Shown here: positions 1 through 64,000 of the stretch, one piece after another | Layout of the letters: each line of letters opens with the position of its first letter | How positions within the stretch are numbered: the first letter of the stretch is position 1 | Assembly: GCF_900155365.1 (NCBI RefSeq) | Contig: NZ_LT699739.1 | Location: 561,861 to 625,860, forward strand | Source: Collinsella bouchesdurhonensis | Lineage (GTDB): Bacteria > Actinomycetota > Coriobacteriia > Coriobacteriales > Coriobacteriaceae | DNA: 64,000 bases | Direction of reading: 5' to 3' | Notes under the pieces: model-generated | The model's database searches: none | Seen by the model: the letters and a program-made list of their open reading frames with translations, nothing else | Told to the model about the DNA's origin: nothing | Program-made: the position numbers and the translations under genes

Positions 1-1
1 G

Positions 2-1657
2 ATCAAAGCGTGCCTCCTCGCCGTGTTGAGTCTTGCCTTCGCTCTTGTCCGCGCGCTCAAAGGCCGATTTGCGAGACCCACGGCGAGAACGGTCGGACTC
101 ACGACGACGGTCGCGACGGTCGAACTCGCGCTCGCGGCCGGCGAACTTCGCAGCGCGACGCTCGGCGCGGTTACCGCCCACCCCAGGCGTCTCGACCTTA
201 AGCGCGGTCTCAGCCTCCACAGCCCCCGTAGCCTCATCGGCGCGTACGCGCGCTTTGCCGGCGCGCTTAGGACGAGCGGGGCGATTGCCATCGCCGCGCT
301 TGGCGGCAGCGCGCTTAGCAGCATTCTCGCGACGCTTTTCCTTTTGTTTGCGGCGCTTGCGCTCGTTTTTGGTCGCAGCATGATCGGCGGGCACGCGATC
401 GGGGTTGATGCGCGGCAGGTCGGTACCAAGGGTCAGCCCGGTTGCATCGTACATGTCGGCGGTCTTGCCCATCAGAGCCTCAATGTCAAAGAACTCAGCG
501 ATGTCCGCCTTGGTCACGAAAGTGAGCGACCAGCCTTCCTCACCGGCACGGCCCGTACGGCCAATGCGGTGGATGTAGTCGGTAGGTTCCTCGGGAACAT
601 CGAAGTTGACAACGTAGCGCACGTCAGAGACATCGATGCCGCGCGCGAGAACATCCGTTGCCACGAGAACCTGAACGCGACCATCGCGGAATGCGGCGAG
701 GGCGCGCTGGCGCTGGCCCTGGCTGCGGTCACCATGGATGGCCTCGCACTTAAAGCCGCTGCGCGCAAGACGGCGCACGCAGGTGTCGGCGCGACGCTTG
801 GTGCGCACGAAGACGATCACGCGCTCGGGACCCTCCTTCTTGAGGACCTCGGCCAGAAGAGCGTTCTTCTCGTCCATAGAGACGGGCACCACGTACTGGT
901 CGACGGTATCTGCCGTGGAAGTAACCGGAGCGATCTCCACACGAGCGGGCTCGTGGACCAGGTCGGTAATGGCGCCCACGCGCTCCTCGTCAAGCGTAGC
1001 CGAGAACAGGAGCGTCTGACGCTCCTCGCGGCACTTGCTCACGATGGTGCGTACCTGAGGCAAAAAGCCCATGTCAAGCATGCGATCGGCCTCGTCCAGG
1101 ACAAGCACGCCCACCTCGTCGAGGTTGGCTGCGCCCTGCTCGATCAGGTCCACCAGGCGCCCCGGCGTCGCCACCAGAATGTCGCAACCGCGAGCAAGGG
1201 CTTGCTTTTGCGGACCGTAGCTCAAGCCGCCCACGACGGTCACGGCCGTATGACCCGTGCGCTTGGCGACGGTGGTGCAAACCTCGTCGATCTGCTGGGC
1301 AAGCTCGCGCGTGGGAGTGATGACGAGCATCAGCGGACCACGGCCGCGCGCGGCGTTGCGGCGACGACGGCCGCGATCGCCCTTCTTTGCGGGAGGCACC
1401 ACATGGCCCAGCTTAGACATGGTGGGGAGCAGGAAGGCCGCCGTTTTGCCGGTGCCCGTCTGTGCCGCGGCCAAGATGTCGCGACCAGCAAGAACCTCAG
1501 GGATAGAGGCCGCCTGCACGGGCGTGGGGGTCTCGTAGCCCATGTCGACGACGGCTTGCATCACGGCATCGGAAAGGCCCAAGTCGGCAAAGCGGACCGT
1601 CGCCTCTTCCTCGGCAGGCAGGTTCTCGTTCGTTTCTTCAACGATAGTAGAAGGCAT
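2..1657 (-). CDS. DEAD-box RNA helicase, 3' end outside window
   Basis: ATP-dependent RNA helicase of the DEAD-box family, likely acting in RNA remodelling, ribosome assembly or decay. The minus-strand frame opens with ATG at 1657 and stays open to the window edge (552 codons). It shows a Q-motif region, Walker A AAQTGTGKT, PTRELAQQ, the DEAD box (VLDEADRML), the SAT motif (LLFSATLDEE), and in the second RecA domain VLVATDVLARGID and HRIGRTGRAG. The tail after about residue 400 is Lys/Arg-rich and low complexity, typical of RhlE/CsdA-type RNA-binding extensions. The C-terminal end is not in the window, so the exact subfamily stays open. Confidence 0.95.
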   Translation of the reverse strand, partial: MPSTIVEETNENLPAEEEATVRFADLGLSDAVMQAVVDMGYETPTPVQAASIPEVLAGRDILAAAQTGTGKTAAFLLPTMSKLGHVVPPAKKGDRGRRRRNAARGRGPLMLVITPTRELAQQIDEVCTTVAKRTGHTAVTVVGGLSYGPQKQALARGCDILVATPGRLVDLIEQGAANLDEVGVLVLDEADRMLDMGFLPQVRTIVSKCREERQTLLFSATLDEERVGAITDLVHEPARVEIAPVTSTADTVDQYVVPVSMDEKNALLAEVLKKEGPERVIVFVRTKRRADTCVRRLARSGFKCEAIHGDRSQGQRQRALAAFRDGRVQVLVATDVLARGIDVSDVRYVVNFDVPEEPTDYIHRIGRTGRAGEEGWSLTFVTKADIAEFFDIEALMGKTADMYDATGLTLGTDLPRINPDRVPADHAATKNERKRRKQKEKRRENAAKRAAAKRGDGNRPARPKRAGKARVRADEATGAVEAETALKVETPGVGGNRAERRAAKFAGREREFDRRDRRRESDRSRRGSRKSAFERADKSEGKTQHGEEARFD

Positions 1658-2106
1658 GAAGATATATCCGTTCTCTCGCGGCGCACGCAAACATAAGCCG
1701 GTTCGCGACCGCGCTCGTGAGTGTTGATATGGATTGCAATGACACCATGCGAAAAGGATGGGTTCGCATGGGGCGAATCGTCCGCGCGCGATAAGCGAGT
1801 GGAATAACAGCGTGCGCTAATGGACGATGGAGCAGGTTTCGCCAACAGTGAAGTATAAGTCGCACCTGCGACATGCCGCACGGCTTTCGCTTGTCCACAC
1901 CCGAACCCCATGTTTTCGGCAGGCGGATGAGCACGAGGCTGCAAACGGTGCTAACGAGGAGAATACATGCAAGCAAATTTGACTTTCTCTCGTTGACACC
2001 CCCGGGGGGTGGGGGTATGGTTGATCTATCAAGAGGGGCCACCTCGAATGCAGCTGTCTTCGTCTGGAGACACACGCATGCAGCAATAGAAAGGAAGCCG
2101 TCGTCC
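1658..2106. other. Divergent intergenic region between helicase and copper operon
   Basis: This 449-base stretch separates the helicase (minus) from copA (plus). The only clear element is the copA promoter-operator at 1993-2021. The mRNA leader from there to the copA ATG is about 80 bases and ends in an AAAGGAAG ribosome binding site. I see no convincing gene in either strand; open frames here have no recognisable motifs. Confidence 0.6.
1993..2021 (+). promoter_or_regulatory. copA promoter with CsoR-like operator in its spacer
   Basis: A consensus -35 TTGACA (1993-1998) and a -10 TATGGT (2016-2021) are separated by exactly 17 bases, and the whole spacer is C5-G6-T-G5. ACCCCCGGGGGGT at 1998-2010 is a near-palindrome. 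CsoR-family repressors bind G/C-tract inverted repeats like this, and a csoR gene is the last gene of the operon. The simplest reading is that apo-CsoR sits between -35 and -10 and Cu(I) releases it. Binding itself is inferred. Confidence 0.8.
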
Positions 2107-4434
2107 ATGACTCATCAGAAATTCGACGTAGGAGGCATGACGTGCGCCGCGTGCCAGGCGCACGTGGAGCGCACCGTGGAAAACGTTCCCGGTGTGTCGA
2201 GCGTTTCGGTCAATTTGCTCTCGGGCTCGATGGCCGTCGATTACAACGACGCCGCCTGTGACGCAGACGCCATATGCAGTGCCGTCGATCGCGCCGGCTA
2301 CAGCGCGGCGCCGATAACTGCCGCGGGCACCGGCGCCGCTGGAACCTCTGCCCCCACAGGCGCAACGCCCATGGAATCCCCTACCAAAAAGTTCGATGCG
2401 GCGGCCCGCGCCATGAAGACGCGCCTGATCGCCTCCATTGTCTTTCTCATCCCGCTGTTCTACTTAGGCATGGGCCACATGCTCGGCTGGCCACTGCCCG
2501 CAGTGTTTGCCGACCACGCGCACTCCATGACGCTCGCCCTCACCGAGCTCATGCTTCTGCTCCCCATCCTCTATATGAACCGCGCCTACTTTATCAACGG
2601 CTTCAAATCCCTTGCGCACCGCGCCCCCACCATGGACGCGCTTATCGCCATCGGCGCCACGGCGAGCGTGGCCTGGTCGGTCTACGCGCTCTTTGTCATG
2701 GCCGACCAACTCGCCCGTGCCCAGGTGCACATGGCCATGATGACTGCCATGGACAACCTGTACTTCGAAAGCGCGGGCACCATCCTCACACTTGTCACCG
2801 TAGGCAAGTACTTGGAGTGCCGCAGCAAGTCAAAGACGGGCAGCGCCATCGAGGGGCTTATCGACCTCGCCCCCAAACAGGCTCATCTTGTGAGCCCGGA
2901 CGGCAGCGAGAGCGTCGTCGACGCCGCACTTATCCAGGTGGGCCAGATTTTGCGCGTCAAGCCCGGTGAATCCATCCCCGTCGACGGCGTCGTGGTCGAA
3001 GGATCCACCGCCGTAGATGAAAGCGCCCTCACCGGAGAGTCCATCCCGCAGGAAAAAACGGTGGGCGACACCGTATATGCCGCCACCATCAACCGCACGG
3101 GCTCGTTTGATTTGCGCGCCACACGTGTGGGCTCCGACACCAATCTGTCAAAGATCATTCAGCTGGTCGAGGATGCCAACGCCACGAAGGCGCCCATTGC
3201 GCGCCTGGCCGACAAAGTGGCGGGCGTCTTTGTGCCCGTGGTGCTGGGTATCGCTGCCGTCGCGTTTATCGTATGGCTCGCCGCGGGCGGCAGCATCACG
3301 CAGGCGCTCACCGCAAGCGTCGCCGTCCTGGTAATCAGCTGCCCCTGCGCGCTCGGCCTCGCCACGCCCGTGGCCATCATGGTGGGCACCGGCCGCGGCG
3401 CCGAAATGGGCGTGCTCTTTAAAAATGCCGAAGCGCTCGAGACGCTCCAAAAGGTTGACACTGTCGTGCTCGACAAAACCGGCACGATCACGCGCGGCAA
3501 GCCCGCCGTCGTCGACATCCTGCCCCAGGTGCGCAGCGACGGCAGCGCCATGACCCAAAAGCAGCTGATGAAGCTCGCCTGCGCCCTCGAACGCGGCAGC
3601 GAGCATCCCCTGGCCGAAGCCATCATGGAGCGAGCCGACGAGATGGGCATCGTTGCCCGCAGCGTCAAGGACTTCCGCGCCATCCCCGGACAAGGCGTCA
3701 CGGCGCACGAGGGACAAAATGTCATCGCCGCCGGCAACGCTCGACTCATGGACAGCCTGGGCATCGCCTACAGCAACGAGACCCTCGTCACGCTCTCCGC
3801 GCAGGGCAAAACGCCGCTGCTCTTTGCCAAAAACGGTGAGCTCGTGGGCATCATCGCCGTCGCCGACGAAGTGAAGCCCACGAGCCCGGAGGCGATCAGG
3901 GCGCTCACGAACCTGGGCATCCGCTCCGTGATGCTCACCGGCGACAATGCCGTCACCGCCCAGGCGATTGCACGCAGCGTGGGAATCGACAGCGCAGCCG
4001 TGATTGCAGGCGTCATGCCTGCCGACAAAGAGCGCCATGTGCACGAGCTGCAACGGGCCGGCCACCGCGTTGCCATGGTGGGAGACGGCATCAACGACTC
4101 CCCCGCTCTCGCCCGCGCCGATGTGGGCCTGGCCATTGGAGCCGGCGCCGACATTGCCAAAGAGGGTGCGGACGTAATCCTCATGCACAGCGACCTTGCC
4201 GACGTGGCGCGTGCCCTCGAGCTTTCGCGCGCGGTTATCCGCAATATCAAGCAAGACCTGTTTTGGGCGCTCTTTTACAACTCCCTGGGCATTCCCCTGG
4301 CGGCAGGCGTGCTTTATCCGCTTTTGGGATGGCAGCTCTCTCCCATGTTCGGCGCCGCTGCCATGAGCCTCTCGAGCGTCTGTGTGGTCACCAACGCGCT
4401 GCGCCTGCGCCGATTTCGCTCGCGCAGTTGCTAA
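2107..4434 (+). CDS. copA: Cu(I)-exporting P1B-1 ATPase CopA
   Basis: Copper-exporting P-type ATPase of the cytoplasmic membrane (775 aa). One N-terminal HMA domain carries GMTCAAC (C13, C16). The transmembrane metal site CPC is at 412-414, the phosphorylated Asp is in DKTGT at 456, SEHPLAEA is the HP motif, and GDGIND is at 659. The C-terminal membrane segments contain FYNSLG and MSLSS, the YN and MxxSS signatures of Cu(I)-specific P1B-1 pumps. I chose ATG 2107, preceded by AAAGGAAG, although the frame is open further upstream, because the HMA domain starts there and the promoter lies at 1993-2021. It heads the copA-copZ-csoR operon. Confidence 0.96.
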
Positions 4435-4467
4435 TATATCTGTTAGACATCTAAGAAAGGACCAACC

Positions 4468-4689
4468 ATGAAGTACCAGATCAAGACTCGCGGCCTGCAC
4501 TGCGGACATTGCGACGCCTCCGTCGAGGCGGCACTGCTCAAGGTCGCCGGCGTAACCGATGCCGACGCCGACCACGAGACCAATACCGTCGAGGTCGAGT
4601 GCACGCAGGACACGACGCCCGAGTCCCTCGCTGCCGCCATCGAAGGCGCAAGCGAGAGCTTTGCCGTCGTCTCCATCGAGACAGCGTAG
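4468..4689 (+). CDS. copZ: Copper chaperone, CopZ-like HMA protein
   Basis: A 73-residue stand-alone heavy-metal-associated domain. It begins with the fold's first strand and carries GLHCGHC, the MxCxxC-type copper-binding loop in which the Met position is Leu/His. In the family these proteins carry Cu(I) in the cytosol to the CopA HMA domain and the repressor. It lies 33 bases after copA with an AGAAAGGA ribosome binding site and 8 bases before csoR, so it is very probably cotranscribed with both. The function is assigned from motif, size and operon position. Confidence 0.88.
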   Translation: MKYQIKTRGLHCGHCDASVEAALLKVAGVTDADADHETNTVEVECTQDTTPESLAAAIEGASESFAVVSIETA

Positions 4690-4697
4690 GCACAACT

Positions 4698-4970
4698 ATG
4701 GTGGCAGACCACGACAAGATAGCGCGCCTGCTCAAGACCGCCCGCGGCCAGATTGACGGCATCATGAAGATGGTCGATGAAGATCGCTACTGCATCGACA
4801 TCTCCACTCAGCTCATGGCCACGCAGTCGCTCATCGCACGCATCAACGCCGACGTGCTCAAAGCACATGTCGAAGGCTGCGTGCGCAGCGCTCTGGAAGA
4901 TGGCAGCGAGGCGCAAAAGACTCAAAAGCTCGACGAGATCGGCCGTGTTATCGAAAAACTCACCAAATAA
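4698..4970 (+). CDS. csoR: Copper-sensing repressor CsoR
   Basis: A 90-residue CsoR/RcnR-family repressor. The Cu(I) ligands are visible as C32, H57 and C61; the 25- and 4-residue spacing equals that of the characterised M. tuberculosis CsoR (C36, H61, C65). The N-terminal DKIARLLKTARGQIDGI is the family's conserved first helix. ATG 4698 was chosen over longer upstream frames because it begins just before this helix. It is the last gene of the copper operon and would repress its own promoter at 1993-2021, giving negative feedback. Confidence 0.95.
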   Translation: MVADHDKIARLLKTARGQIDGIMKMVDEDRYCIDISTQLMATQSLIARINADVLKAHVEGCVRSALEDGSEAQKTQKLDEIGRVIEKLTK

Positions 4971-5086
4971 CGACCCTCTCGCTTCTCTCGGTACGGGGAT
5001 GTGCGGGAAACTGCACTTTTCGCGTTGCATGTGGGTAAAACTGTGAGTATTCTTTTAACGATTAGCATCTCGACGGGGAGTATTTC

Positions 5087-5548
5087 ATGCAGGATTTCTT
5101 GAACAAGCTGAAGCATTTTATGGATGATCGCTACGGCGTTGACGATCTTTCTTGTGCGCTCGGCGCCTTGGGCGTAATCATCGCCTTGCTGGGTGCGCTC
5201 CTAAAGGTTGGCCTGTTCACCTGGATTGCCATCATCGTTATCGTGCTTGCCATCGTGCGCGCCATCTCCAAGAATTTCCCCGCCCGCGAGCGCGAGAATG
5301 ATCAGTTCCGCCAGCTCACCTCCAAGGCGCCCGCCCTCGACGGCTTCTTTGACAAGCTGCCGTTCAAGCATGGAGCCGAGCGCATGGCGCGCGCCGGCCG
5401 CACCGCCAAGAAGATGCTCGTCAACCGCAAGACCACGATGTACTTCCGCTGCAAGAACTGTGGCCAGATTCTCTCTGTCCCGCGCGGTAAAGGCCGCATT
5501 CTCATCACCTGCCCCAAGTGCGGCTGCAAAGCAGAAAAGCGTTCCTAA
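5087..5548 (+). CDS. Membrane protein with C-terminal zinc ribbon
   Basis: A 153-residue protein of unknown function. After a short soluble start (about 1-25) there are two hydrophobic segments at about 25-43 and 46-62, a basic linker, and a C-terminal zinc ribbon with CKNC and CPKCGC separated by about 20 residues. ATG 5087 is preceded by GGGGAG. The next gene starts 5 bases after the stop, so the two are probably translated from one message. Small membrane proteins with a cytosolic zinc ribbon are widespread in Actinobacteria, but I do not recognise a named family or role. Confidence 0.75.
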   Translation: MQDFLNKLKHFMDDRYGVDDLSCALGALGVIIALLGALLKVGLFTWIAIIVIVLAIVRAISKNFPARERENDQFRQLTSKAPALDGFFDKLPFKHGAERMARAGRTAKKMLVNRKTTMYFRCKNCGQILSVPRGKGRILITCPKCGCKAEKRS

Positions 5549-5553
5549 CTACC

Positions 5554-6225
5554 ATGAACGTCCTGCCATTTCCCTGTCTTCGCCCGGCTGAGGGCCACGT
5601 TATCGAGGTCCTTTCCCAACCGATCGATACATTGGCATCAGCCGGTTCCATCTTGCAGGCGCAGGAGGCGGGGGTTTTGCTTAAGGACGCGCGCCCCTCG
5701 TATTACCTGTACGAAAACACGGCAGCGAACGGCGCCTGCCAAACGGCGCTCATTGGCATCTGCGCCCTGGAATCGCTCGCATGCGATGTCGCGCAGAGCG
5801 TTGAGGCGGCGCCGTCCGGTGCATGTCCCGCCCTTCAGTGCACGCCTGCACCGGTTACCTACAAGCGTCAACCGGTATTAGACGTGATTCTTTCTGCCGC
5901 ACAACAGGGCGCGCCCCTGTACGATCTCTACGATCCTGCGGGAGCGCGTCACCGCATCTGGCATATCGGTCGCACCGAAGCTGTCGAGGCGATACGCACC
6001 ATGGTGCAGCAGATTCCCTCCGCGAGCGACGTCTCTTCCGGCGTCCTCGCTTCGATGGTCAACCACGCCGAGACCGCCCGCGCCAAGGCGCAAGCGGCAG
6101 GCAATTTCACCGGACGCGAGCCCTTTAACTATGTCTTGCTAGCGCTCTATCCCACCGATGGAGCCAAAACCGCTCTGCCGGCCATGCCCGTCGGATTTCT
6201 TGCACATCAGATCGCCAAACTGTAG
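5554..6225 (+). CDS. Short DUF1015-like protein
   Basis: A 223-residue protein whose start (NVLPFPCLRPAEGHV) matches the opening of DUF1015 proteins, which begin with a PFP-LRP motif followed by a short acidic region. Typical family members are about 400 residues, so this is roughly half size. It contains PLYDLYDPAGARHRIW and a late GREPFNYVLLALYP block, both resembling DUF1015 segments, so it looks condensed rather than cut at one end. ATG 5554 was chosen because it directly precedes the conserved start. Function is unknown. A hairpin at 6238-6302 probably ends transcription. Confidence 0.65.
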   Translation: MNVLPFPCLRPAEGHVIEVLSQPIDTLASAGSILQAQEAGVLLKDARPSYYLYENTAANGACQTALIGICALESLACDVAQSVEAAPSGACPALQCTPAPVTYKRQPVLDVILSAAQQGAPLYDLYDPAGARHRIWHIGRTEAVEAIRTMVQQIPSASDVSSGVLASMVNHAETARAKAQAAGNFTGREPFNYVLLALYPTDGAKTALPAMPVGFLAHQIAKL

Positions 6226-6237
6226 CAATTCGCCTCG

Positions 6238-6302
6238 TTGAGCCGCAACAAGGGGACTGACTCCGAAGGAATTCCGGGGCCAGCCCCCCTGTTGCGGCTC
6301 AA
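6238..6302 (+). terminator. Structured hairpin terminator after the DUF1015-like gene
   Basis: TTGAGCCGCAACA at 6238-6250 pairs perfectly with TGTTGCGGCTCAA at 6290-6302, and GGGG pairs with CCCC inside it. The inner region is also self-complementary in part. Only a weak T-rich stretch follows, so it could be a terminator or a repeat-type hairpin. Confidence 0.6.
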
Positions 6303-6445
6303 TCTTTATTTGAGCCATTCACGGCCTCCGCAGGCGCGGGCGACGCAACCCCCCCCCATAATTCTCCTGACAACATCCCGTATTTGAAAGCGCTATCCTC
6401 GCCCGTAACATGAATGCTCGGGCTGCAACAGAGGGGTTGTTTTTC

Positions 6446-6585
6446 AAAACTCATCGAAATAGGTACCCTGTTTCGATTTTTGCAAGTAGCAACGGTTTTA
6501 ACACCTCTGAATCCTGGGGTTTTCTTGTCCAAAACCGTCTTCTACTTCGCCAAAGCAAATAAGGGTACCTATTTCGAATTGTTTT
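6446..6585. repeat. Long imperfect inverted repeat, AT-rich, MITE-like hairpin
   Basis: A perfect 16-base inverted repeat (TCGAAATAGGTACCCT at 6454-6469; its complement at 6562-6577) forms the base of a longer hairpin. Inside, GTAG at 6486-6489 pairs with CTAC near 6542, and CGGTTTT at 6493-6499 pairs with AAAACCG at 6531-6537, leaving a loop of about 31 bases. Each outer arm is itself nearly palindromic (CGAAAnAGGnnnCCTnTTTCG in the left arm). No target-site duplication is obvious. It could be a miniature element, a paired protein-binding site or a structured RNA. Confidence 0.6.
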
Positions 6586-6703
6586 ATTGCAGTAGCATTT
6601 TATAACGGACCCAAACGCGCTATATCGGCAGCACAAAGTCGCCTCGAACACCGAGCGAAGTGTGCGCCATCACTTCTTGCCCGAGAGGGCACCGCAATCG
6701 CAC

Positions 6704-7306
6704 CTAAAGTGGCTCGACACCCAACTCGCGTGCATAATCTTCCTGCGTGAAAATCTCTTGCAGTGTGAAGACACCGTCCTTATAGGTAAAATGCATGGTA
6801 GAGGCATTGCCGGGTACCGGCTTGAGCAGGTCGGCAGCGTCGCCCAGCACCGCATCGTGAAACTCTTTGATGGCCGATCCATGCGAAACAGCGAGGACGC
6901 ATCTGCTTGCCGGCACTTCCATGGCCTCGCTCAACGTCGCCATCATGCGATCGCGAACCTCCTGTTGCGATTCGCCACCGAAGTGCGCAAAGTAATCACC
7001 CCAGGGACGTTGGGGCATCAAGGAGATACGCTCGCCTTCGTACTCGCCAAAAAACCATTCACGAATACCGGCTCGCTGCTCAAACTCGATACCGGGCATG
7101 ACGGCCTGGGTAGTCACATGCGTGCGCGTAAGCGTCGAGGTGTAGGCATGATCGAACACGAGGCCCCGATGGCGCAAAAACGCACCGGCACGGCGTGCCT
7201 GCTCGAGGCCCAGCTCGGTGAGCGGAGAATCGGTCCAGCCCGAAATCATCTTCTTGCGATTGAACAGGGTCTGGCCATGGCGAACAAGATACAGGTCGTT
7301 GGTCAT
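6704..7306 (-). CDS. Histidine phosphatase / phosphoglycerate-mutase-like protein
   Basis: A 200-residue member of the histidine phosphatase superfamily. The catalytic motif LVRHGQT is at the N-terminus, WFFGEYEGE provides the acid/base Glu region, and VSHGSAI near the C-terminus provides the second catalytic His. Substrates in this family range from phosphoglycerate to nucleotides and sugar phosphates, so the substrate is not assigned. ATG 7306 is preceded by GGAGG at good spacing, favouring it over an earlier in-frame codon. It lies 42 bases after the nitroreductase gene, which is upstream on the same strand. Confidence 0.88.
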   Translation of the reverse strand: MTNDLYLVRHGQTLFNRKKMISGWTDSPLTELGLEQARRAGAFLRHRGLVFDHAYTSTLTRTHVTTQAVMPGIEFEQRAGIREWFFGEYEGERISLMPQRPWGDYFAHFGGESQQEVRDRMMATLSEAMEVPASRCVLAVSHGSAIKEFHDAVLGDAADLLKPVPGNASTMHFTYKDGVFTLQEIFTQEDYARELGVEPL

Positions 7307-7348
7307 AATTCCTCCGAGGGGCAATAGGGGCAGCGGACGACAATTGCG

Positions 7349-8005
7349 CTAGATCAAAACATCCTCAAGCGAACGCTTGGGCACATGGTGCACCCCGGCA
7401 TCATCGCGCCAGTATTTGATGGAGCCATCCGGCGAGGCGGAAAGCGGCTCCAGACGCACCTCCTCGGCAGGAAGGCCAAAAGCACAGACGAGCTTGAGCT
7501 CATAGCGCTTGGCATCGAGGCCCAGCACATCTATCAGACGCGGCGTAAACGCTCTAAGCATACAACCTGCATAAGAGGGCGCGGCCGAACGAGCGGCAAG
7601 CATCATGGTCTGCGCGGCGATACCGCAATCGACCTCGACGATGGGCGCGGTAGACTTCCCCGCAGCGCTGCGCTCGGCAGCAATGACCACGTAACCGGTG
7701 GGACGCTCTCCTGCTGCAGGACCAGCCCAATCCTTGAAGTAACCTGCCCAAGCAAGCTCGGCGAACACGGCGTCGCATGCCGCAGGATCGCTCACAACGC
7801 GAAAGCGCAGCAGCTGCCGATTTGCGCCGTTAGCGCACAGGCGGGCCATATCAACCAACTCGAGCAAGAACCCCTCCGGCACACGCCGACCCTCATCAAA
7901 GCGGCGAAAGCTCCGACACGAAGCAACAAGGTTGGCCATCTGGACAAGACCATATTCGTCTCGCGCGGACGCTGCCTGCACGGAAACGTTCTCGTTCTCT
8001 GCCAT
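7349..8005 (-). CDS. Nitroreductase family protein
   Basis: A 218-residue flavin-dependent oxidoreductase of the nitroreductase family, which uses FMN and NAD(P)H on nitro compounds, quinones or unknown substrates. The start SCRSFRRFDEGRRVPEG is the conserved FMN-phosphate-binding region, followed by ARLCANGANRQLLRF. VEVDCGIAAQTMMLAA is the conserved mid-protein helix, and the C-terminal CAFGLPAEE resembles the family's G-x-P strand. ATG 8005 follows AAAGGAGAC. It is divergent from the YaiI/YqxD gene and probably cotranscribed with the phosphatase behind it. Confidence 0.88.
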   Translation of the reverse strand: MAENENVSVQAASARDEYGLVQMANLVASCRSFRRFDEGRRVPEGFLLELVDMARLCANGANRQLLRFRVVSDPAACDAVFAELAWAGYFKDWAGPAAGERPTGYVVIAAERSAAGKSTAPIVEVDCGIAAQTMMLAARSAAPSYAGCMLRAFTPRLIDVLGLDAKRYELKLVCAFGLPAEEVRLEPLSASPDGSIKYWRDDAGVHHVPKRSLEDVLI

Positions 8006-8104
8006 AGGAGTCTCCTTTCGTTAGCGACTTCGCGCCATTGTACCGCCGCAGAAGCGTCTTCACGACAGCGTACAATGAGAGTGCACGATACGAACGGAGA
8101 GAAC

Positions 8105-8764
8105 ATGAACAAAGAGAACGTGTCCCAAATGGCCGCTTTTGATAACCCCCTTGTCCGCAACGATGAAATGGAGCCAATTAACCCCAGCAAGAACACTCCG
8201 GAAGATTCCGAGTCAGATGAGAAATATGACATGCGGGACGAAGAGGATGCAGCTCCCCCGCGCGGTCGAGTCCTATTTATCGACGCCGACGCCTGCCCCG
8301 TCACAAGCGTTGCCCTTGCTTGCGCCCGCGACGCCTGCACGCCTGTCGTCATCGTAGGCAATACGACGCAAAACCTCGAGCGGCACATACGCCATGGCGA
8401 TCCACGCTCACGCGAAAAAGCGCGCGGTCGAGACGCCAGCCACGATGGCTTTTGGGTCGATGTGCTCGATGTCTCAATCGGAGCGGACAGCGCAGATTTC
8501 GCCATCGTAGAGCGTCTTTTGCCAAACGACATCGTGGTGACCCAGGACATCGGCCTTGCCAGCATGGTGCTGGGCCGCGGAGCGGCAGCCATCGGAGTGC
8601 GAGGCCGCGTGTATGACAAAGCGACCATCGACATGCAGCTTTTTATTCGTCACGAAGAGAAAAAGGTACGTCGCGCCGGAGGACGCACGCGCGGGCCAGA
8701 GCCATTTAAAGGCTCAGACCGAACGCGCTTTCGCCACAACCTTATCGAGCTGCTCCGCAAATAG
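8105..8764 (+). CDS. YaiI/YqxD (UPF0178, DUF188) family protein
   Basis: A 219-residue protein whose region after about residue 55 is the UPF0178/DUF188 domain. FIDADACPV is the family signature; VVTQDIGLASMVL and IGVRGRVYDKATID follow as in the family, which has a PIN-like fold. The first 55 residues are acidic and low complexity, an extension most homologues lack. ATG 8105 follows GGAGAGAAC. The biochemical function of the family is not firmly established. The gene converges with the exporter gene at 8819, and I see no terminator in the 54 bases between them. Confidence 0.88.
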   Translation: MNKENVSQMAAFDNPLVRNDEMEPINPSKNTPEDSESDEKYDMRDEEDAAPPRGRVLFIDADACPVTSVALACARDACTPVVIVGNTTQNLERHIRHGDPRSREKARGRDASHDGFWVDVLDVSIGADSADFAIVERLLPNDIVVTQDIGLASMVLGRGAAAIGVRGRVYDKATIDMQLFIRHEEKKVRRAGGRTRGPEPFKGSDRTRFRHNLIELLRK

Positions 8765-8818
8765 CTGGCACCCGAGATTGCAAGGTGGCGTGAACCCTGG
8801 ACCGGAGCTCAATACCGC

Positions 8819-9907
8819 CTAGAGCCCCAACGCCGTAAAGAGCAATCCCCACACGACGCCGATGCCATAGAGCATGACGATGATGACCATGTTTTCGCGT
8901 ACCGAGCGATTGGTGCGGAACAGCACCAGGTAACCCACGCCGGCAGAGATGAGCGTGCCTGCAAGCATGGGGGCAAGCGTCAGCACGCCCTCGAGATAGA
9001 GCTGCGTGATAACCACGCTCGCCGAGCAGTTGGGAATGAGGCCCACCAAAGCAGATGCAAACACCGCAAGTGTCTCGTTACCGCGCAGCACCCGCTCGAG
9101 CACCGGCTCGCCTACGGTATCCAAGATGCCCACCAGCACGAGCGTCACCAAGAAAATGAAGATGCTCACCTGCACAGTATGAGAAAGCGCGCTCCGTACG
9201 ATCGAAGACAGCATGTGCTCATTGTCATGGGTATGTTCATGAGCGTGCCCATGCTCGTGGGCGCAAGAATGCTCGCGCATCGAATCGCTATCGCGACGAT
9301 GGTGGTGTTCCACGTGCTCCTCGCAGCCGCAGTGATCACGTTCGCACAGCTCGTGGATGTGCTCGGCGCTCACGCCCGCCTCGAAAACCTCATCGACGAT
9401 ATCGCCTTCGCTATGGTCGCCATGACCGCAGTTCACATGGCTTGGATTCACGGCTGCCCCAAGCACGGTTTGGCGCAGCGCCGCATGGACACGTGCATTT
9501 TTGCGCAAAGCGCGCACAGCCGTGTCAATCAAAAATCCCGTAATAAGCGCCACGAGCATCTTGATAGCCAAAATGGTTGTCATGCTTTTCAGGGGCATGT
9601 GCTCGGCCATGAGCATGGGTAGCATCTCATCGGACGTAGAAAGAAACACCGCCACCAACGTTCCCAGCGTCACAATGCGCCCAGCGTAGAGCGTCGCCGC
9701 CATGGCGGAAAAGCCGCATTGCGGAAAGATTCCCAGCAAGGCGCCCACAGCAGGGCCGGCCGTTCCCGCGCGACGAATCGTGTTGTTAACACGCTCTCCC
9801 GCCACGTGCTCCAACAATTCGAGCGCCAGATACGTCACGAACAAAAACGGAACCAAAGCCAGCGTATCCTTGCCGGCGTCCAATACGATATCCGCAATCA
9901 AATCCAT
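8819..9907 (-). CDS. ArsP_2-type putative heavy-metal exporter with His-rich loop
   Basis: A 362-residue polytopic membrane protein resembling the ArsP_2 family of putative ten-helix metal exporters (annotated as arsenic efflux or putative manganese transporters). It has two hydrophobic halves. Each half contains a similar motif, IFPQCGFSAMAATLY and LIPNCSASVVITQLY, suggesting internal duplication. Between them lies a hydrophilic loop, about residues 155-230, extraordinarily rich in His, Cys and Asp/Glu, for example ending HEHGHAHEHTHDNEH. Such a loop points to a divalent metal such as zinc. The substrate is inferred. Confidence 0.8.
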   Translation of the reverse strand: MDLIADIVLDAGKDTLALVPFLFVTYLALELLEHVAGERVNNTIRRAGTAGPAVGALLGIFPQCGFSAMAATLYAGRIVTLGTLVAVFLSTSDEMLPMLMAEHMPLKSMTTILAIKMLVALITGFLIDTAVRALRKNARVHAALRQTVLGAAVNPSHVNCGHGDHSEGDIVDEVFEAGVSAEHIHELCERDHCGCEEHVEHHHRRDSDSMREHSCAHEHGHAHEHTHDNEHMLSSIVRSALSHTVQVSIFIFLVTLVLVGILDTVGEPVLERVLRGNETLAVFASALVGLIPNCSASVVITQLYLEGVLTLAPMLAGTLISAGVGYLVLFRTNRSVRENMVIIVMLYGIGVVWGLLFTALGL

Positions 9908-10063
9908 GCAGTGCGTGCTCCCATCGATGGCTTTACCAAGATTTTGAGTTCCAAGGCTTAAATTAATCTATTGTACTGAAGATGATAGTTCAACATAAAA
10001 GTTTCCATTGGTAAACTGAGGCAAGCAGCAAACCTCTATTTCCACACAGCGAAAGGTGTAGCA

Positions 10064-11032
10064 ATGAATACTCAACAGGCACTTGAATACTCGATGCAAC
10101 CGTTTATTCCCATGTTCATCTTCGGCGGCGGCTACGAAATGGTCGAATCCGAACGTCTGCGCAGTGAAGAAGCGCTCAAAGCCCTTGTTGACGAATGGAA
10201 CACAAATCCCGAGCCATCCTTCGGCTACGACGTGATCGTAGACCTCGCCGATCGCAATCGCGAGCTATGCGATCACGTGGGCGAAACACGACTGCGCAAC
10301 AAGCCATCCTCCATGCTTGCTCGCAGCCTGTCCGACGCAGACACCTGCGCCGCCATCGGCAAGATGCAGCGTCGCAGCGCCTCTGCCGTCATGCGCGAGA
10401 TCCACGGAGACCGCGAGGCGCTTGGCGTCGCTTTCACGCGCAAGCCCATCCAGGGCACGGTGCTCGGCATCGATATCGAAACGACCGGGCGCGCGCCCGA
10501 ACGCGGCTATATCATCAACGTGGGCTGGGAGATCATGGAGCTCACGAGCGATGCGACCCCGCACGATGCCGAGGCCCACTATTGCGGCCTGCCCGAGATC
10601 TACCGCGAGTCCGGTGTTCCACTCACCGAAATTCATCACATCACCTGGGAAGATATCGACAACAAAACACCCTTTCGCGAAAACAAGGCGCTGCAGAAGC
10701 AGATTCTCAAACTCATGAAAAAGTACCCCTATATGGCGCACAACGCCGCCTTCGAGGACTCCTGGTTCAAGCTGCATCTTGAGGGCTATGCCGAGGCGCG
10801 TCGTGAGGGCAAAATCGTCATCATCGACTCGCGCGAAATCTGCCGCAGACTCGATGGCGAGGTAAAGACCCTCCCGCGCGAGAGCTCCCCTGCCGCGCTT
10901 GAGAATTGGGCACGCCGCCGCGGCACGCTCGGAACGGGCGAAGTCGAACAGCATCTGGGTCTCGACGACACCGACCTCATGCTTCGCACGGTGCAAGCGG
11001 AGTTCAACGAGAAAAACCTTTTCGCCAAATAG
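10064..11032 (+). CDS. DEDDh 3'-5' exonuclease domain protein
   Basis: A 322-residue protein with a DnaQ/epsilon-like exonuclease domain at about 130-322. The catalytic set is visible: D137 and E139 in GIDIETTG, D232 in HNAAFED, and H297 with D302 in the H-x4-D arrangement of DEDDh enzymes. The first 130 residues are a helical N-terminal extension that I do not recognise. The role could be DNA or RNA trimming. ATG 10064 follows AAAGGTGTAGCA. A hairpin 9 bases downstream probably ends the transcript. Confidence 0.88.
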   Translation: MNTQQALEYSMQPFIPMFIFGGGYEMVESERLRSEEALKALVDEWNTNPEPSFGYDVIVDLADRNRELCDHVGETRLRNKPSSMLARSLSDADTCAAIGKMQRRSASAVMREIHGDREALGVAFTRKPIQGTVLGIDIETTGRAPERGYIINVGWEIMELTSDATPHDAEAHYCGLPEIYRESGVPLTEIHHITWEDIDNKTPFRENKALQKQILKLMKKYPYMAHNAAFEDSWFKLHLEGYAEARREGKIVIIDSREICRRLDGEVKTLPRESSPAALENWARRRGTLGTGEVEQHLGLDDTDLMLRTVQAEFNEKNLFAK

Positions 11033-11040
11033 CTTAATCA

Positions 11041-11080
11041 GCCGGATGCGACCAGTTGCCGCGAGCGTGTCGCATCCGGC
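11041..11080 (+). terminator. Hairpin after exonuclease gene
   Basis: GCCGGATGCGAC at 11041-11052 pairs perfectly with GTCGCATCCGGC at 11069-11080. No strong T run follows, so termination may be imperfect. Confidence 0.6.
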
Positions 11081-11183
11081 CCTTTGCCCATAGAGCTCAG
11101 ACACGCCACGTAACCCGCAACGTACAAAGCTCGGATGTCATATTTTCGCAGGCGGAAGTCCTGGCTTATGGCATCATCGATAT

Positions 11184-12380
11184 ATGGGAATCGTTTTGTC
11201 ACATACCACGGCAAGAGCGGTCTATCAAACCGTCCACTCGATTGCACGCAGCGGCATCGAGCCCTGTAGCGATGCCGCTATCTTCAAGTCGCATCCAAGC
11301 AGAAAGCTTGTTGATGATGCGTTAAGATGGCTCGCTATCCACAATGTAGAAGCGGACGAAAACGCCCCCATTGAGACAATGGTCTTCGAGCGCAACGGTA
11401 TGCGTAATCTTACAGGCTGCCGAACCCACGTCTCGACAAAACGATTCTCGAGCTCTCGATTCGTCAAGCTCACCGACGACATCTCGATAGTCGGAGTTGA
11501 GCTGTGTGCCCTTCAAGCCGCAACCTATCTGCCCTTTCGCAAGCTTGTTGAATACTACTTTGAATTGTGCGGGGCCTATTCCCTGAAGACGGGCTCAACA
11601 ACCTCGTACAGCGAAAGGCCAGCCCTCACAACGACCGCACGGCTCAAACATTTCTTCAATACGCTTTCTGCTTGCGATGGACTCATTCCGGCACGGAAGG
11701 CCATCAAGTGCATACGGGACGGCTGCCGTTCGCCCATGGAAACAGCCTTTGTCATGATGCTCACGATGCCAAAAAACGAAGGCGGCCTGGGGATAAGGGC
11801 CCTCGAAACCGACTACGAGATCAAGGTCGCCAACGTCGCGAAAGGCCTCACAAGACGAACGAAGTTCTACATGGACGCGTACCTCAAACGTTCTCGCGTC
11901 GACATCGAATACAACGGCTTTCATCACGATACGGAAGAAAATCGCGCTATCGATGAAGAGCGCAAAAACGCACTTGCAGCGATGGGCTATGGAATTGTCA
12001 CCATCAGCAGGCACTCATTTATGCATGCCGAGCCGTTTGCCCGGGTCATGGAAGTAATTCAACGAAAAGAAGGCATTCGTCCCTCGCGCCTCCCAAAGAA
12101 CTTTAAAGCTAAACAGGAGGAGCTGAGAAAGTTCGTACTTCGAAGACATCTCGAGGAAAAGAAACGGCTCGAGGAGAAAATCCGGCGCGACCGTGAAGAG
12201 CGAAACCGGATTGACTACGAAAAAGCCCTGCTTGATGGAGTCCTTGACGATCCGTTAATCAATACCGTTCCAGAAATTGACGACATGCAGACATTCGAGC
12301 ATCAAACGCCTCGCGCAGACAACGCACGTGGCCCCGCGCCCGATGGCAAAGTGTTTGGAGCCGGTATCGAACTCAAATAA
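11184..12380 (+). CDS. Putative PD-(D/E)XK nuclease-fold protein (DUF559/Vsr-like)
   Basis: A 398-residue protein. The N-terminus (about 1-120, starting MGIVLSHTTARAVY) resembles DNA-binding regions found before nuclease domains in AbiEi-like proteins. The middle has a nuclease-like core: E186 in SPMETAF, D231 in FYMDAYLK and E242 in DIEYNGFHH, followed by EERKNALAAMGYGIVTI, the order seen in DUF559/Vsr-type endonucleases. The C-terminus (about 300-360) is a charged coiled coil. ATG 11184 has no clear ribosome binding site. No toxin or methylase gene is adjacent. A role in genome defence is possible but unproven. Confidence 0.6.
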   Translation: MGIVLSHTTARAVYQTVHSIARSGIEPCSDAAIFKSHPSRKLVDDALRWLAIHNVEADENAPIETMVFERNGMRNLTGCRTHVSTKRFSSSRFVKLTDDISIVGVELCALQAATYLPFRKLVEYYFELCGAYSLKTGSTTSYSERPALTTTARLKHFFNTLSACDGLIPARKAIKCIRDGCRSPMETAFVMMLTMPKNEGGLGIRALETDYEIKVANVAKGLTRRTKFYMDAYLKRSRVDIEYNGFHHDTEENRAIDEERKNALAAMGYGIVTISRHSFMHAEPFARVMEVIQRKEGIRPSRLPKNFKAKQEELRKFVLRRHLEEKKRLEEKIRRDREERNRIDYEKALLDGVLDDPLINTVPEIDDMQTFEHQTPRADNARGPAPDGKVFGAGIELK

Positions 12381-12682
12381 AGGAATAGACGCTCTGGTAC
12401 CGTGCAAAAATCAAAGTATTCAGTCGTTAGGTCTATTTGCCTTGTTCCAAGCGGGTCTATTGGACGCTCTGCTCAGATAATATTTCAACATCTGTGGAGT
12501 ATTGCGTTCATTTTGCCCATTTAGACCTTTCGACATGACAAAAATCCCAACCCCTATGCTGAATACATTAAATTTTGCACAGTTCCCGACCACCTACCAC
12601 AGTCTCGATACCTCAACGGCGGCAATCTCACCCCGTCCGCCATTGCTTTCAACCAAACAAAGAAGTGCTCAGCGAAATTCCA

Positions 12683-12710
12683 TTGACATATGAGCATACA
12701 TTCATATAAT
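12683..12710 (+). promoter_or_regulatory. Consensus promoter of the zinc/cadmium operon
   Basis: TTGACA at 12683-12688 and TATAAT at 12705-12710 are both perfect consensus hexamers, separated by 16 bases. Operator 1 occupies the spacer. Confidence 0.85.
12688..12707 (+). promoter_or_regulatory. ArsR/SmtB-type operator 1
   Basis: An imperfect palindrome with ATATGA at its left end and TCATAT at its right end. It resembles the 12-2-12 operators of SmtB, CzrA and CadC and lies between the -35 and -10 hexamers. Confidence 0.82.
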
Positions 12711-12722
12711 AATTACTAGAAA

Positions 12723-12742
12723 ATATGAGCGCATGTTCATAT
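12723..12742 (+). promoter_or_regulatory. ArsR/SmtB-type operator 2
   Basis: ATATGAGC and TGTTCATAT flank a short centre. It starts 35 bases after operator 1, just downstream of the expected transcription start. Confidence 0.85.
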
Positions 12743-12756
12743 GAAAGGATGTTGCC

Positions 12757-13122
12757 ATGAACGAACAACCCCCGGAGCTCATAAGCGGCCCCAACGGATA
12801 TGACGCTCCCCTTGCAGCAACTTGCTCTCCCGAAGACCTTCCCGACGAGGAGTTGCTCTACGACCTTGCAGACCTCTTCAAGGTCTTTAGCGACACTACG
12901 CGCATCAAGATTCTCTATACCCTCATGGGCCGCGAGCTGTGCGTAGCCGATATTGCCGATGCCACACAAACGTCCCAATCGGCCGTCTCCCATCAGCTGC
13001 GCACGCTTAAGAGCTCCCACCTGGTTAAATTTCGTCGCGACGGCCGAAACATCCTCTACTCACTCGCAGACGATCACGTCTACACCATGCTCAATCAAGG
13101 CATGAGCCATATTTGCGAATAA
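12757..13122 (+). CDS. SmtB/CzrA-type ArsR-family zinc-responsive repressor
   Basis: A 121-residue winged-helix repressor. The helix-turn-helix region contains ELCVADIADATQTSQSAVSH. The C-terminal helix carries D-x-H-x10-H-x2-E (in DDHVYTMLNQGMSHICE), with exactly the spacing of the alpha-5 zinc site of SmtB and CzrA. Only one Cys remains of the CadC alpha-3 CVC motif, so zinc sensing is favoured over lead or cadmium. The gene sits directly behind two matching operators and before an HMA protein and a P1B-2 ATPase, so it should be autoregulated and derepressed by metal. Confidence 0.93.
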   Translation: MNEQPPELISGPNGYDAPLAATCSPEDLPDEELLYDLADLFKVFSDTTRIKILYTLMGRELCVADIADATQTSQSAVSHQLRTLKSSHLVKFRRDGRNILYSLADDHVYTMLNQGMSHICE

Positions 13123-13184
13123 CAATCCGGCAAGGCAACAACGCGGCCCGCATCTATGCCGCCAGCACAGGAAAGGAACCCATC

Positions 13185-13403
13185 ATGAAAAAGTCCTTCA
13201 AGCTCGACGAAATCGACTGCGCTAACTGCGCTCGCGAGCTCCAAGACGAGCTCACCCAGCTCGAAGGCGTCAAGTCCGTCTCCGTGAACTTTATGACACA
13301 AAAACTTACCCTCGAGGCCGAAGACAACGAGTTCGAGGAAGTGCTCGACCGCGTGGTTGAGTTCACCGCCGAAGCAGAACCTGACTGCGAAATCATTCTC
13401 TAG
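13185..13403 (+). CDS. Stand-alone heavy-metal-associated (HMA) domain protein
   Basis: A 72-residue HMA-fold protein with DCANC as the metal loop. The chain is acidic (EAEDNEFEEVLD), as in Zn/Cd-type HMA domains. The ATPase encoded next lacks an N-terminal HMA domain, so this protein probably supplies that function in trans. ATG 13185 follows AGGAAAGGAA and was chosen over an upstream in-frame ATG that would add residues not belonging to the fold. It ends just before a hairpin at 13417-13439 that separates it from the ATPase. Confidence 0.88.
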   Translation: MKKSFKLDEIDCANCARELQDELTQLEGVKSVSVNFMTQKLTLEAEDNEFEEVLDRVVEFTAEAEPDCEIIL

Positions 13404-13416
13404 CCCACGCACCAGC

Positions 13417-13439
13417 AAGGCCGCAGTCACTGCGGCCTT
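13417..13439 (+). terminator. Hairpin between HMA gene and metal ATPase
   Basis: AAGGCCGCAGT and ACTGCGGCCTT form an almost perfect hairpin. A short weak T-rich tail follows. It should reduce readthrough into the ATPase gene, which has its own operator. Confidence 0.65.
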
Positions 13440-13452
13440 CATTCGCAAAGTC

Positions 13453-13472
13453 ATATGAGCGAGTGTTCATAC
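13453..13472 (+). promoter_or_regulatory. ArsR/SmtB-type operator 3, before the ATPase
   Basis: ATATGAGC and TGTTCATAC match operator 2 at 17 of 20 positions. It lies 25 bases before the ATPase start, so the repressor probably controls the ATPase through a second binding region. Confidence 0.82.
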
Positions 13473-13496
13473 ATTCAAATGGGAGGTATTTGAATC

Positions 13497-15449
13497 ATGG
13501 CAACCGCCGATCCCAAAAAGAAAAAGAAGAAGCGCCGCAAGAAGGAGTCGCTCGAGCACAAACGCAATCGCATCCTTGTAGCGCTTGCAGTCTTTGTCGC
13601 GGTATACGCACTGGATGAACTGGGCGTCCTTGAGCGCGCCTTTGGAAACCCCGGGGACGTTTACGCAAGCTTCATGCTCTTCCTCGTGCCATTTGTCATC
13701 GCCGGCCATGACGTACTCAAAAAAGCCTGGAACAACATTCGTCACGGCAAAGCATTTGACGAGAGCTTCCTCATGGCCGTGGCCACGCTCGGCGCTTTTG
13801 CTATGGTGTTTTTTCCAGACACCGACCCACACATGGCAGAAGGAGCAGCCGTTATGCTCTTTTACCAGGTGGGAGAGCTCTTCCAGGCCTACGCCGTAGG
13901 AAAGAGCCGCAAGTCCATTAGCTCCATGATGGATATCGCGCCCGATTATGCAAACATCGAAGATGCCGAAGGCAACCTTAAGCAGGTAGACCCCAACGAG
14001 GTGGCGTGCGGAAGCATCATCGTAATCAAGCCAGGAGAGCGCGTGCCCATCGATGGAACAATCGTTGAGGGTGCTACCCAGCTCGACACCGCCGCTCTCA
14101 CCGGCGAATCCATCCCTCGTCATGCGGAAACGGGCGCCGAGGTCGTCTCGGGCTGCATCAACATGACGGGCCTCATCAAGGTCAAGACTACCAAGCCCTT
14201 TGGCGAGTCCACTGTCTCGCGCATCCTTGAGCTTGTAGAGAACGCCAGCGAAAAGAAGGCGCGGACCGAAAACTTCATCACGCGTTTTGCCCGCATTTAC
14301 ACGCCTGCCGTCACCGGCGCCGCGGCACTGCTCGCGGTGGGTGGCGGGATCGTCACGGGGGCGTGGCCCGATTGGATTTTGCGCGGCCTCACATTCTTGG
14401 TCGTCTCCTGCCCTTGCGCGCTCGTGATCAGCGTGCCCCTGAGCTTTTTTGGCGGCATCGGCGGTGCTTCCAAAATCGGCGTCCTGGTCAAGGGGTCAAA
14501 CTACCTGGAGGCCCTCGCCGAAGTCGACACTGTAGTGTTCGATAAGACGGGTACGCTTACGCGCGGCACGTTTTCCGTCGCAGAGATTCATCCCGAGAAC
14601 GGCTACACCGAGTCCTCCCTGCTCGAAATGGCGGCCCTTGCAGAATCCTTCTCCGATCACCCCATCGCGCAGTCTGTCCGCGCCGCCTACACGGGCGAAC
14701 TGGACTCCAAGCGCATCGCGAATTCCGGCAATGACTCCGGCCATGGCGTCTTCGCAACCATCGACGGCAAAAAGGTTATTGTGGGCAACGCAAAAATGCT
14801 TGCAAAAGCAGGCTTCACAGCGCCCGATTGCGAAATCGCAGGAACGATTCTCCACGTGCTGGTCGACACTACTTACGCTGGCCATATCGTGATCGCCGAC
14901 ACCGTAAAAGACGACGCCAAGCAAACCATCAGCGATCTTCACGCCGCGGGAGTGCGCCGCTGTGTGATGCTCACAGGCGACCGCGAGGAGGTGGCAGCCG
15001 CAGTATCCCGCGAGCTTTGCCTGGACGAATACCACGCGCAGCTCCTTCCTGGCGACAAGGTGGAACGCGTCGAAAAACTCCTCGCCAGTGAAGGTGCCAA
15101 ACACAAGCTTGCCTTTGTGGGCGACGGCATCAACGACGCCCCGGTCCTCACACGCGCTGACGTCGGTATCGCCATGGGCGCTATGGGTTCCGACGCGGCC
15201 ATCGAGGCGGCCGACATCGTGCTGATGGACGACAAGCCCTCCAACATCGCGCGCGCCATGCGCATCGCACGCAAAACCATGGGTATCGTCTGGCAAAACA
15301 TCGTGTTTGCCCTTTCGGTGAAGCTGCTGATCCTCGCGCTTGCGGCGCTGGGCATCGCCAACATGTGGCTTGCGGTCTTTGGCGACGTGGGAGTGGCAAT
15401 CATAGCGATCCTGAACGCAATGCGCGCCATGAACGTCAAGGGGGCTTAA
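13497..15449 (+). CDS. P1B-2 type Zn/Cd/Pb-exporting ATPase lacking an HMA domain
   Basis: A 650-residue heavy-metal P-type ATPase. The first 25 residues are extremely Lys/Arg-rich (DPKKKKKKRRKKES) in place of the usual HMA domain. Key sites are CPC at 305-307, DKTGT at 349, SDHPIA as the HP motif, and GDGIND at 542. The last membrane segments contain SVKLL and FGDVG, the Lys and Asp-x-Gly pair typical of Zn/Cd/Pb pumps (ZntA, CadA). GGGAGG precedes ATG 13497 at good spacing. With the upstream repressor and HMA protein it forms a metal-resistance unit. Confidence 0.94.
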   Translation: MATADPKKKKKKRRKKESLEHKRNRILVALAVFVAVYALDELGVLERAFGNPGDVYASFMLFLVPFVIAGHDVLKKAWNNIRHGKAFDESFLMAVATLGAFAMVFFPDTDPHMAEGAAVMLFYQVGELFQAYAVGKSRKSISSMMDIAPDYANIEDAEGNLKQVDPNEVACGSIIVIKPGERVPIDGTIVEGATQLDTAALTGESIPRHAETGAEVVSGCINMTGLIKVKTTKPFGESTVSRILELVENASEKKARTENFITRFARIYTPAVTGAAALLAVGGGIVTGAWPDWILRGLTFLVVSCPCALVISVPLSFFGGIGGASKIGVLVKGSNYLEALAEVDTVVFDKTGTLTRGTFSVAEIHPENGYTESSLLEMAALAESFSDHPIAQSVRAAYTGELDSKRIANSGNDSGHGVFATIDGKKVIVGNAKMLAKAGFTAPDCEIAGTILHVLVDTTYAGHIVIADTVKDDAKQTISDLHAAGVRRCVMLTGDREEVAAAVSRELCLDEYHAQLLPGDKVERVEKLLASEGAKHKLAFVGDGINDAPVLTRADVGIAMGAMGSDAAIEAADIVLMDDKPSNIARAMRIARKTMGIVWQNIVFALSVKLLILALAALGIANMWLAVFGDVGVAIIAILNAMRAMNVKGA

Positions 15450-15458
15450 AGGCCCAAC

Positions 15459-15537
15459 GCCGAGAGCCGGCATTTCCTTCCCTCGCTGGTCCTCGCTTCG
15501 CTGTGGAATCGCTCAGGAGGGGGTGCCGGCTCTCGGC
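15459..15537. repeat. Structured repeat, copy A (conserved core, local arms)
   Basis: GCCGAGAGCCGGCA at 15459-15472 pairs perfectly with its complement at 15524-15537. The inner core, 15486-15517, starts CTGGTCCTCG and ends GGAATCGCTCAGG; nearly the same core recurs at 34540-34577 inside unrelated arms. It lies just behind the metal ATPase, so it may also act as a terminator. Confidence 0.7.
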
Positions 15538-15601
15538 TGCGGAGACGTGCCCCATGCGTTCGTGGCTTGCCTTGCGAGATTCAGGGCAAAAAATCAAAAA
15601 A

Positions 15602-15634
15602 GGAGCGGCGACGTTGCACCAACGTCGCCGCTCC
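15602..15634. terminator. Bidirectional terminator between ATPase and slyD
   Basis: Fifteen-base arms (15602-15616 and 15620-15634) pair perfectly around a three-base loop. TTTT follows on the plus strand, and a long T-rich run follows on the minus strand, so it should serve both converging genes. Confidence 0.88.
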
Positions 15635-15656
15635 CGCTCGTTTTATCTAAGTTGAA

Positions 15657-16085
15657 TTAGCCCAGAACCTCTACGAGCTCAATCTCAAAGTTGAGGTCCT
15701 TGCCGGCCATCTCGTGGTTGGCATCGATCTTGACGCCCTCGGGGGTCACCTCGACAACCGTAACGGGAACAGGCTGACCGCCGGCACCGGAAAGCGCGAG
15801 CTTATCACCCACATGAATCTGGTCGATGTTGGGCACCTGCGCGGCGGGGAAGAACATGACCAGGTCCTCGCGACGCTCGCCATAGGCCTCGGCACACGGA
15901 ATATGGACGGTCTTCTTCTCGCCCACCTCCATGTCCTTCACGGCGGCATCAAAGCCGGGAATCATCTGGTGGGCGCAGCAGGTGAACTCCAAAGGCTCGC
16001 CGCGATCGTAGGAGCTATCGAACTGGGTGCCGTCATCCAGCGTACCGCGGTAGTGGGCGCGCACCTTCTTGCCTTCGTTTGACAT
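15657..16085 (-). CDS. slyD: FKBP-type peptidyl-prolyl isomerase, SlyD-like
   Basis: A 142-residue FKBP-type prolyl isomerase and chaperone. The split FKBP domain shows VRAHYRGTLDDGTQFDSS and PLEF at the start and a C-terminal FEIELVEV strand. Between them is the insert-in-flap domain (about 65-125, from AYGERREDLVMFFP to DANHEMAGKDL), which marks the SlyD subgroup. It ends without the His/Cys-rich nickel-binding tail of E. coli SlyD, so it is a short-type member. It stands alone between a bidirectional terminator and a divergent dipeptidase gene. Confidence 0.92.
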   Translation of the reverse strand: MSNEGKKVRAHYRGTLDDGTQFDSSYDRGEPLEFTCCAHQMIPGFDAAVKDMEVGEKKTVHIPCAEAYGERREDLVMFFPAAQVPNIDQIHVGDKLALSGAGGQPVPVTVVEVTPEGVKIDANHEMAGKDLNFEIELVEVLG

Positions 16086-16248
16086 ATCGTCCTCATTTCA
16101 GTGAAAACTCGATTTTGCCCGCCGGAGCGGACACGTAGGGTCAACTATACCCCAAACTGTACGCTGCAATCCGACCTATCGGACGAGCGCAGCCTACGCG
16201 TAGACGTGTAGAATGGACGAGACTAAAACCGCACCAACAGGAGGCTTC

Positions 16249-17265
16249 ATGTCTATTCCCGTACTCGACCTACATTGCGATACCGCCGATCGCTTGGGCT
16301 GGCAAACCATCGATCGCGAACTCAAGACCGTCTCGGGAGACGAATTCTTCACCCCAGACGACGCCGAATGCCCCGAGCGCTACTTCTCCCTCAAGAACAA
16401 CGACTGCGCCATCTCGATCGACATGGCCGAGGGCACTCCCTGGGCGCAGTGCTTTGCCACGTTCGTCCCCGATTGCTTCTCCCCCGAGCAGTCTCTGCGT
16501 TTCCATGCGCAGATCATGGCGCACATCAGCGCTCAGACGAACCTCAACCACGCCCAGGCAACCGAGGTGCATGCCGCAAGTGACATTCGCCCCGCTCTCG
16601 ATCAGGGTCGATTCGCCTGCATCCATACGATCGAGAACGCGCGCATGTTCGCACACGACCTCAACCTCATCGAGGCCCTCAAACGTGCCGGCGTGCTCAT
16701 GGCCTCCCTTACATGGAACGCCGCGGGCCCGCTTGCCAGCGGACACGATACCCACGCGGGCCTCACCGATCTTGGTCGCCAGGCCATTGCCGAAATGGAA
16801 CGCTGCGGCATGGTGCTCGACGTCTCGCATCTCAACGATGAATGTTTTGACGAGGTAGCCGCCCTTGCCAAGCGCCCCTTCGTAGCAAGCCACTCCAATT
16901 CGCGCGCCATCTGCGGTCACGTGCGCAACCTCACCGACCAGCAGTTCCAAGTTATCCGCGACGCTGGCGGTGTCGTAGGCCTCAACTATTGCAATGGTTT
17001 CTTGGTCGATGGCGCCAATAAAGATACGTCGGCCGAACTGGTCACCTTTGATGCCACTGCACGCCACATCGAGCACTGGCTCGAGCTGGGCGGCGAAGAT
17101 GTCATCGCACTTGGCGGCGACCTCGACGGAGCCGACGTGCCCGAGTACGTGGCAGACGCCTCCAAGTTCCCCGCATTCCAGCAGATGCTTGTCGAACGTT
17201 TTGGTGAAACGATCACGCGCAAGCTTTGCTTTGAGAACGCGCTGTCCTTCTTCGAACGCTTCTAG
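16249..17265 (+). CDS. Membrane dipeptidase family (M19) protein
   Basis: A 338-residue zinc dipeptidase of peptidase family M19 (renal dipeptidase-like). Metal-site motifs are visible: LDLHCDTADR at the start, TIENARMF in the middle, VSHLND, and VASHSNSRAICGH; the C-terminal GGDLDGAD matches the family. The enzyme would cleave dipeptides, including D-amino-acid dipeptides in some members. ATG 16249 follows AGGAGG at ideal spacing. It has no signal peptide, so it is probably cytosolic. A strong hairpin at 17291-17328 ends the gene. Confidence 0.9.
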   Translation: MSIPVLDLHCDTADRLGWQTIDRELKTVSGDEFFTPDDAECPERYFSLKNNDCAISIDMAEGTPWAQCFATFVPDCFSPEQSLRFHAQIMAHISAQTNLNHAQATEVHAASDIRPALDQGRFACIHTIENARMFAHDLNLIEALKRAGVLMASLTWNAAGPLASGHDTHAGLTDLGRQAIAEMERCGMVLDVSHLNDECFDEVAALAKRPFVASHSNSRAICGHVRNLTDQQFQVIRDAGGVVGLNYCNGFLVDGANKDTSAELVTFDATARHIEHWLELGGEDVIALGGDLDGADVPEYVADASKFPAFQQMLVERFGETITRKLCFENALSFFERF

Positions 17266-17290
17266 GTCACGGCCCCATCCGAATAACAAA

Positions 17291-17328
17291 GCGGGCGCGG
17301 GATGCACTGAGTTGCATCCCGCGCCCGC
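17291..17328. terminator. Terminator between converging dipeptidase and ddl genes
   Basis: Sixteen-base arms (17291-17306 and 17313-17328) pair perfectly around a six-base loop. A pyrimidine-rich tail follows on the plus strand. Confidence 0.82.
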
Positions 17329-17373
17329 ACTTCTTTAGCGATTGAGCGCCTGCCTTGCACTAAGGTAACTTAT

Positions 17374-18438
17374 CTACAGCCCAAGCCTCGTGTCGATAAG
17401 ACCTGCCAGCACTTCGCCCAGCTCATGTCCGGCAACGCGCATCATCTGCGGGAAGCGACTGTAATACGTCATGCCGGGCGTAGAGTTGACCTCATTGAAC
17501 ACGACCTCGCCCTCGGGCGTGACAAACAAGTCCACACGTGCAAAACCCGAGCAGTTGAGAGCCTCATATACCGTACGCCCCACCTGACGTACGCGCTCGA
17601 GCACATCTGCAGGGAGCTCGGACGGGCAGCGGAGCTCGGTATTGGCACCCGGGTCTTTTTCCAGGTGGATGCGGAAGAAGCCATCGCCATGAACGACAAT
17701 CTCGTCCACCTCGCCCATGCGTACGCCATGGACAGCATCACCTACGACAGCACAACCGACCTCGACACCGGTGATATTCTCCTCAACGGCAACCTTCTCA
17801 TCGAGCGCGAAAGCAGCGTCGAGCGCTTCACGATACTCATCTGCATCGTTCGCCTTGGAGACGCCGATCGAGCTGCCGCCACGAGCGGGCTTCACGAAGA
17901 CGGGGTATCCGCCGCACTTCTCCACTACGGCAGCCTCGTCCTCGGCAGTAGCGCCGCGGTAGAGCACTTCGCACTTCGGCGAGCGCACGCCGGCCGCCGC
18001 AGCAAGGCGATGGCTCGCATCCTTATCCATGCACACAGCGCTCGCAAGCACGCCACAGCCCACGTAGGGGACGCCGCAAACCTCAAGCGCGCCCTGAACG
18101 GTGCCGTCCTCGCCGCCCTGACCATGCAAGACAGGAAGGGCAACATCGACCTCGAGCTCGCGAAACTCGCCGTCGACAAGCTCGAGAAAGCCGCCGCGGG
18201 CATCGGGTGCGCTGCCAGGGATCAGCACTACGGGAGCGCAATCATGCTCCTCCCAGGCACCTGTCACCACATCGGCAAGATCGCCCGTGTAATGGAACCA
18301 GGAACCGTTGCGATCGATGCCGATCAGCACCGGGCAGAAGCGCTTGGAATCGAGCGCGGCGATAACGTTATCGGCAGACTTAAGGGAGATATCGTGCTCG
18401 GTGGAGATGCCTCCGAACAGGATGGCGACGTTGATCAT
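17374..18438 (-). CDS. ddl: D-alanine--D-alanine ligase
   Basis: ATP-grasp ligase (354 aa) that makes the D-Ala-D-Ala dipeptide for peptidoglycan. Motifs are ILFGGISTEHDISLKSA at the N-terminus, LHGQGGEDGTVQG, PVFVKPARGGSSIGVSK for ATP binding, and the metal-binding Asp and Asn at ARVDLF and VVFNEVNSTPGM. I see no reason to prefer a D-Ala-D-Lac type, but subtype assignment needs structure-guided comparison. ATG 18438 was chosen; it fits the family start and has GAGAGAGGAC upstream. The gene is divergent from the protease gene at 18580. Confidence 0.94.
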   Translation of the reverse strand: MINVAILFGGISTEHDISLKSADNVIAALDSKRFCPVLIGIDRNGSWFHYTGDLADVVTGAWEEHDCAPVVLIPGSAPDARGGFLELVDGEFRELEVDVALPVLHGQGGEDGTVQGALEVCGVPYVGCGVLASAVCMDKDASHRLAAAAGVRSPKCEVLYRGATAEDEAAVVEKCGGYPVFVKPARGGSSIGVSKANDADEYREALDAAFALDEKVAVEENITGVEVGCAVVGDAVHGVRMGEVDEIVVHGDGFFRIHLEKDPGANTELRCPSELPADVLERVRQVGRTVYEALNCSGFARVDLFVTPEGEVVFNEVNSTPGMTYYSRFPQMMRVAGHELGEVLAGLIDTRLGL

Positions 18439-18579
18439 GGGGATTGTCCTCTCTCGCAGCGACGCCCGTGGGCGTGCTTGTTCACGAGGCCCTATTATAA
18501 GCATCGTTGCCAAAGATGGCGCATCGTCTCATAAACGCTAGAATGACAGACGCTTATGAACCGGCTGAAAGGAGAGGGC

Positions 18580-19272
18580 GTGAAGCCTAGCTCGCATTGC
18601 GTTCATCACGACGGGCGCGATGTGCCCGTTCTTGTTGAGCGCAAGCGCGTCAAGAACTTCAACCTGCATGTCCGTGCCGACGCAAGCGTCTTTTGCAGCG
18701 TCCCAAACGCAGCGAACAGCAAGCAAATCGATGACTTTCTCACCCGGCATGCGTCCTGGATTGTGCAGCACGTCGTGCGCGCCGAGCAGGCAGCGTACAC
18801 GCAACCACGGCACGACGAACCAACCTGCGACGGTCTCATCCCCCTCTGGGGCGAACTTATAGACGCGGCTGAGGCCATTCCCAACGCAGCTACGCTCCAA
18901 CAGCTCTATCGCTTGGAGTTGGAAAAGGCGCTGCCACGTATCGTAGGGCGTATCGAGGCAACCATGGGCATACACGCCGAGCGATGGAGCCTCCGGACCA
19001 TGAAGTCGCGTTGGGGCTCGTGCACGCCTGCGCGCAAGACGATCCGTATCAATACGCAGCTCGCCGCCTACCAGCCCCTCTGCCTGGAGATGGTCGTCAC
19101 CCATGAGCTCGTGCACCTGATGGAGCCCAGCCATAACGCCCGGTTCCACGCCCTGCTCGACACCTATTGCCCCAGCAATCGAGAGGCTTCGCGTATCCTC
19201 AGGAAATCCCCGCTCGAAGCCGCAAACATGACGCGGGGCGCCGAGCTCAATTGCTGCAGCGCCCCGCGGTAG
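18580..19272 (+). CDS. YgjP-like M48-type zinc metalloprotease
   Basis: A 230-residue YgjP-like (DUF45) metalloprotease-fold protein. The zinc motif is VVTHELVHLMEPSHNARFH, an HExxH followed by a third His. WSLRTMKSRWGSCTP before it is the family's conserved R-x-WGSC block. I chose GTG 18580 because GGAGAG precedes it by five bases; an in-frame ATG at 18556 has no ribosome binding site. Close relatives are poorly characterised. It converges with the next gene over only 24 bases. Confidence 0.85.
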   Translation: MKPSSHCVHHDGRDVPVLVERKRVKNFNLHVRADASVFCSVPNAANSKQIDDFLTRHASWIVQHVVRAEQAAYTQPRHDEPTCDGLIPLWGELIDAAEAIPNAATLQQLYRLELEKALPRIVGRIEATMGIHAERWSLRTMKSRWGSCTPARKTIRINTQLAAYQPLCLEMVVTHELVHLMEPSHNARFHALLDTYCPSNREASRILRKSPLEAANMTRGAELNCCSAPR

Positions 19273-19296
19273 GTAACCTGTTTTACTCAGTATATC

Positions 19297-20838
19297 CTAT
19301 CGATAGAAATTCAAGTAGTTGTAGACAAACGCATCCTCAGTCTTCTCGAAGTCGGAAAGATCGGTGTAGACGCCGTAGTAAGCGCCCTCCTCCGACACCT
19401 CGACCTCCATCACGGTTTCAGCGGCCGCATAGCCGTCCTCGCTTAAAACGTTCTCGTTCACAGCGTCGGCGTCTGCAAAGAGCGCAAGCTCCCCCTCTTC
19501 GGTCGGATTGAAGTAGACGTCAAAATGGATTAATACGGGCCTGCCGGTACTGGTCTTGGCACCATAATCTTCGAATCGGAACCAATAGTAATCGTCGCCG
19601 GCGTCCATGATCTGAACGGAATCAAGCGTAGCGGTAACCGAGCAGTCCTCTGAACCGTTATCGAGATTGAGGCTGCACTCCATGTAAAGCTTCACCGTCG
19701 CCGTATGGCGATTGTTGTCCCAATTGGAGATCTCGATGTAATCGTCATCGCTATAGTACTTGCCGGCGATATTCCACTTGTTCTGCTCGCCCGTTGTGTT
19801 CGAGCTATCAAGCTCCCACTTCTTGCCCGTAAAGACATATCTCTTCGCAACCTCGGTACCGCCGGTAACCCAGCAACCGGTGGTCACAACAGAGCAGCTC
19901 TTCTTATCGGACGAAAGCTTGCTGTCAAGCGCGGCTCCACCGTTGTCATCGTCGCGCGTAACACCGCAACGCGGCGTGGTGGTCTGATCTTCTAGCTCGA
20001 AGCGAACGGAAGAAATGTCGTTGTCGCTATCGATATGAGCGCTGACCGCAAACGTCGCCTCGGAAACAAAGAATCGATTCTGAATAGTTGCCTCGGCAGT
20101 CGCGGTAACGTGGCCGTTTTCTTCCGTAATGTCCGACACCTCGACGTCTTTGACGCGATACTTGGCCTCCTCGACATACTCGTTGGAAGCAAAGCCCTCG
20201 AAGGATTCTCCGTACTCCTCTTCCAGCAGCTCCTCAATCTGAGGGGTGACGTCTTCAGCCAGCTTGCCAGAGCCGCCATTGCCCAGCAGGAAGAACCCAC
20301 CAACGACAAGAGCGATAACGACAACGGCGGCAGCGATGATAATGGGTAGCTTTGTGTTCTTCTTAGGCGAGGGCGTCGCGACCTGAGACGAGAAGTCGGG
20401 TGCCTGAGCAGGTTGGAAATCGGGCACCGTCTCGGCTGCAGGCTGAGAGTCGGCGGCAGGATCATACGACGGCTCCGGCATGGGGGCCGGCGTAGGCTCC
20501 GGTATGGGCTCGGGGTCATGCCCGGACACGGGCTCGGGAATCGTCATGGGTTCTGTTGCCGCAACAGGCTCGGGCTCAGAATCAAACCCGGATACGGCCT
20601 CCGGGATCGACATGGGCTCAGTCTCTAACACCGGCTCCGGCACCGTTTGGAAAGCAGCCGCAGAATCCGAAGCAAGTTCGGGAATTGATGCTAACTCAGG
20701 CATCGGCGCGGATTCGGGCGCAACGTCGGCAGACGACTGCGCCTCCGGCTCGGGAGCAGGGCCGGCGACAGGAGCGCCGCAGCTTGTGCAGAATTTGGTA
20801 CCTTCGTTCAGCTGCGCCCCGCAGTTGGTGCAAAACAT
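19297..20838 (-). CDS. Zinc-ribbon membrane protein with repetitive Pro/Glu linker
   Basis: A 513-residue protein with four parts. At 1-25 there is a double zinc knuckle (CTNCG and CTSCG). About 30-160 is Pro/Glu/Ala-rich with an imperfect tandem repeat (EPMSIPEAVSG, then EPMTIPEPVSG). A membrane helix is at about 168-190 (LPIIIAAAVVVIALVVGGFF). The rest is a soluble, acidic, mostly beta-like region with Cys residues. With the zinc ribbon cytosolic, the C-terminal part would be outside the cell. ATG 20838 starts directly at the zinc ribbon. Function is not known. Confidence 0.75.
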   Translation of the reverse strand: MFCTNCGAQLNEGTKFCTSCGAPVAGPAPEPEAQSSADVAPESAPMPELASIPELASDSAAAFQTVPEPVLETEPMSIPEAVSGFDSEPEPVAATEPMTIPEPVSGHDPEPIPEPTPAPMPEPSYDPAADSQPAAETVPDFQPAQAPDFSSQVATPSPKKNTKLPIIIAAAVVVIALVVGGFFLLGNGGSGKLAEDVTPQIEELLEEEYGESFEGFASNEYVEEAKYRVKDVEVSDITEENGHVTATAEATIQNRFFVSEATFAVSAHIDSDNDISSVRFELEDQTTTPRCGVTRDDDNGGAALDSKLSSDKKSCSVVTTGCWVTGGTEVAKRYVFTGKKWELDSSNTTGEQNKWNIAGKYYSDDDYIEISNWDNNRHTATVKLYMECSLNLDNGSEDCSVTATLDSVQIMDAGDDYYWFRFEDYGAKTSTGRPVLIHFDVYFNPTEEGELALFADADAVNENVLSEDGYAAAETVMEVEVSEEGAYYGVYTDLSDFEKTEDAFVYNYLNFYR

Positions 20839-21004
20839 GGCATACCCCCATATCATAATCGGGTCTTGCCGTGATTATCACATACGCGCCGCTGCTGCCC
20901 TGCTCCAACTCTACAGGTGCAAAGGTATAATCGGCATGCGTCGAACGGCAAACCCCTGCACACCGAATGATGCACAGGAGTTTCAAACACATGCCTCAAC
21001 TTCG

Positions 21005-21493
21005 TTAGCGCAAGCGCTCAATTTCCACGCCGCAAGAGACAAGCGGCAGGCCTACGGGCGCCCAGGGCTTTTCGATCTTCACACGCACACCCAGGAGCAA
21101 CGGATAACGTGCGAGCAAGGTCTGTGCCACACCTTCTGCCGCCGCCTCGATAAGCTTGAACGTATGCCCTCGCATATAGCTGTCCACATCGTGGCAGACA
21201 GCGCCATAATCGACTGACGTATTCAGGTCGTCGCTCTCCCCCGCCGCATGCAGGTCGGCGTAGAGCACCAGCGAAACGACAAATTTCTGCCCCAGGGTAT
21301 TTTCCTCGGGGTACACGCCGTGATTGGCAAAAACCTCAAGACCGTCAATCAGAATGCGATCGGCATGAGAAATCTGATCGGAGGTCGCGCGAACGATCGA
21401 GGTTCGCGTCGCCGGGACATTCGCGCCGTCACGGCGCGCAAGCTTTGCCCCCTCAATCGGCGTTGTGCTATCGGGCAATTTCTTGCTACTCAT
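21005..21493 (-). CDS. folB: Dihydroneopterin aldolase
   Basis: A 162-residue FolB protein, which converts 7,8-dihydroneopterin to hydroxymethyl-dihydropterin in folate synthesis. After a 40-residue N-terminal extension the domain starts IDGLEVFANHGVYPEE. TSVDYGAVCHDV and TFKLIEAAAEGVAQTLL are the conserved pterin-site and catalytic helices, and VKIEKPWAP closes the fold. ATG 21493 follows GGAGG. It is the last gene of the folE-HD-folB operon and lies 32 bases behind the HD gene. The extension is unusual and may contain a later true start. Confidence 0.92.
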   Translation of the reverse strand: MSSKKLPDSTTPIEGAKLARRDGANVPATRTSIVRATSDQISHADRILIDGLEVFANHGVYPEENTLGQKFVVSLVLYADLHAAGESDDLNTSVDYGAVCHDVDSYMRGHTFKLIEAAAEGVAQTLLARYPLLLGVRVKIEKPWAPVGLPLVSCGVEIERLR

Positions 21494-21525
21494 GCGAATC
21501 ACTCCTCCAATGCGGTTCGCATCGG

Positions 21526-22056
21526 CTAGACACGCACCGCCATGTTTTTCTTCTCTTCCGGCCAATAGCAGGTAGCACAAGCGGAGCACGCGAAGCAAGG
21601 ACGTGACCGATGGTCGGCCTCGGCAATCACGCAGGCCAAACGACTTGACAGAGAGGAAAGCTCGCACGATACCGCATCGACGCCGTCGGCACGGTGGCCT
21701 CGCGCCGCTTTGACGATTGCCTCCGCCTCGGCGGAAGAGAATCTCTGTTCAGCCACTACCGTACCCAAAATCCGGCGCGCTATCTCGACGCCCGCCACAT
21801 CATGGGAAATGCCCTTGGAATATTCAGCCGCGCGACCGATGTCATGTAAAAGCGCTGCAGCGTAGACAACGTCCCGCGCGAGGCCAAAGCCGCCTTCGAG
21901 GTTGATAATCCACGCCGTACGCGCCACATCCAACAGGTGGGACAAACCGTGCCTGCAGTAGACGCGCTGCGTCTCCGCCGCTTCGATGGCAGCCAGGTTT
22001 TCTTGAAATAAGGGGTTTGCCCAAATTGCGTCGACACGCGGCATACTCGCAAGCAA
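21526..22056 (-). CDS. HD-domain phosphohydrolase within the folate operon
   Basis: A 176-residue HD-superfamily protein. The metal ligands are likely His in YCRHGLSHLLDV, His-Asp in ALLHDIGRA, and further His residues in SHDVAG and ARGHRADG. After the HD domain there is a Cys cluster (CFACSACATCYW). Start: TTG 22056 directly behind the folE stop has GGAG eight bases upstream; ATG 22044 is the alternative. It lies between folE and folB, so it may be the missing enzyme that dephosphorylates dihydroneopterin triphosphate. That role is inferred from position only. Confidence 0.78.
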   Translation of the reverse strand: MLASMPRVDAIWANPLFQENLAAIEAAETQRVYCRHGLSHLLDVARTAWIINLEGGFGLARDVVYAAALLHDIGRAAEYSKGISHDVAGVEIARRILGTVVAEQRFSSAEAEAIVKAARGHRADGVDAVSCELSSLSSRLACVIAEADHRSRPCFACSACATCYWPEEKKNMAVRV

Positions 22057-22058
22057 CG

Positions 22059-22616
22059 TTAGCGCTCCAGCATGCGGAAGAAACGCTCCTCAAGGGCGGG
22101 ATTACTCTCAAAACAACCGCGTCGCGCAAGCGTCACCGTGGTAGTGCCGGGCTTCTGCACGCCACGCATGGTCATACACATATGCTCCGCTTCGATAAGG
22201 ACGATCGCACCCTCGGGAGCCAAATGCTCCATCAGCGCATCGGCAATCTGCGCGGTAAGCTGCTCTTGCAGTTGTAAACGACGCGCATAGACCTCGACCG
22301 TGCGCGCAAGCTTCGACAGCCCCGCCACGCGACCGCGCGGTATATAGCCAATGGCCACACGACCATAAAAGGGAAGCATGTGATGCTCGCACATGGAGTA
22401 AAACGTGATGTCGCGCTCGATCACCAGATCGTTCGAATTCACCGCAAAGGTGCGACTCAAATGCTCGGAGGCGTCCGACTCCATTCCGCCGGCAAGCTTC
22501 TCCCACATGCGCGCCACGCGATCGGGGGTTTCCACGAGACCCTCGCGCGTTGGATCTTCACCGATCCCCTCGAGCAGCAAACGAATCGCTTCTTTTACCT
22601 TTTCCGAATCGACCAT
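22059..22616 (-). CDS. folE: GTP cyclohydrolase I
   Basis: A 185-residue type I GTP cyclohydrolase, the first enzyme of folate synthesis, converting GTP to dihydroneopterin triphosphate. Signature motifs are [14 protein letters not shown] (zinc Cys and His), [14 protein letters not shown], and [13 protein letters not shown] with the second zinc Cys. The length is normal for the bacterial enzyme. ATG 22616 lies 10 bases after the nrdG stop in the transcription direction, so nrdG, folE, the HD gene and folB may share a message. Confidence 0.96.
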
Positions 22617-22627
22617 GGGGGCCTTTC

Positions 22628-23212
22628 CTACTTCATTGTATGGGTGCTGTACACCGCTTCGTCATGCCAGAGCTCAACCGCATCTGCAAGGCTCACGCCC
22701 TCGGAGGCGGCACGGGCACGCGTCGCGTTCATGTCGATGATACGTTGATTGGACGATCCGCGAAAGCGCAGCGAGATGTCATGCAAATCCTGCACGAAAG
22801 GACCGTCAACCAAGATATCGATACAGGCGAGAAGGCGATCCGTAACGTCGGTGCGATGCGCCCCGCCCGGCATGAGCGCATCGAGCGTGTCGCCCGTATA
22901 GCACCAGATGGTCTTACCCGATTCTACAGGGTACGCTGCGCGCACGCGCTCGACAAAGTCCACGAGGCCCATTTGGTTTTCCGGCTCCATCGGCTCGCCG
23001 CCTAGCAGGGTAAGGCCGTCGCAAAACGGATGATCGATGCTTGCGATGATCTGATCGGCAACCCCAGGCGTAAACGGGTCACCGGCAGCAAAATCCCATG
23101 CCACGGCATTAAAGCAATTCTTGCAGCCGCGGCGGCACCCGCTGACGAACAGCGTAGTACGGACCCCCTCGCCATTAGCGATATCAAAGTATTTGATAGC
23201 CGAGTAATTCAC
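22628..23212 (-). CDS. nrdG: Anaerobic ribonucleotide reductase activating protein
   Basis: A 194-residue radical-SAM activase that places the glycyl radical on NrdD. The [4Fe-4S] motif is CRRGCKNC (C-x3-C-x2-C), and LLGGEPM is the SAM-binding GGE region. GTG 23212 is chosen: AGGGGAGG stands four bases before it and the protein then starts with [17 protein letters not shown], as in the family. It follows nrdD on the same strand after about 130 bases. Readthrough into folE is likely. Confidence 0.94.
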
Positions 23213-23342
23213 ACTGCCTCCCCTAAAAAACGGCGTCCACCCTATGTTCATCGACCAAACATCCTGCAGATGAAAGAATGGGGCCGCAAAAACAGCCCCA
23301 TCAATTCTTGCAGGCAGAAAGACCGCACCTCAGCGCAATCTT

Positions 23343-25565
23343 TTATAGGTGCAAAACGCGGTCGCGAATCTCCTCGGTGCGGCCCTGGTTCCAAAACTGC
23401 GTACCGATATAGCCGCAGGTACGACGCGCCACGTTCATCTTTTCCTGGTCGCGATTACCGCAGTGGGGGCACTCCCACACCAGCTTGCCATCGTCTTCCA
23501 CAATCTTGATCTCGCCGTCGTAGCCACATACCTGGCAATAGTCGCTCTTGGTGTTGAGCTCGGCGTACATGATGTTGTCGTAGATGTACTGCATCACGCG
23601 GATAACGGCCTTGAGGTTATCCTGCATGTTGGGAACCTCGACGTAAGAGATGGCGCCACCAGGGCTCAGACGCTGGAACTGGCTCTCGAACTTGAGCTTG
23701 TCAAAAGCGTCAATCTGCTCGGACACGTGCACGTGATAGCTGTTGGTGATGTAGCCCTTGTCGGTCACACCGGGCACGATGCCAAAGCGGCGCTGCAACG
23801 ACTTGGCAAATTTGTACGTCGTGGACTCGAGCGGCGTGCCGTAAAGCGAAAAGTCGATGTTGCTCTCGGCCTTCCATTCGTTGCACTTGTCGTTCATGTG
23901 CTGCATGACCTGCATCGCAAAGGGCGTACCCTCCGACTCTGTATGGCTGTGGCCGGTCATGTACTTGACGCATTCGTACAGGCCCGCATAGCCAAGCGAG
24001 ATGGTCGAATACCCGCCATACAGCAGCTTGTCGATGGTCTCGCCCTTCTTCAGACGCGCAAGGGCACCGTACTGCCACAAAATCGGAGCGGCGTCGGACA
24101 GCGTGCCCTTCAGGCGATCGTGACGGCACATAAGCGCCTTGTGGCACAGCTCCAAGCGCTCGTCAAAGATCTCCCAGAACTTGTCCATGTCCTGATGCGA
24201 CGAGAGCGCCACGTCGGGGAGATTGATGGTGACAACGCCTTGGTTAAAGCGGCCGTAGTACTTGGGCTTACCCGGCTCCCAGTTGCCGGCATTCGCCACG
24301 TTGTCATAGCCGTTGCCAGAGCGATCGGGAGTCAAGAAGCTGCGGCAGCCCATGCAGGTGTAGCAGTCGCCGTTGCCCTCGGCCTCGCCCAAAGATAGCT
24401 TGTACTCGCGCATCTTCTTCTCAGAGATGTAATCGGGCACCATACGCTTGGCGGTACACTTGGCCGCAAGCTGCGTGAGGTAGAAGAACGGAGAATCCTC
24501 GGCTACGTTGTCGTCCTCGAGCACGTAGATGAGCTTGGGGAACGCCGGGGTGATCCATACGCCCGCCTCGTTCTTCACGCCCTCATAACGTTGGCGCAAG
24601 GTCTCCTCGACAATCATGGCGAGGTCATGCTTCTCGGACTCGGAACGAGCCTCGTTGAGATACATGAACACGGTGACAAACGGGGCCTGACCGTTGGTGG
24701 TCATAAGAGTTACAACCTGGTACTGGATGGTCTGAACGCCACGACGAATCTCGTCGCGCAGACGCTCCTCCACAACCTCATGCACCTTCTCCTCGGGAGC
24801 GCTCACGCCAAGCTCTTCGAGCTCGCGAGCCACCTCACGACGGATCTTTTGGCGGCTCACCTCGACGAAAGGCGCCAGATGCGTCAGCGAGATGGACTGT
24901 CCGCCATACTGAGACGACGCAACCTGAGCGATGATCTGCGTGGCGATGTTGCATGCCGTCGAGAAACTATGCGGCTTCTCGATAAGCGTACCCGAGATAA
25001 CCGTGCCGTTCTGCAGCATGTCCTCAAGGTTCACCAGGTCGCAGTTGTGCATATGCTGAGCAAAGTAATCCGAGTCGTGGAAGTGGATGATGCCCTCGTT
25101 ATGAGCGGCCACGACATCGGCAGGCAGCAAGACGCGCTGGGCCAGATCCTTGGAAACCTCGCCAGCCATGTAGTCGCGCTGAACAGAATTGACGGTGGGG
25201 TTCTTGTTGGAGTTCTCCTGCTTGACCTCTTCGTTGTTGCACTCGATGAGCGAGAGAATCTTGTCGTCGGTAGTGTTCTTGGTACGCTTGAGACTCTGCA
25301 CATAGCGGTAGATGATGTAGCGGCGAGCCACCTCGTAGCGGTCGAGACGCATAATCTCATCCTCGACCATATCCTGAATCTCTTCGACAGAAACGGTGTG
25401 GCCGGCGTTCTCGCAGGCATCGGCAACGTTTTGCGCGGCATAGACAACCTGGCGCTCGGTCAAGCGATCGGCCTCCTTGACCTCACGGTTCGCCGCTCGA
25501 ATCGCGCTGCTGATCTTCTCGATGTCAAACGTAACTTCCACTCCGCTGCGCTTGATGATCTTCAT
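23343..25565 (-). CDS. nrdD: Anaerobic (class III) ribonucleoside-triphosphate reductase
   Basis: A 740-residue oxygen-sensitive reductase making deoxynucleotides during anaerobic growth. An ATP-cone (about 1-95, starting MKIIKRSGVEVTFDIEKI) gives allosteric control. The glycyl-radical site is in RRTCGYIGTQFWNQGRT near the C-terminus. Just before it are four Cys (CQVC and CPHC) for the structural zinc. The pair of NrdR boxes upstream indicates repression by NrdR. The mRNA leader would be about 210 bases. Confidence 0.97.
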   Translation of the reverse strand: MKIIKRSGVEVTFDIEKISSAIRAANREVKEADRLTERQVVYAAQNVADACENAGHTVSVEEIQDMVEDEIMRLDRYEVARRYIIYRYVQSLKRTKNTTDDKILSLIECNNEEVKQENSNKNPTVNSVQRDYMAGEVSKDLAQRVLLPADVVAAHNEGIIHFHDSDYFAQHMHNCDLVNLEDMLQNGTVISGTLIEKPHSFSTACNIATQIIAQVASSQYGGQSISLTHLAPFVEVSRQKIRREVARELEELGVSAPEEKVHEVVEERLRDEIRRGVQTIQYQVVTLMTTNGQAPFVTVFMYLNEARSESEKHDLAMIVEETLRQRYEGVKNEAGVWITPAFPKLIYVLEDDNVAEDSPFFYLTQLAAKCTAKRMVPDYISEKKMREYKLSLGEAEGNGDCYTCMGCRSFLTPDRSGNGYDNVANAGNWEPGKPKYYGRFNQGVVTINLPDVALSSHQDMDKFWEIFDERLELCHKALMCRHDRLKGTLSDAAPILWQYGALARLKKGETIDKLLYGGYSTISLGYAGLYECVKYMTGHSHTESEGTPFAMQVMQHMNDKCNEWKAESNIDFSLYGTPLESTTYKFAKSLQRRFGIVPGVTDKGYITNSYHVHVSEQIDAFDKLKFESQFQRLSPGGAISYVEVPNMQDNLKAVIRVMQYIYDNIMYAELNTKSDYCQVCGYDGEIKIVEDDGKLVWECPHCGNRDQEKMNVARRTCGYIGTQFWNQGRTEEIRDRVLHL

Positions 25566-25782
25566 GAAGCTCGTACCTCTCGTCCTCTTCTACAAGGCGC
25601 ACGAACGTCGCGGGCCTCTCCCGCCTTCCTGCGTCTTCTCTATTCGTTGAAAGACTTTACGCTCGCGTGTGGACAGATCCCGGCTTTGCCCATAGGGCGG
25701 CAAAGGAAGTGTCGCAGCGTGCTTGGCAAGCGCGAAGTCATATCTTACGGTGCGTCGATACCTATCATACGACAAGTTACTC

Positions 25783-25798
25783 ACCCTATATAATGTTT
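25783..25798 (-). promoter_or_regulatory. NrdR box 1
   Basis: The 16-base site contains ACCCTATATAATGTTT, close to the NrdR consensus ACACWATATATWGTGT. It overlaps the nrdD -10. Confidence 0.8.
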
Positions 25799-25814
25799 TC
25801 TTATTTATGGTCAA
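25787..25814 (-). promoter_or_regulatory. nrdD promoter
   Basis: On the minus strand TTGACC (25809-25814) and TATATA (25787-25792) are separated by 16 bases. Both hexamers touch the NrdR boxes. Confidence 0.7.
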
Positions 25815-25829
25815 CACTATATATTGTGT
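25814..25829 (-). promoter_or_regulatory. NrdR box 2
   Basis: ACACTATATATTGTGT is a perfect palindrome fitting the NrdR consensus. It starts 31 bases from box 1, three helical turns, the typical spacing of NrdR box pairs. Confidence 0.9.
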
Positions 25830-26043
25830 TTTAGCAGGTCAACAGCGTAAGAAAGATACCGTAAACATTTGCATTGCTTCCACGGGCCGATTTATTTCAC
25901 GCTCCGCCAACACGTGACCTGCAGTTTGGCCCTCAAGCATATTGGACATATTCCTTTTGGAAATCTTTCAAAACCTCACGAGTCCCGCGATGAACGGCGT
26001 TAAAAAAGCACTTGACCTATATGTTGTGCGTTCAGCGAGAAAA

Positions 26044-26076
26044 GGGCGCGTCAAACCGCATTGATTCGACGCGCCC
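26044..26076 (-). terminator. Terminator of the coiled-coil surface protein gene
   Basis: GGGCGCGTC (26044-26052) pairs with GACGCGCCC (26068-26076) and TTTT follows on the minus strand. Confidence 0.85.
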
Positions 26077-26111
26077 TCCAAAACGAAGGTTATGGATGCG
26101 AAAACCCGCGG

Positions 26112-28922
26112 CTACTTCACCGCATGACGGCGACGAGCAGCCTCGCCCGCAGCGATGGCAGCAGCGCCGGCGCCGGCAATGACGACGATGCCCTCAAGAG
26201 TCGCATCGCCCGTCTGCGGCAGCGTAGCGATTGCGGCGTGCGAGGTGACAGCAGCGCCGCTCGAAGCCTGCTGGGACGTAGCAGATGCGCCGCCCTTGCC
26301 CTCAGTCGGAGCCTCCGTCGAAGAGGTGCCGGATGCAGAGCCCGAGCCCGCGGCGGCACCAGAACCCGCAGCCTGCGAACACTTGTTGTAGCACTCGAGT
26401 GCAGCGTCGTAGTTTGCCTGCGCAGCATCGAGCTCATCTTTAGCTTGCTGTTCCGCGGACACAGCGCTGTCGTATGCAGCCTGTTTCGCCAACGTGTTCG
26501 CATGGGCGGCATCAAACGCCGCCTTGGCGGAGGCAAGCGGTTTCTCCTTCATCTGCAAGCCGATCTTAGCCTTGATGGCGTTCACCTCGGCCTGGGCAAC
26601 CTGTGCGCTCAGTTCGGCCAGCTCCTTGTTTGCGCGCTCGGCGTGCTGCTTCGCCGCATCCAGGTCGGTACGGGACTGGTCGACCTTCTGCTTTGCAGCC
26701 GCCTGCGCCGCACGAGCCTCCTCGAGCTTTTGCGCTGCCTGCTGGGCCGCCTGCTCGGCGTTCTCGGCAAGTTTAGAGGCGGACTCCGCCACCTTGCGAG
26801 CAGCCTCCATAACGGTATAGGCGGCAGCCTCGGCGTCCTTTGCAACCTGCAGCTGGACACCCGCTGCGTCCATGGCGAGCTTCGTTGCCTTCTCGGCAAC
26901 CTCAGCACCCACCATGAGCACACGGGCGGCATCCAGGTTCTTGGCAGCCACCGCAAGCTGGGCATTCACGATATCGAGCTCTGCCTTCGCCTCTTCGTAC
27001 TTTCGAGTAAGCCCGCCTGGAATCTTCACGCCAAGCACGGTCTTGCCGTCAATTTGCTCATTGAGCTTCTTGAGCTCGGCAGCATGCTGCGTGTCATAGG
27101 AAGAAACGGCGGAGTTTGCAGCATCGACGGCAGTTTGAGCTTTCTGTTGGGCAGCCGTTTTCTGATCGAGAGCCTGCTGGGCCTCGTTCTTTTTCGTCTC
27201 AGCCTGCCCAGTCTGCTGCTTCGCTTGCTCGAGAGCCTCCTCGGCATCGTCGAGCTTGCGCTTGTACTCAGCCAAATGGTCGATAGCGTCCAGCCGAGTG
27301 TTCACATTATCGAGCTCAGTCTGATCGGCACTGAGCGCCGCCTTCGCCGCATCGAGTTTATCGCTTGCAGCCTGTTTTGCCGCCTGTGCATCGGCCACTT
27401 CCTGTTTTGCCTGAGCCAAGGCCTCATCGAGCGGCGCCTTCGCGGCATTCGCGCTGTCGAGCGCGGCTTGGGCGGCGGCGACCTCCTCTGCCTTGGCATC
27501 CTGCTTCGCCTTCCAGCTGTTCAGGTCGGCTTCGGCAGAGTCAAGCGCCTTCTTGGCTTCGTTTTTCACCGATGGAAGGACCCATTTGCTGTCCTTGATG
27601 GCGTCGTAGCTGGACTTCGCGAAGTTATATCTAGCCTGAGAAGCGCTCACCTCGGAGTCAATATCCGACTTCTCCTCCTGCCTAGCGGAAAGAGCAGCCT
27701 GGGCATCCTCCACCGCTTGCGTCGGGGCGACCAGCTTGTCCTCAGCGGTTTTTTGAGCCGTCTGCGCCGTATCGAGCGCCGCATCAGCACTATCGAGCGC
27801 AGCTTGATCGTTTTCAACCTGTTGCTTTTCGTCCGCGACTTTGCTCTCAAGCTCGGCCTTGCGCGTGCGCAGCGCCTGAACCTGCGATGCATCGCCCTCT
27901 GCCTTTGAGGCTTCTTCATAGAGCGTACGGGCACCATCGGCTGTCTGCTGTTTTGCCTGTTGATTTGCCACCGCACCGTTATACGAACTCGTTGCGGCGT
28001 CGAGCGCGGCCTGCGCCGAGGCAACATCAGCCTTTGCCGCGTCGAGCGCCGTATTTGCCTCGTCGACCTTCTTCTCAAGGTCGGCGTGTCCCTGGTTAAT
28101 CTCGTCGCGGCGCGCGTTGGCGTCGTCCAAAGCTTTCTTGGCCTTGTCGTATTTGGCCTGTGCGTCCTTCTGACGATCGACCATGCCGTTGTACCAATTC
28201 TCGGCGTTTTCGAGGTTCTTCTTAGCGGTCTCGAGCGCACTTACCGCGGCATCGTGCTTCGTGCGTGCATCATCAAACTTGCCCTGCGCCTTTTTGCTCT
28301 GAGCGTTCGCCGTCTCCCAAAGTTTCTGGGCTGCATCGTAATTCTTCTGAGCCAGCTTGGCCGCCGCTTTAAGGCTGTCGACGGAATCATTTGAAAGGCC
28401 GGCGAGGGCCTGAAGGCGCTGCACCTCAAGCGTTGCCTTGGCGTGCTCGGCTTTAGCGGCTTCGAGCGCGGCGGTCTTCTTCACGACCGCGCGGTCGGCC
28501 TCCTTGACCTCATCGCTCTTCTCGGTCCACTCCCCCTCGACATCCTTGAGATGCTGCTGAGCGGCCTCGTTGGCAGCCGCAGCCTCGTCATAGGCAGCTT
28601 GGGCAGCCTCGAGATTCTTTGCAGCCTCCTTCTCTGCCGCCTGGGCGGACTCAAGATCGGTTGCGGCATTGCCGGTCGCATCGCGCTTGGCCTGATAATT
28701 CGCTTTCGCTTCATCGAGCTTGGCCTTGGCATCATCGAGATTCTTCCTGCAGGCAGAAAGCGACATGGTGCCACCCTGGCACTCCTCATAGCAGCCGGCG
28801 AGCACCAAGTCGTTATTGGTCTGCGCCATTGCGGCGGTGGAAAGCATGGGGGAAAGTGCAAATCCGGCCGTTATCACCGCGGCAACCGTCGGCTTGAAGT
28901 AATTCTTCTTGGAAGAGGCCAT
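26112..28922 (-). CDS. LPXTG-anchored Ala-rich coiled-coil surface protein
   Basis: A 936-residue secreted protein. A signal peptide (about 1-33, ending STAAMA) is followed by C44 and C48 (GCYEEC). Residues of about 55-840 form an almost continuous Ala/Lys/Glu/Asp-rich heptad region, best read as a long coiled coil with a short break near GVKIPGGLTRKYEEA. A second pair, C844 and C848 (CYNKC), ends the rod. A Gly/Ser/Ala-rich wall-spanning part follows, then LPQTG at 901, a hydrophobic helix and a basic tail. Sortase would anchor it to peptidoglycan. ATG 28922 follows AGGTG. Specific ligand unknown. Confidence 0.88.
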   Translation of the reverse strand: MASSKKNYFKPTVAAVITAGFALSPMLSTAAMAQTNNDLVLAGCYEECQGGTMSLSACRKNLDDAKAKLDEAKANYQAKRDATGNAATDLESAQAAEKEAAKNLEAAQAAYDEAAAANEAAQQHLKDVEGEWTEKSDEVKEADRAVVKKTAALEAAKAEHAKATLEVQRLQALAGLSNDSVDSLKAAAKLAQKNYDAAQKLWETANAQSKKAQGKFDDARTKHDAAVSALETAKKNLENAENWYNGMVDRQKDAQAKYDKAKKALDDANARRDEINQGHADLEKKVDEANTALDAAKADVASAQAALDAATSSYNGAVANQQAKQQTADGARTLYEEASKAEGDASQVQALRTRKAELESKVADEKQQVENDQAALDSADAALDTAQTAQKTAEDKLVAPTQAVEDAQAALSARQEEKSDIDSEVSASQARYNFAKSSYDAIKDSKWVLPSVKNEAKKALDSAEADLNSWKAKQDAKAEEVAAAQAALDSANAAKAPLDEALAQAKQEVADAQAAKQAASDKLDAAKAALSADQTELDNVNTRLDAIDHLAEYKRKLDDAEEALEQAKQQTGQAETKKNEAQQALDQKTAAQQKAQTAVDAANSAVSSYDTQHAAELKKLNEQIDGKTVLGVKIPGGLTRKYEEAKAELDIVNAQLAVAAKNLDAARVLMVGAEVAEKATKLAMDAAGVQLQVAKDAEAAAYTVMEAARKVAESASKLAENAEQAAQQAAQKLEEARAAQAAAKQKVDQSRTDLDAAKQHAERANKELAELSAQVAQAEVNAIKAKIGLQMKEKPLASAKAAFDAAHANTLAKQAAYDSAVSAEQQAKDELDAAQANYDAALECYNKCSQAAGSGAAAGSGSASGTSSTEAPTEGKGGASATSQQASSGAAVTSHAAIATLPQTGDATLEGIVVIAGAGAAAIAAGEAARRRHAVK

Positions 28923-29143
28923 GATGCACCTTTTTCTCCGCTGCACTGCCGCCGCTGAAGCGACACGTGTCCATTAAATTCATTGCGAAAGAATACCTCT
29001 CAAGCTTTTCTTCAACAATGGATAAGTAGACCACATATGTAGAGAAACGTACAATTGATGCATAATCGACAAATAATGTTTTATCGAAAGCAGAGTGTCG
29101 AGGAATCTTCCGAGAACATGCCTGCCCTCAGCAAAGGTTCGAA

Positions 29144-29218
29144 TCCCAAATGGAGCAGAAAGTCCCATTTGGACCGTCTTGGGCCCGTGCCAAATGGGAT
29201 TTCTTGCTTCATTTGGAA
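29144..29218. repeat. Imperfect inverted repeat forming a 29-base stem
   Basis: The 29-base arms at 29144-29172 and 29190-29218 match in 24 positions when one is reversed and complemented. As plus-strand RNA three of the five differences become G-U pairs. The loop is 17 bases. No gene is attached to it. Confidence 0.6.
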
Positions 29219-29382
29219 AGGCGCCCGGACCCGGGAGCCGCAGCGGGGCACCGGCCGCCGGCGCCGGCGGATTCCGCAGTCGAAGAGGCCGGAGGGGCAC
29301 ACCGACGGAGTCTCCGCCGTCCGGGGTCCGCGCCCCCGCACCGCGCCGCCGGCACCGCCCGAATCTGGGTGCCGCGAACGAA

Positions 29383-29410
29383 AAGGGGCCCTCCTTTCGG
29401 AGGGCCCCTT
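29383..29410 (-). terminator. Terminator after tRNA-Cys
   Basis: AAGGGGCCCTCC and GGAGGGCCCCTT form a perfect 12-base stem with a TTTC loop. T residues follow on the minus strand. Confidence 0.9.
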
Positions 29411-29418
29411 GGGCGATC

Positions 29419-29492
29419 TGGAGGCGAAGCCCGGATTCGAACCGGGGGTAAAGGCTTTGCAGGCCTCTGCCTTACCACTTGGCCACTTCGCC
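29419..29492 (-). tRNA. tRNA-Cys (GCA)
   Basis: A complete 74-base cloverleaf on the minus strand. The acceptor GGCGAAG pairs with CTTCGCC, the anticodon loop is CTGCAAA (anticodon GCA), the T loop is TTCGAAT, and the CCA end is encoded. It is the second gene behind tRNA-Gly. Confidence 0.97.
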
Positions 29493-29505
29493 GTCGATAT
29501 GAAAA

Positions 29506-29527
29506 GGGCCGATTCGAAAACCGGCCC
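29506..29527 (-). terminator. Hairpin between tRNA-Gly and tRNA-Cys
   Basis: GGGCCG (29506-29511) pairs with CGGCCC (29522-29527), and TTTT follows on the minus strand. It may attenuate tRNA-Cys or serve as a processing signal between the two tRNAs. Confidence 0.6.
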
Positions 29528-29538
29528 GATGCATGCGA

Positions 29539-29614
29539 TGGAGCGGACAACGGGGCTCGAACCCGCGACCCCAACCTTGGCAAGGTTGTGCTCTACCAAC
29601 TGAGCCATGTCCGC
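29539..29614 (-). tRNA. tRNA-Gly (GCC)
   Basis: A complete 76-base cloverleaf on the minus strand. The acceptor GCGGACA pairs with TGTCCGC, the anticodon loop is TTGCCAA (anticodon GCC), the T arm is GGTTCGAGCC, and CCA is encoded. Its 5' end lies 13 bases from the -10 hexamer. Confidence 0.97.
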
Positions 29615-29626
29615 TTGCGGGTTATT

Positions 29627-29676
29627 AATATACGCGATGCCGCGGGCGGGCGCAAGAAGTTTTTCAAAAAAGTTTT
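29627..29676 (-). promoter_or_regulatory. tRNA-Gly/Cys promoter with UP-like element
   Basis: TTGCGC (29650-29655) and TATATT (29627-29632) are separated by 17 bases. Directly upstream is AAAACTTTTTTGAAAAACTT (29657-29676), which matches the pattern of a bacterial UP element. The same module stands before tRNA-Val and tRNA-Leu. Confidence 0.82.
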
Positions 29677-29744
29677 GCGCATGCAGAAATTTGATAGCGG
29701 TAAAATGTCCGCGGGAAAACAAACTCGATGCTCAGGACACGTCT

Positions 29745-30668
29745 TTGCTTCAAATCTTCACCCTCATACTCGCCGTCTATCTCATTGCACGTGGCATCAT
29801 CTGGCTCGTGCAACGCTACCACGACGCACGCGGATGCGGATCTTCGTTCAAAAATCTCCTGCGCGAAGGAAAACTCGATGCGAGCGTCTATGCCGACGCC
29901 GTCTGGTCGGAAGTCGAGCGATTTGGAAAGCGCCGCCTGCGTTCAAAGATCGCCAAGCGTCAGCGCAAGCTGATTCGTAACGTCAAAAACGAACTTCGCG
30001 CCTCTTACCTCAGCGCCTGCACCCCCTCTTTGTATCAATACATCATCATCTTCCTGATCTCCTCCGTCTTAGGGCTGCTGCTCGAGACCGTTTATACCCT
30101 CGTTGTCTTTGGCGTGCTCGAAAGCCGCGTGGGACTAATATGGGGCCCGTTCTCCCCTCTTTATGGATGCGGTGCCGTGCTGCTGACGGCGCTGCTTTGG
30201 GAAGCGCGAGATTGGCCCGCTTGGAAGATCTTCTGCATCTCTGCAGCCATCGGCGGCGTCCTCGAGCAATTTACTGGCTGGTCCATGGAACATCTGGCCC
30301 ATGCGCAGTCATGGACATACTTGGGGCTCCCCGATCACATCTCCCAATGGGTTGCTTGGCGCTTCCTTGCCATGTGGGGCCTTGTGGGCCTGGTGTGGTG
30401 CCGCGCGATCTTGCCCGAGCTCCTCTACCGCATCGGTGAACCAACAACGGCGCGCCAGGCAGCCGTTGTCACTTTCCTCGCTGCCTTTATCGCTCTTGAC
30501 GCCGGCATGACCGTCGCGTGTTTCCTGAGAGCCGGAGCGCGCGCAGACGGCATTCCGCCCGCAAATCCCATCGATGTCTACCTGGATACGCGCTATGGCG
30601 ACAGCTTCATGAAAGACAAATTCGAGAACATGCGCATTGGACAAGATCTTCCCCCTGCGTCCCGATAA
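29745..30668 (+). CDS. Putative ABC-transporter permease family (CmpB-like) membrane protein
   Basis: A protein of about 307 residues with one N-terminal membrane helix, a basic soluble stretch, and a C-terminal domain of several membrane helices resembling the COG4905/CmpB family (often labelled putative ABC transporter permease). LLETVYTLVVFGVLESRVG, WGPFSPLYGCGAV and GGVLEQFTGWSMEH fit that family. The start is uncertain: an in-frame ATG at 29607 overlaps tRNA-Gly and is unlikely, so I propose TTG 29745, preceded by CAGGA. No ATPase gene is nearby, so real transport function is doubtful. Confidence 0.78.
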   Translation: MLQIFTLILAVYLIARGIIWLVQRYHDARGCGSSFKNLLREGKLDASVYADAVWSEVERFGKRRLRSKIAKRQRKLIRNVKNELRASYLSACTPSLYQYIIIFLISSVLGLLLETVYTLVVFGVLESRVGLIWGPFSPLYGCGAVLLTALLWEARDWPAWKIFCISAAIGGVLEQFTGWSMEHLAHAQSWTYLGLPDHISQWVAWRFLAMWGLVGLVWCRAILPELLYRIGEPTTARQAAVVTFLAAFIALDAGMTVACFLRAGARADGIPPANPIDVYLDTRYGDSFMKDKFENMRIGQDLPPASR

Positions 30669-30716
30669 ATCAAAAGCGCAGGTAGATACGGTATAGATGA
30701 ACTTTATTCCAACATT

Positions 30717-30769
30717 ACAAAACTTTTTTCAAAATAACGCTTGCATCAAGCCAAAGCCTTTTGTATATT
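30717..30769 (+). promoter_or_regulatory. tRNA-Val promoter with UP-like element
   Basis: TTGCAT (30741-30746) and TATATT (30764-30769) are 17 bases apart. Upstream is ACAAAACTTTTTTCAAAAT, the same A/T module as before the other two tRNA units. The leader to the tRNA contains a short hairpin (GCGCT and AGCGC). Confidence 0.85.
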
Positions 30770-30801
30770 ATTCCTCGCGCTGAACAGCGCACCCTGAATT
30801 C

Positions 30802-30876
30802 GGGCGTTTAGCTCAGGGGGAGAGCGCTTCCCTGACACGGAAGAGGTCACAAGTTCAAATCTTGTAACGCCCACCA
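30802..30876 (+). tRNA. tRNA-Val (GAC)
   Basis: A complete 75-base cloverleaf. The acceptor GGGCGTT pairs with AACGCCC, the anticodon loop is CTGACAC (anticodon GAC), the T loop is TTCAAAT, and CCA is encoded. Confidence 0.97.
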
Positions 30877-30885
30877 AGAATGACA

Positions 30886-30914
30886 AGACCGGAGACATTG
30901 TCTCCGGTCTTTTT
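30886..30914 (+). terminator. Terminator of tRNA-Val
   Basis: AGACCGGAGAC (30886-30896) pairs with GTCTCCGGTCT (30900-30910), and a T run follows. Confidence 0.93.
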
Positions 30915-30971
30915 CTTTGCGAATCGGCATTGAGATAAAGCACTCGCCCACATTCTTTATCCCCTCGAGCT

Positions 30972-31712
30972 CTACAGCCCATGCTCGCGGAACAGTTTGA
31001 CCAGGCGCACCTGCGTGCCGGGACAATCGCACCTACGACTTACCTCGACGTTATCCACCAGCAAGCGCATGAGTCTGATGCCGCGTCCGCGCAGCTCGGA
31101 AACCTCCGGGACATCGTCGTCGGAAATCTCATAGCCGCAGCCGCAGTCGCGCAGAATCGTCACCACACGGTCATCGTAGGCGGCAACCGTCATCGTGCAG
31201 CCATGTGCACCGTCCGCATGATCATATGCATTGGAGAGGGCCTCTCCTACCGCCAAGGCATAATCAAATCGGTCGCCTTCAGACATGGGAAGCGTCGAGA
31301 GCATCTCGACGATTCGGTGACGATAATAAGACAGGTTTTCGATGCCTTCGACAATGGGCAGGCTCTTACTCCACCAAGGACTCGCATCGGGTGCAAGGAC
31401 CGGCACCGCGGGACGCTCGGAAGGGGTAGCGTGAAGCGCCTCGGTCAGACGCCCAATCTGCAAGAAGCGCATGACATTCGACGATACGTTGACCATCGAG
31501 AGCATGCCTGCGCAACGGCTAAGCGCCCGCGCGCTCGAAACCAGACAGGCGATGCCCGTGGAATCGACAAACGAGACATTCTCGCAATTGATGATGACGC
31601 GCGGAGAACCCAGTGCGATGAGCGTATCGATGCGGCTGCGCAGCCCCGGCGCGGTGGAGATATCGATATCCCCCGCGGGCGCCAACACCGTTATGTCATT
31701 CCAACCATTCAT
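30972..31712 (-). CDS. STAS-HATPase fusion (RsbV-RsbW-like partner-switching protein)
   Basis: A 246-residue fusion. Residues of about 1-95 form a STAS domain like anti-anti-sigma factors, with NVSFVDSTGIACLV holding the phosphorylatable Ser. Residues of about 110-246 form a GHKL/HATPase domain like anti-sigma kinases: GEALSNAYDHADG is the N box, DCGCGYE the G1 box, and GRGIRLMRLLVDNVEV the later nucleotide-binding part. Usually these are separate interacting proteins. It follows the SpoIIE-type phosphatase after 71 bases on the same strand. No sigma-factor gene is adjacent, so the target is unknown. Confidence 0.88.
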   Translation of the reverse strand: MNGWNDITVLAPAGDIDISTAPGLRSRIDTLIALGSPRVIINCENVSFVDSTGIACLVSSARALSRCAGMLSMVNVSSNVMRFLQIGRLTEALHATPSERPAVPVLAPDASPWWSKSLPIVEGIENLSYYRHRIVEMLSTLPMSEGDRFDYALAVGEALSNAYDHADGAHGCTMTVAAYDDRVVTILRDCGCGYEISDDDVPEVSELRGRGIRLMRLLVDNVEVSRRCDCPGTQVRLVKLFREHGL

Positions 31713-31783
31713 ACGGTCATGGTTCCCCGGTTATCGACCCCCTAAACAATCAATCTGAAAGAGAGCCGCCCAAAAGAAGCCAG

Positions 31784-34147
31784 CTAGCGAGGTCGCCCCA
31801 TATCGAAGCGCAGCGCCACCATCGCGACGTCATCCTCCAGCGCCGAGGCGGCAAACGCATCGAGCGCCGAAAGCATGCGCCCGCACAGCCCATCCACACC
31901 AGAGGAAGCCTCGCGTAAAAGCGTATCGCGCAAGCGTTGCTCGCCAAAGAAATCGCCTGCGGGATCGCGCGCCTCGATGGCGCCGTCGGTGTACATAAAC
32001 AGGATGTCCCCCGGCGAGAATTCGAACGAGCCGGCCTCATAGCTCATGGTCTCAAATGCACCGACAACACCAGACTGCACGCTCATGAGCTCAATCTCGG
32101 CGGTAGAAATATCCCCTTGGGCACCATCGCGCGGAGCATGCACAAGCATTGAGGGCGGATGTCCTGCCGAGCAATAGGTTGCGTAGCCCTGGCGCAAATC
32201 GATCTTTGCAATGAACATCGTCGCAAACGTCTCGAGGCGCGAGAACCCCATAAGCATGCTGTTGAGCGAGCGCGCCATGCGCTGCGGTCCCATGCCCTCC
32301 CAGGCATAGGCGGAAAGCGCTGTTTTGGCCAAAGCAGACATCGAAGCCGCCTCGACGCCTTTACCCGATACATCGCCCAAAATCATGACCACGCGATCGT
32401 CGGGAAGACGGATAAGCGTATAGAAATCTCCGCCCACCAGCGCCTGCTTGGTTGCCGAGGAATACAGGCAGTCCGAGGTGATCCCCGGTACGGAAGCAAG
32501 AGAGCTCCTCATTCCCGCCTGAAGGGTCTGTGCGATGCGATGCTCAGATTCCTTCTTGCGCGCGCCCTGAACGTACATCTCAAAATCATGCGCCAAATGC
32601 ACCAGGTAATCGTACTCAAGGTCGTCGATTGGCTCTTGCGAGGCGCTGCGTAAGAGTAAAAACATGCGGTGAGGGCGCTCTTCAACAAGCATCAACCCTT
32701 CGGCCCCATCAGCATCATCGGCCGCAGTGCCGTCCTCGGCGCCAAAATCTGCACCAGCATCGAAGAAAACGCCCTGGCTGGGAAGGCCATGAAGTGCGAG
32801 CCAGCGACCAGCGCGCGAGTTCGCATCCACACGGACTACGCGGACATCGACCAGGTCGTCTGCCGTATACGTCCAGGCGCCTCGGTGAATCTTTGCATCA
32901 ACCTCGGCCAACGGATCGACATACGCCGCCGGCGCCACGGTCGAGAAAAAGAGCTCATCGATACCGCCGGGCAGATTCACTCTGCTCCCGCCATCAAAAT
33001 CGAGCACATAGCGGCCGCGCATATGATCGAAGAACAGCGGGCAGAGGCGGCACTTGAGCACGCGCGTCATCTCGGACGTCAGACGAGGCCACATGTCGCG
33101 CAGGTCTCCCGACCCCGCATACACCATGTCGCGTAAGCGATTGAGCGAGCGCGTCAGCTCATCCGACCTCTTCGAACGAGCATTCGTCACCAGCCCCATG
33201 AGCTCAATGGACAGGTAATCGCTCACGACCTCGAGCACATGCATGTCGTAATCGCGCGGGAAGCACGGGCGCATCCAGCCAAGCTCGATGACTCCCAGCA
33301 CCTGCGTACCAAAAAAGACCGGCACGGCGATAAGCGTCTTGAACGCCGGCATGTTCTCGACATTCAGACGCATATTTGTTCGCGCATCCATGTCATAAAA
33401 GGTTCCGGATGCAGGCCCAAGATCCTCATCGTCGCTCGTAGCAGGCAAAACGTAAAAACGGCACGCGCGCGACTGGCGCAGCACATAGGTGGGGATGCCG
33501 GCGCCGTAGGGAATAAAATCGGGCACATAGCAATTTGCGAGTGACTTCGAGAAACCGCGGAGCTTGAAGCCACCGTTCTCGGCGATGTAGATAGTGGAAC
33601 CGCCCGCATCGAGTGCGCCGGAGAGCTTGTTGAGCACGGTATCAAGAAGCGTTGGAAGGTCTTTGGAGCCCATAGCGGACAAGATGACCGAAAGCGTGCC
33701 CGAAAGGCGCTTATTCGCCGCCTGAAGCTCCGAGAGAAGGCGCTGCGTCTGGCGATCGTGGGCTGTCTGCTCCTCCATGCTCTTGATGACCACGAGGATG
33801 CGACCGGCGCGATGGGCGCCCAAGGGCAAAAGATCGCGTCCAATCTCCAGTGCACGGACGTTCACGGGAACAAAGGAGCCATCGGGCAGCTTGAGCATGA
33901 GGCTACAATCGCGCGTATCGAGCGTAAACGGCATCTGGTGTCGCTCCGCACGTTCAAAAGCATTGCTAAAGAGGAGATCTTTGATGTCGGTCCCCACAAT
34001 ATGCTCTCGATCGTCGAGCGCCAGCGAGGCCATCTGGCGATTGACATGCAGGATAGTGCCATCCTGAGCGCAAAGGGCAACGGCGTCACTCGTCACCTCG
34101 ACCAGTCGAGCCAGCTCGGCAAGATCGTCTTTTCCCAGTGATTCCAT
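31784..34147 (-). CDS. SpoIIE-family PP2C phosphatase with PAS and GAF domains
   Basis: A protein of about 787 residues. A PAS-like domain is at about 10-120, a GAF-like domain at about 150-330, a second sensor-like region at about 345-545, and a SpoIIE/RsbU PP2C domain at about 560-787 (VGGDFYTL, LGDVSGKGVEAA, CSAGHPPS, FMYTDGAIEARD, EDDVAMVALR). It should dephosphorylate a STAS-domain protein, most simply the product of the gene behind it. ATG 34147 is preferred because GAGGTG precedes it; an earlier GTG at 34186 and ATG at 34180 are possible. No membrane segment is seen. Confidence 0.9.
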   Translation of the reverse strand: MESLGKDDLAELARLVEVTSDAVALCAQDGTILHVNRQMASLALDDREHIVGTDIKDLLFSNAFERAERHQMPFTLDTRDCSLMLKLPDGSFVPVNVRALEIGRDLLPLGAHRAGRILVVIKSMEEQTAHDRQTQRLLSELQAANKRLSGTLSVILSAMGSKDLPTLLDTVLNKLSGALDAGGSTIYIAENGGFKLRGFSKSLANCYVPDFIPYGAGIPTYVLRQSRACRFYVLPATSDDEDLGPASGTFYDMDARTNMRLNVENMPAFKTLIAVPVFFGTQVLGVIELGWMRPCFPRDYDMHVLEVVSDYLSIELMGLVTNARSKRSDELTRSLNRLRDMVYAGSGDLRDMWPRLTSEMTRVLKCRLCPLFFDHMRGRYVLDFDGGSRVNLPGGIDELFFSTVAPAAYVDPLAEVDAKIHRGAWTYTADDLVDVRVVRVDANSRAGRWLALHGLPSQGVFFDAGADFGAEDGTAADDADGAEGLMLVEERPHRMFLLLRSASQEPIDDLEYDYLVHLAHDFEMYVQGARKKESEHRIAQTLQAGMRSSLASVPGITSDCLYSSATKQALVGGDFYTLIRLPDDRVVMILGDVSGKGVEAASMSALAKTALSAYAWEGMGPQRMARSLNSMLMGFSRLETFATMFIAKIDLRQGYATYCSAGHPPSMLVHAPRDGAQGDISTAEIELMSVQSGVVGAFETMSYEAGSFEFSPGDILFMYTDGAIEARDPAGDFFGEQRLRDTLLREASSGVDGLCGRMLSALDAFAASALEDDVAMVALRFDMGRPR

Positions 34148-34263
34148 CGGACGCACCTCGCATCCTTCGCAGCCATACATTGGCACACACGATACCGCAG
34201 CATGATGGGCAACACGCCCAATAGGTAAAATAAAAGCCCCACGAGGAGGCTCAGAAGATTTGA

Positions 34264-34353
34264 TGGTGTCGGAGGCGGGACTTGAACCCGCATGACCGAA
34301 AAGTGGTCACTAGCACCTCAAGCTAGCGCGTCTGCCAATTCCGCCACTCCGAC
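34264..34353 (-). tRNA. tRNA-Leu (GAG)
   Basis: A 90-base class II tRNA on the minus strand with a long variable arm. The acceptor GTCGGAG pairs with CTCCGAC, the anticodon loop is TTGAGGT (anticodon GAG), the T arm is GGTTCAAGTCC, and CCA is encoded. Confidence 0.97.
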
Positions 34354-34367
34354 TTGCGACAAGGAAA

Positions 34368-34420
34368 ATAATAGCCCAGACCCGGGAGCCGATGCAAGAA
34401 CTTTTTTAAAAAGTTTTTTG
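34368..34420 (-). promoter_or_regulatory. tRNA-Leu promoter with UP-like element
   Basis: TTGCAT (34392-34397) and TATTAT (34368-34373) are 18 bases apart on the minus strand. Directly upstream is AAAAAACTTTTTAAAAAAG, the A/T module shared with the other two tRNA promoters. Confidence 0.82.
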
Positions 34421-34512
34421 CTAAGTCGATTTACGCAGGTCAGATGGCTTATCTAAGTTTGAATAATGATGAATGATAGGTTGAAAGCGTCGCAAATTGT
34501 CTCTTCTCGTCC

Positions 34513-34598
34513 GGTCTGATCCGGGGATTACACCCTTCACTGGTCCTCGCCGCTTCGCGGCTGCGGAATCGCTCAGGGGGTAATCCCCGGGCCAGACC
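34513..34598. repeat. Structured repeat, copy B (conserved core, local arms)
   Basis: CCGGGGATTA (34521-34530) pairs with TAATCCCCGG (34581-34590), and GGTCTG pairs with CAGACC outside it. The core 34540-34577 starts CTGGTCCTCG and ends GCGGAATCGCTCAGG as in copy A, but its central stem is longer by six bases (GCCGC TTC GCGGC). The arms share no sequence with copy A. Confidence 0.7.
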
Positions 34599-34733
34599 TG
34601 CGTTGAAGTGGTGTGCGCATCGATCATCAATCTTCAGTCGCTTCACTCTGCAGCGATCGCAAAAACAAAGAGCCCGCCCTTGGGTTGAAGGCAGGCTCAA
34701 AACGCAGGGATTCTAGTCGTGCGAATCTATAGC

Positions 34734-36414
34734 TTAGCTGCGGCGGCAATTAAGATGTACTCCGGCGGCGCAGATGGCGGAGCCGAGAGCGAGGGCCGCT
34801 ACGGTAGCGGCAAGGGCGCTGTCGCCTGTCTTGGGGAGGTTGCCCTTCTTGTCCGTTTTAACCGGTTTCTTCGTATCCGCAGGCTTCGTGGGCTCCTCGG
34901 GCTTTTGCTCGGGCTTTTGCTCAGGGGCGGCAACCGTGTAGGTAACCGTCGGAACCGGGAAATCGCTTGCCGTGCCCTTGTCACCGTTGCCGTCAACGGG
35001 GTACAGGGTTGCACTCTCGTTGACCTTGAGGCTATGGGTGCCGGCCTCGGTGGGCTTATTCACCAATACCTCGCTGTACGTAAGGACAACCGGTTTAGCG
35101 GGCACTGCGGCCTCATTGAGTGTGAAGACGAGCTTCTCGTTCTCCCCTGCCGTGTACTTGAGGGTGAAACGATAGGTGCCGTCCGCACGCTTGCCAAAGC
35201 CATACGTGGTCTCGTCAATCTTTTCGGGCGCCAGGTCCTCGCCCGCAACATTCAGGCTGATCTTACTGGCATCGTTCACAAAGTCAAAGTTGTTGCCAAT
35301 AAAATCCTCGACGGTCGAGCCGGCGGCGATCTTGTCGATGAGCTTGGCCTTGAGCTTATTGAAGTCAGTATCGAGCTTGCTCTCGTTGGATTTCCTGGTG
35401 AGATACTGCAGGAAGACCTGGCCATCGAAGTCAGCAGCGTTCTTGTAATAGACGTTCATGTCGTAGCCGGCATTGACCATCGACTGGAAGGTGTCATCGG
35501 TACTCCAAAAGGCAACATCGATGTTGCAGGGAGCGGTCACATCAACAGGAATGGGATTTCGAGCCTCGCGCTTGTATTCATAATCGTACTGAGCCCAATT
35601 TCTATCCGAGTTATCGTACTGGGCACGATAATACGCAAGATACTCGCCGAGCTTTTTAGGACTCGTCATGGCCTGCGAGAAGATGAAGTTCGATCCATCG
35701 GAGAATTTCTTCCAAGCATTATCAGTATTATACTCGCGAAGTTGATACTCCCAGATGCCGCCTTCTTTATCTGCACCGTTGACGATGCCAAACGACCTCG
35801 AATACGGCTTGGTATAGTCACCATTCTTGCAGTAAAGGTACGTGGCACCGTCGCTAATGAGGATCACGTGCTTGTTTTCGGCCTTAACGGCAGCATCAGC
35901 ATCGAGCATGCTCTTGGCAGCAAGAAGGCCGGCATCCATGTTGGTGCCCGAGCTCAAGCTCGAATTCATCGCCGTCAGAATGTTATCGTAACCTGTAACG
36001 ACATCAGTCAACGGCTGCTGAATATTGCCCACCTTGTTAAAGAGGACAACGCCAACCTTGATGTCCAAGCCGTCGGTCTGAGCCTTTGTCTTAACCTCTT
36101 CGAGGAAGGACTTGGCCTGGTTATAGATGTCCTTCTGCGCAGAGGCGCCCGACTTATCAAGAACGAACACAACATCCGCAGGCTCGGCTTCGCGTTTCCC
36201 CGGGAACGAGAGCGTAACTTTCGTCTCCAGATTCTCGTCGAGCTCGGTAGCCATTTTTTGATTCTGCTCCAGCGCCGTTGTCTGGCCAGATGCGGCAGTA
36301 TCAGTAGCAAACGCGGGTGCTACCGGCACAGACATGGCAATCGCCAGGAGCGCACCCCCCCCCCAGCACAAAGGCGCGGGATAAACATCGCTTTACCACA
36401 TTCACTGTTTTCAT
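34734..36414 (-). CDS. LPXTG von Willebrand A surface protein, out of frame at a poly-G tract
   Basis: The message starts at ATG 36414 (AGAGGGA upstream) with a signal peptide, but a run of ten G (36355-36364) shifts the frame, giving a stop after 37 residues. With nine G the frame would join L-GGG-ALLAIAMSVPVAPAFA to the long frame, giving about 559 residues. That frame holds a von Willebrand A domain (VVFVLDKSGASA, GTNMDAGL, ILISDGA), where the MIDAS third position is Ala. Beta-rich repeats, a Pro/Lys-rich spacer (PEQKPEQKPEEP) and LPKTG with a membrane anchor follow. Phase variation or a base-call error could explain the shift. Confidence 0.82.
36355..36364 (-). repeat. Poly-G tract of ten in a signal-peptide coding region
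   Basis: Ten C on the plus strand, hence ten G on the coding strand. It lies in the hydrophobic core of the signal peptide, where length changes of one base switch the reading frame. Confidence 0.95.
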
Positions 36415-36655
36415 ATGTCCCTCTTCCTACGACGATTCCAGCAAGATCCAACTGCCAGGCAAACAAGCTTGCGCGCCTACAGCGCGGTGGCCGTTGACTC
36501 TGGAACACTACGGTCACATATGCGACACGGTCTGTTACACCCACAGCATACGGCTCAAAGCAAGTAACCCCTGGCTCAATTCTGTAAACGAGCGTTCTTG
36601 TTCTATGGCTATACATAAGATGGCAATCTTTAATCTCAGCATGCTCAAATAAAAA

Positions 36656-36683
36656 GGCCCGCATGGAAACGTCCATGCGGGCC
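36656..36683 (-). terminator. Terminator of the opp operon
   Basis: GGCCCGCATGGA and TCCATGCGGGCC form a 12-base stem with a four-base loop, and TTTTT follows on the minus strand. Confidence 0.93.
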
Positions 36684-36694
36684 AAAAGGGGCGC

Positions 36695-37714
36695 TTACAG
36701 GTCGATGTGCGATTCCTTGATGGGGAACGGCTGACCAAAGTGGCAAGCGCAGAAATGACCGGGCTCCAACTCCTTGAACTCAGGCTGCTCGCGAGAGCAA
36801 ATCTCCTGAGCAATCGGGCAGCGCGTATGGAAACGACAACCCGAAGGCGGATCCAGCGGTGAAGGAGGATCGCCGGCAAGAATGATGCGCTTGCGCGTCT
36901 TCTGGATATCCGGATCCGGAACAGGCACTGCAGAGAGCAGCGACTGCGTGTACGGATGGGACGGCTGCGCGTAGAGGCGCTTCCAGTCGGAAAGCTCGAC
37001 AAGCTTACCCAGGTACATAACGCCCACGCGATCGGAGATGTGCTGCACAACGGAAAGGTCGTGAGCGATGAACAGGTAAGCGGTACCAAACTTATTCTGC
37101 AGGTCCTTGAGAAGGTTCAGCACCTGCGCCTGAATGGAGACATCGAGTGCAGAAACAGGCTCGTCGCAGATGATGAGCTTCGGACGCAGGATGAATGCGC
37201 GCGCGATGCCAACACGCTGGCGCTGGCCACCGGAGAACTCATGCGGATAGCGGTTGATATGCTCGGGGTTGAGGCCAACCACGTCAAGCAACTCGCGAAC
37301 GCGCTCAAGACGCTCTTCCTTGGTGCCAATACCATGGATGGTCATGGGCTCGGAGACAATCTCGCCAATGGTCATACGCGGATTCAAACTCGCATACGGA
37401 TCTTGGAAGATGAACTGCATATCACGACGCATATCCTTGAGCTCTTTTTTGCTCATGGACGCAATGTCGCGACCCTGGAAGAACACCTTGCCAGCCGTAG
37501 GCTTGTTGAGGCGCATGATGGTGCGGCCCGTCGTGGACTTGCCGCAGCCGGACTCGCCTACCAGACCAAAGGTCTCGCCAGGCATGATCTCGAACGAAAC
37601 ATCATTGACAGCCGAAACAACGCGCTTGGAAAAGCGGCTGGAAAACACGCCGGAATTGGCGGGGAATTCCTTGGAGAGGTGCTCGACCTTGAGCAAGGGT
37701 GTGGTATCTGCCAT
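36695..37714 (-). CDS. oppF: Oligopeptide ABC transporter ATPase OppF
   Basis: A 339-residue ABC ATPase for peptide import. It shows Walker [10 protein letters not shown], the signature motif [14 protein letters not shown], Walker [13 protein letters not shown], and a C-terminal oligopeptide-transporter region with clustered Cys ([14 protein letters not shown]) that in relatives holds an iron-sulphur cluster. It pairs with OppD. The start is three bases after the oppD stop, so coupling is likely, and a strong terminator follows. Ligand specificity comes from the binding proteins. Confidence 0.95.
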
Positions 37715-37717
37715 GGT

Positions 37718-38839
37718 CTACTCCTCGCCTCCCGTCATCGTATCGTCCATGCCCGTAGCGATAGCATCATTGCCGGTGCGCGACGTGGCAGGAGCATTCT
37801 TCTTCGCAAACTCCGAATCGGAGGCATAATGACACGCCGCATAGTGGCCCTTGGAGAGCTCCACGCGCTCAGGGCGCTTGGTGTGGCACAGCTCGGTAGC
37901 ATAGGGGCAACGGGGCGCAAAGGCGCAACCGGTGGGAAGGTTGACGAGTGAAGGCGGGTTGCCGTGAATGGGCGTAAGCGGCTTCTTCTCGTCGATAACC
38001 TGCTCGGGGATGGAGCGGATAAGACCCCAGGTATAGGGATGGCGGCTCTCATAGAAAATCTGATCGGCAGTACCAAACTCCACGGGGCGACCGGCATACA
38101 TAACCATGATCTTATCGGCGATATCGGCGACGACACCCAGGTCATGGGTAATCATGACGATGGCATTGCCGTTCTTCTCCTGCATCTCCTGCATGAGCTC
38201 GATAATCTGCGCCTGAATGGTCACGTCGAGAGCCGTGGTGGGCTCGTCGGCAATCAGGATATCGGGGTCGCAGGCAAGTGCCATAGCGATCATAACGCGC
38301 TGGCGCATACCGCCCGAGAACTGATGCGGATACTCGTTCACACGCTTTTCAGGCTCGGGGATGCCCACCAGGTCAAGCAGCTCGGTAGCACGCTTAAGCG
38401 CCTGTTCCTTGCTGTAGCCACGGTGCAGACGAAGGCCCTCACCCACCTGCTTACCGATCTTGTAGACCGGGTTGAGCGACGTCATGGGGTCCTGGAAGAT
38501 CATAGCGATGTCGTTGCCGCGAACGTGCTGCATTTCCTCTTCACTCATATCGAGCAGAGACTTGCCGCGATACTTCACGGAGCCGCCGTGAATCTTTCCG
38601 GGAGGCATCGGGATGAGGCCCATGATGGTCATGGCCGTCACGGACTTACCCGAACCGGACTCGCCTACCACGCCGAGGGTCTCGCCGCGGTCGAGCGTAT
38701 AGGAAACGCCGTCAACCGCATGGACGATACCGTCCTCGGTATGGAAGTACATCTTAAGGTTATCGACTTCCAGAAGATGCTGCCCCTCAGGAATGGGCTG
38801 CGTCTTAAGGTCGACGTAGTTTTTCGTATCCTTCTTCAT
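37718..38839 (-). CDS. oppD: Oligopeptide ABC transporter ATPase OppD
   Basis: A 373-residue ABC ATPase with Walker [10 protein letters not shown], signature [14 protein letters not shown], Walker [13 protein letters not shown] and the C-terminal peptide-transporter extension with [17 protein letters not shown] 38839 (KKDTKNYVD) is preferred, since AAGGA lies upstream inside the end of oppC; an earlier in-frame ATG at 38851 has no spacing for a ribosome binding site. The tail after the Cys cluster is an extra low-complexity stretch. Confidence 0.94.
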
Positions 38840-38843
38840 GACT

Positions 38844-39806
38844 TTATGCATCCTTCATCTTGACGTCGAGCGCATCGCGCAGACCGTCGCCCAACAGGGT
38901 GAAGGCGAGCACGGTCGAAAGAATGGCGAGACCAGGCATGATCATCATCCAGGGAGCGGTCTGCAGGTAGGCCTGACCGTCCTGAATCATCGAACCCCAG
39001 GAAGGCGTGGGCGGAACGACGCCCATACCCAAGAAGGACAGCGAAGACTCGGTAAGGATGGCGCCACCGATGTTCATCGTGGCGTACACGACGATGGAAG
39101 CAACGGAGTTCGGGAAGATGTGACGCGCAATGATGCGAACGTCAGATGCGCCCATGGAGCGAGCCGCGTCCACGTAGTCGTTCTCTTTGACCGTAAGAAT
39201 CGCGGAGCGGAAGACGCGGGCAATGGAAGGCCAGCCCAAAATGCCGATGGCCACGAACACGTTCGTCAGCGAACGGCCGAGAACGGCGATGAGCGAGACC
39301 ACGAACAGAACATACGGGAAGGCCAAGAAGATATCGGCCAGTCGCATGATGATCGTATCCCAGATGCCTCCGTAGAAGCCGGCCAGAGCGCCCATAATCA
39401 AACCGAGGATCGTGGAGATGGCGGTTGCCATAACGCCAACGGAAAGCGAGATGCGCGCGCCATAGATAACGCGTACGAGAATGTCGCGACCGAGGGCGTC
39501 GGTGCCGAAGGGATGCTCGCCCGAAGGCGGAAGCGTCGAGTTCTGCGCCATCGTGGTGGAGTCGGCAGCCGTCGGCGAGCCGAGCCACTGCTTGGCCCAC
39601 AGGTCGGCCGAAAGAGCCACGATGATGACAAAGATAATCCAAATCACCGAGATAACGGCGAGCTTGTTCTTACGCAGACGCTTGAAAGCGTCACCCCAAA
39701 GGGTGCGTGAGGCGGCGGGGGAAGAGGAATCGGACTTCTGGTGAATCTCCTCCAGCAGCGCCTCGTTTTCCTCCTCAATCGTCTGAGGGGTCTTGTTATC
39801 GTTCAT
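38844..39806 (-). CDS. oppC: Oligopeptide ABC transporter permease OppC
   Basis: A 320-residue permease. A 45-residue soluble start is followed by a first membrane helix (LAVISVIWIIFVIIVALSA) and five more after about residue 115. The ATPase-coupling EAA-type loop lies at DAARSMGASDVRIIARHIFPN. GTDALGRDILVRVIYGARISL is typical for OppC/DppC. ATG 39806 follows GGGGAGG and was chosen over an upstream in-frame codon. It forms the membrane channel with OppB. Confidence 0.95.
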   Translation of the reverse strand: MNDNKTPQTIEEENEALLEEIHQKSDSSSPAASRTLWGDAFKRLRKNKLAVISVIWIIFVIIVALSADLWAKQWLGSPTAADSTTMAQNSTLPPSGEHPFGTDALGRDILVRVIYGARISLSVGVMATAISTILGLIMGALAGFYGGIWDTIIMRLADIFLAFPYVLFVVSLIAVLGRSLTNVFVAIGILGWPSIARVFRSAILTVKENDYVDAARSMGASDVRIIARHIFPNSVASIVVYATMNIGGAILTESSLSFLGMGVVPPTPSWGSMIQDGQAYLQTAPWMMIMPGLAILSTVLAFTLLGDGLRDALDVKMKDA

Positions 39807-39819
39807 GAAGTACCTCCCC

Positions 39820-40836
39820 TTAGGCGTTCTTATTGGACGAATCGAAGCGAATGCGCGGGTCAAGGAAGGCGTAGCTTACGTCGACCAGCAGGTTGATGAC
39901 CATAACCACGAGCACGACAAGAGTGACGCCACCCATAACGATGGGCCAGTCACGGCTGCTGATGGCACGGAACATCTCGTAACCGATACCGGGCCAGTTG
40001 AAAACCGTCTCGGTGAGGATGGCGCCGGAGAGCATGGCACCGAAGTCGACACCAATATATGTAACAACCGGGATAAGGGCGTTTTTGAGTGCATGCCTCC
40101 AGATGATGGCACGATTGGAAAGGCCCTTTGCCTTAGCGGTGCGGATGTAGTCCTGGTTCATAACGTCCAGGAGCTGCGAACGCATGATGCGCGCGCAGTA
40201 TGCGGTGGAAACGGAAGCGAGCGTCACCGCAGGAAGGATGTAGTGCACCCAATCCTGATACTGAGATGCCGTACCGCCCGCACCGGAAATGGGCAGAACA
40301 TGCAGCTGCACGCCAAAGAACAGCTGGAGCAGCATGCCCAGCCAGAAGGCGGGCACAGCGACGAGCACCGAAGTCACCAACGTGACCAAGATATCCCAGA
40401 AGGAATATCTCTTAACCGCCGAGATGATGCCGGCACCAATACCCATGATCGCCTCGAGGACGATAGCGCAAAGGGCAAGCTTCGCTGTATACGGATACTT
40501 GGCAGCAAAGATGTCCGTCACCGGCAGCTTACGCTGATACGAGCTGCCAAGGTCGCCCTGAAGCAGGCCGGTCATGTAGAACACGTAACGGTTCCACAAG
40601 GTCTCGGGAACGGGGTCGCCGTTCTCGTCCAGAATTGCGTTGCCCTCATCGTCAACCTGAACAAGGTGATACTTGACGCGAAGCTGCAGCTCAACCTCGG
40701 GGGTGAGCGCCTTCTCGCCACCAATCAGCTTGATCGGGTCTCCCGGAACGATGTTCTGAAGCGCAAACAGAATAAGCGTTACGCCCAGAAAAACCGGGAT
40801 GAATTGGAGCACACGCTTGAGGATGTACTTTCCCAT
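39820..40836 (-). CDS. oppB: Oligopeptide ABC transporter permease OppB
   Basis: A 338-residue permease with six predicted membrane helices, the first at about 10-30. The EAA-type loop is YIRTAKAKGLSNRAIIWRHALKNALIP. The large segment between helices 1 and 2 (IKLIGGEKALTPEVELQLRV) is the substrate-side domain seen in OppB/DppB. ATG 40836 (GKYILKRVLQF) is preceded by GGGGAG. It lies 148 bases behind the first oppA and starts the oppBCDF block. Confidence 0.95.
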   Translation of the reverse strand: MGKYILKRVLQFIPVFLGVTLILFALQNIVPGDPIKLIGGEKALTPEVELQLRVKYHLVQVDDEGNAILDENGDPVPETLWNRYVFYMTGLLQGDLGSSYQRKLPVTDIFAAKYPYTAKLALCAIVLEAIMGIGAGIISAVKRYSFWDILVTLVTSVLVAVPAFWLGMLLQLFFGVQLHVLPISGAGGTASQYQDWVHYILPAVTLASVSTAYCARIMRSQLLDVMNQDYIRTAKAKGLSNRAIIWRHALKNALIPVVTYIGVDFGAMLSGAILTETVFNWPGIGYEMFRAISSRDWPIVMGGVTLVVLVVMVINLLVDVSYAFLDPRIRFDSSNKNA

Positions 40837-40984
40837 ACAAAAAACTCCCCTACCGTGGATACACCTAAACGGGATGTCAACCGATGAAGATTGACACCCC
40901 GTCAAACAAACACTCAGTATATCGTTTTGCCGCTATCTGCGCCATAGGTGTAATAGCAGCAGATTGAGGCTTATGTGTGCTCTT

Positions 40985-42688
40985 TTACGCGTTGAGCTCC
41001 GTGCGGTTCAGATACGCATGTTTCTGCGGGTCCAGATAGAAGGACTTGACGCGATCGGAACCGGCGGTCACGTGCGAGTAGAACATCAGCGGGATAACCG
41101 GGCAATCGGCAGCGATGATCTTATCGACTGCATGCATCTTGTCCAGACGCTCCTGGTCGTCAACCGTGGCGCGAGCCTCGGTGATACCTTTGTCGACCTC
41201 GGCGTTGCTGTAGCCGGAGCGGTTGTCGCCACCGAGAGAATCGGAGTGGAACAGTGGATACAGGAAGTTGTCCATGATGGGATAGTCAGCGATCCAGCCC
41301 AGACGGCCAAACTGGTAGTCGAGCTGCTGATACTGGTCAAGCAGAGCACTCCACTCGGGGGTATCGGAGACAACCTCGAGACCGACCTTCTCCAGGTCGC
41401 CGATGACAGACTCCATGATCTCCTTGTGGCCGCCGTCCTGGTTGTAGGAAAGCGTGAGCTTCAGGCCGCGGGAACCGTCGGAGCCTGCGGGATAGCCAGC
41501 CTTGTCCAGGCACTCCTTGGCGGCGTCAACGTCGTACTTGGAGTACTCCCATGCGCCCTCCTGGTAGCCGTCGATACCCGGCGGGATGATGCCGTCGGCA
41601 GGGGTACGGGTACCCTTGAAGAGAGTCTTGCAGATAGCCTCGCGGTTAATGGCCATGGACACGCCGCGACGCACGTCAGCGTTGTCGAAAGGCGCAGCGG
41701 TATTGTTGACGACCAGATAGTAGACGGAAGGCTCGCCGCCGAGCAGCGTGTGCTGGCCGTCGGACATGGTATAGCCGTCCTTAGACTCGCCGCGGTCCTT
41801 GATGGCAGAGTCAATCTGCGGCACGGGCACGTCGCAGATGTCGAGGTTGCCGGCCTGGAACTCTTTCCAAGCGGTCTCGACGTCCTTCTGAACGGTAAAG
41901 TGAACGCCGTCTACCTTGGCCTTGTTCTTGCCATAGTAGTCGTCAAACTTCTTGAGGTTGATCTCCTGACCATCCTCCCACTTGCCGTCCATCTGGAACG
42001 GGCCGTTGCCGATGGGAGCCAGGTAGAAGTTCTTGGCGTCATCCTCGGCAGCAGCGGGCACGGGAGCCAGGGCCGGGTGCGAAGCAACGAAGGGGAAGTC
42101 GGCATAAGGGGCAGACAGCTTGACCACAAACGTGAGGTCGTCCGGGCAGGAAAGACCGGCAAACTCGTCGGTATCGCCGGCTGCGAGCTCGTCATAGCCC
42201 TCGACGAGCGACAGGTGGTAGGAGACCTCAGACGGGCCGTACTCCATCGCAACCGCGCTCTTGGGATACACGACACGAGTCCATGCGCGCTTGAAGGCCT
42301 CGGCATCCACGGCGTCACCGTTGTGGAACTTAGCGCCCTTGCGCAGATGGAAGGTGAACTCGGTAGCGTCATCGCTGGCATCCCAGGACTCGGCAGCAAG
42401 ACCGACAATCTCGTTCTTGTCATAGTCAAAGTTAGTCAGCGCATCGAACAGCTGGAAGGAAACCTGCGTGCCCTGGTCCTCCTGGACGTTATAGGGATCG
42501 ATGCAGACGGGGTTGTTGATGTAGTAGTTGACGATGGCGCCAGAGGTTGCGCCGGAAGCGGAGCCAGCGGTGCTGGAGCCGCCTTTCTTGCCGCAGGCAG
42601 CCAGGAATGCGAGAGAGCTCGCAGCGAGGGAGCCGCCCACGAAAGCGCGACGACCCATAACGGGCTCATGGAATTTGAAATCAGCCAT
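40985..42688 (-). CDS. oppA: Oligopeptide-binding lipoprotein OppA, copy 1
   Basis: A 567-residue peptide-binding lipoprotein of SBP family 5. It begins with an arginine pair before the signal (GRRAFVGGS) and has the lipobox LAAC followed by GKKGGSS. Family motifs such as TFHLRKGAKFHNGDAVDAEAFKRAW and VRRGVSMAINREAICKTLF are present. ATG 42688 follows GGAGG. It is closely related to the copy at 44351 (shared stretches such as TRTPADGI and LSYNQDGGHKEIMESVIGDL). It would deliver peptides to OppBCDF. Confidence 0.95.
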   Translation of the reverse strand: MADFKFHEPVMGRRAFVGGSLAASSLAFLAACGKKGGSSTAGSASGATSGAIVNYYINNPVCIDPYNVQEDQGTQVSFQLFDALTNFDYDKNEIVGLAAESWDASDDATEFTFHLRKGAKFHNGDAVDAEAFKRAWTRVVYPKSAVAMEYGPSEVSYHLSLVEGYDELAAGDTDEFAGLSCPDDLTFVVKLSAPYADFPFVASHPALAPVPAAAEDDAKNFYLAPIGNGPFQMDGKWEDGQEINLKKFDDYYGKNKAKVDGVHFTVQKDVETAWKEFQAGNLDICDVPVPQIDSAIKDRGESKDGYTMSDGQHTLLGGEPSVYYLVVNNTAAPFDNADVRRGVSMAINREAICKTLFKGTRTPADGIIPPGIDGYQEGAWEYSKYDVDAAKECLDKAGYPAGSDGSRGLKLTLSYNQDGGHKEIMESVIGDLEKVGLEVVSDTPEWSALLDQYQQLDYQFGRLGWIADYPIMDNFLYPLFHSDSLGGDNRSGYSNAEVDKGITEARATVDDQERLDKMHAVDKIIAADCPVIPLMFYSHVTAGSDRVKSFYLDPQKHAYLNRTELNA

Positions 42689-43018
42689 GCCATCCTCCTT
42701 AAATGCAGAACATGGGCGATGCATTGCGCGAGAGCTGCATACATCGCATTCGAGCTACACGCCCATTGGCTGTGTGGGCGTATACACGATTGGATGTACT
42801 TTACTCTATTTTGGAAAAGTGCCGTTTGTAGTTTTTGATTAAAACAGCAGGTATTTCTTTAGTCAGCACGAGTTATTGCACCTTTGTCGCCAAAAGAACC
42901 GCAGGTTAAAGCTGCAAAAAAACGCGGCCGCGCCACACATGCAGGCACAGCCGCGTTTTACATTCGTTTCCGAAAGTCATTTTTTCGTTAACGAAAGCGA
43001 AACATTGAATGGCGGGTT
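42689..43018. other. Intergenic region between M24 peptidase and oppA copy 1
   Basis: This 330-base stretch contains the hairpin terminator at 42919-42959 near its peptidase end. The rest should hold the oppA promoter, but I do not see a convincing pair of hexamers. Confidence 0.6.
42919..42959 (-). terminator. Terminator of M24 peptidase
   Basis: AAAACGCGGC (42919-42928) pairs with GCCGCGTTTT (42950-42959); T residues follow on the minus strand. Confidence 0.8.
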
Positions 43019-44254
43019 CTAGCCGATGAACGTAATCTTGTCGCGGCCTTCATGCAGATAGTGAACGCCCTCACTGTCGAGCATGATGGTCTCCTCGGTA
43101 TAGATAAAGCACTTGTCGCGACCCTGAGCCGGCGCTTTGACGTTGAGCTCCAGCGCCCAGCAGGTGTTCTCGTCCACGCGCACATCTCCCGCCACGGGAA
43201 TTGGACCTTGATTCGACCACAGACCGATAGTGGGCCCGGGGCCATGGCCGTACATATTGCAGGGATGCGAGTACAGCATGGCGTCGATGCCCTCCTCGCG
43301 CGCGGCGGCAAGCGACGCTTCGAAAACCTCGTTACCCGTACGGCCGGGCACCATGTTCTCGCAAACGATATCCTGGAAGCGATTATTCACGGCAAGCGCA
43401 TCCACAAGCTCGGAGGGAATCTCGGTCTCGCCGGGGCGCGCCACATAGGCCAAGCGCTGGCTGTCGGTCATCATGTTCATGTAGCGGATGCCAAAATCGC
43501 AGTGCAGAAGGTCTCCCGGCTCGATCACGCCGGTGATGCGTGATTCATCAACGCCCGCGCGTTCGATATCCATCGTGGGCTCGAACCAATACTCCAGGCC
43601 CAAGTCAACGGCACGCTGACGCATGAAGAACTCGAGGTCCTGCGTAGTGGTGATACCGGGCTTCACGACCTCGGACGTATACATCTCCTCGAGAATCGAG
43701 TACGAGACGTCTGCCACCTCGGGCATGAGCTCCATCTCGGTAGGAGTGCGCAGCTCCATCACCTTAATGGGAAAAACGTCATCGGCATACATCCGGCTCG
43801 TCCATGTTTCATCGAGGCCCTCGAGCAGCAGCGCTTCGCAGCCGGCAGAAAGGCCGTCAGCCACAGCAAAGTTCTTCGAGCGGTCGACGGCGATCGTGCG
43901 GGGCTGATATTCCTCAAAAAGGCGCTGGAGGGCAGCCATCTGGGGTTCTTCACGCCAATCAATCCAATAGCGCTCATAGAAACGCTCAAGATCCTCGTCG
44001 GGCATCGCCACATGAAAACGGCGCACGCCCTCGTCCGTCTTTACAAAAGCGAGGATCGTCAAGCGGCGCGCCGTGGGATACATGGGCGGAAACAACGCGC
44101 GGAACGTAGGGTCCTCGTTGTACTCGCGAGATACATGAAGCCAGATATCGGCGCCACTTTGCTCCATAGCCTGCGGAACGATTCGCTCCAGGCGCTCCTT
44201 GAGGCAGCGCTCCTGAATCTCATAGCGCTCGCGCACGCTTCTGACCTTGATCAT
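43019..44254 (-). CDS. M24-family metallopeptidase (Xaa-Pro aminopeptidase-like)
   Basis: A 411-residue peptidase of family M24 (pita-bread fold). An N-terminal creatinase-like domain covers about 1-160. Metal ligands fit LLHCDFGIRY and the first Asp, YGHGPGPTIG for the His, and WALELNVKAP plus TEETIMLDSEG for the Glu residues. It may cleave N-terminal residues before proline from imported peptides. ATG 44254 (IKVRSVRERY) is preceded by GAAGGGACAAG. It sits between the two oppA copies, suggesting that it processes the transported peptides. Confidence 0.88.
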   Translation of the reverse strand: MIKVRSVRERYEIQERCLKERLERIVPQAMEQSGADIWLHVSREYNEDPTFRALFPPMYPTARRLTILAFVKTDEGVRRFHVAMPDEDLERFYERYWIDWREEPQMAALQRLFEEYQPRTIAVDRSKNFAVADGLSAGCEALLLEGLDETWTSRMYADDVFPIKVMELRTPTEMELMPEVADVSYSILEEMYTSEVVKPGITTTQDLEFFMRQRAVDLGLEYWFEPTMDIERAGVDESRITGVIEPGDLLHCDFGIRYMNMMTDSQRLAYVARPGETEIPSELVDALAVNNRFQDIVCENMVPGRTGNEVFEASLAAAREEGIDAMLYSHPCNMYGHGPGPTIGLWSNQGPIPVAGDVRVDENTCWALELNVKAPAQGRDKCFIYTEETIMLDSEGVHYLHEGRDKITFIG

Positions 44255-44280
44255 GTGCTTGTCCCTTCTTGTCATAAAAA

Positions 44281-44316
44281 GGGATGCGCGCCGGTGCGTA
44301 CACGGCAGCGCATCCC
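44281..44316 (-). terminator. Terminator of oppA copy 2
   Basis: GGGATGCGC (44281-44289) pairs with GCGCATCCC (44308-44316) and five T follow on the minus strand, just before the M24 gene. Confidence 0.85.
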
Positions 44317-44350
44317 CTCTTCAAGCTATATAGATACGTCAAGCTCGGAA

Positions 44351-46012
44351 TTAAGCGAGCTCAGCGGTGCCAAGTTCAGCGTGCTTGGACGGATCGATGT
44401 ACAGGTGCTTCACGCGATCGGAACCGGCGATCTGGTGCGTGTAGAACATCAGCGGGATGATGGGCATAGCATCGCCAACCTTGCGGTTGATAGCCTGCAG
44501 GGCCTTGATGCGCTCGGCGTCATCGACGGTGGCGCGAGCAGCCACGAGAGCCTCGTCGACCTCGGGATCGGCATAGCCGGTCTTGTTGTCGGCGCTCTTG
44601 GAGTTGAACATCGGGTACAGGAAGTTATCCAGGATGGGATAGTCGGCGCTCCAGCCCATGCGGCCAAACTCATAGCTCTTGGAATCCAGGGAGCTGATGA
44701 AGGCAGCCCACTCGGGGGTGTCGGACTCGACATCGATGCCAACGGCGTTCAGGTCACCGATCACGGACTCCATGATCTCCTTGTGGCCGCCGTCCTGGTT
44801 GTAGGAAAGCTTGAGCTTCAGACCGCGCGAGCCGTCGGAACCCGCAGGATAGAGCTTGTCGAGAATCTCGACAGCAGCGTCCTTGTCGTAGCGGCAGTCG
44901 GCCCAAGCGTTCTTCTCGTAACCGGCGATTGCGGGAGGCACGATGCCGTCGGCAGGGGTGCGGGTACCCTTGAAGAGGGTTTTGCAAATGGCCTCACGGT
45001 TGATGGCCAGGGAGAGTGCACGACGGAAGTCGGGGTTGTTGTACGGCTCGATTGTGTTGTTGACGATGAGGTAGTACGTGGAGAGCTCCTCGCCCAGCAG
45101 CATGTGCTGGCCATCGGACATGGTGTAGCCGTCCTCGGACTTGCCGCGATCGGCCACGGCGGAGTCGACCTGGGCCACCGGGACGTCGCAGACGTCGAGG
45201 TTGCCGCCCTGGAACTCCTTGTATGCCGTCTCCATATCCTTCTGGATAGCAAAGTGGACAGCGGAGATCTTGGCCTTCTCACCATAGTAGTCGTCAAAGC
45301 GGGTGAGGTTAATCTCCTGGCCGTCCTCCCACTTGCCATCCATCTTGAACGGGCCGTTACCGATCGGCGCCAGGAAGAAGCTCTTGAAGTCGTCCTTGGC
45401 GGCCTCGGGAACAGGAGCCAGCGCGGGATGCGAGCACACATAGGGGAAGTCTGCAAAAGCAGAGGTGAGCTCGACCACGAGGGTGTCATCATCCGGGCAG
45501 GTCACGCCGGAGAGCTCGGTTGCAGAGCCATCGAGCATCTCATCGTAGCCCTTGACGAAGGACAGGTGGTAGGAGATGACCGAGGGGGAACCGGGGTTGG
45601 TCTCGGGATTGCAGATGCGCTCCCAGCCGTACTTGAAGCTCTTGGAGGTAACGGTCTCGCCGTTATGGAACTTGGTGCCGCTCTTGAGGTGGAAGGTGAA
45701 CTGGGTGGCGTCGTCGTTAGCCTCCCAGGAATCGGCGACCAAGCCCTTGAGCTCCTTGGCCTCGAAGTCATAGGTGGTCAGCGAGTCGAACAGCTGGAAC
45801 TCGACCTGCGCGCCCTCGGACTCCTGCGTGTTGTAGGGGTCGATGCAGACAGGGTTGTTGATGTAGAAATTGATGGTGGCGCCACCAGCAGCACCGGAAC
45901 CGGCATCAGAACCGCCCTTCTTGCCACAAGCGGCAAGAGCAGCGAGAGCGCCGGTTGCAAGCGTACCGCCGACAAATGCGCGGCGGCCCATCATCATGTG
46001 ATTGGTAGTCAT
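44351..46012 (-). CDS. oppA: Oligopeptide-binding lipoprotein OppA, copy 2
   Basis: A 553-residue SBP-family-5 lipoprotein. Its signal (MGRRAFVGGT, lipobox LAAC, then GKKGGSD) is almost the same as in copy 1, and long parts of the mature protein are similar, so the two arose by duplication. ATG 46012 is used, with AAAGGA ten bases upstream. A terminator behind it separates it from the M24 peptidase, so it has its own expression level. It may feed the same OppBCDF transporter with other peptides. Confidence 0.94.
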   Translation of the reverse strand: MTTNHMMMGRRAFVGGTLATGALAALAACGKKGGSDAGSGAAGGATINFYINNPVCIDPYNTQESEGAQVEFQLFDSLTTYDFEAKELKGLVADSWEANDDATQFTFHLKSGTKFHNGETVTSKSFKYGWERICNPETNPGSPSVISYHLSFVKGYDEMLDGSATELSGVTCPDDDTLVVELTSAFADFPYVCSHPALAPVPEAAKDDFKSFFLAPIGNGPFKMDGKWEDGQEINLTRFDDYYGEKAKISAVHFAIQKDMETAYKEFQGGNLDVCDVPVAQVDSAVADRGKSEDGYTMSDGQHMLLGEELSTYYLIVNNTIEPYNNPDFRRALSLAINREAICKTLFKGTRTPADGIVPPAIAGYEKNAWADCRYDKDAAVEILDKLYPAGSDGSRGLKLKLSYNQDGGHKEIMESVIGDLNAVGIDVESDTPEWAAFISSLDSKSYEFGRMGWSADYPILDNFLYPMFNSKSADNKTGYADPEVDEALVAARATVDDAERIKALQAINRKVGDAMPIIPLMFYTHQIAGSDRVKHLYIDPSKHAELGTAELA

Positions 46013-46189
46013 AAGACTGCAATCCTTTCGAACTAGGCCCCGAAGAGCCGAAAACCAAATCGCCCCAAAGGGGGCACACACGCATCGCGGGCGCGGTTTG
46101 CCATCCTGTGCTCGCAATGAGTCAGAGTATATGCCTTCCGCCCAACAAACGGCGTCTCATATTCGGCAGAAGGCTCTTTTGTAAACGAT

Positions 46190-47272
46190 TTATTTCTCCC
46201 CCTGCTCCTCTTCGTTCACATTCATGTGAATGATGCCGCGATAGCGCGGGCTCGTACGCTCAAGGGTGTAGCAATCGCCTTCAAGACGCGGGTATTCATT
46301 CAAAAACGCCGTGATAGCGGCCTCGTCCTCGGCAGTAAGCTCAAACTCAAAAATCATACAGTTGTCGTCTACATGACGGCTGTTGCGCACGCCGATAATG
46401 GCGCAGGCAACGGAAGGCTGACCAAGGATATATTTCGTGGCGATATGACTCGGCTGCACGCCGTAGTGGCCGGCGATCTCGGCAAGCAGCGCGAGCAGCT
46501 TCTGGTACCCCTTCCAACCCACGGAATCCTCCAGCACCTGCAAGTATTTAACCTGCGAACGCGTCTCGGGAACCGCACGCTTGATGCCGCGCCACTTTGA
46601 TCCCAAAAGGCCACCTGCAAGCGTGCCGTAGCACACATGCGAAATACCGGCGCTTTCACAATAGGCAGACAAGCCGTTTTCGGGCCTACGGTCGAACATC
46701 GAATACTGGCTTTGGCACGAAACGACATTCACGCCTGCATCAACAATCTCTTTGAGGTGCGAAGCATCGAAGTTGGTGACACCGATGTTGCGAATCTTAC
46801 CGCGCCGCTGGAGTTCGGCCAGGTCAAGCGCGGTCTCTACATAGCCGGGCACGTCATAGTCCCACCAATGGAACTGCACAAGGTCGAGGGTGTCACGATG
46901 CAGGCGGCGCAAGCTTCGATCGATGATCGCTTCGGTGTGCGCAAAGTCGACATCGGCCAGAATATCAAGATCGGGCACGTACTTGGTATGAATCTGGATC
47001 TCATCGGCAGAAACAGCTCCTTGCCCTGCCTTGAGCTTCTCGACGAAAGTGCCCAAAAACTCCTCTACACCGGTATAGATATCGCCGCAATCGAAGGTGG
47101 TGAAGCCACGCTCCGTAAGCTCGAAAAAAGCCCGCGTCACATCGTCGAAATCGATGGGGCTCGTCAGGGAGTGGCCCTCCGAGAGCTGCCAGCAACCGTT
47201 GATCACGCGGCTTACGGTATAGCCAGGCGCCAACTCGACGCGTTCGGGTCCTTCAAATGAAACGAGGTCCAT
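46190..47272 (-). CDS. Aldo/keto reductase family protein
   Basis: A 360-residue aldo/keto reductase. The catalytic tetrad is partly visible: FTTFDCGDIYTG (Asp and Tyr), HTKYV (Lys) and LVQFHWWDYD (His region). GVTNFDASHL and IIGVRNSRHVDDN bind the NADPH part. It is longer than many relatives because of an extended C-terminus. ATG 47272 is used, with AGGAG and GGGTGG upstream. It starts 13 bases after the stop of the small gene before it, so they are probably one operon. Substrate unknown. Confidence 0.88.
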   Translation of the reverse strand: MDLVSFEGPERVELAPGYTVSRVINGCWQLSEGHSLTSPIDFDDVTRAFFELTERGFTTFDCGDIYTGVEEFLGTFVEKLKAGQGAVSADEIQIHTKYVPDLDILADVDFAHTEAIIDRSLRRLHRDTLDLVQFHWWDYDVPGYVETALDLAELQRRGKIRNIGVTNFDASHLKEIVDAGVNVVSCQSQYSMFDRRPENGLSAYCESAGISHVCYGTLAGGLLGSKWRGIKRAVPETRSQVKYLQVLEDSVGWKGYQKLLALLAEIAGHYGVQPSHIATKYILGQPSVACAIIGVRNSRHVDDNCMIFEFELTAEDEAAITAFLNEYPRLEGDCYTLERTSPRYRGIIHMNVNEEEQGEK

Positions 47273-47285
47273 AATCCACCCACTC

Positions 47286-47645
47286 CTAACGTTTTGAATC
47301 CAGGGGTACCACGGTACAGTCACCATGGCGAAGTGTGCGCTTGCCCACGCGCGAAATCTTGAACTGCGCGCCGCAATTGGGGTCGGGACAGGCTATCAGG
47401 GCGTCGGTTCCCATCCAATCAGCTTCCTGCAGCGGACGTTGCTTTGCCGGCAGCAGGGGCAAAAGCGCCGCGAGGGCATACATGGAAAACGACGCACCTT
47501 GCGGAAAAACGAGGTTCTCCCCTTCTACCAAGAAGCTGTCGCCCACATGATGCGAACAGACGAAGGGTTTTTCACCGGCCACGACCTCAACCTTAAGGTC
47601 GTACAGCTCAAACTCGTCGGCCACGTCGACTCCTATCAGACGCAT
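47286..47645 (-). CDS. TIGR04076-type small protein
   Basis: A 119-residue protein. YDLKVEVVAGEKPFVCSHHVGD, FSMYALAALLPLLPAKQRP and DALIACPDPNCGAQF fit the TIGR04076 family of small proteins with conserved Cys residues and unknown function. An earlier in-frame GTG at 47654 is an alternative start. The gene is cotranscribed with the aldo/keto reductase in all likelihood, as is often the case for this family with oxidoreductases. Confidence 0.78.
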   Translation of the reverse strand: MRLIGVDVADEFELYDLKVEVVAGEKPFVCSHHVGDSFLVEGENLVFPQGASFSMYALAALLPLLPAKQRPLQEADWMGTDALIACPDPNCGAQFKISRVGKRTLRHGDCTVVPLDSKR

Positions 47646-47816
47646 CTTTGACACTGCTTTGCGGCAGCACGCTACATGGCAGCAACTTTAGCACGATGCA
47701 GTCTTCTGCACGACCCCGCAGCGAGACAAAATGAGTCTCGACTTGCCTTCAGACCCCGGGTCGGGCATGCATTTAGCATCGCGGCCCCTGGTCCCGGCAG
47801 AACCGTGAAATAAAAA

Positions 47817-47850
47817 AAGCGGCCACCCGGATAAATCCGAGCGGCCGCTT
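47817..47850 (-). terminator. Terminator of secG
   Basis: AAGCGGCC (47817-47824) pairs with GGCCGCTT (47843-47850), with a further short stem inside; T residues follow on the minus strand. Confidence 0.87.
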
Positions 47851-47873
47851 GTGCACTAGTAATAAATGATGGC

Positions 47874-48128
47874 CTACATGCCGTAGATGCCCTGAGGGAA
47901 GAAGAACATGGCAAGCACGACGCAGATTGCAAAGACCACAGCGACGATAACCGTGAGCTTGTCAAGGTTTTGCTCCATGACGCCGGTTGCAGCGCTGGAA
48001 TTATACAGCGAGCTGGCAATCATATCGGAAACGCCAGTGCCCTTGCCGGAATGCATAAGGACGAGCGCGATAAGGGCAACAGTGGAGATAGCCCAAACGA
48101 TGAAGAGGATAATCTGGAACGGACCCAC
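47874..48128 (-). CDS. secG: Preprotein translocase subunit SecG
   Basis: An 84-residue SecG. It has two membrane helices (about 3-25 and 57-78) joined by a loop with GKGTGVSDMIASSLYNSS, the typical SecG cytosolic loop. It stimulates protein export through SecYE. GTG 48128 follows AAGGAG at good spacing. In many Gram-positive genomes secG stands behind tpiA; here it stands alone. Confidence 0.93.
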   Translation of the reverse strand: MGPFQIILFIVWAISTVALIALVLMHSGKGTGVSDMIASSLYNSSAATGVMEQNLDKLTVIVAVVFAICVVLAMFFFPQGIYGM

Positions 48129-48388
48129 GAGGTTCTCCTTTAGAGATGCTAAAACTACAGTCTGCTATGGTACCACAAATCATCCTTTTCCCCTCAAAAC
48201 ATTAGAGACAGGCTCATCTGTGCCACATTTTCACCGCGCCTTCGCACAACCCGAAAACGTCTTGTCTTGGACAACGGCTTCCCAACGCTTACCGATTCGT
48301 CTGAGAACTCCTTTGCGCCAAGCAGCACACACTCAGATACAATGAAACATTGGCTTGATGATTAAGCATCGCAACGTAAGGATTTCCC

Positions 48389-49600
48389 ATGCAGCATCCG
48401 ATAAAGAAAAAGATGGCACCCGTGTTCCGCGCCGCCGAGGGAGGCCTGTTCTCATGCGTCGAAAAAGCCGACGTTGGAGCCTCTTATCAAGAGCTCGAAC
48501 GCCAGGGCGTCGCTCTCATGGGCTGGGCCGACCCGTTCATGCCCGACCATTCCATGCCCGATTTTGTGGAAGATGCTTACGCGAAGGCGGCTCGCCGCGA
48601 GTCTGCCGCGCACTACACCGCCCCCATCGGCTCCCCCGAGCTCAAGGCAGAGATCGCCAAGAAGCTCCGCCGTCAAAACGGGCTCGATGTCGATCCCGAG
48701 CGCAACATCCTCATCACTCCCGGCTCCGACTCGGGCCTGTTCTTTGCCATCCTGCCGTTCATCCAGCCAGGAGACGAGGTCATCATCCCCTCCCCTAGCT
48801 ACCCCAATAACTTCCTCGACGTCCGCATTGCCGGCGGCGTGCCTGTGGCCGTCGAGCTCAAGGCCGAAAACGGCTATCAGCTCGACCCAGAAGCACTCCA
48901 GGCAGCGATTACGCCCAAAACCAAGATGGTGCTCCTCACGCACCCCAATAACCCCACCACCACGGTCTTCAACCGCGCCTCGCTCGAGGCTCTCTCCAAA
49001 ATCATTATCGACAACGACCTCGTGCTCGTGTGCGACCAGGCGTTTGAGGATTTCACATACGAAAACGAGATGATCACCCCCGCCGCACTTCCCGGTATGT
49101 TCGAGCGCACGGTAACGGTCTTTTCTTTCTCGAAGGGCATGGGCTTCTCGGGTTTGCGCGTGGGATATATCGTGTGCTGCGACAGCATCATGGACCCGCT
49201 GTTCGCCACCGCTGTCGCCGTGGTGGGAGCAACCTCCACTGCGGCCCAGCAGGCAGCGACGGTCGCGCTTCAAAACCCCAGCTTCATGAAGCAGTTCGAA
49301 ACCGCCTACGACAAGCGCCGCCATCGCGCCGCCGAGATCTTAAACAGCGTGCCCGGCGTACATGTCATGCTTCCCGAATCTGGCTTCCTGTGCTGGGTTG
49401 ACGTCTCAGAGCTTGGCGATTCGACTGAGATTGCAGCCTATCTCACTGCTGAGGCGCGCGTGTCGGTCAATGACGGCAAGAACTACGGTCAGGGCGGTGC
49501 CGGTCACCTGCGCATCGTCCTTGGCGTCTACCGCGACGACGAGCGTGTCTTTGCAGCCCTTGAGTCCATCCGCGACGCCCTGCTTCGCTACAAGAAGTAG
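48389..49600 (+). CDS. Class I/II pyridoxal-phosphate aminotransferase
   Basis: A 403-residue PLP enzyme of the fold-type I aminotransferase class. HYTAPIGSPELKAEIA, LITPGSDSGLFFAI, LTHPNNPTTTVF and VCDQAFEDF bind cofactor and substrate. The PLP Lys is in FSFSKGMGFSGLRVGYI. RIVLGVY near the end holds the carboxylate Arg. The specific amino acid is not clear; it could be an aspartate- or MalY-type enzyme. A hairpin at 49649-49710 ends it. Confidence 0.9.
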   Translation: MQHPIKKKMAPVFRAAEGGLFSCVEKADVGASYQELERQGVALMGWADPFMPDHSMPDFVEDAYAKAARRESAAHYTAPIGSPELKAEIAKKLRRQNGLDVDPERNILITPGSDSGLFFAILPFIQPGDEVIIPSPSYPNNFLDVRIAGGVPVAVELKAENGYQLDPEALQAAITPKTKMVLLTHPNNPTTTVFNRASLEALSKIIIDNDLVLVCDQAFEDFTYENEMITPAALPGMFERTVTVFSFSKGMGFSGLRVGYIVCCDSIMDPLFATAVAVVGATSTAAQQAATVALQNPSFMKQFETAYDKRRHRAAEILNSVPGVHVMLPESGFLCWVDVSELGDSTEIAAYLTAEARVSVNDGKNYGQGGAGHLRIVLGVYRDDERVFAALESIRDALLRYKK

Positions 49601-49648
49601 CCCACAAGCACGCCGGGTACCCAAAAGCCTGCACGCACCCAGACGAAA

Positions 49649-49710
49649 ACCCGCGCGCAAACGTTCACTTTTTCTTATTTTTAGCGAAAAGAAGACGTTT
49701 GTGCGTGGGT
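49649..49710 (+). terminator. Long imperfect hairpin terminator after aminotransferase
   Basis: About 25 bases on each side pair imperfectly, with several positions that would be G-U pairs in RNA; a T-rich run follows at 49710-49720. Confidence 0.75.
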
Positions 49711-49828
49711 TTTCTCTTTTGCGAAATGCGCACGCAGGCACGTGCTCGCGATTCACAACGTAAAAGGACCGCCGCTGGAAATCCAACGACGGTCCTTGTT
49801 ACACCATGTACCAGGCGCGTTCTATAAG

Positions 49829-51385
49829 CTACTCCTCGCAGGCGAGCACGCGGCCCGTCATCTCCTTGGAGGGCTCAAGACCGGCCATGGTGAGCATCGT
49901 GGGGGCGATGTCGGAAAGACGGCCATCCTCGATGCCGGTAAGCTTAGCCTTCTCATCAACGATGATAAACGGCACGCGATTCGTGGTGTGTGCCGTGAAG
50001 GGATGCTTGGTGCCATCGGCAGCGACGTCAAACATATGGTCGGCGTTGCCGTGGTCGGCGGTAATCAGAGCAAAACCGCCCTTGGCGAGAATTGCCGGAA
50101 TCACCTTGGAAAGAGCGTCGTCAACAGCCTCGACAGCCTTGACGGCGGCTTCAAAGACACCGGTGTGGCCCACCATGTCGCAATTGGCGAAGTTCACGAT
50201 GTAGAAATCAGCGCGATCCTCGTTAATGGCAGCGACGAGCTTCTCGGTGACCTCGGGGGCGCTCATCTCAGGCTTGAGGTCGTAGGTAGCGACCTTGGGG
50301 CTCGGCACGAGCACACGCTCCTCGCCGGGCTTGGGCTCCTCGATGCCGCCGTTCAAGAAGAACGTCACGTGAGCGTACTTCTCGGTCTCGGCGGTATGAA
50401 GCTGCTTCAGGCCGTTCTCGGCGATGACGTCGGCCAAAACCTCCTGCGGGAAGATCTTGGGGAATGCGACCTCGACGTTAAAGGTGGGGTCGTACTCGGT
50501 GAGGGTCACGAAGTGGGAAAGCTTCGGGGCAACCTCACGCGTGAAGCCGTCGAAGTCGGCCTCCGTGAACGCGCGGGTCATCTGACGAGCGCGATCGGGA
50601 CGGAAGTTGAAGAAGATGACGGCGTCGCCATCGGCTACGCCCTCGTTCTTGCAGGCAAACGGCTTGACGAACTCATCACCGCGGTCGTCGGCGGCGTAAG
50701 AGGCCTCGATGCCAGCATGGGCGCTGGCCTCACCGTCGAACGGCTTGGTGATGACGTCGTAGGCGAGCTGGATGCGCTCCCAGCGGTTATCGCGGTCCAT
50801 GGCGTAATAACGGCCCGAAACGGTGGCGACGCGGGCATCGCAGCCGTTGTTCTCGGAGACGTCGGCCAGGAAAGCGGAGAACTCATCGATGTAGCCCAGA
50901 CCGCTCTTGGGGTCGACATCGCGACCGTCCATGAAGGCATGAACGCGAACGCACTTGACACCGCGCTTGGCGGCCATCTTAACGAGAGCCTCGGCATGGG
51001 CCATAGAGGAGTGAACGCCGCCCGGAGAAACAAGACCCATGAGGTGCAGGGTCTTGCCGGAAGCCTTTACATCGTCCATTGCTGCGACGAGGACCTCGTT
51101 GTGCTCGAGCGAGCCATCCTTGCAAGCGTTGTTGATACGAGAGAGCTCCTGGAACACGATGCGGCCGGCACCGATGTTGAGGTGGCCCACCTCGGAGTTA
51201 CCCATCTGGCCGTCGGGAAGACCCACGTCCTCACCGGATGCACCGAGCGTGGTGTGGGGGTACTTCTCGTACAGGGAATCGATGAACGGATGCTTGGCGC
51301 ATGCAACGGCGTTCTCGTCGTTAGCAGGAGCCAGGCCGCAGCCGTCCATGATAACCAGCAGTGCAGGAAGATGACGATTTGCCAT
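49829..51385 (-). CDS. gpmI: 2,3-bisphosphoglycerate-independent phosphoglycerate mutase
   Basis: A 518-residue Mn-dependent phosphoglycerate mutase converting 3-phosphoglycerate to 2-phosphoglycerate. VIMDGCGLAP gives the first metal Asp, GNSEVGHLNIGAGR the catalytic Ser, FMDGRDVDP the substrate part, and ITADHGNADHM the final metal cluster. ATG 51385 starts five bases after the tpiA stop. It is the last gene of the gap-pgk-tpiA-gpmI block, so lower glycolysis is made from one message. Confidence 0.96.
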   Translation of the reverse strand: MANRHLPALLVIMDGCGLAPANDENAVACAKHPFIDSLYEKYPHTTLGASGEDVGLPDGQMGNSEVGHLNIGAGRIVFQELSRINNACKDGSLEHNEVLVAAMDDVKASGKTLHLMGLVSPGGVHSSMAHAEALVKMAAKRGVKCVRVHAFMDGRDVDPKSGLGYIDEFSAFLADVSENNGCDARVATVSGRYYAMDRDNRWERIQLAYDVITKPFDGEASAHAGIEASYAADDRGDEFVKPFACKNEGVADGDAVIFFNFRPDRARQMTRAFTEADFDGFTREVAPKLSHFVTLTEYDPTFNVEVAFPKIFPQEVLADVIAENGLKQLHTAETEKYAHVTFFLNGGIEEPKPGEERVLVPSPKVATYDLKPEMSAPEVTEKLVAAINEDRADFYIVNFANCDMVGHTGVFEAAVKAVEAVDDALSKVIPAILAKGGFALITADHGNADHMFDVAADGTKHPFTAHTTNRVPFIIVDEKAKLTGIEDGRLSDIAPTMLTMAGLEPSKEMTGRVLACEE

Positions 51386-51390
51386 GTTCA

Positions 51391-52161
51391 CTACTCGCCT
51401 GCCTTAACGACCATCTGGGAGAAGTCCTCGGCCTTAAGCGAAGCGCCGCCCACGAGGGCACCGTCGACGTCGGGCTTTGCCACAAGCTCGGCAATGTTGC
51501 CGGGCTTAGCGGAGCCGCCATACAGCACGCGAATGCCATCGGCGAGCTCGGCACCGAACATCTCGACGAGAGTCTCACGGATAGCGCCGCAGACCTCCTG
51601 AGCATCGTCAGCGGTGGCAGTCTTGCCGGTACCGATGGCCCAGATGGGCTCATAAGCGACGACGAGCTGAGCAGGGTCGGTGATATCGAGACCATCGAGA
51701 CCGGCCTTGACCTGGTTCACAACGTGCTCGACATAGGTGCCGGCCTCGCGAACCTCAAGGGACTCGCCGCAGCAGAAGACAGGAACGATACCAGCAGCAA
51801 CGAGGGCCTTGGCCTTCTTGTTCTCGTCCTCGTCGGTCTCGTGGAAATAGTCGCGACGCTCGGAGTGACCGATGATGCAGTAGGTGCAGCCAGCGGACTT
51901 GAGCATGTCACAGGAGGACTCGCCGGTGTAGGCGCCCTTCTCCTCCCAGTACACGTTCTGAGCGCCCAGGGCGATCGGAGCGGCCTGGATACGGTCGTGC
52001 ACGGTGGTGATGTCGATGGTCGGCGGGCAGACGAGGACCTCGACGCCAGCGGGAACCTCGGGCAGAGCCTGGGCCAGCTCGTCAGCGAGCTTGGCGGCAG
52101 CGGCAACGTCGTTATTCATCTTCCAGTTGCCGGCGATAAGGGTGGTGCGGTTACTCGGCAT
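51391..52161 (-). CDS. tpiA: Triosephosphate isomerase
   Basis: A 256-residue triosephosphate isomerase. IAGNWKMN holds the catalytic Lys, IGHSERRDYF the catalytic His, and YEPIWAIGTG the catalytic Glu and phosphate loop; YGGSAKPGN closes the active site. The ATG at 52161 overlaps the last 11 bases of pgk, which suggests coupled translation. Confidence 0.97.
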   Translation of the reverse strand: MPSNRTTLIAGNWKMNNDVAAAAKLADELAQALPEVPAGVEVLVCPPTIDITTVHDRIQAAPIALGAQNVYWEEKGAYTGESSCDMLKSAGCTYCIIGHSERRDYFHETDEDENKKAKALVAAGIVPVFCCGESLEVREAGTYVEHVVNQVKAGLDGLDITDPAQLVVAYEPIWAIGTGKTATADDAQEVCGAIRETLVEMFGAELADGIRVLYGGSAKPGNIAELVAKPDVDGALVGGASLKAEDFSQMVVKAGE

Positions 52162-53347
52162 CGTTCAGCGCCTCCACTCCAGGAAGGGGCTTACCCTCGA
52201 CGAGCTGCATGGAAGCGCCGCCGCCGGTGGAAATAAAGGTCATCTTGTCGGCCAGGCCAAACTTGTTGACAGCAGCCACGGAGTCGCCGCCACCGATAAC
52301 GGAGTCGCAGTCCTGGTTCGCAGCGATGGCCTCGGCAATAGCCTTGGTGCCGTGAGCGAACTTGTCCATCTCGAACACGCCGCAGGGGCCGTTCCAGAAG
52401 ACCGTCTTGGCCTTAGCGATAGCGTCTGCAAAGAGCTTCTCGGTCTCGGGGCCGATGTCAAGGCCCTCCCAGCCGTCAGCAATCTCGCCGGTCTTGGCAA
52501 CCTGGGTGTTTGCGTCCTCGGAGAAGGCGTCAGCGGTCACGTTGTCAACGGGAAGCAGGAACTCGACGCCGTTCTTCTTGGCCTTGTCGAGCATCTCGAG
52601 AGCGCGGTCGCACCAGTCGTCCTCGCACAGGGAGTTGCCGATGTGGCCACCCTGAGCCTTGGAGAAGGTGTAAGCCATGCCGCCGCCGACGATGACGGTG
52701 TCAGCGGAGTCGAGCAGACGATCGATCACGCCGATCTTGTCGGAAACCTTGGAGCCGCCGAGGATGGCGACGAAGGGGCGCTTGGGCTCGGAGAACAGGC
52801 CACCAAGCGTGGAGACCTCCTTCTCCAGCAGGAAACCAGCGACTGCCGGGATGTAGGCAGCCGGGCCCACGACGGAACCCTGGGCGCGGTGAGCAGTGCC
52901 AAAGGCGTCAAGAACAAAGATGTCGCCATAAGAAGCGAGAGTCTTGGCGATCTCGGGATCGTTCTTCTTCTCGCGCTTGTCAAAGCGAACGTTCTCGAGC
53001 ACGAGGATCTTGCCCGGCTCGAGAGCGGCCACGGCGTCGGCAGCCTTCTGGCCATAGGTGTCGTCGACAAAAGCGACATCGAAACCGGAAAGCTCGGCGA
53101 GCTTGGCGGCAACCGGAGCGAGCGAAAGCTCAGGCTGAGGGCCGTCGCCCTTGGGACGACCAAGGTGGCTCATGAGGATAACGCGAGCATTGTGCTCAAC
53201 GAGGTATTTAATGGTGGGGAGAGCAGCGACGATACGAGTGGTGTCGCCAACAACGCCGTCCTTCAGGGGCACGTTGAAGTCAACGCGGCACAAAACGCGC
53301 TTGCCGTCGACCTCGACGTCGCGAACAGTCTTCTTGGTGAAAGCCAT
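52151..53347 (-). CDS. pgk: Phosphoglycerate kinase
   Basis: A 398-residue phosphoglycerate kinase. RVDFNVPLKDG binds substrate, MSHLGRPKGDG is a conserved block, ILGGSKVSDKI and FWNGPCGVFE bind nucleotide, and VIGGGDSVAA is the C-terminal nucleotide loop. ATG 53347 follows AAGG-type purines. Two hairpins stand between gap and this gene. Confidence 0.97.
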   Translation of the reverse strand: MAFTKKTVRDVEVDGKRVLCRVDFNVPLKDGVVGDTTRIVAALPTIKYLVEHNARVILMSHLGRPKGDGPQPELSLAPVAAKLAELSGFDVAFVDDTYGQKAADAVAALEPGKILVLENVRFDKREKKNDPEIAKTLASYGDIFVLDAFGTAHRAQGSVVGPAAYIPAVAGFLLEKEVSTLGGLFSEPKRPFVAILGGSKVSDKIGVIDRLLDSADTVIVGGGMAYTFSKAQGGHIGNSLCEDDWCDRALEMLDKAKKNGVEFLLPVDNVTADAFSEDANTQVAKTGEIADGWEGLDIGPETEKLFADAIAKAKTVFWNGPCGVFEMDKFAHGTKAIAEAIAANQDCDSVIGGGDSVAAVNKFGLADKMTFISTGGGASMQLVEGKPLPGVEALNDAE

Positions 53348-53372
53348 ATGCCTTCTACCTTTCTCTTAAAAG

Positions 53373-53435
53373 CGTGCCGGTCGGCACGATGCAAAAAGGC
53401 GCGGCCTCGAGGCATGACGCCACAGGGCCGCGCCT
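53373..53435 (-). terminator. Two hairpins between gap and pgk
   Basis: AGGCGCGGCC and GGCCGCGCCT (53397-53435) form a stem followed by T residues on the minus strand; a second small stem, CGTGCCG and CGGCACG, lies nearer pgk. This looks like partial termination or mRNA-stability control inside the glycolytic operon. Confidence 0.7.
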
Positions 53436-53472
53436 CACCTGACGCTACTTACGCAAAGTATCGAAGCTCAAC

Positions 53473-54498
53473 TTAAGCAACGAACTTCTCGAAGTACTTG
53501 ATGGTGCGGACCATCTGAGAGGTGTAGGAGTTCTCGTTGTCGTACCAAGAGGTGACCTGGACGAGGGACTGGCCGTTGCCAAGGTCCTGAACCATGGTCT
53601 GGGTGGCGTCGAAGATGGAGCCGTGGGTCTCGCCGACGATGTCGCGGGAAACAATCTCGTCCTCGTTGTAGCCGAAGGTCTCGGGGATGGTCTCAGCGTA
53701 AGCCTTCATAGCAGCGTTGACCTCCTCGACGGTGACGGTCTTGTCGACGACAGCGTAGAGGTTGGTGAGGGAGCCCGTCGGGGTCGGGACGCGCTGGGCG
53801 GCACCGATCAGCTTGCCGTTGAGCTCGGGGAGAACCAGGCCGATAGCCTTAGCAGCACCGGTGGAGTTCGGGACGATGTTCTCGCCGCAGGCGCGGGAAC
53901 GACGCTTGTTGCCCTTGCGCTGCGGACCGTCGAGAGGCATCTGGTCGCCGGTGTAGGCGTGGATGGTGGTCATGATGCCGGAGACGATGGGAGCGAAGTC
54001 GTTCAGACCCTTAGCCATCGGAGCGAGGCAGTTGGTGGTGCAGGAAGCAGCGGAGATGATGTTGTCATCAGCGGTGAGCTGCTCATGGTTGACGTTGTAA
54101 ACGATGGTGGGAAGGTCCTTGCCGGCCGGAGCGGAGATGACGACCTTCTTGGCGCCAGCGTTGATGTGGGCCTGAGCCTTCTCCTTGCTGGTGTAGAAGC
54201 CGGTGCACTCGAGCACGACGTCAACGTCGAGGTCGCCCCAAGGAAGGTTGTTGGCGTCGGCCTCCTTGTAGATCTTGATGGTCTTGCCATCGACGGTGAT
54301 GGAATCCTCACCGGCGACGACCTCGTGATCGCGGCTGTAGTTGCCCTGCGTAGAATCGTACTTCAGCAGGTAAGCGAGCATATCGGGAGAGGTGAGGTCG
54401 TTGATAGCAACGATCTCGGAGCCCTCATGACCGAACATCTGACGGAATGCCAGACGACCGATGCGACCGAAGCCGTTGATAGCAACCTTTACTGCCAT
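53473..54498 (-). CDS. gap: Glyceraldehyde-3-phosphate dehydrogenase
   Basis: A 341-residue type [19 protein letters not shown] binds [15 protein letters not shown] holds the catalytic Cys, IHAYTGDQ the catalytic His, and [15 protein letters not shown] and [14 protein letters not shown] are family blocks. AAAGGAGACACGC precedes the ATG. The gene heads the lower glycolytic operon and follows whiA with a 178-base gap that contains its promoter. Confidence 0.97.
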
Positions 54499-54522
54499 GC
54501 GTGTCTCCTTTCGTTAGGCCCC

Positions 54523-54540
54523 GCAGGCTCTTTTGCCTGC
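54523..54540 (-). other. Small hairpin in the gap mRNA leader
   Basis: GCAGGC and GCCTGC pair around a six-base loop about 25 bases before the gap ATG. It may stabilise the 5' end of the message. Confidence 0.45.
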
Positions 54541-54570
54541 CGCTCGGGCCCACAAACTAACCACTCACTG

Positions 54571-54576
54571 AATATA
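54571..54576 (-). promoter_or_regulatory. Possible gap promoter -10
   Basis: TATATT on the minus strand, 72 bases before the gap ATG. A good -35 hexamer is not visible at the expected distance, so the promoter may depend on an activator. Confidence 0.45.
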
Positions 54577-54632
54577 CCTTTTTTCAATCGCGGTAGTAGC
54601 GTGATTGGCGAGATTCCGCTTTTTTCATTACT

Positions 54633-54646
54633 TTGAAGCGTTTCAA
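54633..54646. promoter_or_regulatory. LacI-family type operator upstream of gap
   Basis: TTGAAGCGTTTCAA is palindromic apart from its central base pairs and has the central CG typical for LacI-family regulators. It lies about 60 bases upstream of the possible gap -10. Confidence 0.5.
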
Positions 54647-54676
54647 CATCGCGAAATCCATACAGGGCACGCCAAT

Positions 54677-55615
54677 CTACTGTGTTTTGCCTGATGAATC
54701 GCCAACGAGCTTCTCCAAACGAAGCACACGATGATACAGCGCCGATTTTGAAAGCGGCGGCCGAGCGGCCTGTCCGAGGTCGCGAAGAGACAGATCGGGA
54801 TGAGCCTCGCGCAAGTCGCAGAAATCGGCAAGCGCACGCGGCAAATTGTCTCGCAGCCCCAGTCGCTTCAACTGTTCGATGAGCTCAAGCTGGCGCTGCG
54901 CCGCGCCGGCACTCCTGCCCTGGTTGGCCAGCTCGGCATTTACCAGTCGATTCACGTCGTTTTTAACCGACTTCATAGCGCGCACGTCCTCGATATCCTC
55001 GACGCAGCGACGCGCACCCACGATATGCAGAAGATTGCGCACGTCCTCGGCGCTCTTAACGTACACGGCATAGCTCGACCGACGACGGTTCACGCGCGCA
55101 CGGATGCCCACCTGGCAAATCAAATCGGCCAGGGCATAGGCGAACTGCTCGCCCGTCACGGCGATCTCAAGATGAAAGTCGCCGCGGGGATCGGCTACGA
55201 AACCGCCCGCAATCAACGCTCCCCGAATATAAGCGAGGCGGCAACAATCGCGCGCAACCGCATGGTGCGGAATGCCCGCCACCAGATTTCCCTGGCGATC
55301 GAGAATCCCCAACAGAACAAGGGCCTTTTCAAGATCAGGCTGATCGGGCAAAACGATGAGATAGTTGCGCACACGATGCAATACGGATTTGCGCACCGTG
55401 AACTCGGTCTTGAGCTTCAAGATCTTATGGGTAAGGCCGATCATGGTGCGAGCGACGGCACCGGTTTCGGTTGCAACCTGCAGACGATAGCCTCCTGAGC
55501 CGGCAACGAGCGTTCCACAAACGCGCGCGAGCGCGGCAAGCGTCGCCAAATCGCAGTATTCACAGGAAGGCTCGCAGCGCGCGAGCTCATCTCTCACCTC
55601 GGCGGTAAACGACAT
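54677..55615 (-). CDS. whiA: DNA-binding regulator / cell-division protein WhiA
   Basis: A 312-residue WhiA with an N-terminal LAGLIDADG-like part (about 1-190, including FTAEVRDELARCEP and AYIRGALIAGGFV) and a C-terminal helix-turn-helix (DLSLRDLGQAARPPLSKSALYHR). It controls division or sporulation genes in Actinobacteria and chromosome separation in Bacillus. ATG 55615 follows GAGGAGG. It comes directly after rapZ, without the usual yvcK between them. Confidence 0.95.
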   Translation of the reverse strand: MSFTAEVRDELARCEPSCEYCDLATLAALARVCGTLVAGSGGYRLQVATETGAVARTMIGLTHKILKLKTEFTVRKSVLHRVRNYLIVLPDQPDLEKALVLLGILDRQGNLVAGIPHHAVARDCCRLAYIRGALIAGGFVADPRGDFHLEIAVTGEQFAYALADLICQVGIRARVNRRRSSYAVYVKSAEDVRNLLHIVGARRCVEDIEDVRAMKSVKNDVNRLVNAELANQGRSAGAAQRQLELIEQLKRLGLRDNLPRALADFCDLREAHPDLSLRDLGQAARPPLSKSALYHRVLRLEKLVGDSSGKTQ

Positions 55616-55684
55616 GGCGCCTCCTCTGGAAAAGAGAGGGGACACAAGGGCTATCCATTTGACAGAGCATCGTGATACTTACAC

Positions 55685-56605
55685 CTAACTTGCTGTGTTC
55701 GCACGCGGAAGATCGCGGTGGGAAATGCTCACGTGATATTGCTGACGCTCAAGATAGCGCGCCGTCGCCTCGGCAATCGCCACGGAACGGTGCTGCCCGC
55801 CCGTGCAGCCAACGGCGATGGAAAGCTGAGGCTTTCCTTCTGCGACGTAGCCCGGCATCACAGCATCCAGCAGGCGAAACCATGCATCCAAAAATTCCTT
55901 GGTCTTAGGATGCTCGAGCACGAAGGAAGACACCTTGGAATCCAAGCCCGTCATCGTGCGCATCTCGGGATCGTAATAGGGGTTGGGCAGGAAGCGAACA
56001 TCGATCATAAGATCGGCCTCAACCGGCAGGCCGTGCTTGAACCCAAAAGAAAAGACATGCACGTCCATAAGCTGCTGGTCGGGAATCTCCGAGAAGGCCA
56101 TGCGCAGCTTGTTACGCAGGCTGGAGGTACGCATGCGGCTTGTATCGATCACCATGTTGGCACGGTCTTTGATGCTCTCGAGCTGCACGCGCTCGCGCTG
56201 AATGGCGTCGACGGTCGATTCGCCGGGCATGACGAGAGGATGGCGACGACGATTCTCGCTGTAACGACGAATCAGTACCTCATCAGAAGCGTCGAGGAAT
56301 ACGATCTTGCAGCTCATCTCATGGTCCTCGAGCGTGCGGATCGTATCCAGCAGCTCGTCGAACAAGCCCTGGCTTCGCAGGTCGCAGGTGACCGCCAGAT
56401 GACGCCCGATGCCCGCGTTGATGCCCACGAGCTCCGCCAATTGCAAGATAAGGCGCGGGGGCAAATTGTCGATGCAGAAATAGCCCATATCCTCAAAGAC
56501 ATGCATCGCCTGCGTGCGGCCAGACCCTGCCATGCCGGTGATAATCACAATGTCCGGTATGCGATCGGCAAGTTCCTGCGCGGTAATATCATCTCTCGCG
56601 GGCAT
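55685..56605 (-). CDS. rapZ: RNase adapter / nucleotide-binding protein RapZ
   Basis: A 306-residue RapZ/YvcJ. The N-terminal P-loop is ITGMAGSGRTQA, with FEDMGYFCIDNLPP directly behind it. The C-terminal part carries IDVRFLPNP, GCTGGQHRSVAIAE and a final SHRDL, all family marks. RapZ binds nucleotide and, in enterobacteria, small RNAs controlling GlmS. ATG 56605 follows GGAGG and was chosen over an upstream start. It lies between uvrC and whiA. Confidence 0.95.
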   Translation of the reverse strand: MPARDDITAQELADRIPDIVIITGMAGSGRTQAMHVFEDMGYFCIDNLPPRLILQLAELVGINAGIGRHLAVTCDLRSQGLFDELLDTIRTLEDHEMSCKIVFLDASDEVLIRRYSENRRRHPLVMPGESTVDAIQRERVQLESIKDRANMVIDTSRMRTSSLRNKLRMAFSEIPDQQLMDVHVFSFGFKHGLPVEADLMIDVRFLPNPYYDPEMRTMTGLDSKVSSFVLEHPKTKEFLDAWFRLLDAVMPGYVAEGKPQLSIAVGCTGGQHRSVAIAEATARYLERQQYHVSISHRDLPRANTAS

Positions 56606-56686
56606 AAGAGCGCCTCCCTGTTGATTCCAACTATCGACCAGTATAGCAAGGTGCCACAAAAGCAACGGCGCTTACGTGCGGCGGGC

Positions 56687-58690
56687 TTATGCCTCTCGCT
56701 CTTGCTCGTCTCTCCCCCACGCGCGCAGCGTGTCATAGACCGCCTGTGCGACGTCAGCGGGAATGCCTCGCACCTGGGCGATCTCGTCGACGCTCGCGGC
56801 ACGCAGCCGCTTCATGGAACCAAAGTGACGCATGATGGCCTTTTTGCGCGTAGGTCCCACGCCTTCCACCTCGTCAAGAATCGAAACCGTCATCGCCTTG
56901 TCGCGCAGCTCGCGATGGAAGGTGATGGCAAAGCGATGGGATTCATCGCGCACCTGCTTAATGAGATAGAGCGAGGCAGAACCCGTGGGAAGCACCACCG
57001 GCGTATCGTCCCAAGGCACGAAGACCTCCTCGTCGGCCTTAGCAAGGCCGCAAACGGGAATGTCGAGACCCAGCGCTTCGAGCTGATTCATAGCAGCCGT
57101 GAGCTGCGGCTTTCCGCCGTCGACCACAAGCAAGTCGGGCCGCGACCCAAAGCGTTCGTCCGCCATACGCTCGGGCGCGTAGCGACGCCCCAGTACCTCG
57201 GACATCGACACGAAGTCGTTTGCCTCTTCAAGCTCCGCCCGGATCTTGAAGCGTCGATATTGGCTCTTGTCGGCGTGTCCGTTAGTGAACACCACCATTG
57301 ATGCCACCGTAAACTTGCCATGAATGGTCGAGATATCGAAGCATTCGATACGAAGCGGCGGCGCATCGAGCGCAAGCGCGCTTTCCAGTTGCAGCAATGC
57401 TTGGTTCGTGCGGTCATCGGAATATCCGGTGCGCATCATATAGCGCATGAGGGCATGGCGGGCATTGCGCACGCACATCTCCATCAGCCGATGCTTCTCG
57501 CCGCGCTGAGGACGATGGAGGACGCATTTGCGGCCGCGCTTTTGACTCAACCACTCGCTAATAACCGGGGCGTCTTCCACATCGCAGGCAACATCGACCT
57601 CTGCGGGAATATCCGAGGTCTCGTCGTAATAGCGCTTGACGAATCCCGAGACGAGCTCCTCCTCGTCCACGTCAAGGCCCTTATCCAAAATGAATTCGCA
57701 CGTACGAACCGTACGGCCCTCGCGCACCACAAAAACGCAAGCGCCCGCGATAGTCTCTTCACGGTAGAAACCGATTAGGTCGATGTCCACGCTTGTGGGG
57801 AACACCACCTGCTGACGATCATCAAGGCCATTGATAACCTCAAGGCGGCGTTTGATACGCCCAGCGCGCTCGAAGTCGAGCTCGGCAGCGGCTTGCGCCA
57901 TGTCGCCTTTGAGCTCATCGATCAGCTCACGGCGCTTGCCGGAAAGAAAACGCTCTACGCGGCGAACATTCTTGGCATACTCCTCGCGTCCAATCATGCC
58001 TGCGCAGACACCCGGGCCGCGGCCCACATGGTAATCAAAGCAAGGACGGCCCTTCTCGGCGCAAACAAGCTCAATAACATCGCTGTCGGCGGGATGCTTC
58101 TCGAGCAGACGGCGCACATGTTTCCATCCCGCGCAGGAAGCATTGCAGATGGGCACAACCTTGCGCAGGGTATCGATCATTTCGCGTGCGGCACGCGCAT
58201 CTGTATAGGGGCCAAAGTAGCGCGTGCCCGCCCGATGGCGTTCACGCGTGTACTTGATAGCGGGAAAGGCATCACCATGCGTGACGGCGATATAGGGGTA
58301 GCTCTTGTCGTCCTTGAAGTCGACATTAAAATACGGGTGATACTGCTCGATAAGATTGCGCTCCAAAACGAGCGCCTCGTGCTCGCTTTGGACCACCACG
58401 TAATCAAATGACGCCACAAGCTGCATCATAAGGGGAATCTTTTGGCGGTCATCGCTCAGCGTCACGTACTGCTTCATGCGCGCGCGAAGGTTTTTGGCCT
58501 TGCCCACATAGATGACTTCGCCAGCAGCATCTTTCCATAGATAGCAACCTGGATCGGTCGGGACATGCGCCACCTGCTCGGCAAGCGAGGGCGCGCCGTT
58601 GGCAGACGCGCTCACATGCTCGTGCGCAGCTCGCACATCAAGCGAGGAGGAGATGCGCGGACGCGCCGCGCCGGCATCCGGCTCAGACAT
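56687..58690 (-). CDS. uvrC: Excinuclease ABC subunit C
   Basis: A 667-residue UvrC, which makes both incisions in nucleotide-excision repair. The GIY-YIG nuclease (about 45-130) contains PGCYLWKD and VIYVGKAKNLRARM, followed by a Cys-rich stretch, a UVR motif (AELDFERAGRIKRRLEVING), an RNase-H-like endonuclease (ECFDISTIHG, LLVVDGGKPQL) and a C-terminal helix-hairpin-helix (VEGVGPTRKKAIMRHFGS). The N-terminus is about 30 residues longer than usual. It follows directly after the ATP-grasp gene (three bases). Confidence 0.96.
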   Translation of the reverse strand: MSEPDAGAARPRISSSLDVRAAHEHVSASANGAPSLAEQVAHVPTDPGCYLWKDAAGEVIYVGKAKNLRARMKQYVTLSDDRQKIPLMMQLVASFDYVVVQSEHEALVLERNLIEQYHPYFNVDFKDDKSYPYIAVTHGDAFPAIKYTRERHRAGTRYFGPYTDARAAREMIDTLRKVVPICNASCAGWKHVRRLLEKHPADSDVIELVCAEKGRPCFDYHVGRGPGVCAGMIGREEYAKNVRRVERFLSGKRRELIDELKGDMAQAAAELDFERAGRIKRRLEVINGLDDRQQVVFPTSVDIDLIGFYREETIAGACVFVVREGRTVRTCEFILDKGLDVDEEELVSGFVKRYYDETSDIPAEVDVACDVEDAPVISEWLSQKRGRKCVLHRPQRGEKHRLMEMCVRNARHALMRYMMRTGYSDDRTNQALLQLESALALDAPPLRIECFDISTIHGKFTVASMVVFTNGHADKSQYRRFKIRAELEEANDFVSMSEVLGRRYAPERMADERFGSRPDLLVVDGGKPQLTAAMNQLEALGLDIPVCGLAKADEEVFVPWDDTPVVLPTGSASLYLIKQVRDESHRFAITFHRELRDKAMTVSILDEVEGVGPTRKKAIMRHFGSMKRLRAASVDEIAQVRGIPADVAQAVYDTLRAWGRDEQEREA

Positions 58691-58693
58691 AGG

Positions 58694-59956
58694 CTACGCG
58701 TTCTTGCCGGAGCCCATAAAACGGTCGAACTTCTGCACCTGGTGCATAAACGTCACGCGCGCATAGAGCTTATGGGCAAAGGTGTCGCGGGGATTATCGT
58801 ACGGATAGCCGGTGTGGCCGCTGCGATACATGTCCAAGACCTCGTCACGCAGCTCCGGGTTGGAAACATGACGCTCGATGACCTTTTTGGGCACACAGGT
58901 GTACAGGGTATCGCCATAGGCTTCCTGATAAGGAATCTCACGATGCAGAATGTACTCGTCTACAAGCAGACGGGCGATGTTCGCGCCGCCCTGGGCCACG
59001 TAGTACGTGTTGCGACCGGGACGCGTATTGATTTCGAAGAACTTGTAGGAGCCGTCGCGCGCATCGTATTTAATATCGAAGTTGCCAAAACCGCGATAGC
59101 CAACGTGCTTGCAAAAGCGCTTGGCGTCCTCGATGATGCGATCGACGCGCTCGGGCAAGATGCACATCGGGTTGCCGATGCGCGCCGGGGAGTGGTCCTG
59201 AAGCACCACACGACCGCCGGACACGACGCGCACATCGCCCGAGGCATCGGAAAACGTCGTAAGGGAGCGCAAGGCGTCGTCGTCGCCGGGGATGAAATCT
59301 TGGACAACGAGCTCGCGGTCGTAGCCCGCCTCGCGAAGCAGGTCAAAGATGCGCAGCAGGTCATCGGGCGTCTGGACCTCATAGACCTTCTCCTTGCCCG
59401 GGAAATCCATCAGGTCATAACGGGCGGAGTTGGAAGGCTTCGCGATAAGCGGATAGGTGAAGGACTCGGCATCGATCACAACATCCGGGTCCGCGCAATC
59501 GAACGTCCAGGTTTTGGGGTAGTCGATACCCAGCTCCTCGCAGATCGCATAGAAGCGTTCCTTCTGCGTGATGTCGTCGAGCAACTCAAAATCGTTATAC
59601 GGAACAGCAAACCACTGGGAAAGCTCTTCCTTGTTTTGGGAGAGAATGCGCGCATGCCAATCGGCGCTGCCAAAGATGATGGCGACCTTGCCAGCCGCCG
59701 CGAGTTCGGCACCGAGCTTGCGCAGGAAATCCATGATCGCATCGTCTCCCTGTCCCATGGCGGGAACAACGCGATAATCAACCAGGTTGCTCGAGGAGGT
59801 GACTTTGACGTCAACAGCCGAGATGACCATCGTCTTCACGCCATACGCCTCATGGAAGCAGCGGGCAAAGCCATAGGACATAATCTCTCCGCCAAGGGCG
59901 ACGGGGACCAGGCGAGCCGAAAGATCGGATTCGGTGAGCTGGGAAGTATCAATCAT
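58694..59956 (-). CDS. ATP-grasp carboxylate-amine ligase (D-aspartate-ligase-like)
   Basis: A 420-residue ATP-grasp ligase. YPLIAKPSNSARYD binds ATP, LVVQDFIPGDDDALRSLTTF follows as in the family, and GFGNFDIKYDARDGSYKFFEINTRPGR gives the metal-binding residues. Its style matches carboxylate-amine ligases such as the D-aspartate ligases of enterococcal and lactococcal peptidoglycan. ATG 59956 overlaps the end of the FemAB-like gene by 41 bases. With MurJ and FemAB nearby it probably attaches an amino acid to the peptidoglycan stem. The amino acid is not proven. Confidence 0.78.
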   Translation of the reverse strand: MIDTSQLTESDLSARLVPVALGGEIMSYGFARCFHEAYGVKTMVISAVDVKVTSSSNLVDYRVVPAMGQGDDAIMDFLRKLGAELAAAGKVAIIFGSADWHARILSQNKEELSQWFAVPYNDFELLDDITQKERFYAICEELGIDYPKTWTFDCADPDVVIDAESFTYPLIAKPSNSARYDLMDFPGKEKVYEVQTPDDLLRIFDLLREAGYDRELVVQDFIPGDDDALRSLTTFSDASGDVRVVSGGRVVLQDHSPARIGNPMCILPERVDRIIEDAKRFCKHVGYRGFGNFDIKYDARDGSYKFFEINTRPGRNTYYVAQGGANIARLLVDEYILHREIPYQEAYGDTLYTCVPKKVIERHVSNPELRDEVLDMYRSGHTGYPYDNPRDTFAHKLYARVTFMHQVQKFDRFMGSGKNA

Positions 59957-59996
59957 GAGTGCACCAATCAAAAGAGCGGGATGGAACAAGAAAGGA

Positions 59997-60998
59997 TTAG
60001 CGAAGGCGTGAACGCAGCGCCTTAAGGCGGACAAGCGTGCCATAGAAGCCGCCGCGCACGGGAAGATCGCGGTCGGGCGCGATCATGCGCACGCCATCCT
60101 TGGCAAACTTCGTCTTGAACGTATTGAGATTGAGGGTCTCGGGCGCAAACTCGCTGCCGATGCCCATCTGATCGTACTCAGTGCACCCCATGCGGGAGAG
60201 CTCACAGCACTCAAAATAGATAAGGCGATCGGTTGCGAGGAAACGCGCGTCGCACGAGCGCGATGCGCCATAGTAGCGCGTTGCACGCGTGCCGGAGATA
60301 GTGGCGATGGTCCAGGTAATGACCTGGTCTCCGTCGCGACCGGCGAACAGGCGGCAGTGCTCAGGGCCCAAGATGCGCAGCATGCTGCGGTAATCCTCGA
60401 TCGGGGCGGGCGAGAACCCGTCGCGCTTGCCGGTCTCGACCATAACTTCATAGTACTCATCAAAGGATTTCTGCGCGCGATCGGTCTCATCGCTAAAGGT
60501 AAGCGTGCACTCGCGCAACGCCTTGCGCACATCACGACGGCCGCGCGGCTTCATGCGCGCAAGAATCTCGTCATCGCCTCCCGTGAGGTCGATGATCACC
60601 GTGGTGTCGTAAGGGAGAGTGGAAAGGCAGCGTCGCGTGGCGGGAAGATCGTGCTTCACCGCAAGACGGCAAAACACCTGGCGACGGTCCTCGGCGTGAA
60701 CAAATGCGCGCAGGGCTTCAAGCGCAGCTGCCTCCGTCTCGGCCGTGGGCTCCTCGACCCAAATGGGACCATGGTGCGCACGCAGGTAGCGATACCCATG
60801 GGTCTCGTACTGAGCAAAACAAATTGCAGCAATGGTTATGCCTTCGTCCTCGATGACGGCATAACCCCATGGACTGCGGCCAGGAATCGTCGACTCGAAT
60901 TCCAACCAAACGGGAAGCTGCTCAACGGGAATCGCCACGCCAAGCGCGGCGAGTTTCTCTTCATATGCTTCGCGGGACAGCTTCTTAACCTGCATCAT
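59997..60998 (-). CDS. FemAB-like peptidoglycan bridge aminoacyltransferase
   Basis: A 333-residue protein of the FemABX/GNAT-like class. LPVWLEFESTIPGRSPWGYAV starts the first lobe; EILARMKPRGRRDVRKALREC is the conserved strand-helix of the second lobe; TWTIATISGTRATRYYGASR and YDQMGIGSEF follow as in FemAB proteins. These use aminoacyl-tRNA to build interpeptide bridges. ATG 60998 (preceded by GGAG) is used. The gene is coupled to the ATP-grasp ligase behind it. Confidence 0.82.
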   Translation of the reverse strand: MMQVKKLSREAYEEKLAALGVAIPVEQLPVWLEFESTIPGRSPWGYAVIEDEGITIAAICFAQYETHGYRYLRAHHGPIWVEEPTAETEAAALEALRAFVHAEDRRQVFCRLAVKHDLPATRRCLSTLPYDTTVIIDLTGGDDEILARMKPRGRRDVRKALRECTLTFSDETDRAQKSFDEYYEVMVETGKRDGFSPAPIEDYRSMLRILGPEHCRLFAGRDGDQVITWTIATISGTRATRYYGASRSCDARFLATDRLIYFECCELSRMGCTEYDQMGIGSEFAPETLNLNTFKTKFAKDGVRMIAPDRDLPVRGGFYGTLVRLKALRSRLR

Positions 60999-61084
60999 CA
61001 CAGCTCCGTTGAATCCGGATTCATATACTCAAGCGCTTAAGTATATCTGTTGACGGCATGCGCCGGCTTGGTGCCCGCCAGCTT

Positions 61085-62263
61085 CTACGAAGAGACCACG
61101 CGCCTAACCACCTCGGCAACCTCTGTCGCCTGCGTCGCGCCCTCATTGGTGGGAAGCGTCGCCAGACAGGCCACCATGTGATCGCACACGGCAAGGTTCG
61201 AACGATCGCTGGGAACATGGTAGGCGGACTCGTCCAAAACGCCGGGACCTAGCTCGGGGCGGTACCAGCAGCTGGTATAATGCCCTGCCGTGCAGCACTC
61301 CTCGATAATCCAGTCTGCCGTGGCGGTATCGCGCACGACGATGGGAAACTTGAGGAGCGGCTGACCGAGCTGCGTCGACGCGGGAACCTCCACGCCGGGC
61401 ATATCGGCAAAAAGGCGACAGTATGCCCGCGTCGCCTCGACGCGCAGACGCTCGTCGCCATCAAGGCGATCGAACGCAGCGCGAGCTTGTTCACAAACAT
61501 GGTCACTCGGGCGCATGGGCGCGTAAGAAAGCTCGCCTCGCTGCTCGGCAGTACTCACCGCGGGCTCAAAAAGCCCCAGAGCCGCCAGACCGTGACGCAG
61601 ACCGCGCGCCACGGGACGCGGCACATGGTTGAATACACGGCATTCATTTACAAAAAGACGCTCGAGCATATCAAGGCGGGCGCCCGATACGGGCAGAACA
61701 GACAAACGGTCGCGCACGCGGCGCGAAACAGCCGAGAAGGGGGACGCGGGATTCACCCAGACTGCACCGCCCAAAAGGGTATGGAGCATTTTCTCGATGC
61801 CAAAGGAGTGAAACGAGATGTCTGCCAGCGGCTCGCCCGATTCGCCCTTTGCCATCCTGCCCACGCAATGGGCGCAATCTTCGACAAGGAGAGCGCCGGC
61901 ATCGTGAGCGCGTTGCGCCAGCCGAGCAGTCTCCGTATCGTCCACAATGCCATATGTATGCTGGGCCACCACGGCGCGCAGCTCGCCCGAAGCATCAAGC
62001 GCATCGGAGTCGATCATGGCCGTGTCAAAAGACACCTCGCAATAACGAGGCACAAGACCTGCCACCAGGATGGGATCGACCGCTGTGCAGCAGGTGAGCA
62101 GCTGAGTCGCCACCTCGCCTGCGCCCATCTCGGCGTAAATCTCCTCAAACGCGACCTGCATGCCATAGCGGGCCTTGAACACCAAGAACCAGTCGGCAGG
62201 ATCGGTGCCGGTGCGCGAAGCCATGATTTGAGCGATCGATGCTTCCTGTTGAGAGCGTGCCAT
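61085..62263 (-). CDS. DegT/DnrJ/EryC1/StrS-like aminotransferase
   Basis: A 392-residue PLP enzyme of the sugar aminotransferase class. LLVEDCAHCVGR binds PLP, SFHSFGIEKMLHTLLGGAV holds the PLP Lys, and TCCTAVDPILVAGLVPRYCEV starts the fold. The middle and end diverge strongly from well-known members, so substrate and pathway are not clear. ATG 62263 follows AAAGGAGG and overlaps nothing; it begins 11 bases after the murJ stop. It may supply an amino sugar or amino compound for the cell wall. Confidence 0.78.
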   Translation of the reverse strand: MARSQQEASIAQIMASRTGTDPADWFLVFKARYGMQVAFEEIYAEMGAGEVATQLLTCCTAVDPILVAGLVPRYCEVSFDTAMIDSDALDASGELRAVVAQHTYGIVDDTETARLAQRAHDAGALLVEDCAHCVGRMAKGESGEPLADISFHSFGIEKMLHTLLGGAVWVNPASPFSAVSRRVRDRLSVLPVSGARLDMLERLFVNECRVFNHVPRPVARGLRHGLAALGLFEPAVSTAEQRGELSYAPMRPSDHVCEQARAAFDRLDGDERLRVEATRAYCRLFADMPGVEVPASTQLGQPLLKFPIVVRDTATADWIIEECCTAGHYTSCWYRPELGPGVLDESAYHVPSDRSNLAVCDHMVACLATLPTNEGATQATEVAEVVRRVVSS

Positions 62264-62274
62264 CGGGGCCTCCT

Positions 62275-63996
62275 TTACGCGCGTCGCGGAATGAAGCGCT
62301 TGACCATAGCGGAAAGAACAGCGACCTCGGGCATCTGGCGCGAGATGGCAAAGCCAAACGTCACGATGAGCGCCGGCACACCGCCAACGATGCAATACAG
62401 CAACGACCTCATCATACCGCCGCCCGCGATGGGACCAACCAGCATCTGAAGAAGCATCAGGATGCCGGCACCCACAAGCGCGCCGACAGCGCCCAGCACC
62501 AGTGCGCGCACGCCGGAAGCAAAAATGGACTTAAAACCAATGCGGCCAAGCTCGTGGCGAAGGATCGCAAAGGTCACGGCATCGATTGCCACAAAGAAGA
62601 AGGTTGAGCTGATGCCGACGATATTGAAGCCAAAGATCGGAGTGAACACGAGGCAGATAACGATCTGAATCGCGCCGGCAATGCATTCGGCAATAGCGAA
62701 CAGCGACATCTTGCGAAGCGAAGAGCACGCCTTCTGCAGATAGGTGCACACGCCGTAAAACGGCAGCGAAACCGAGAGCCAGGCGATGTAGGTCGAAAGC
62801 ATCTGGACATCTTCGCTCGACATGCGCGCGCTCTTGAGCATGTTGGACAAGCACGGAGAGAAGGCGATGAGGTACATGGCAAACGGAATGAGCAGGAAAA
62901 GAATCTGCCCACAGCCATTGGCGATGCCATCGATGAATTTGGCGATCTTGCCGCTTGCCACAAACGACGAAAGCTCTGTAAACATAGCAGTCGTAATGGG
63001 AATGGCAAAAACCGAATACGGCAGGATGTACCAGATGCGCGCGTAATACGTGATGGAGGCGCCGTTCGGATTCACTGAAAGCGAGCAAGAGCTCTGCACC
63101 GAAGTAGTGGCGAACGAAACAAAGGTCACGATGAGCGTAGGGATGCCGATAGAGAGCGTCTCGCGAATAAGCGGATCATGAATGTCGATACGCGGCGAGA
63201 GCTTTACGCCATGGCGCCTAAGCGCCGGAATCTGCATGACCACCTGAACGAGCACGCCAAGAGGGTTAGAAATGGCAAGGACCATGATGGCTGCGAAGGG
63301 CTGCGTCTCGACGAGCACGCCATAGATGAAAAAGGCAGCAGTGATCACGATGTTGTTTGCAATGGGTGCCGCGGTGCTCCACAGGTAATCGCGCTCGGCG
63401 TTGAGCACACTGGAGATAACCGATGAGAGCGCATAGAGCACTATCTCGATTGCAAAGAACCTGAAGAAGAATGTTGCCAGGTCAAAATCGAATTCGGAGG
63501 ATGCATTGAACGCCTGCGTCCAAATAATCTGGCCCGCAAAGATAAAGGAAAGCAGTGCCAGGACGCCCATAAGCAGGGTGACGAGCGAGAGAAGATTGGA
63601 CGCATAGGCGCTCGCCCCCTCACGCCCTGCCTTCTTTTTTGTCGAAACGTAGACAGGCAAAAATGCCGTAACGAGCATGCCGCCCATAACGAGTTCGTAA
63701 AGTGCATTGGGGAGGTTATTTGCAATGGTGAACGCACTCGCAGTGATAGTGGTGCCCATGCCAAACGCCTGAGCCCACGTGCGGAAGAAGCCGGTGATGC
63801 GGCTCACGATCACAAGGCCGCTCATAAGGGCAGCCGATTTGCCCACATCCTCGGCAGATGCCTCATCGTCATCGGCTGCCGCGCCCTCTTCCGAAAGAGC
63901 GGGGGAAACGACGTCGGGCTCGACAAACGGAGTATTCAGATCGACCGAATCGGACGAAGCAAGATCGTCGGTAATCTCGGTATCAGCGTTAGTCAT
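62275..63996 (-). CDS. murJ: Lipid II flippase MurJ / MOP-family transporter
   Basis: A 573-residue MurJ/MviN-like flippase. An acidic cytosolic start (about 1-52) is followed by 14 or so membrane helices. SGLVIVSRITGFFRTWAQAFGMG is the characteristic first motif and contains the basic residue needed for lipid II. LPNALYELVMGGMLVTAFLPVY follows. It should move lipid II across the membrane. The ATG at 63996 lies at the window edge. It begins the row of cell-wall genes. Confidence 0.93.
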   Translation of the reverse strand: MTNADTEITDDLASSDSVDLNTPFVEPDVVSPALSEEGAAADDDEASAEDVGKSAALMSGLVIVSRITGFFRTWAQAFGMGTTITASAFTIANNLPNALYELVMGGMLVTAFLPVYVSTKKKAGREGASAYASNLLSLVTLLMGVLALLSFIFAGQIIWTQAFNASSEFDFDLATFFFRFFAIEIVLYALSSVISSVLNAERDYLWSTAAPIANNIVITAAFFIYGVLVETQPFAAIMVLAISNPLGVLVQVVMQIPALRRHGVKLSPRIDIHDPLIRETLSIGIPTLIVTFVSFATTSVQSSCSLSVNPNGASITYYARIWYILPYSVFAIPITTAMFTELSSFVASGKIAKFIDGIANGCGQILFLLIPFAMYLIAFSPCLSNMLKSARMSSEDVQMLSTYIAWLSVSLPFYGVCTYLQKACSSLRKMSLFAIAECIAGAIQIVICLVFTPIFGFNIVGISSTFFFVAIDAVTFAILRHELGRIGFKSIFASGVRALVLGAVGALVGAGILMLLQMLVGPIAGGGMMRSLLYCIVGGVPALIVTFGFAISRQMPEVAVLSAMVKRFIPRRA

Positions 63997-64000
63997 ATGG

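Follow-up and report, generated by a model that had tools for sequence, protein, structure and literature searches.

A ten-G tract in a signal peptide as a probable slippage switch of a surface adhesin gene in Collinsella bouchesdurhonensis

Inspection of a stretch of Collinsella bouchesdurhonensis DNA, 64 kb long and hereafter called the window, revealed a run of ten G (36355..36364, minus strand) that is very probably a simple-sequence contingency locus, i.e. an ON/OFF slippage switch, of a surface adhesin. The run, the putative slippage site, falls at codon 17, directly 5' of the hydrophobic core of a signal peptide. Slipped-strand mispairing at replication would add or drop a G in the run, and the resulting length would decide whether the signal peptide is read in frame with a sortase-anchored, pilus-tip-like von Willebrand A (vWA) adhesin. 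At an ON length the protein would be exported and anchored; at ten G only a fragment of 37 aa would be made, which is the OFF state. We infer that slippage takes place in C. bouchesdurhonensis itself and is reversible, that the protein functions as an adhesin, and that host or phage exerts selection on the locus.

The ATG of the gene (36414-36412, minus strand) is preceded by the Shine-Dalgarno-like sequence AGGAAGAGGG (36428-36419). Across the tract, the coding DNA reads ...TTTGTGCT, ten G, TGCGCTCC. Direct translation of the ten-G form from this ATG gives MKTVNVVKRCLSRAFVLGGGCAPGDCHVCAGSTRVCY, 37 residues ended by a TGA at 36303-36301 (open reading frame 36301..36414, minus strand). Removal of one G gives MKTVNVVKRCLSRAFVLGGGALLAIAMSVPVAPAFA, fused in frame to a body of 525 aa. 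The tract shifts the frame within the region that codes for this signal peptide (36306..36414, minus strand; recognised with a signal-peptide heuristic of our own) and so splits it; when joined at nine G, the peptide is a textbook Sec signal with the end APAFA. The reading frame of the body (34734..36311, minus strand, 525 aa plus stop) is intact, with no stop or frameshift in its 525 codons, and the homopolymer at the signal peptide, which leaves peptide and body one base out of register in the assembly, is the only lesion. The original prediction had described ten G within the signal peptide of an LPXTG vWA protein, a translation from ATG 36414 that halts at 37 residues with ten G, a perfect signal peptide linked to the full protein with nine, and a window that would then hold the OFF form. 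The anatomy was borne out: the tract is at the place described, the body frame is open, and the assembled frame yields the 37-aa fragment only. Close to the tract, the only in-frame starts are TTG 36371 and one ATG located 3' of the tract. Neither has a Shine-Dalgarno sequence or produces a normal signal peptide; the TTG was rejected as the true start for want of a Shine-Dalgarno sequence and of a charged n-region.

The predicted protein combines a vWA domain (35841..36176, minus strand; PF00092, 1.7e-10; PF13519, 3.4e-10), a GBS104-like Ig domain of tip pilins (34944..35318, minus strand; PF21426, 1.4e-6) and, in the translation, an LPKTG sorting motif (34824..34838, minus strand) followed by a hydrophobic stretch and an RRS tail. 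All three elements of a vWA tip adhesin of the GBS104/RrgA type, namely the vWA domain, the GBS104-like Ig domain and the sortase motif, are present. Its MIDAS motif is DKSGA(S) and not the canonical DxSxS, the fifth position being Ala; D52, S54, T123 and D154 are invariant in the family alignment. A structure predicted with moderate confidence (pLDDT 62.7) had its best structural matches among the pilus tip adhesins Mfa5, SpaC, GBS104 and RrgA, and a PDB search with the protein sequence gave no match. Taken together, the Pfam domains, the LPKTG motif and the moderate-quality model suggest an adhesin-like protein.

A terminator directly after the stop codon (34670..34698, minus strand, an 11-pair stem then a T-run) indicates that the vWA gene is monocistronic. 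On the upstream side, a second one (36656..36683, minus strand, a 12-pair stem then a T-run) closes an oligopeptide-ABC operon and sets it apart from the gene. A simple consensus scan recognised no promoter 5' of the gene. Neither a pilus cluster nor a dedicated sortase adjoins it between its flanking terminators, and the genome's only sortase-family match lies elsewhere, on contig C14. The window also encodes a second LPXTG surface protein (26112-28946, minus strand), which has a long coiled coil and the motif LPQTG and is about 6 kb distant from the vWA gene.

The nearest named relative is Collinsella aerofaciens, a member of the same genus (77% identity). Orthologues from Ellagibacter isourolithinifaciens and an Eggerthella metagenome-assembled genome (MAG) share 71-74% identity, and more distant members of the family are spread across the Coriobacteriales. 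Taken over C. aerofaciens, Eggerthella and Ellagibacter, the body shows 72-77% conservation and contains no stops. Pairwise dN was about 0.17-0.20 against a dS of about 1 or more, near saturation (dN/dS about 0.12-0.13), and this pattern of substitutions indicates that the protein body is under purifying selection. As in a contingency locus, the tract is placed such that a change in its length would toggle an intact downstream frame, one that is open and constrained. The gene is patchy: at E <= 1e-20, 5 of 45 Collinsella genomes gave a match. No relative of it turned up in collections of plasmids and viruses.

Within this family, tracts recur in relatives at differing places. The orthologue of E. 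isourolithinifaciens DSM 104140 has an independent tract, a run of nine C that sits at another signal-peptide codon, and is likewise assembled out of frame. A Coriobacteriales family member (L105/L204) carries nine G directly 3' of its signal peptide, in frame, and another candidate (L234), whose mature start resembles the vWA family by eye, is out of frame, with nine G located 5' of the signal peptide. Since the tracts occupy differing leader positions within one family, selection for a switch is favoured over a shared accident. One further family member (L104) was left uncounted as a tract case, its in-frame stop being due to a point nonsense change. In yet another locus (L092, 384-402), runs of ten and eight C separated by a single T lie some 60-80 bases 5' of a vWA-family start codon, a possible promoter-spacing switch. 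Among the points that speak against a switch, no tract interrupts the signal peptides of the closest full-length orthologues, which are of the ordinary kind in both C. aerofaciens (genome G017) and the Eggerthella MAG, and no promoter was recognised.

Leader tracts that differ between orthologues were also found in other genes, all in comparisons between species with one genome per species. For an LPXTG peptidase, three Collinsella species have near-identical leaders with the tract at the same place of the signal peptide: nine G, ON, in genome G023 (L277), ten G, OFF, in G024 (L262), and another out-of-frame form in G013 (L278). Similarly, a secreted protein has nine G, ON, in G003 and ten G, OFF, in G042, the two being 73% identical, and a second secreted protein, also with the same leader in both genomes, has nine G, ON, in G366 and ten G, OFF, in G051. 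Flp-type pilin leaders have nine, ten or eleven G in six Collinsella species (G017, G014, G038, G032, G037, G027), where ten G are in frame and several of the others out of frame. Such Flp-type (Tad) pilin loci with a leader tract of nine to eleven G are L132/L138, L240, L241, L243, L244 and L253; it is possible that the Tad pili of several Collinsella are phase-variable.

These observations bear on a first alternative, a recent pseudogene, in which a chance and practically irreversible frameshift has hit an adhesin gene that is not needed. The assembled frame is indeed broken and the gene is patchy, and in this strain the tract may have become fixed in a gene that died not long ago. Nevertheless, the only lesion falls within a long signal-peptide homopolymer, the 525 codons being otherwise clean, and a similar lesion in the independent Ellagibacter tract, together with the ON/OFF pairs in other genes, would need to be coincidental. 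We consider this explanation very unlikely.

The run stands out from its surroundings. The numbers of G/C runs of lengths 4 to 10 in the window are 225, 58, 2, 0, 0, 1 and 1, so that the ten-G tract is the sole G10/C10, against 0.05 expected from dinucleotide shuffles. Near the tract, GGG makes up 8% of the Gly codons, and its consecutive GGG codons are unusual. Pattern searches, which made up the census of the genome itself, retrieved only four G/C runs of at least nine in its 1.88 Mb. The ten-G run is an outlier, above background. Three other runs were noted. In the window, nine G at 6349-6357 (minus strand) start within an ATG that has a Shine-Dalgarno-like sequence 5' of it; with only short frames there and a terminator-like hairpin beyond, the site may be what is left of a leader. 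Elsewhere in the genome, a C5 DNA methyltransferase gene of 520 codons (C15:196614, L004 ~1501) has nine G near codon 446, in frame, and eight G lie about 150-200 bases 5' of a secreted surface protein gene (C14:251143, L077 ~1501), where they are possibly promoter-associated.

A survey of most runs of at least nine G/C in ten genomes (eight Collinsella, Ellagibacter and G285), with those of the C. bouchesdurhonensis genome added, asked how many lie at leader peptides, according to an automatically scored heuristic of our own (start codon, Shine-Dalgarno sequence, hydrophobic leader). It placed 13 of 86 runs at leaders, of which two are orthologous to each other and three belong to the vWA family, some of the genomes having been picked for holding a vWA homologue. 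Among control positions, the counts were 23 of 764 for local controls, which are random positions in the same loci as the 86 runs (p = 1.6e-5), and 36 of 1037 for window controls (p = 3.4e-5), so that long G/C runs are over-represented at leaders. Runs of exactly six gave 2 of 31, too few to discriminate as a control. In 397 Coriobacteriales genomes, a Shine-Dalgarno-ATG-tract pattern had a match in 95, versus 46 (counted by hand) for the reversed pattern, a modest excess that includes artefact-like poly-G contig ends and was used for examples, not as proof. Among the assemblies of G006, G027, G029, G070, G073 and G090, some contain G9 windows by the hundred, which suggests sequencing artefacts at contig ends and calls for caution in tract surveys.

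An error of base calling or assembly in the run, the real gene being in frame with a tract that may exist at another length, is a second alternative, to which we give slightly less credence than to a pseudogene. Homopolymers are the most frequent site of such errors, assemblers collapse clonal mixtures, and some relatives contain artefact-like poly-G (e.g. G006 and G029, with their hundreds of G9 windows). In contrast, the C. bouchesdurhonensis assembly has only the four runs of at least nine, and its other long coding run, in the DNA methyltransferase gene, is in frame; even if the length were wrong, a long leader tract is real and is repeated in relatives. Least probable is slippage in transcription or translation giving a constant low amount of full protein without genetic switching: G runs of about ten are known to make polymerases slip, but this leaves the DNA-level differences in length and state between orthologues unexplained, and it is compatible with genetic switching rather than exclusive of it; transcriptional slippage may add leakiness to the switch.

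The slippage switch is favoured over a pseudogene or a base-call error because it alone explains the recurrence beyond a single locus. Length switching, as originally proposed, is supported by the Ellagibacter run of nine C, by the tracts of distant family members and by the Collinsella leader tracts that differ in frame state. Beyond this gene, it is likely that a whole group of G/C-tract contingency loci, as yet undescribed, exists in the Coriobacteriales (Collinsella, Ellagibacter and relatives). Situated at signal peptides and at the leaders of pilins, these loci would switch LPXTG adhesins, anchored peptidases and Flp/Tad pilins, and the vWA gene would be one of them. Collinsella is a common genus of the human gut. 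If the tracts switch, clonal populations would be mixtures of cells with different surfaces, and adhesion, immune recognition and phage sensitivity would be affected. The presence of a gene in a metagenome would also change its meaning, since an assembly captures one state only.

For Coriobacteriia, the literature searched describes variation by other means only, and in Eggerthella: prophage-borne recombinases and diversity-generating retroelements (PMC8778435) and large inversions (PMC13174815). For slippage-driven phase variation in Collinsella or Coriobacteriales, we found no paper in the open-access literature, a scope that leaves novelty unproven.

Among the closest known systems are the sortase-dependent pili of Bifidobacterium breve UCC2003, where tracts of ten and eleven G lie between a Sec-signal ORF and an LPXTG ORF in the pilus loci bbr_0113 and bbr_1889; their length is heterogeneous in the population, is set by replication slippage and controls the pili (PMC9187656). 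Both cases involve a gut actinobacterium, a G-tract between a short Sec-signal ORF and a long LPXTG ORF, and an assembly that is out of frame. They differ in that B. breve has a cluster of pilin plus sortase, in which slippage was measured, whereas here a single gene has no adjacent sortase and slippage is deduced. The bifidobacterial comparison made in the original prediction fits as to mechanism, but the vWA gene has no pilus cluster or adjoining sortase, and is not a switched pilin placed first in a cluster with its dedicated sortase. In Neisseria, G/C homopolymers of at least nine form the class treated as phase-variable, a threshold that the ten-G tract passes, and pilC, with 9-20 G, is an example (PMC5953494). 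There too, a pilus-associated protein has a poly-G/C run of at least nine within its coding frame and is turned ON or OFF by slippage; the protein family and the phylum are different, and strain-level variation is documented in Neisseria and putative for the Collinsella gene. The Gram-positive vWA tip adhesins GBS104, RrgA and SpaC, and also Mfa5 of Porphyromonas, resemble the vWA protein in the vWA domain, the GBS104-like Ig domain and the LPXTG anchor, and are the top matches of its model. From these adhesins it differs by the lack of a pilus operon and of a PDB sequence match, and by the MIDAS sequence DKSGA. The class of mechanism is already known from bifidobacterial pili and Neisseria pilC, and the Collinsella locus is very probably a new member of it.
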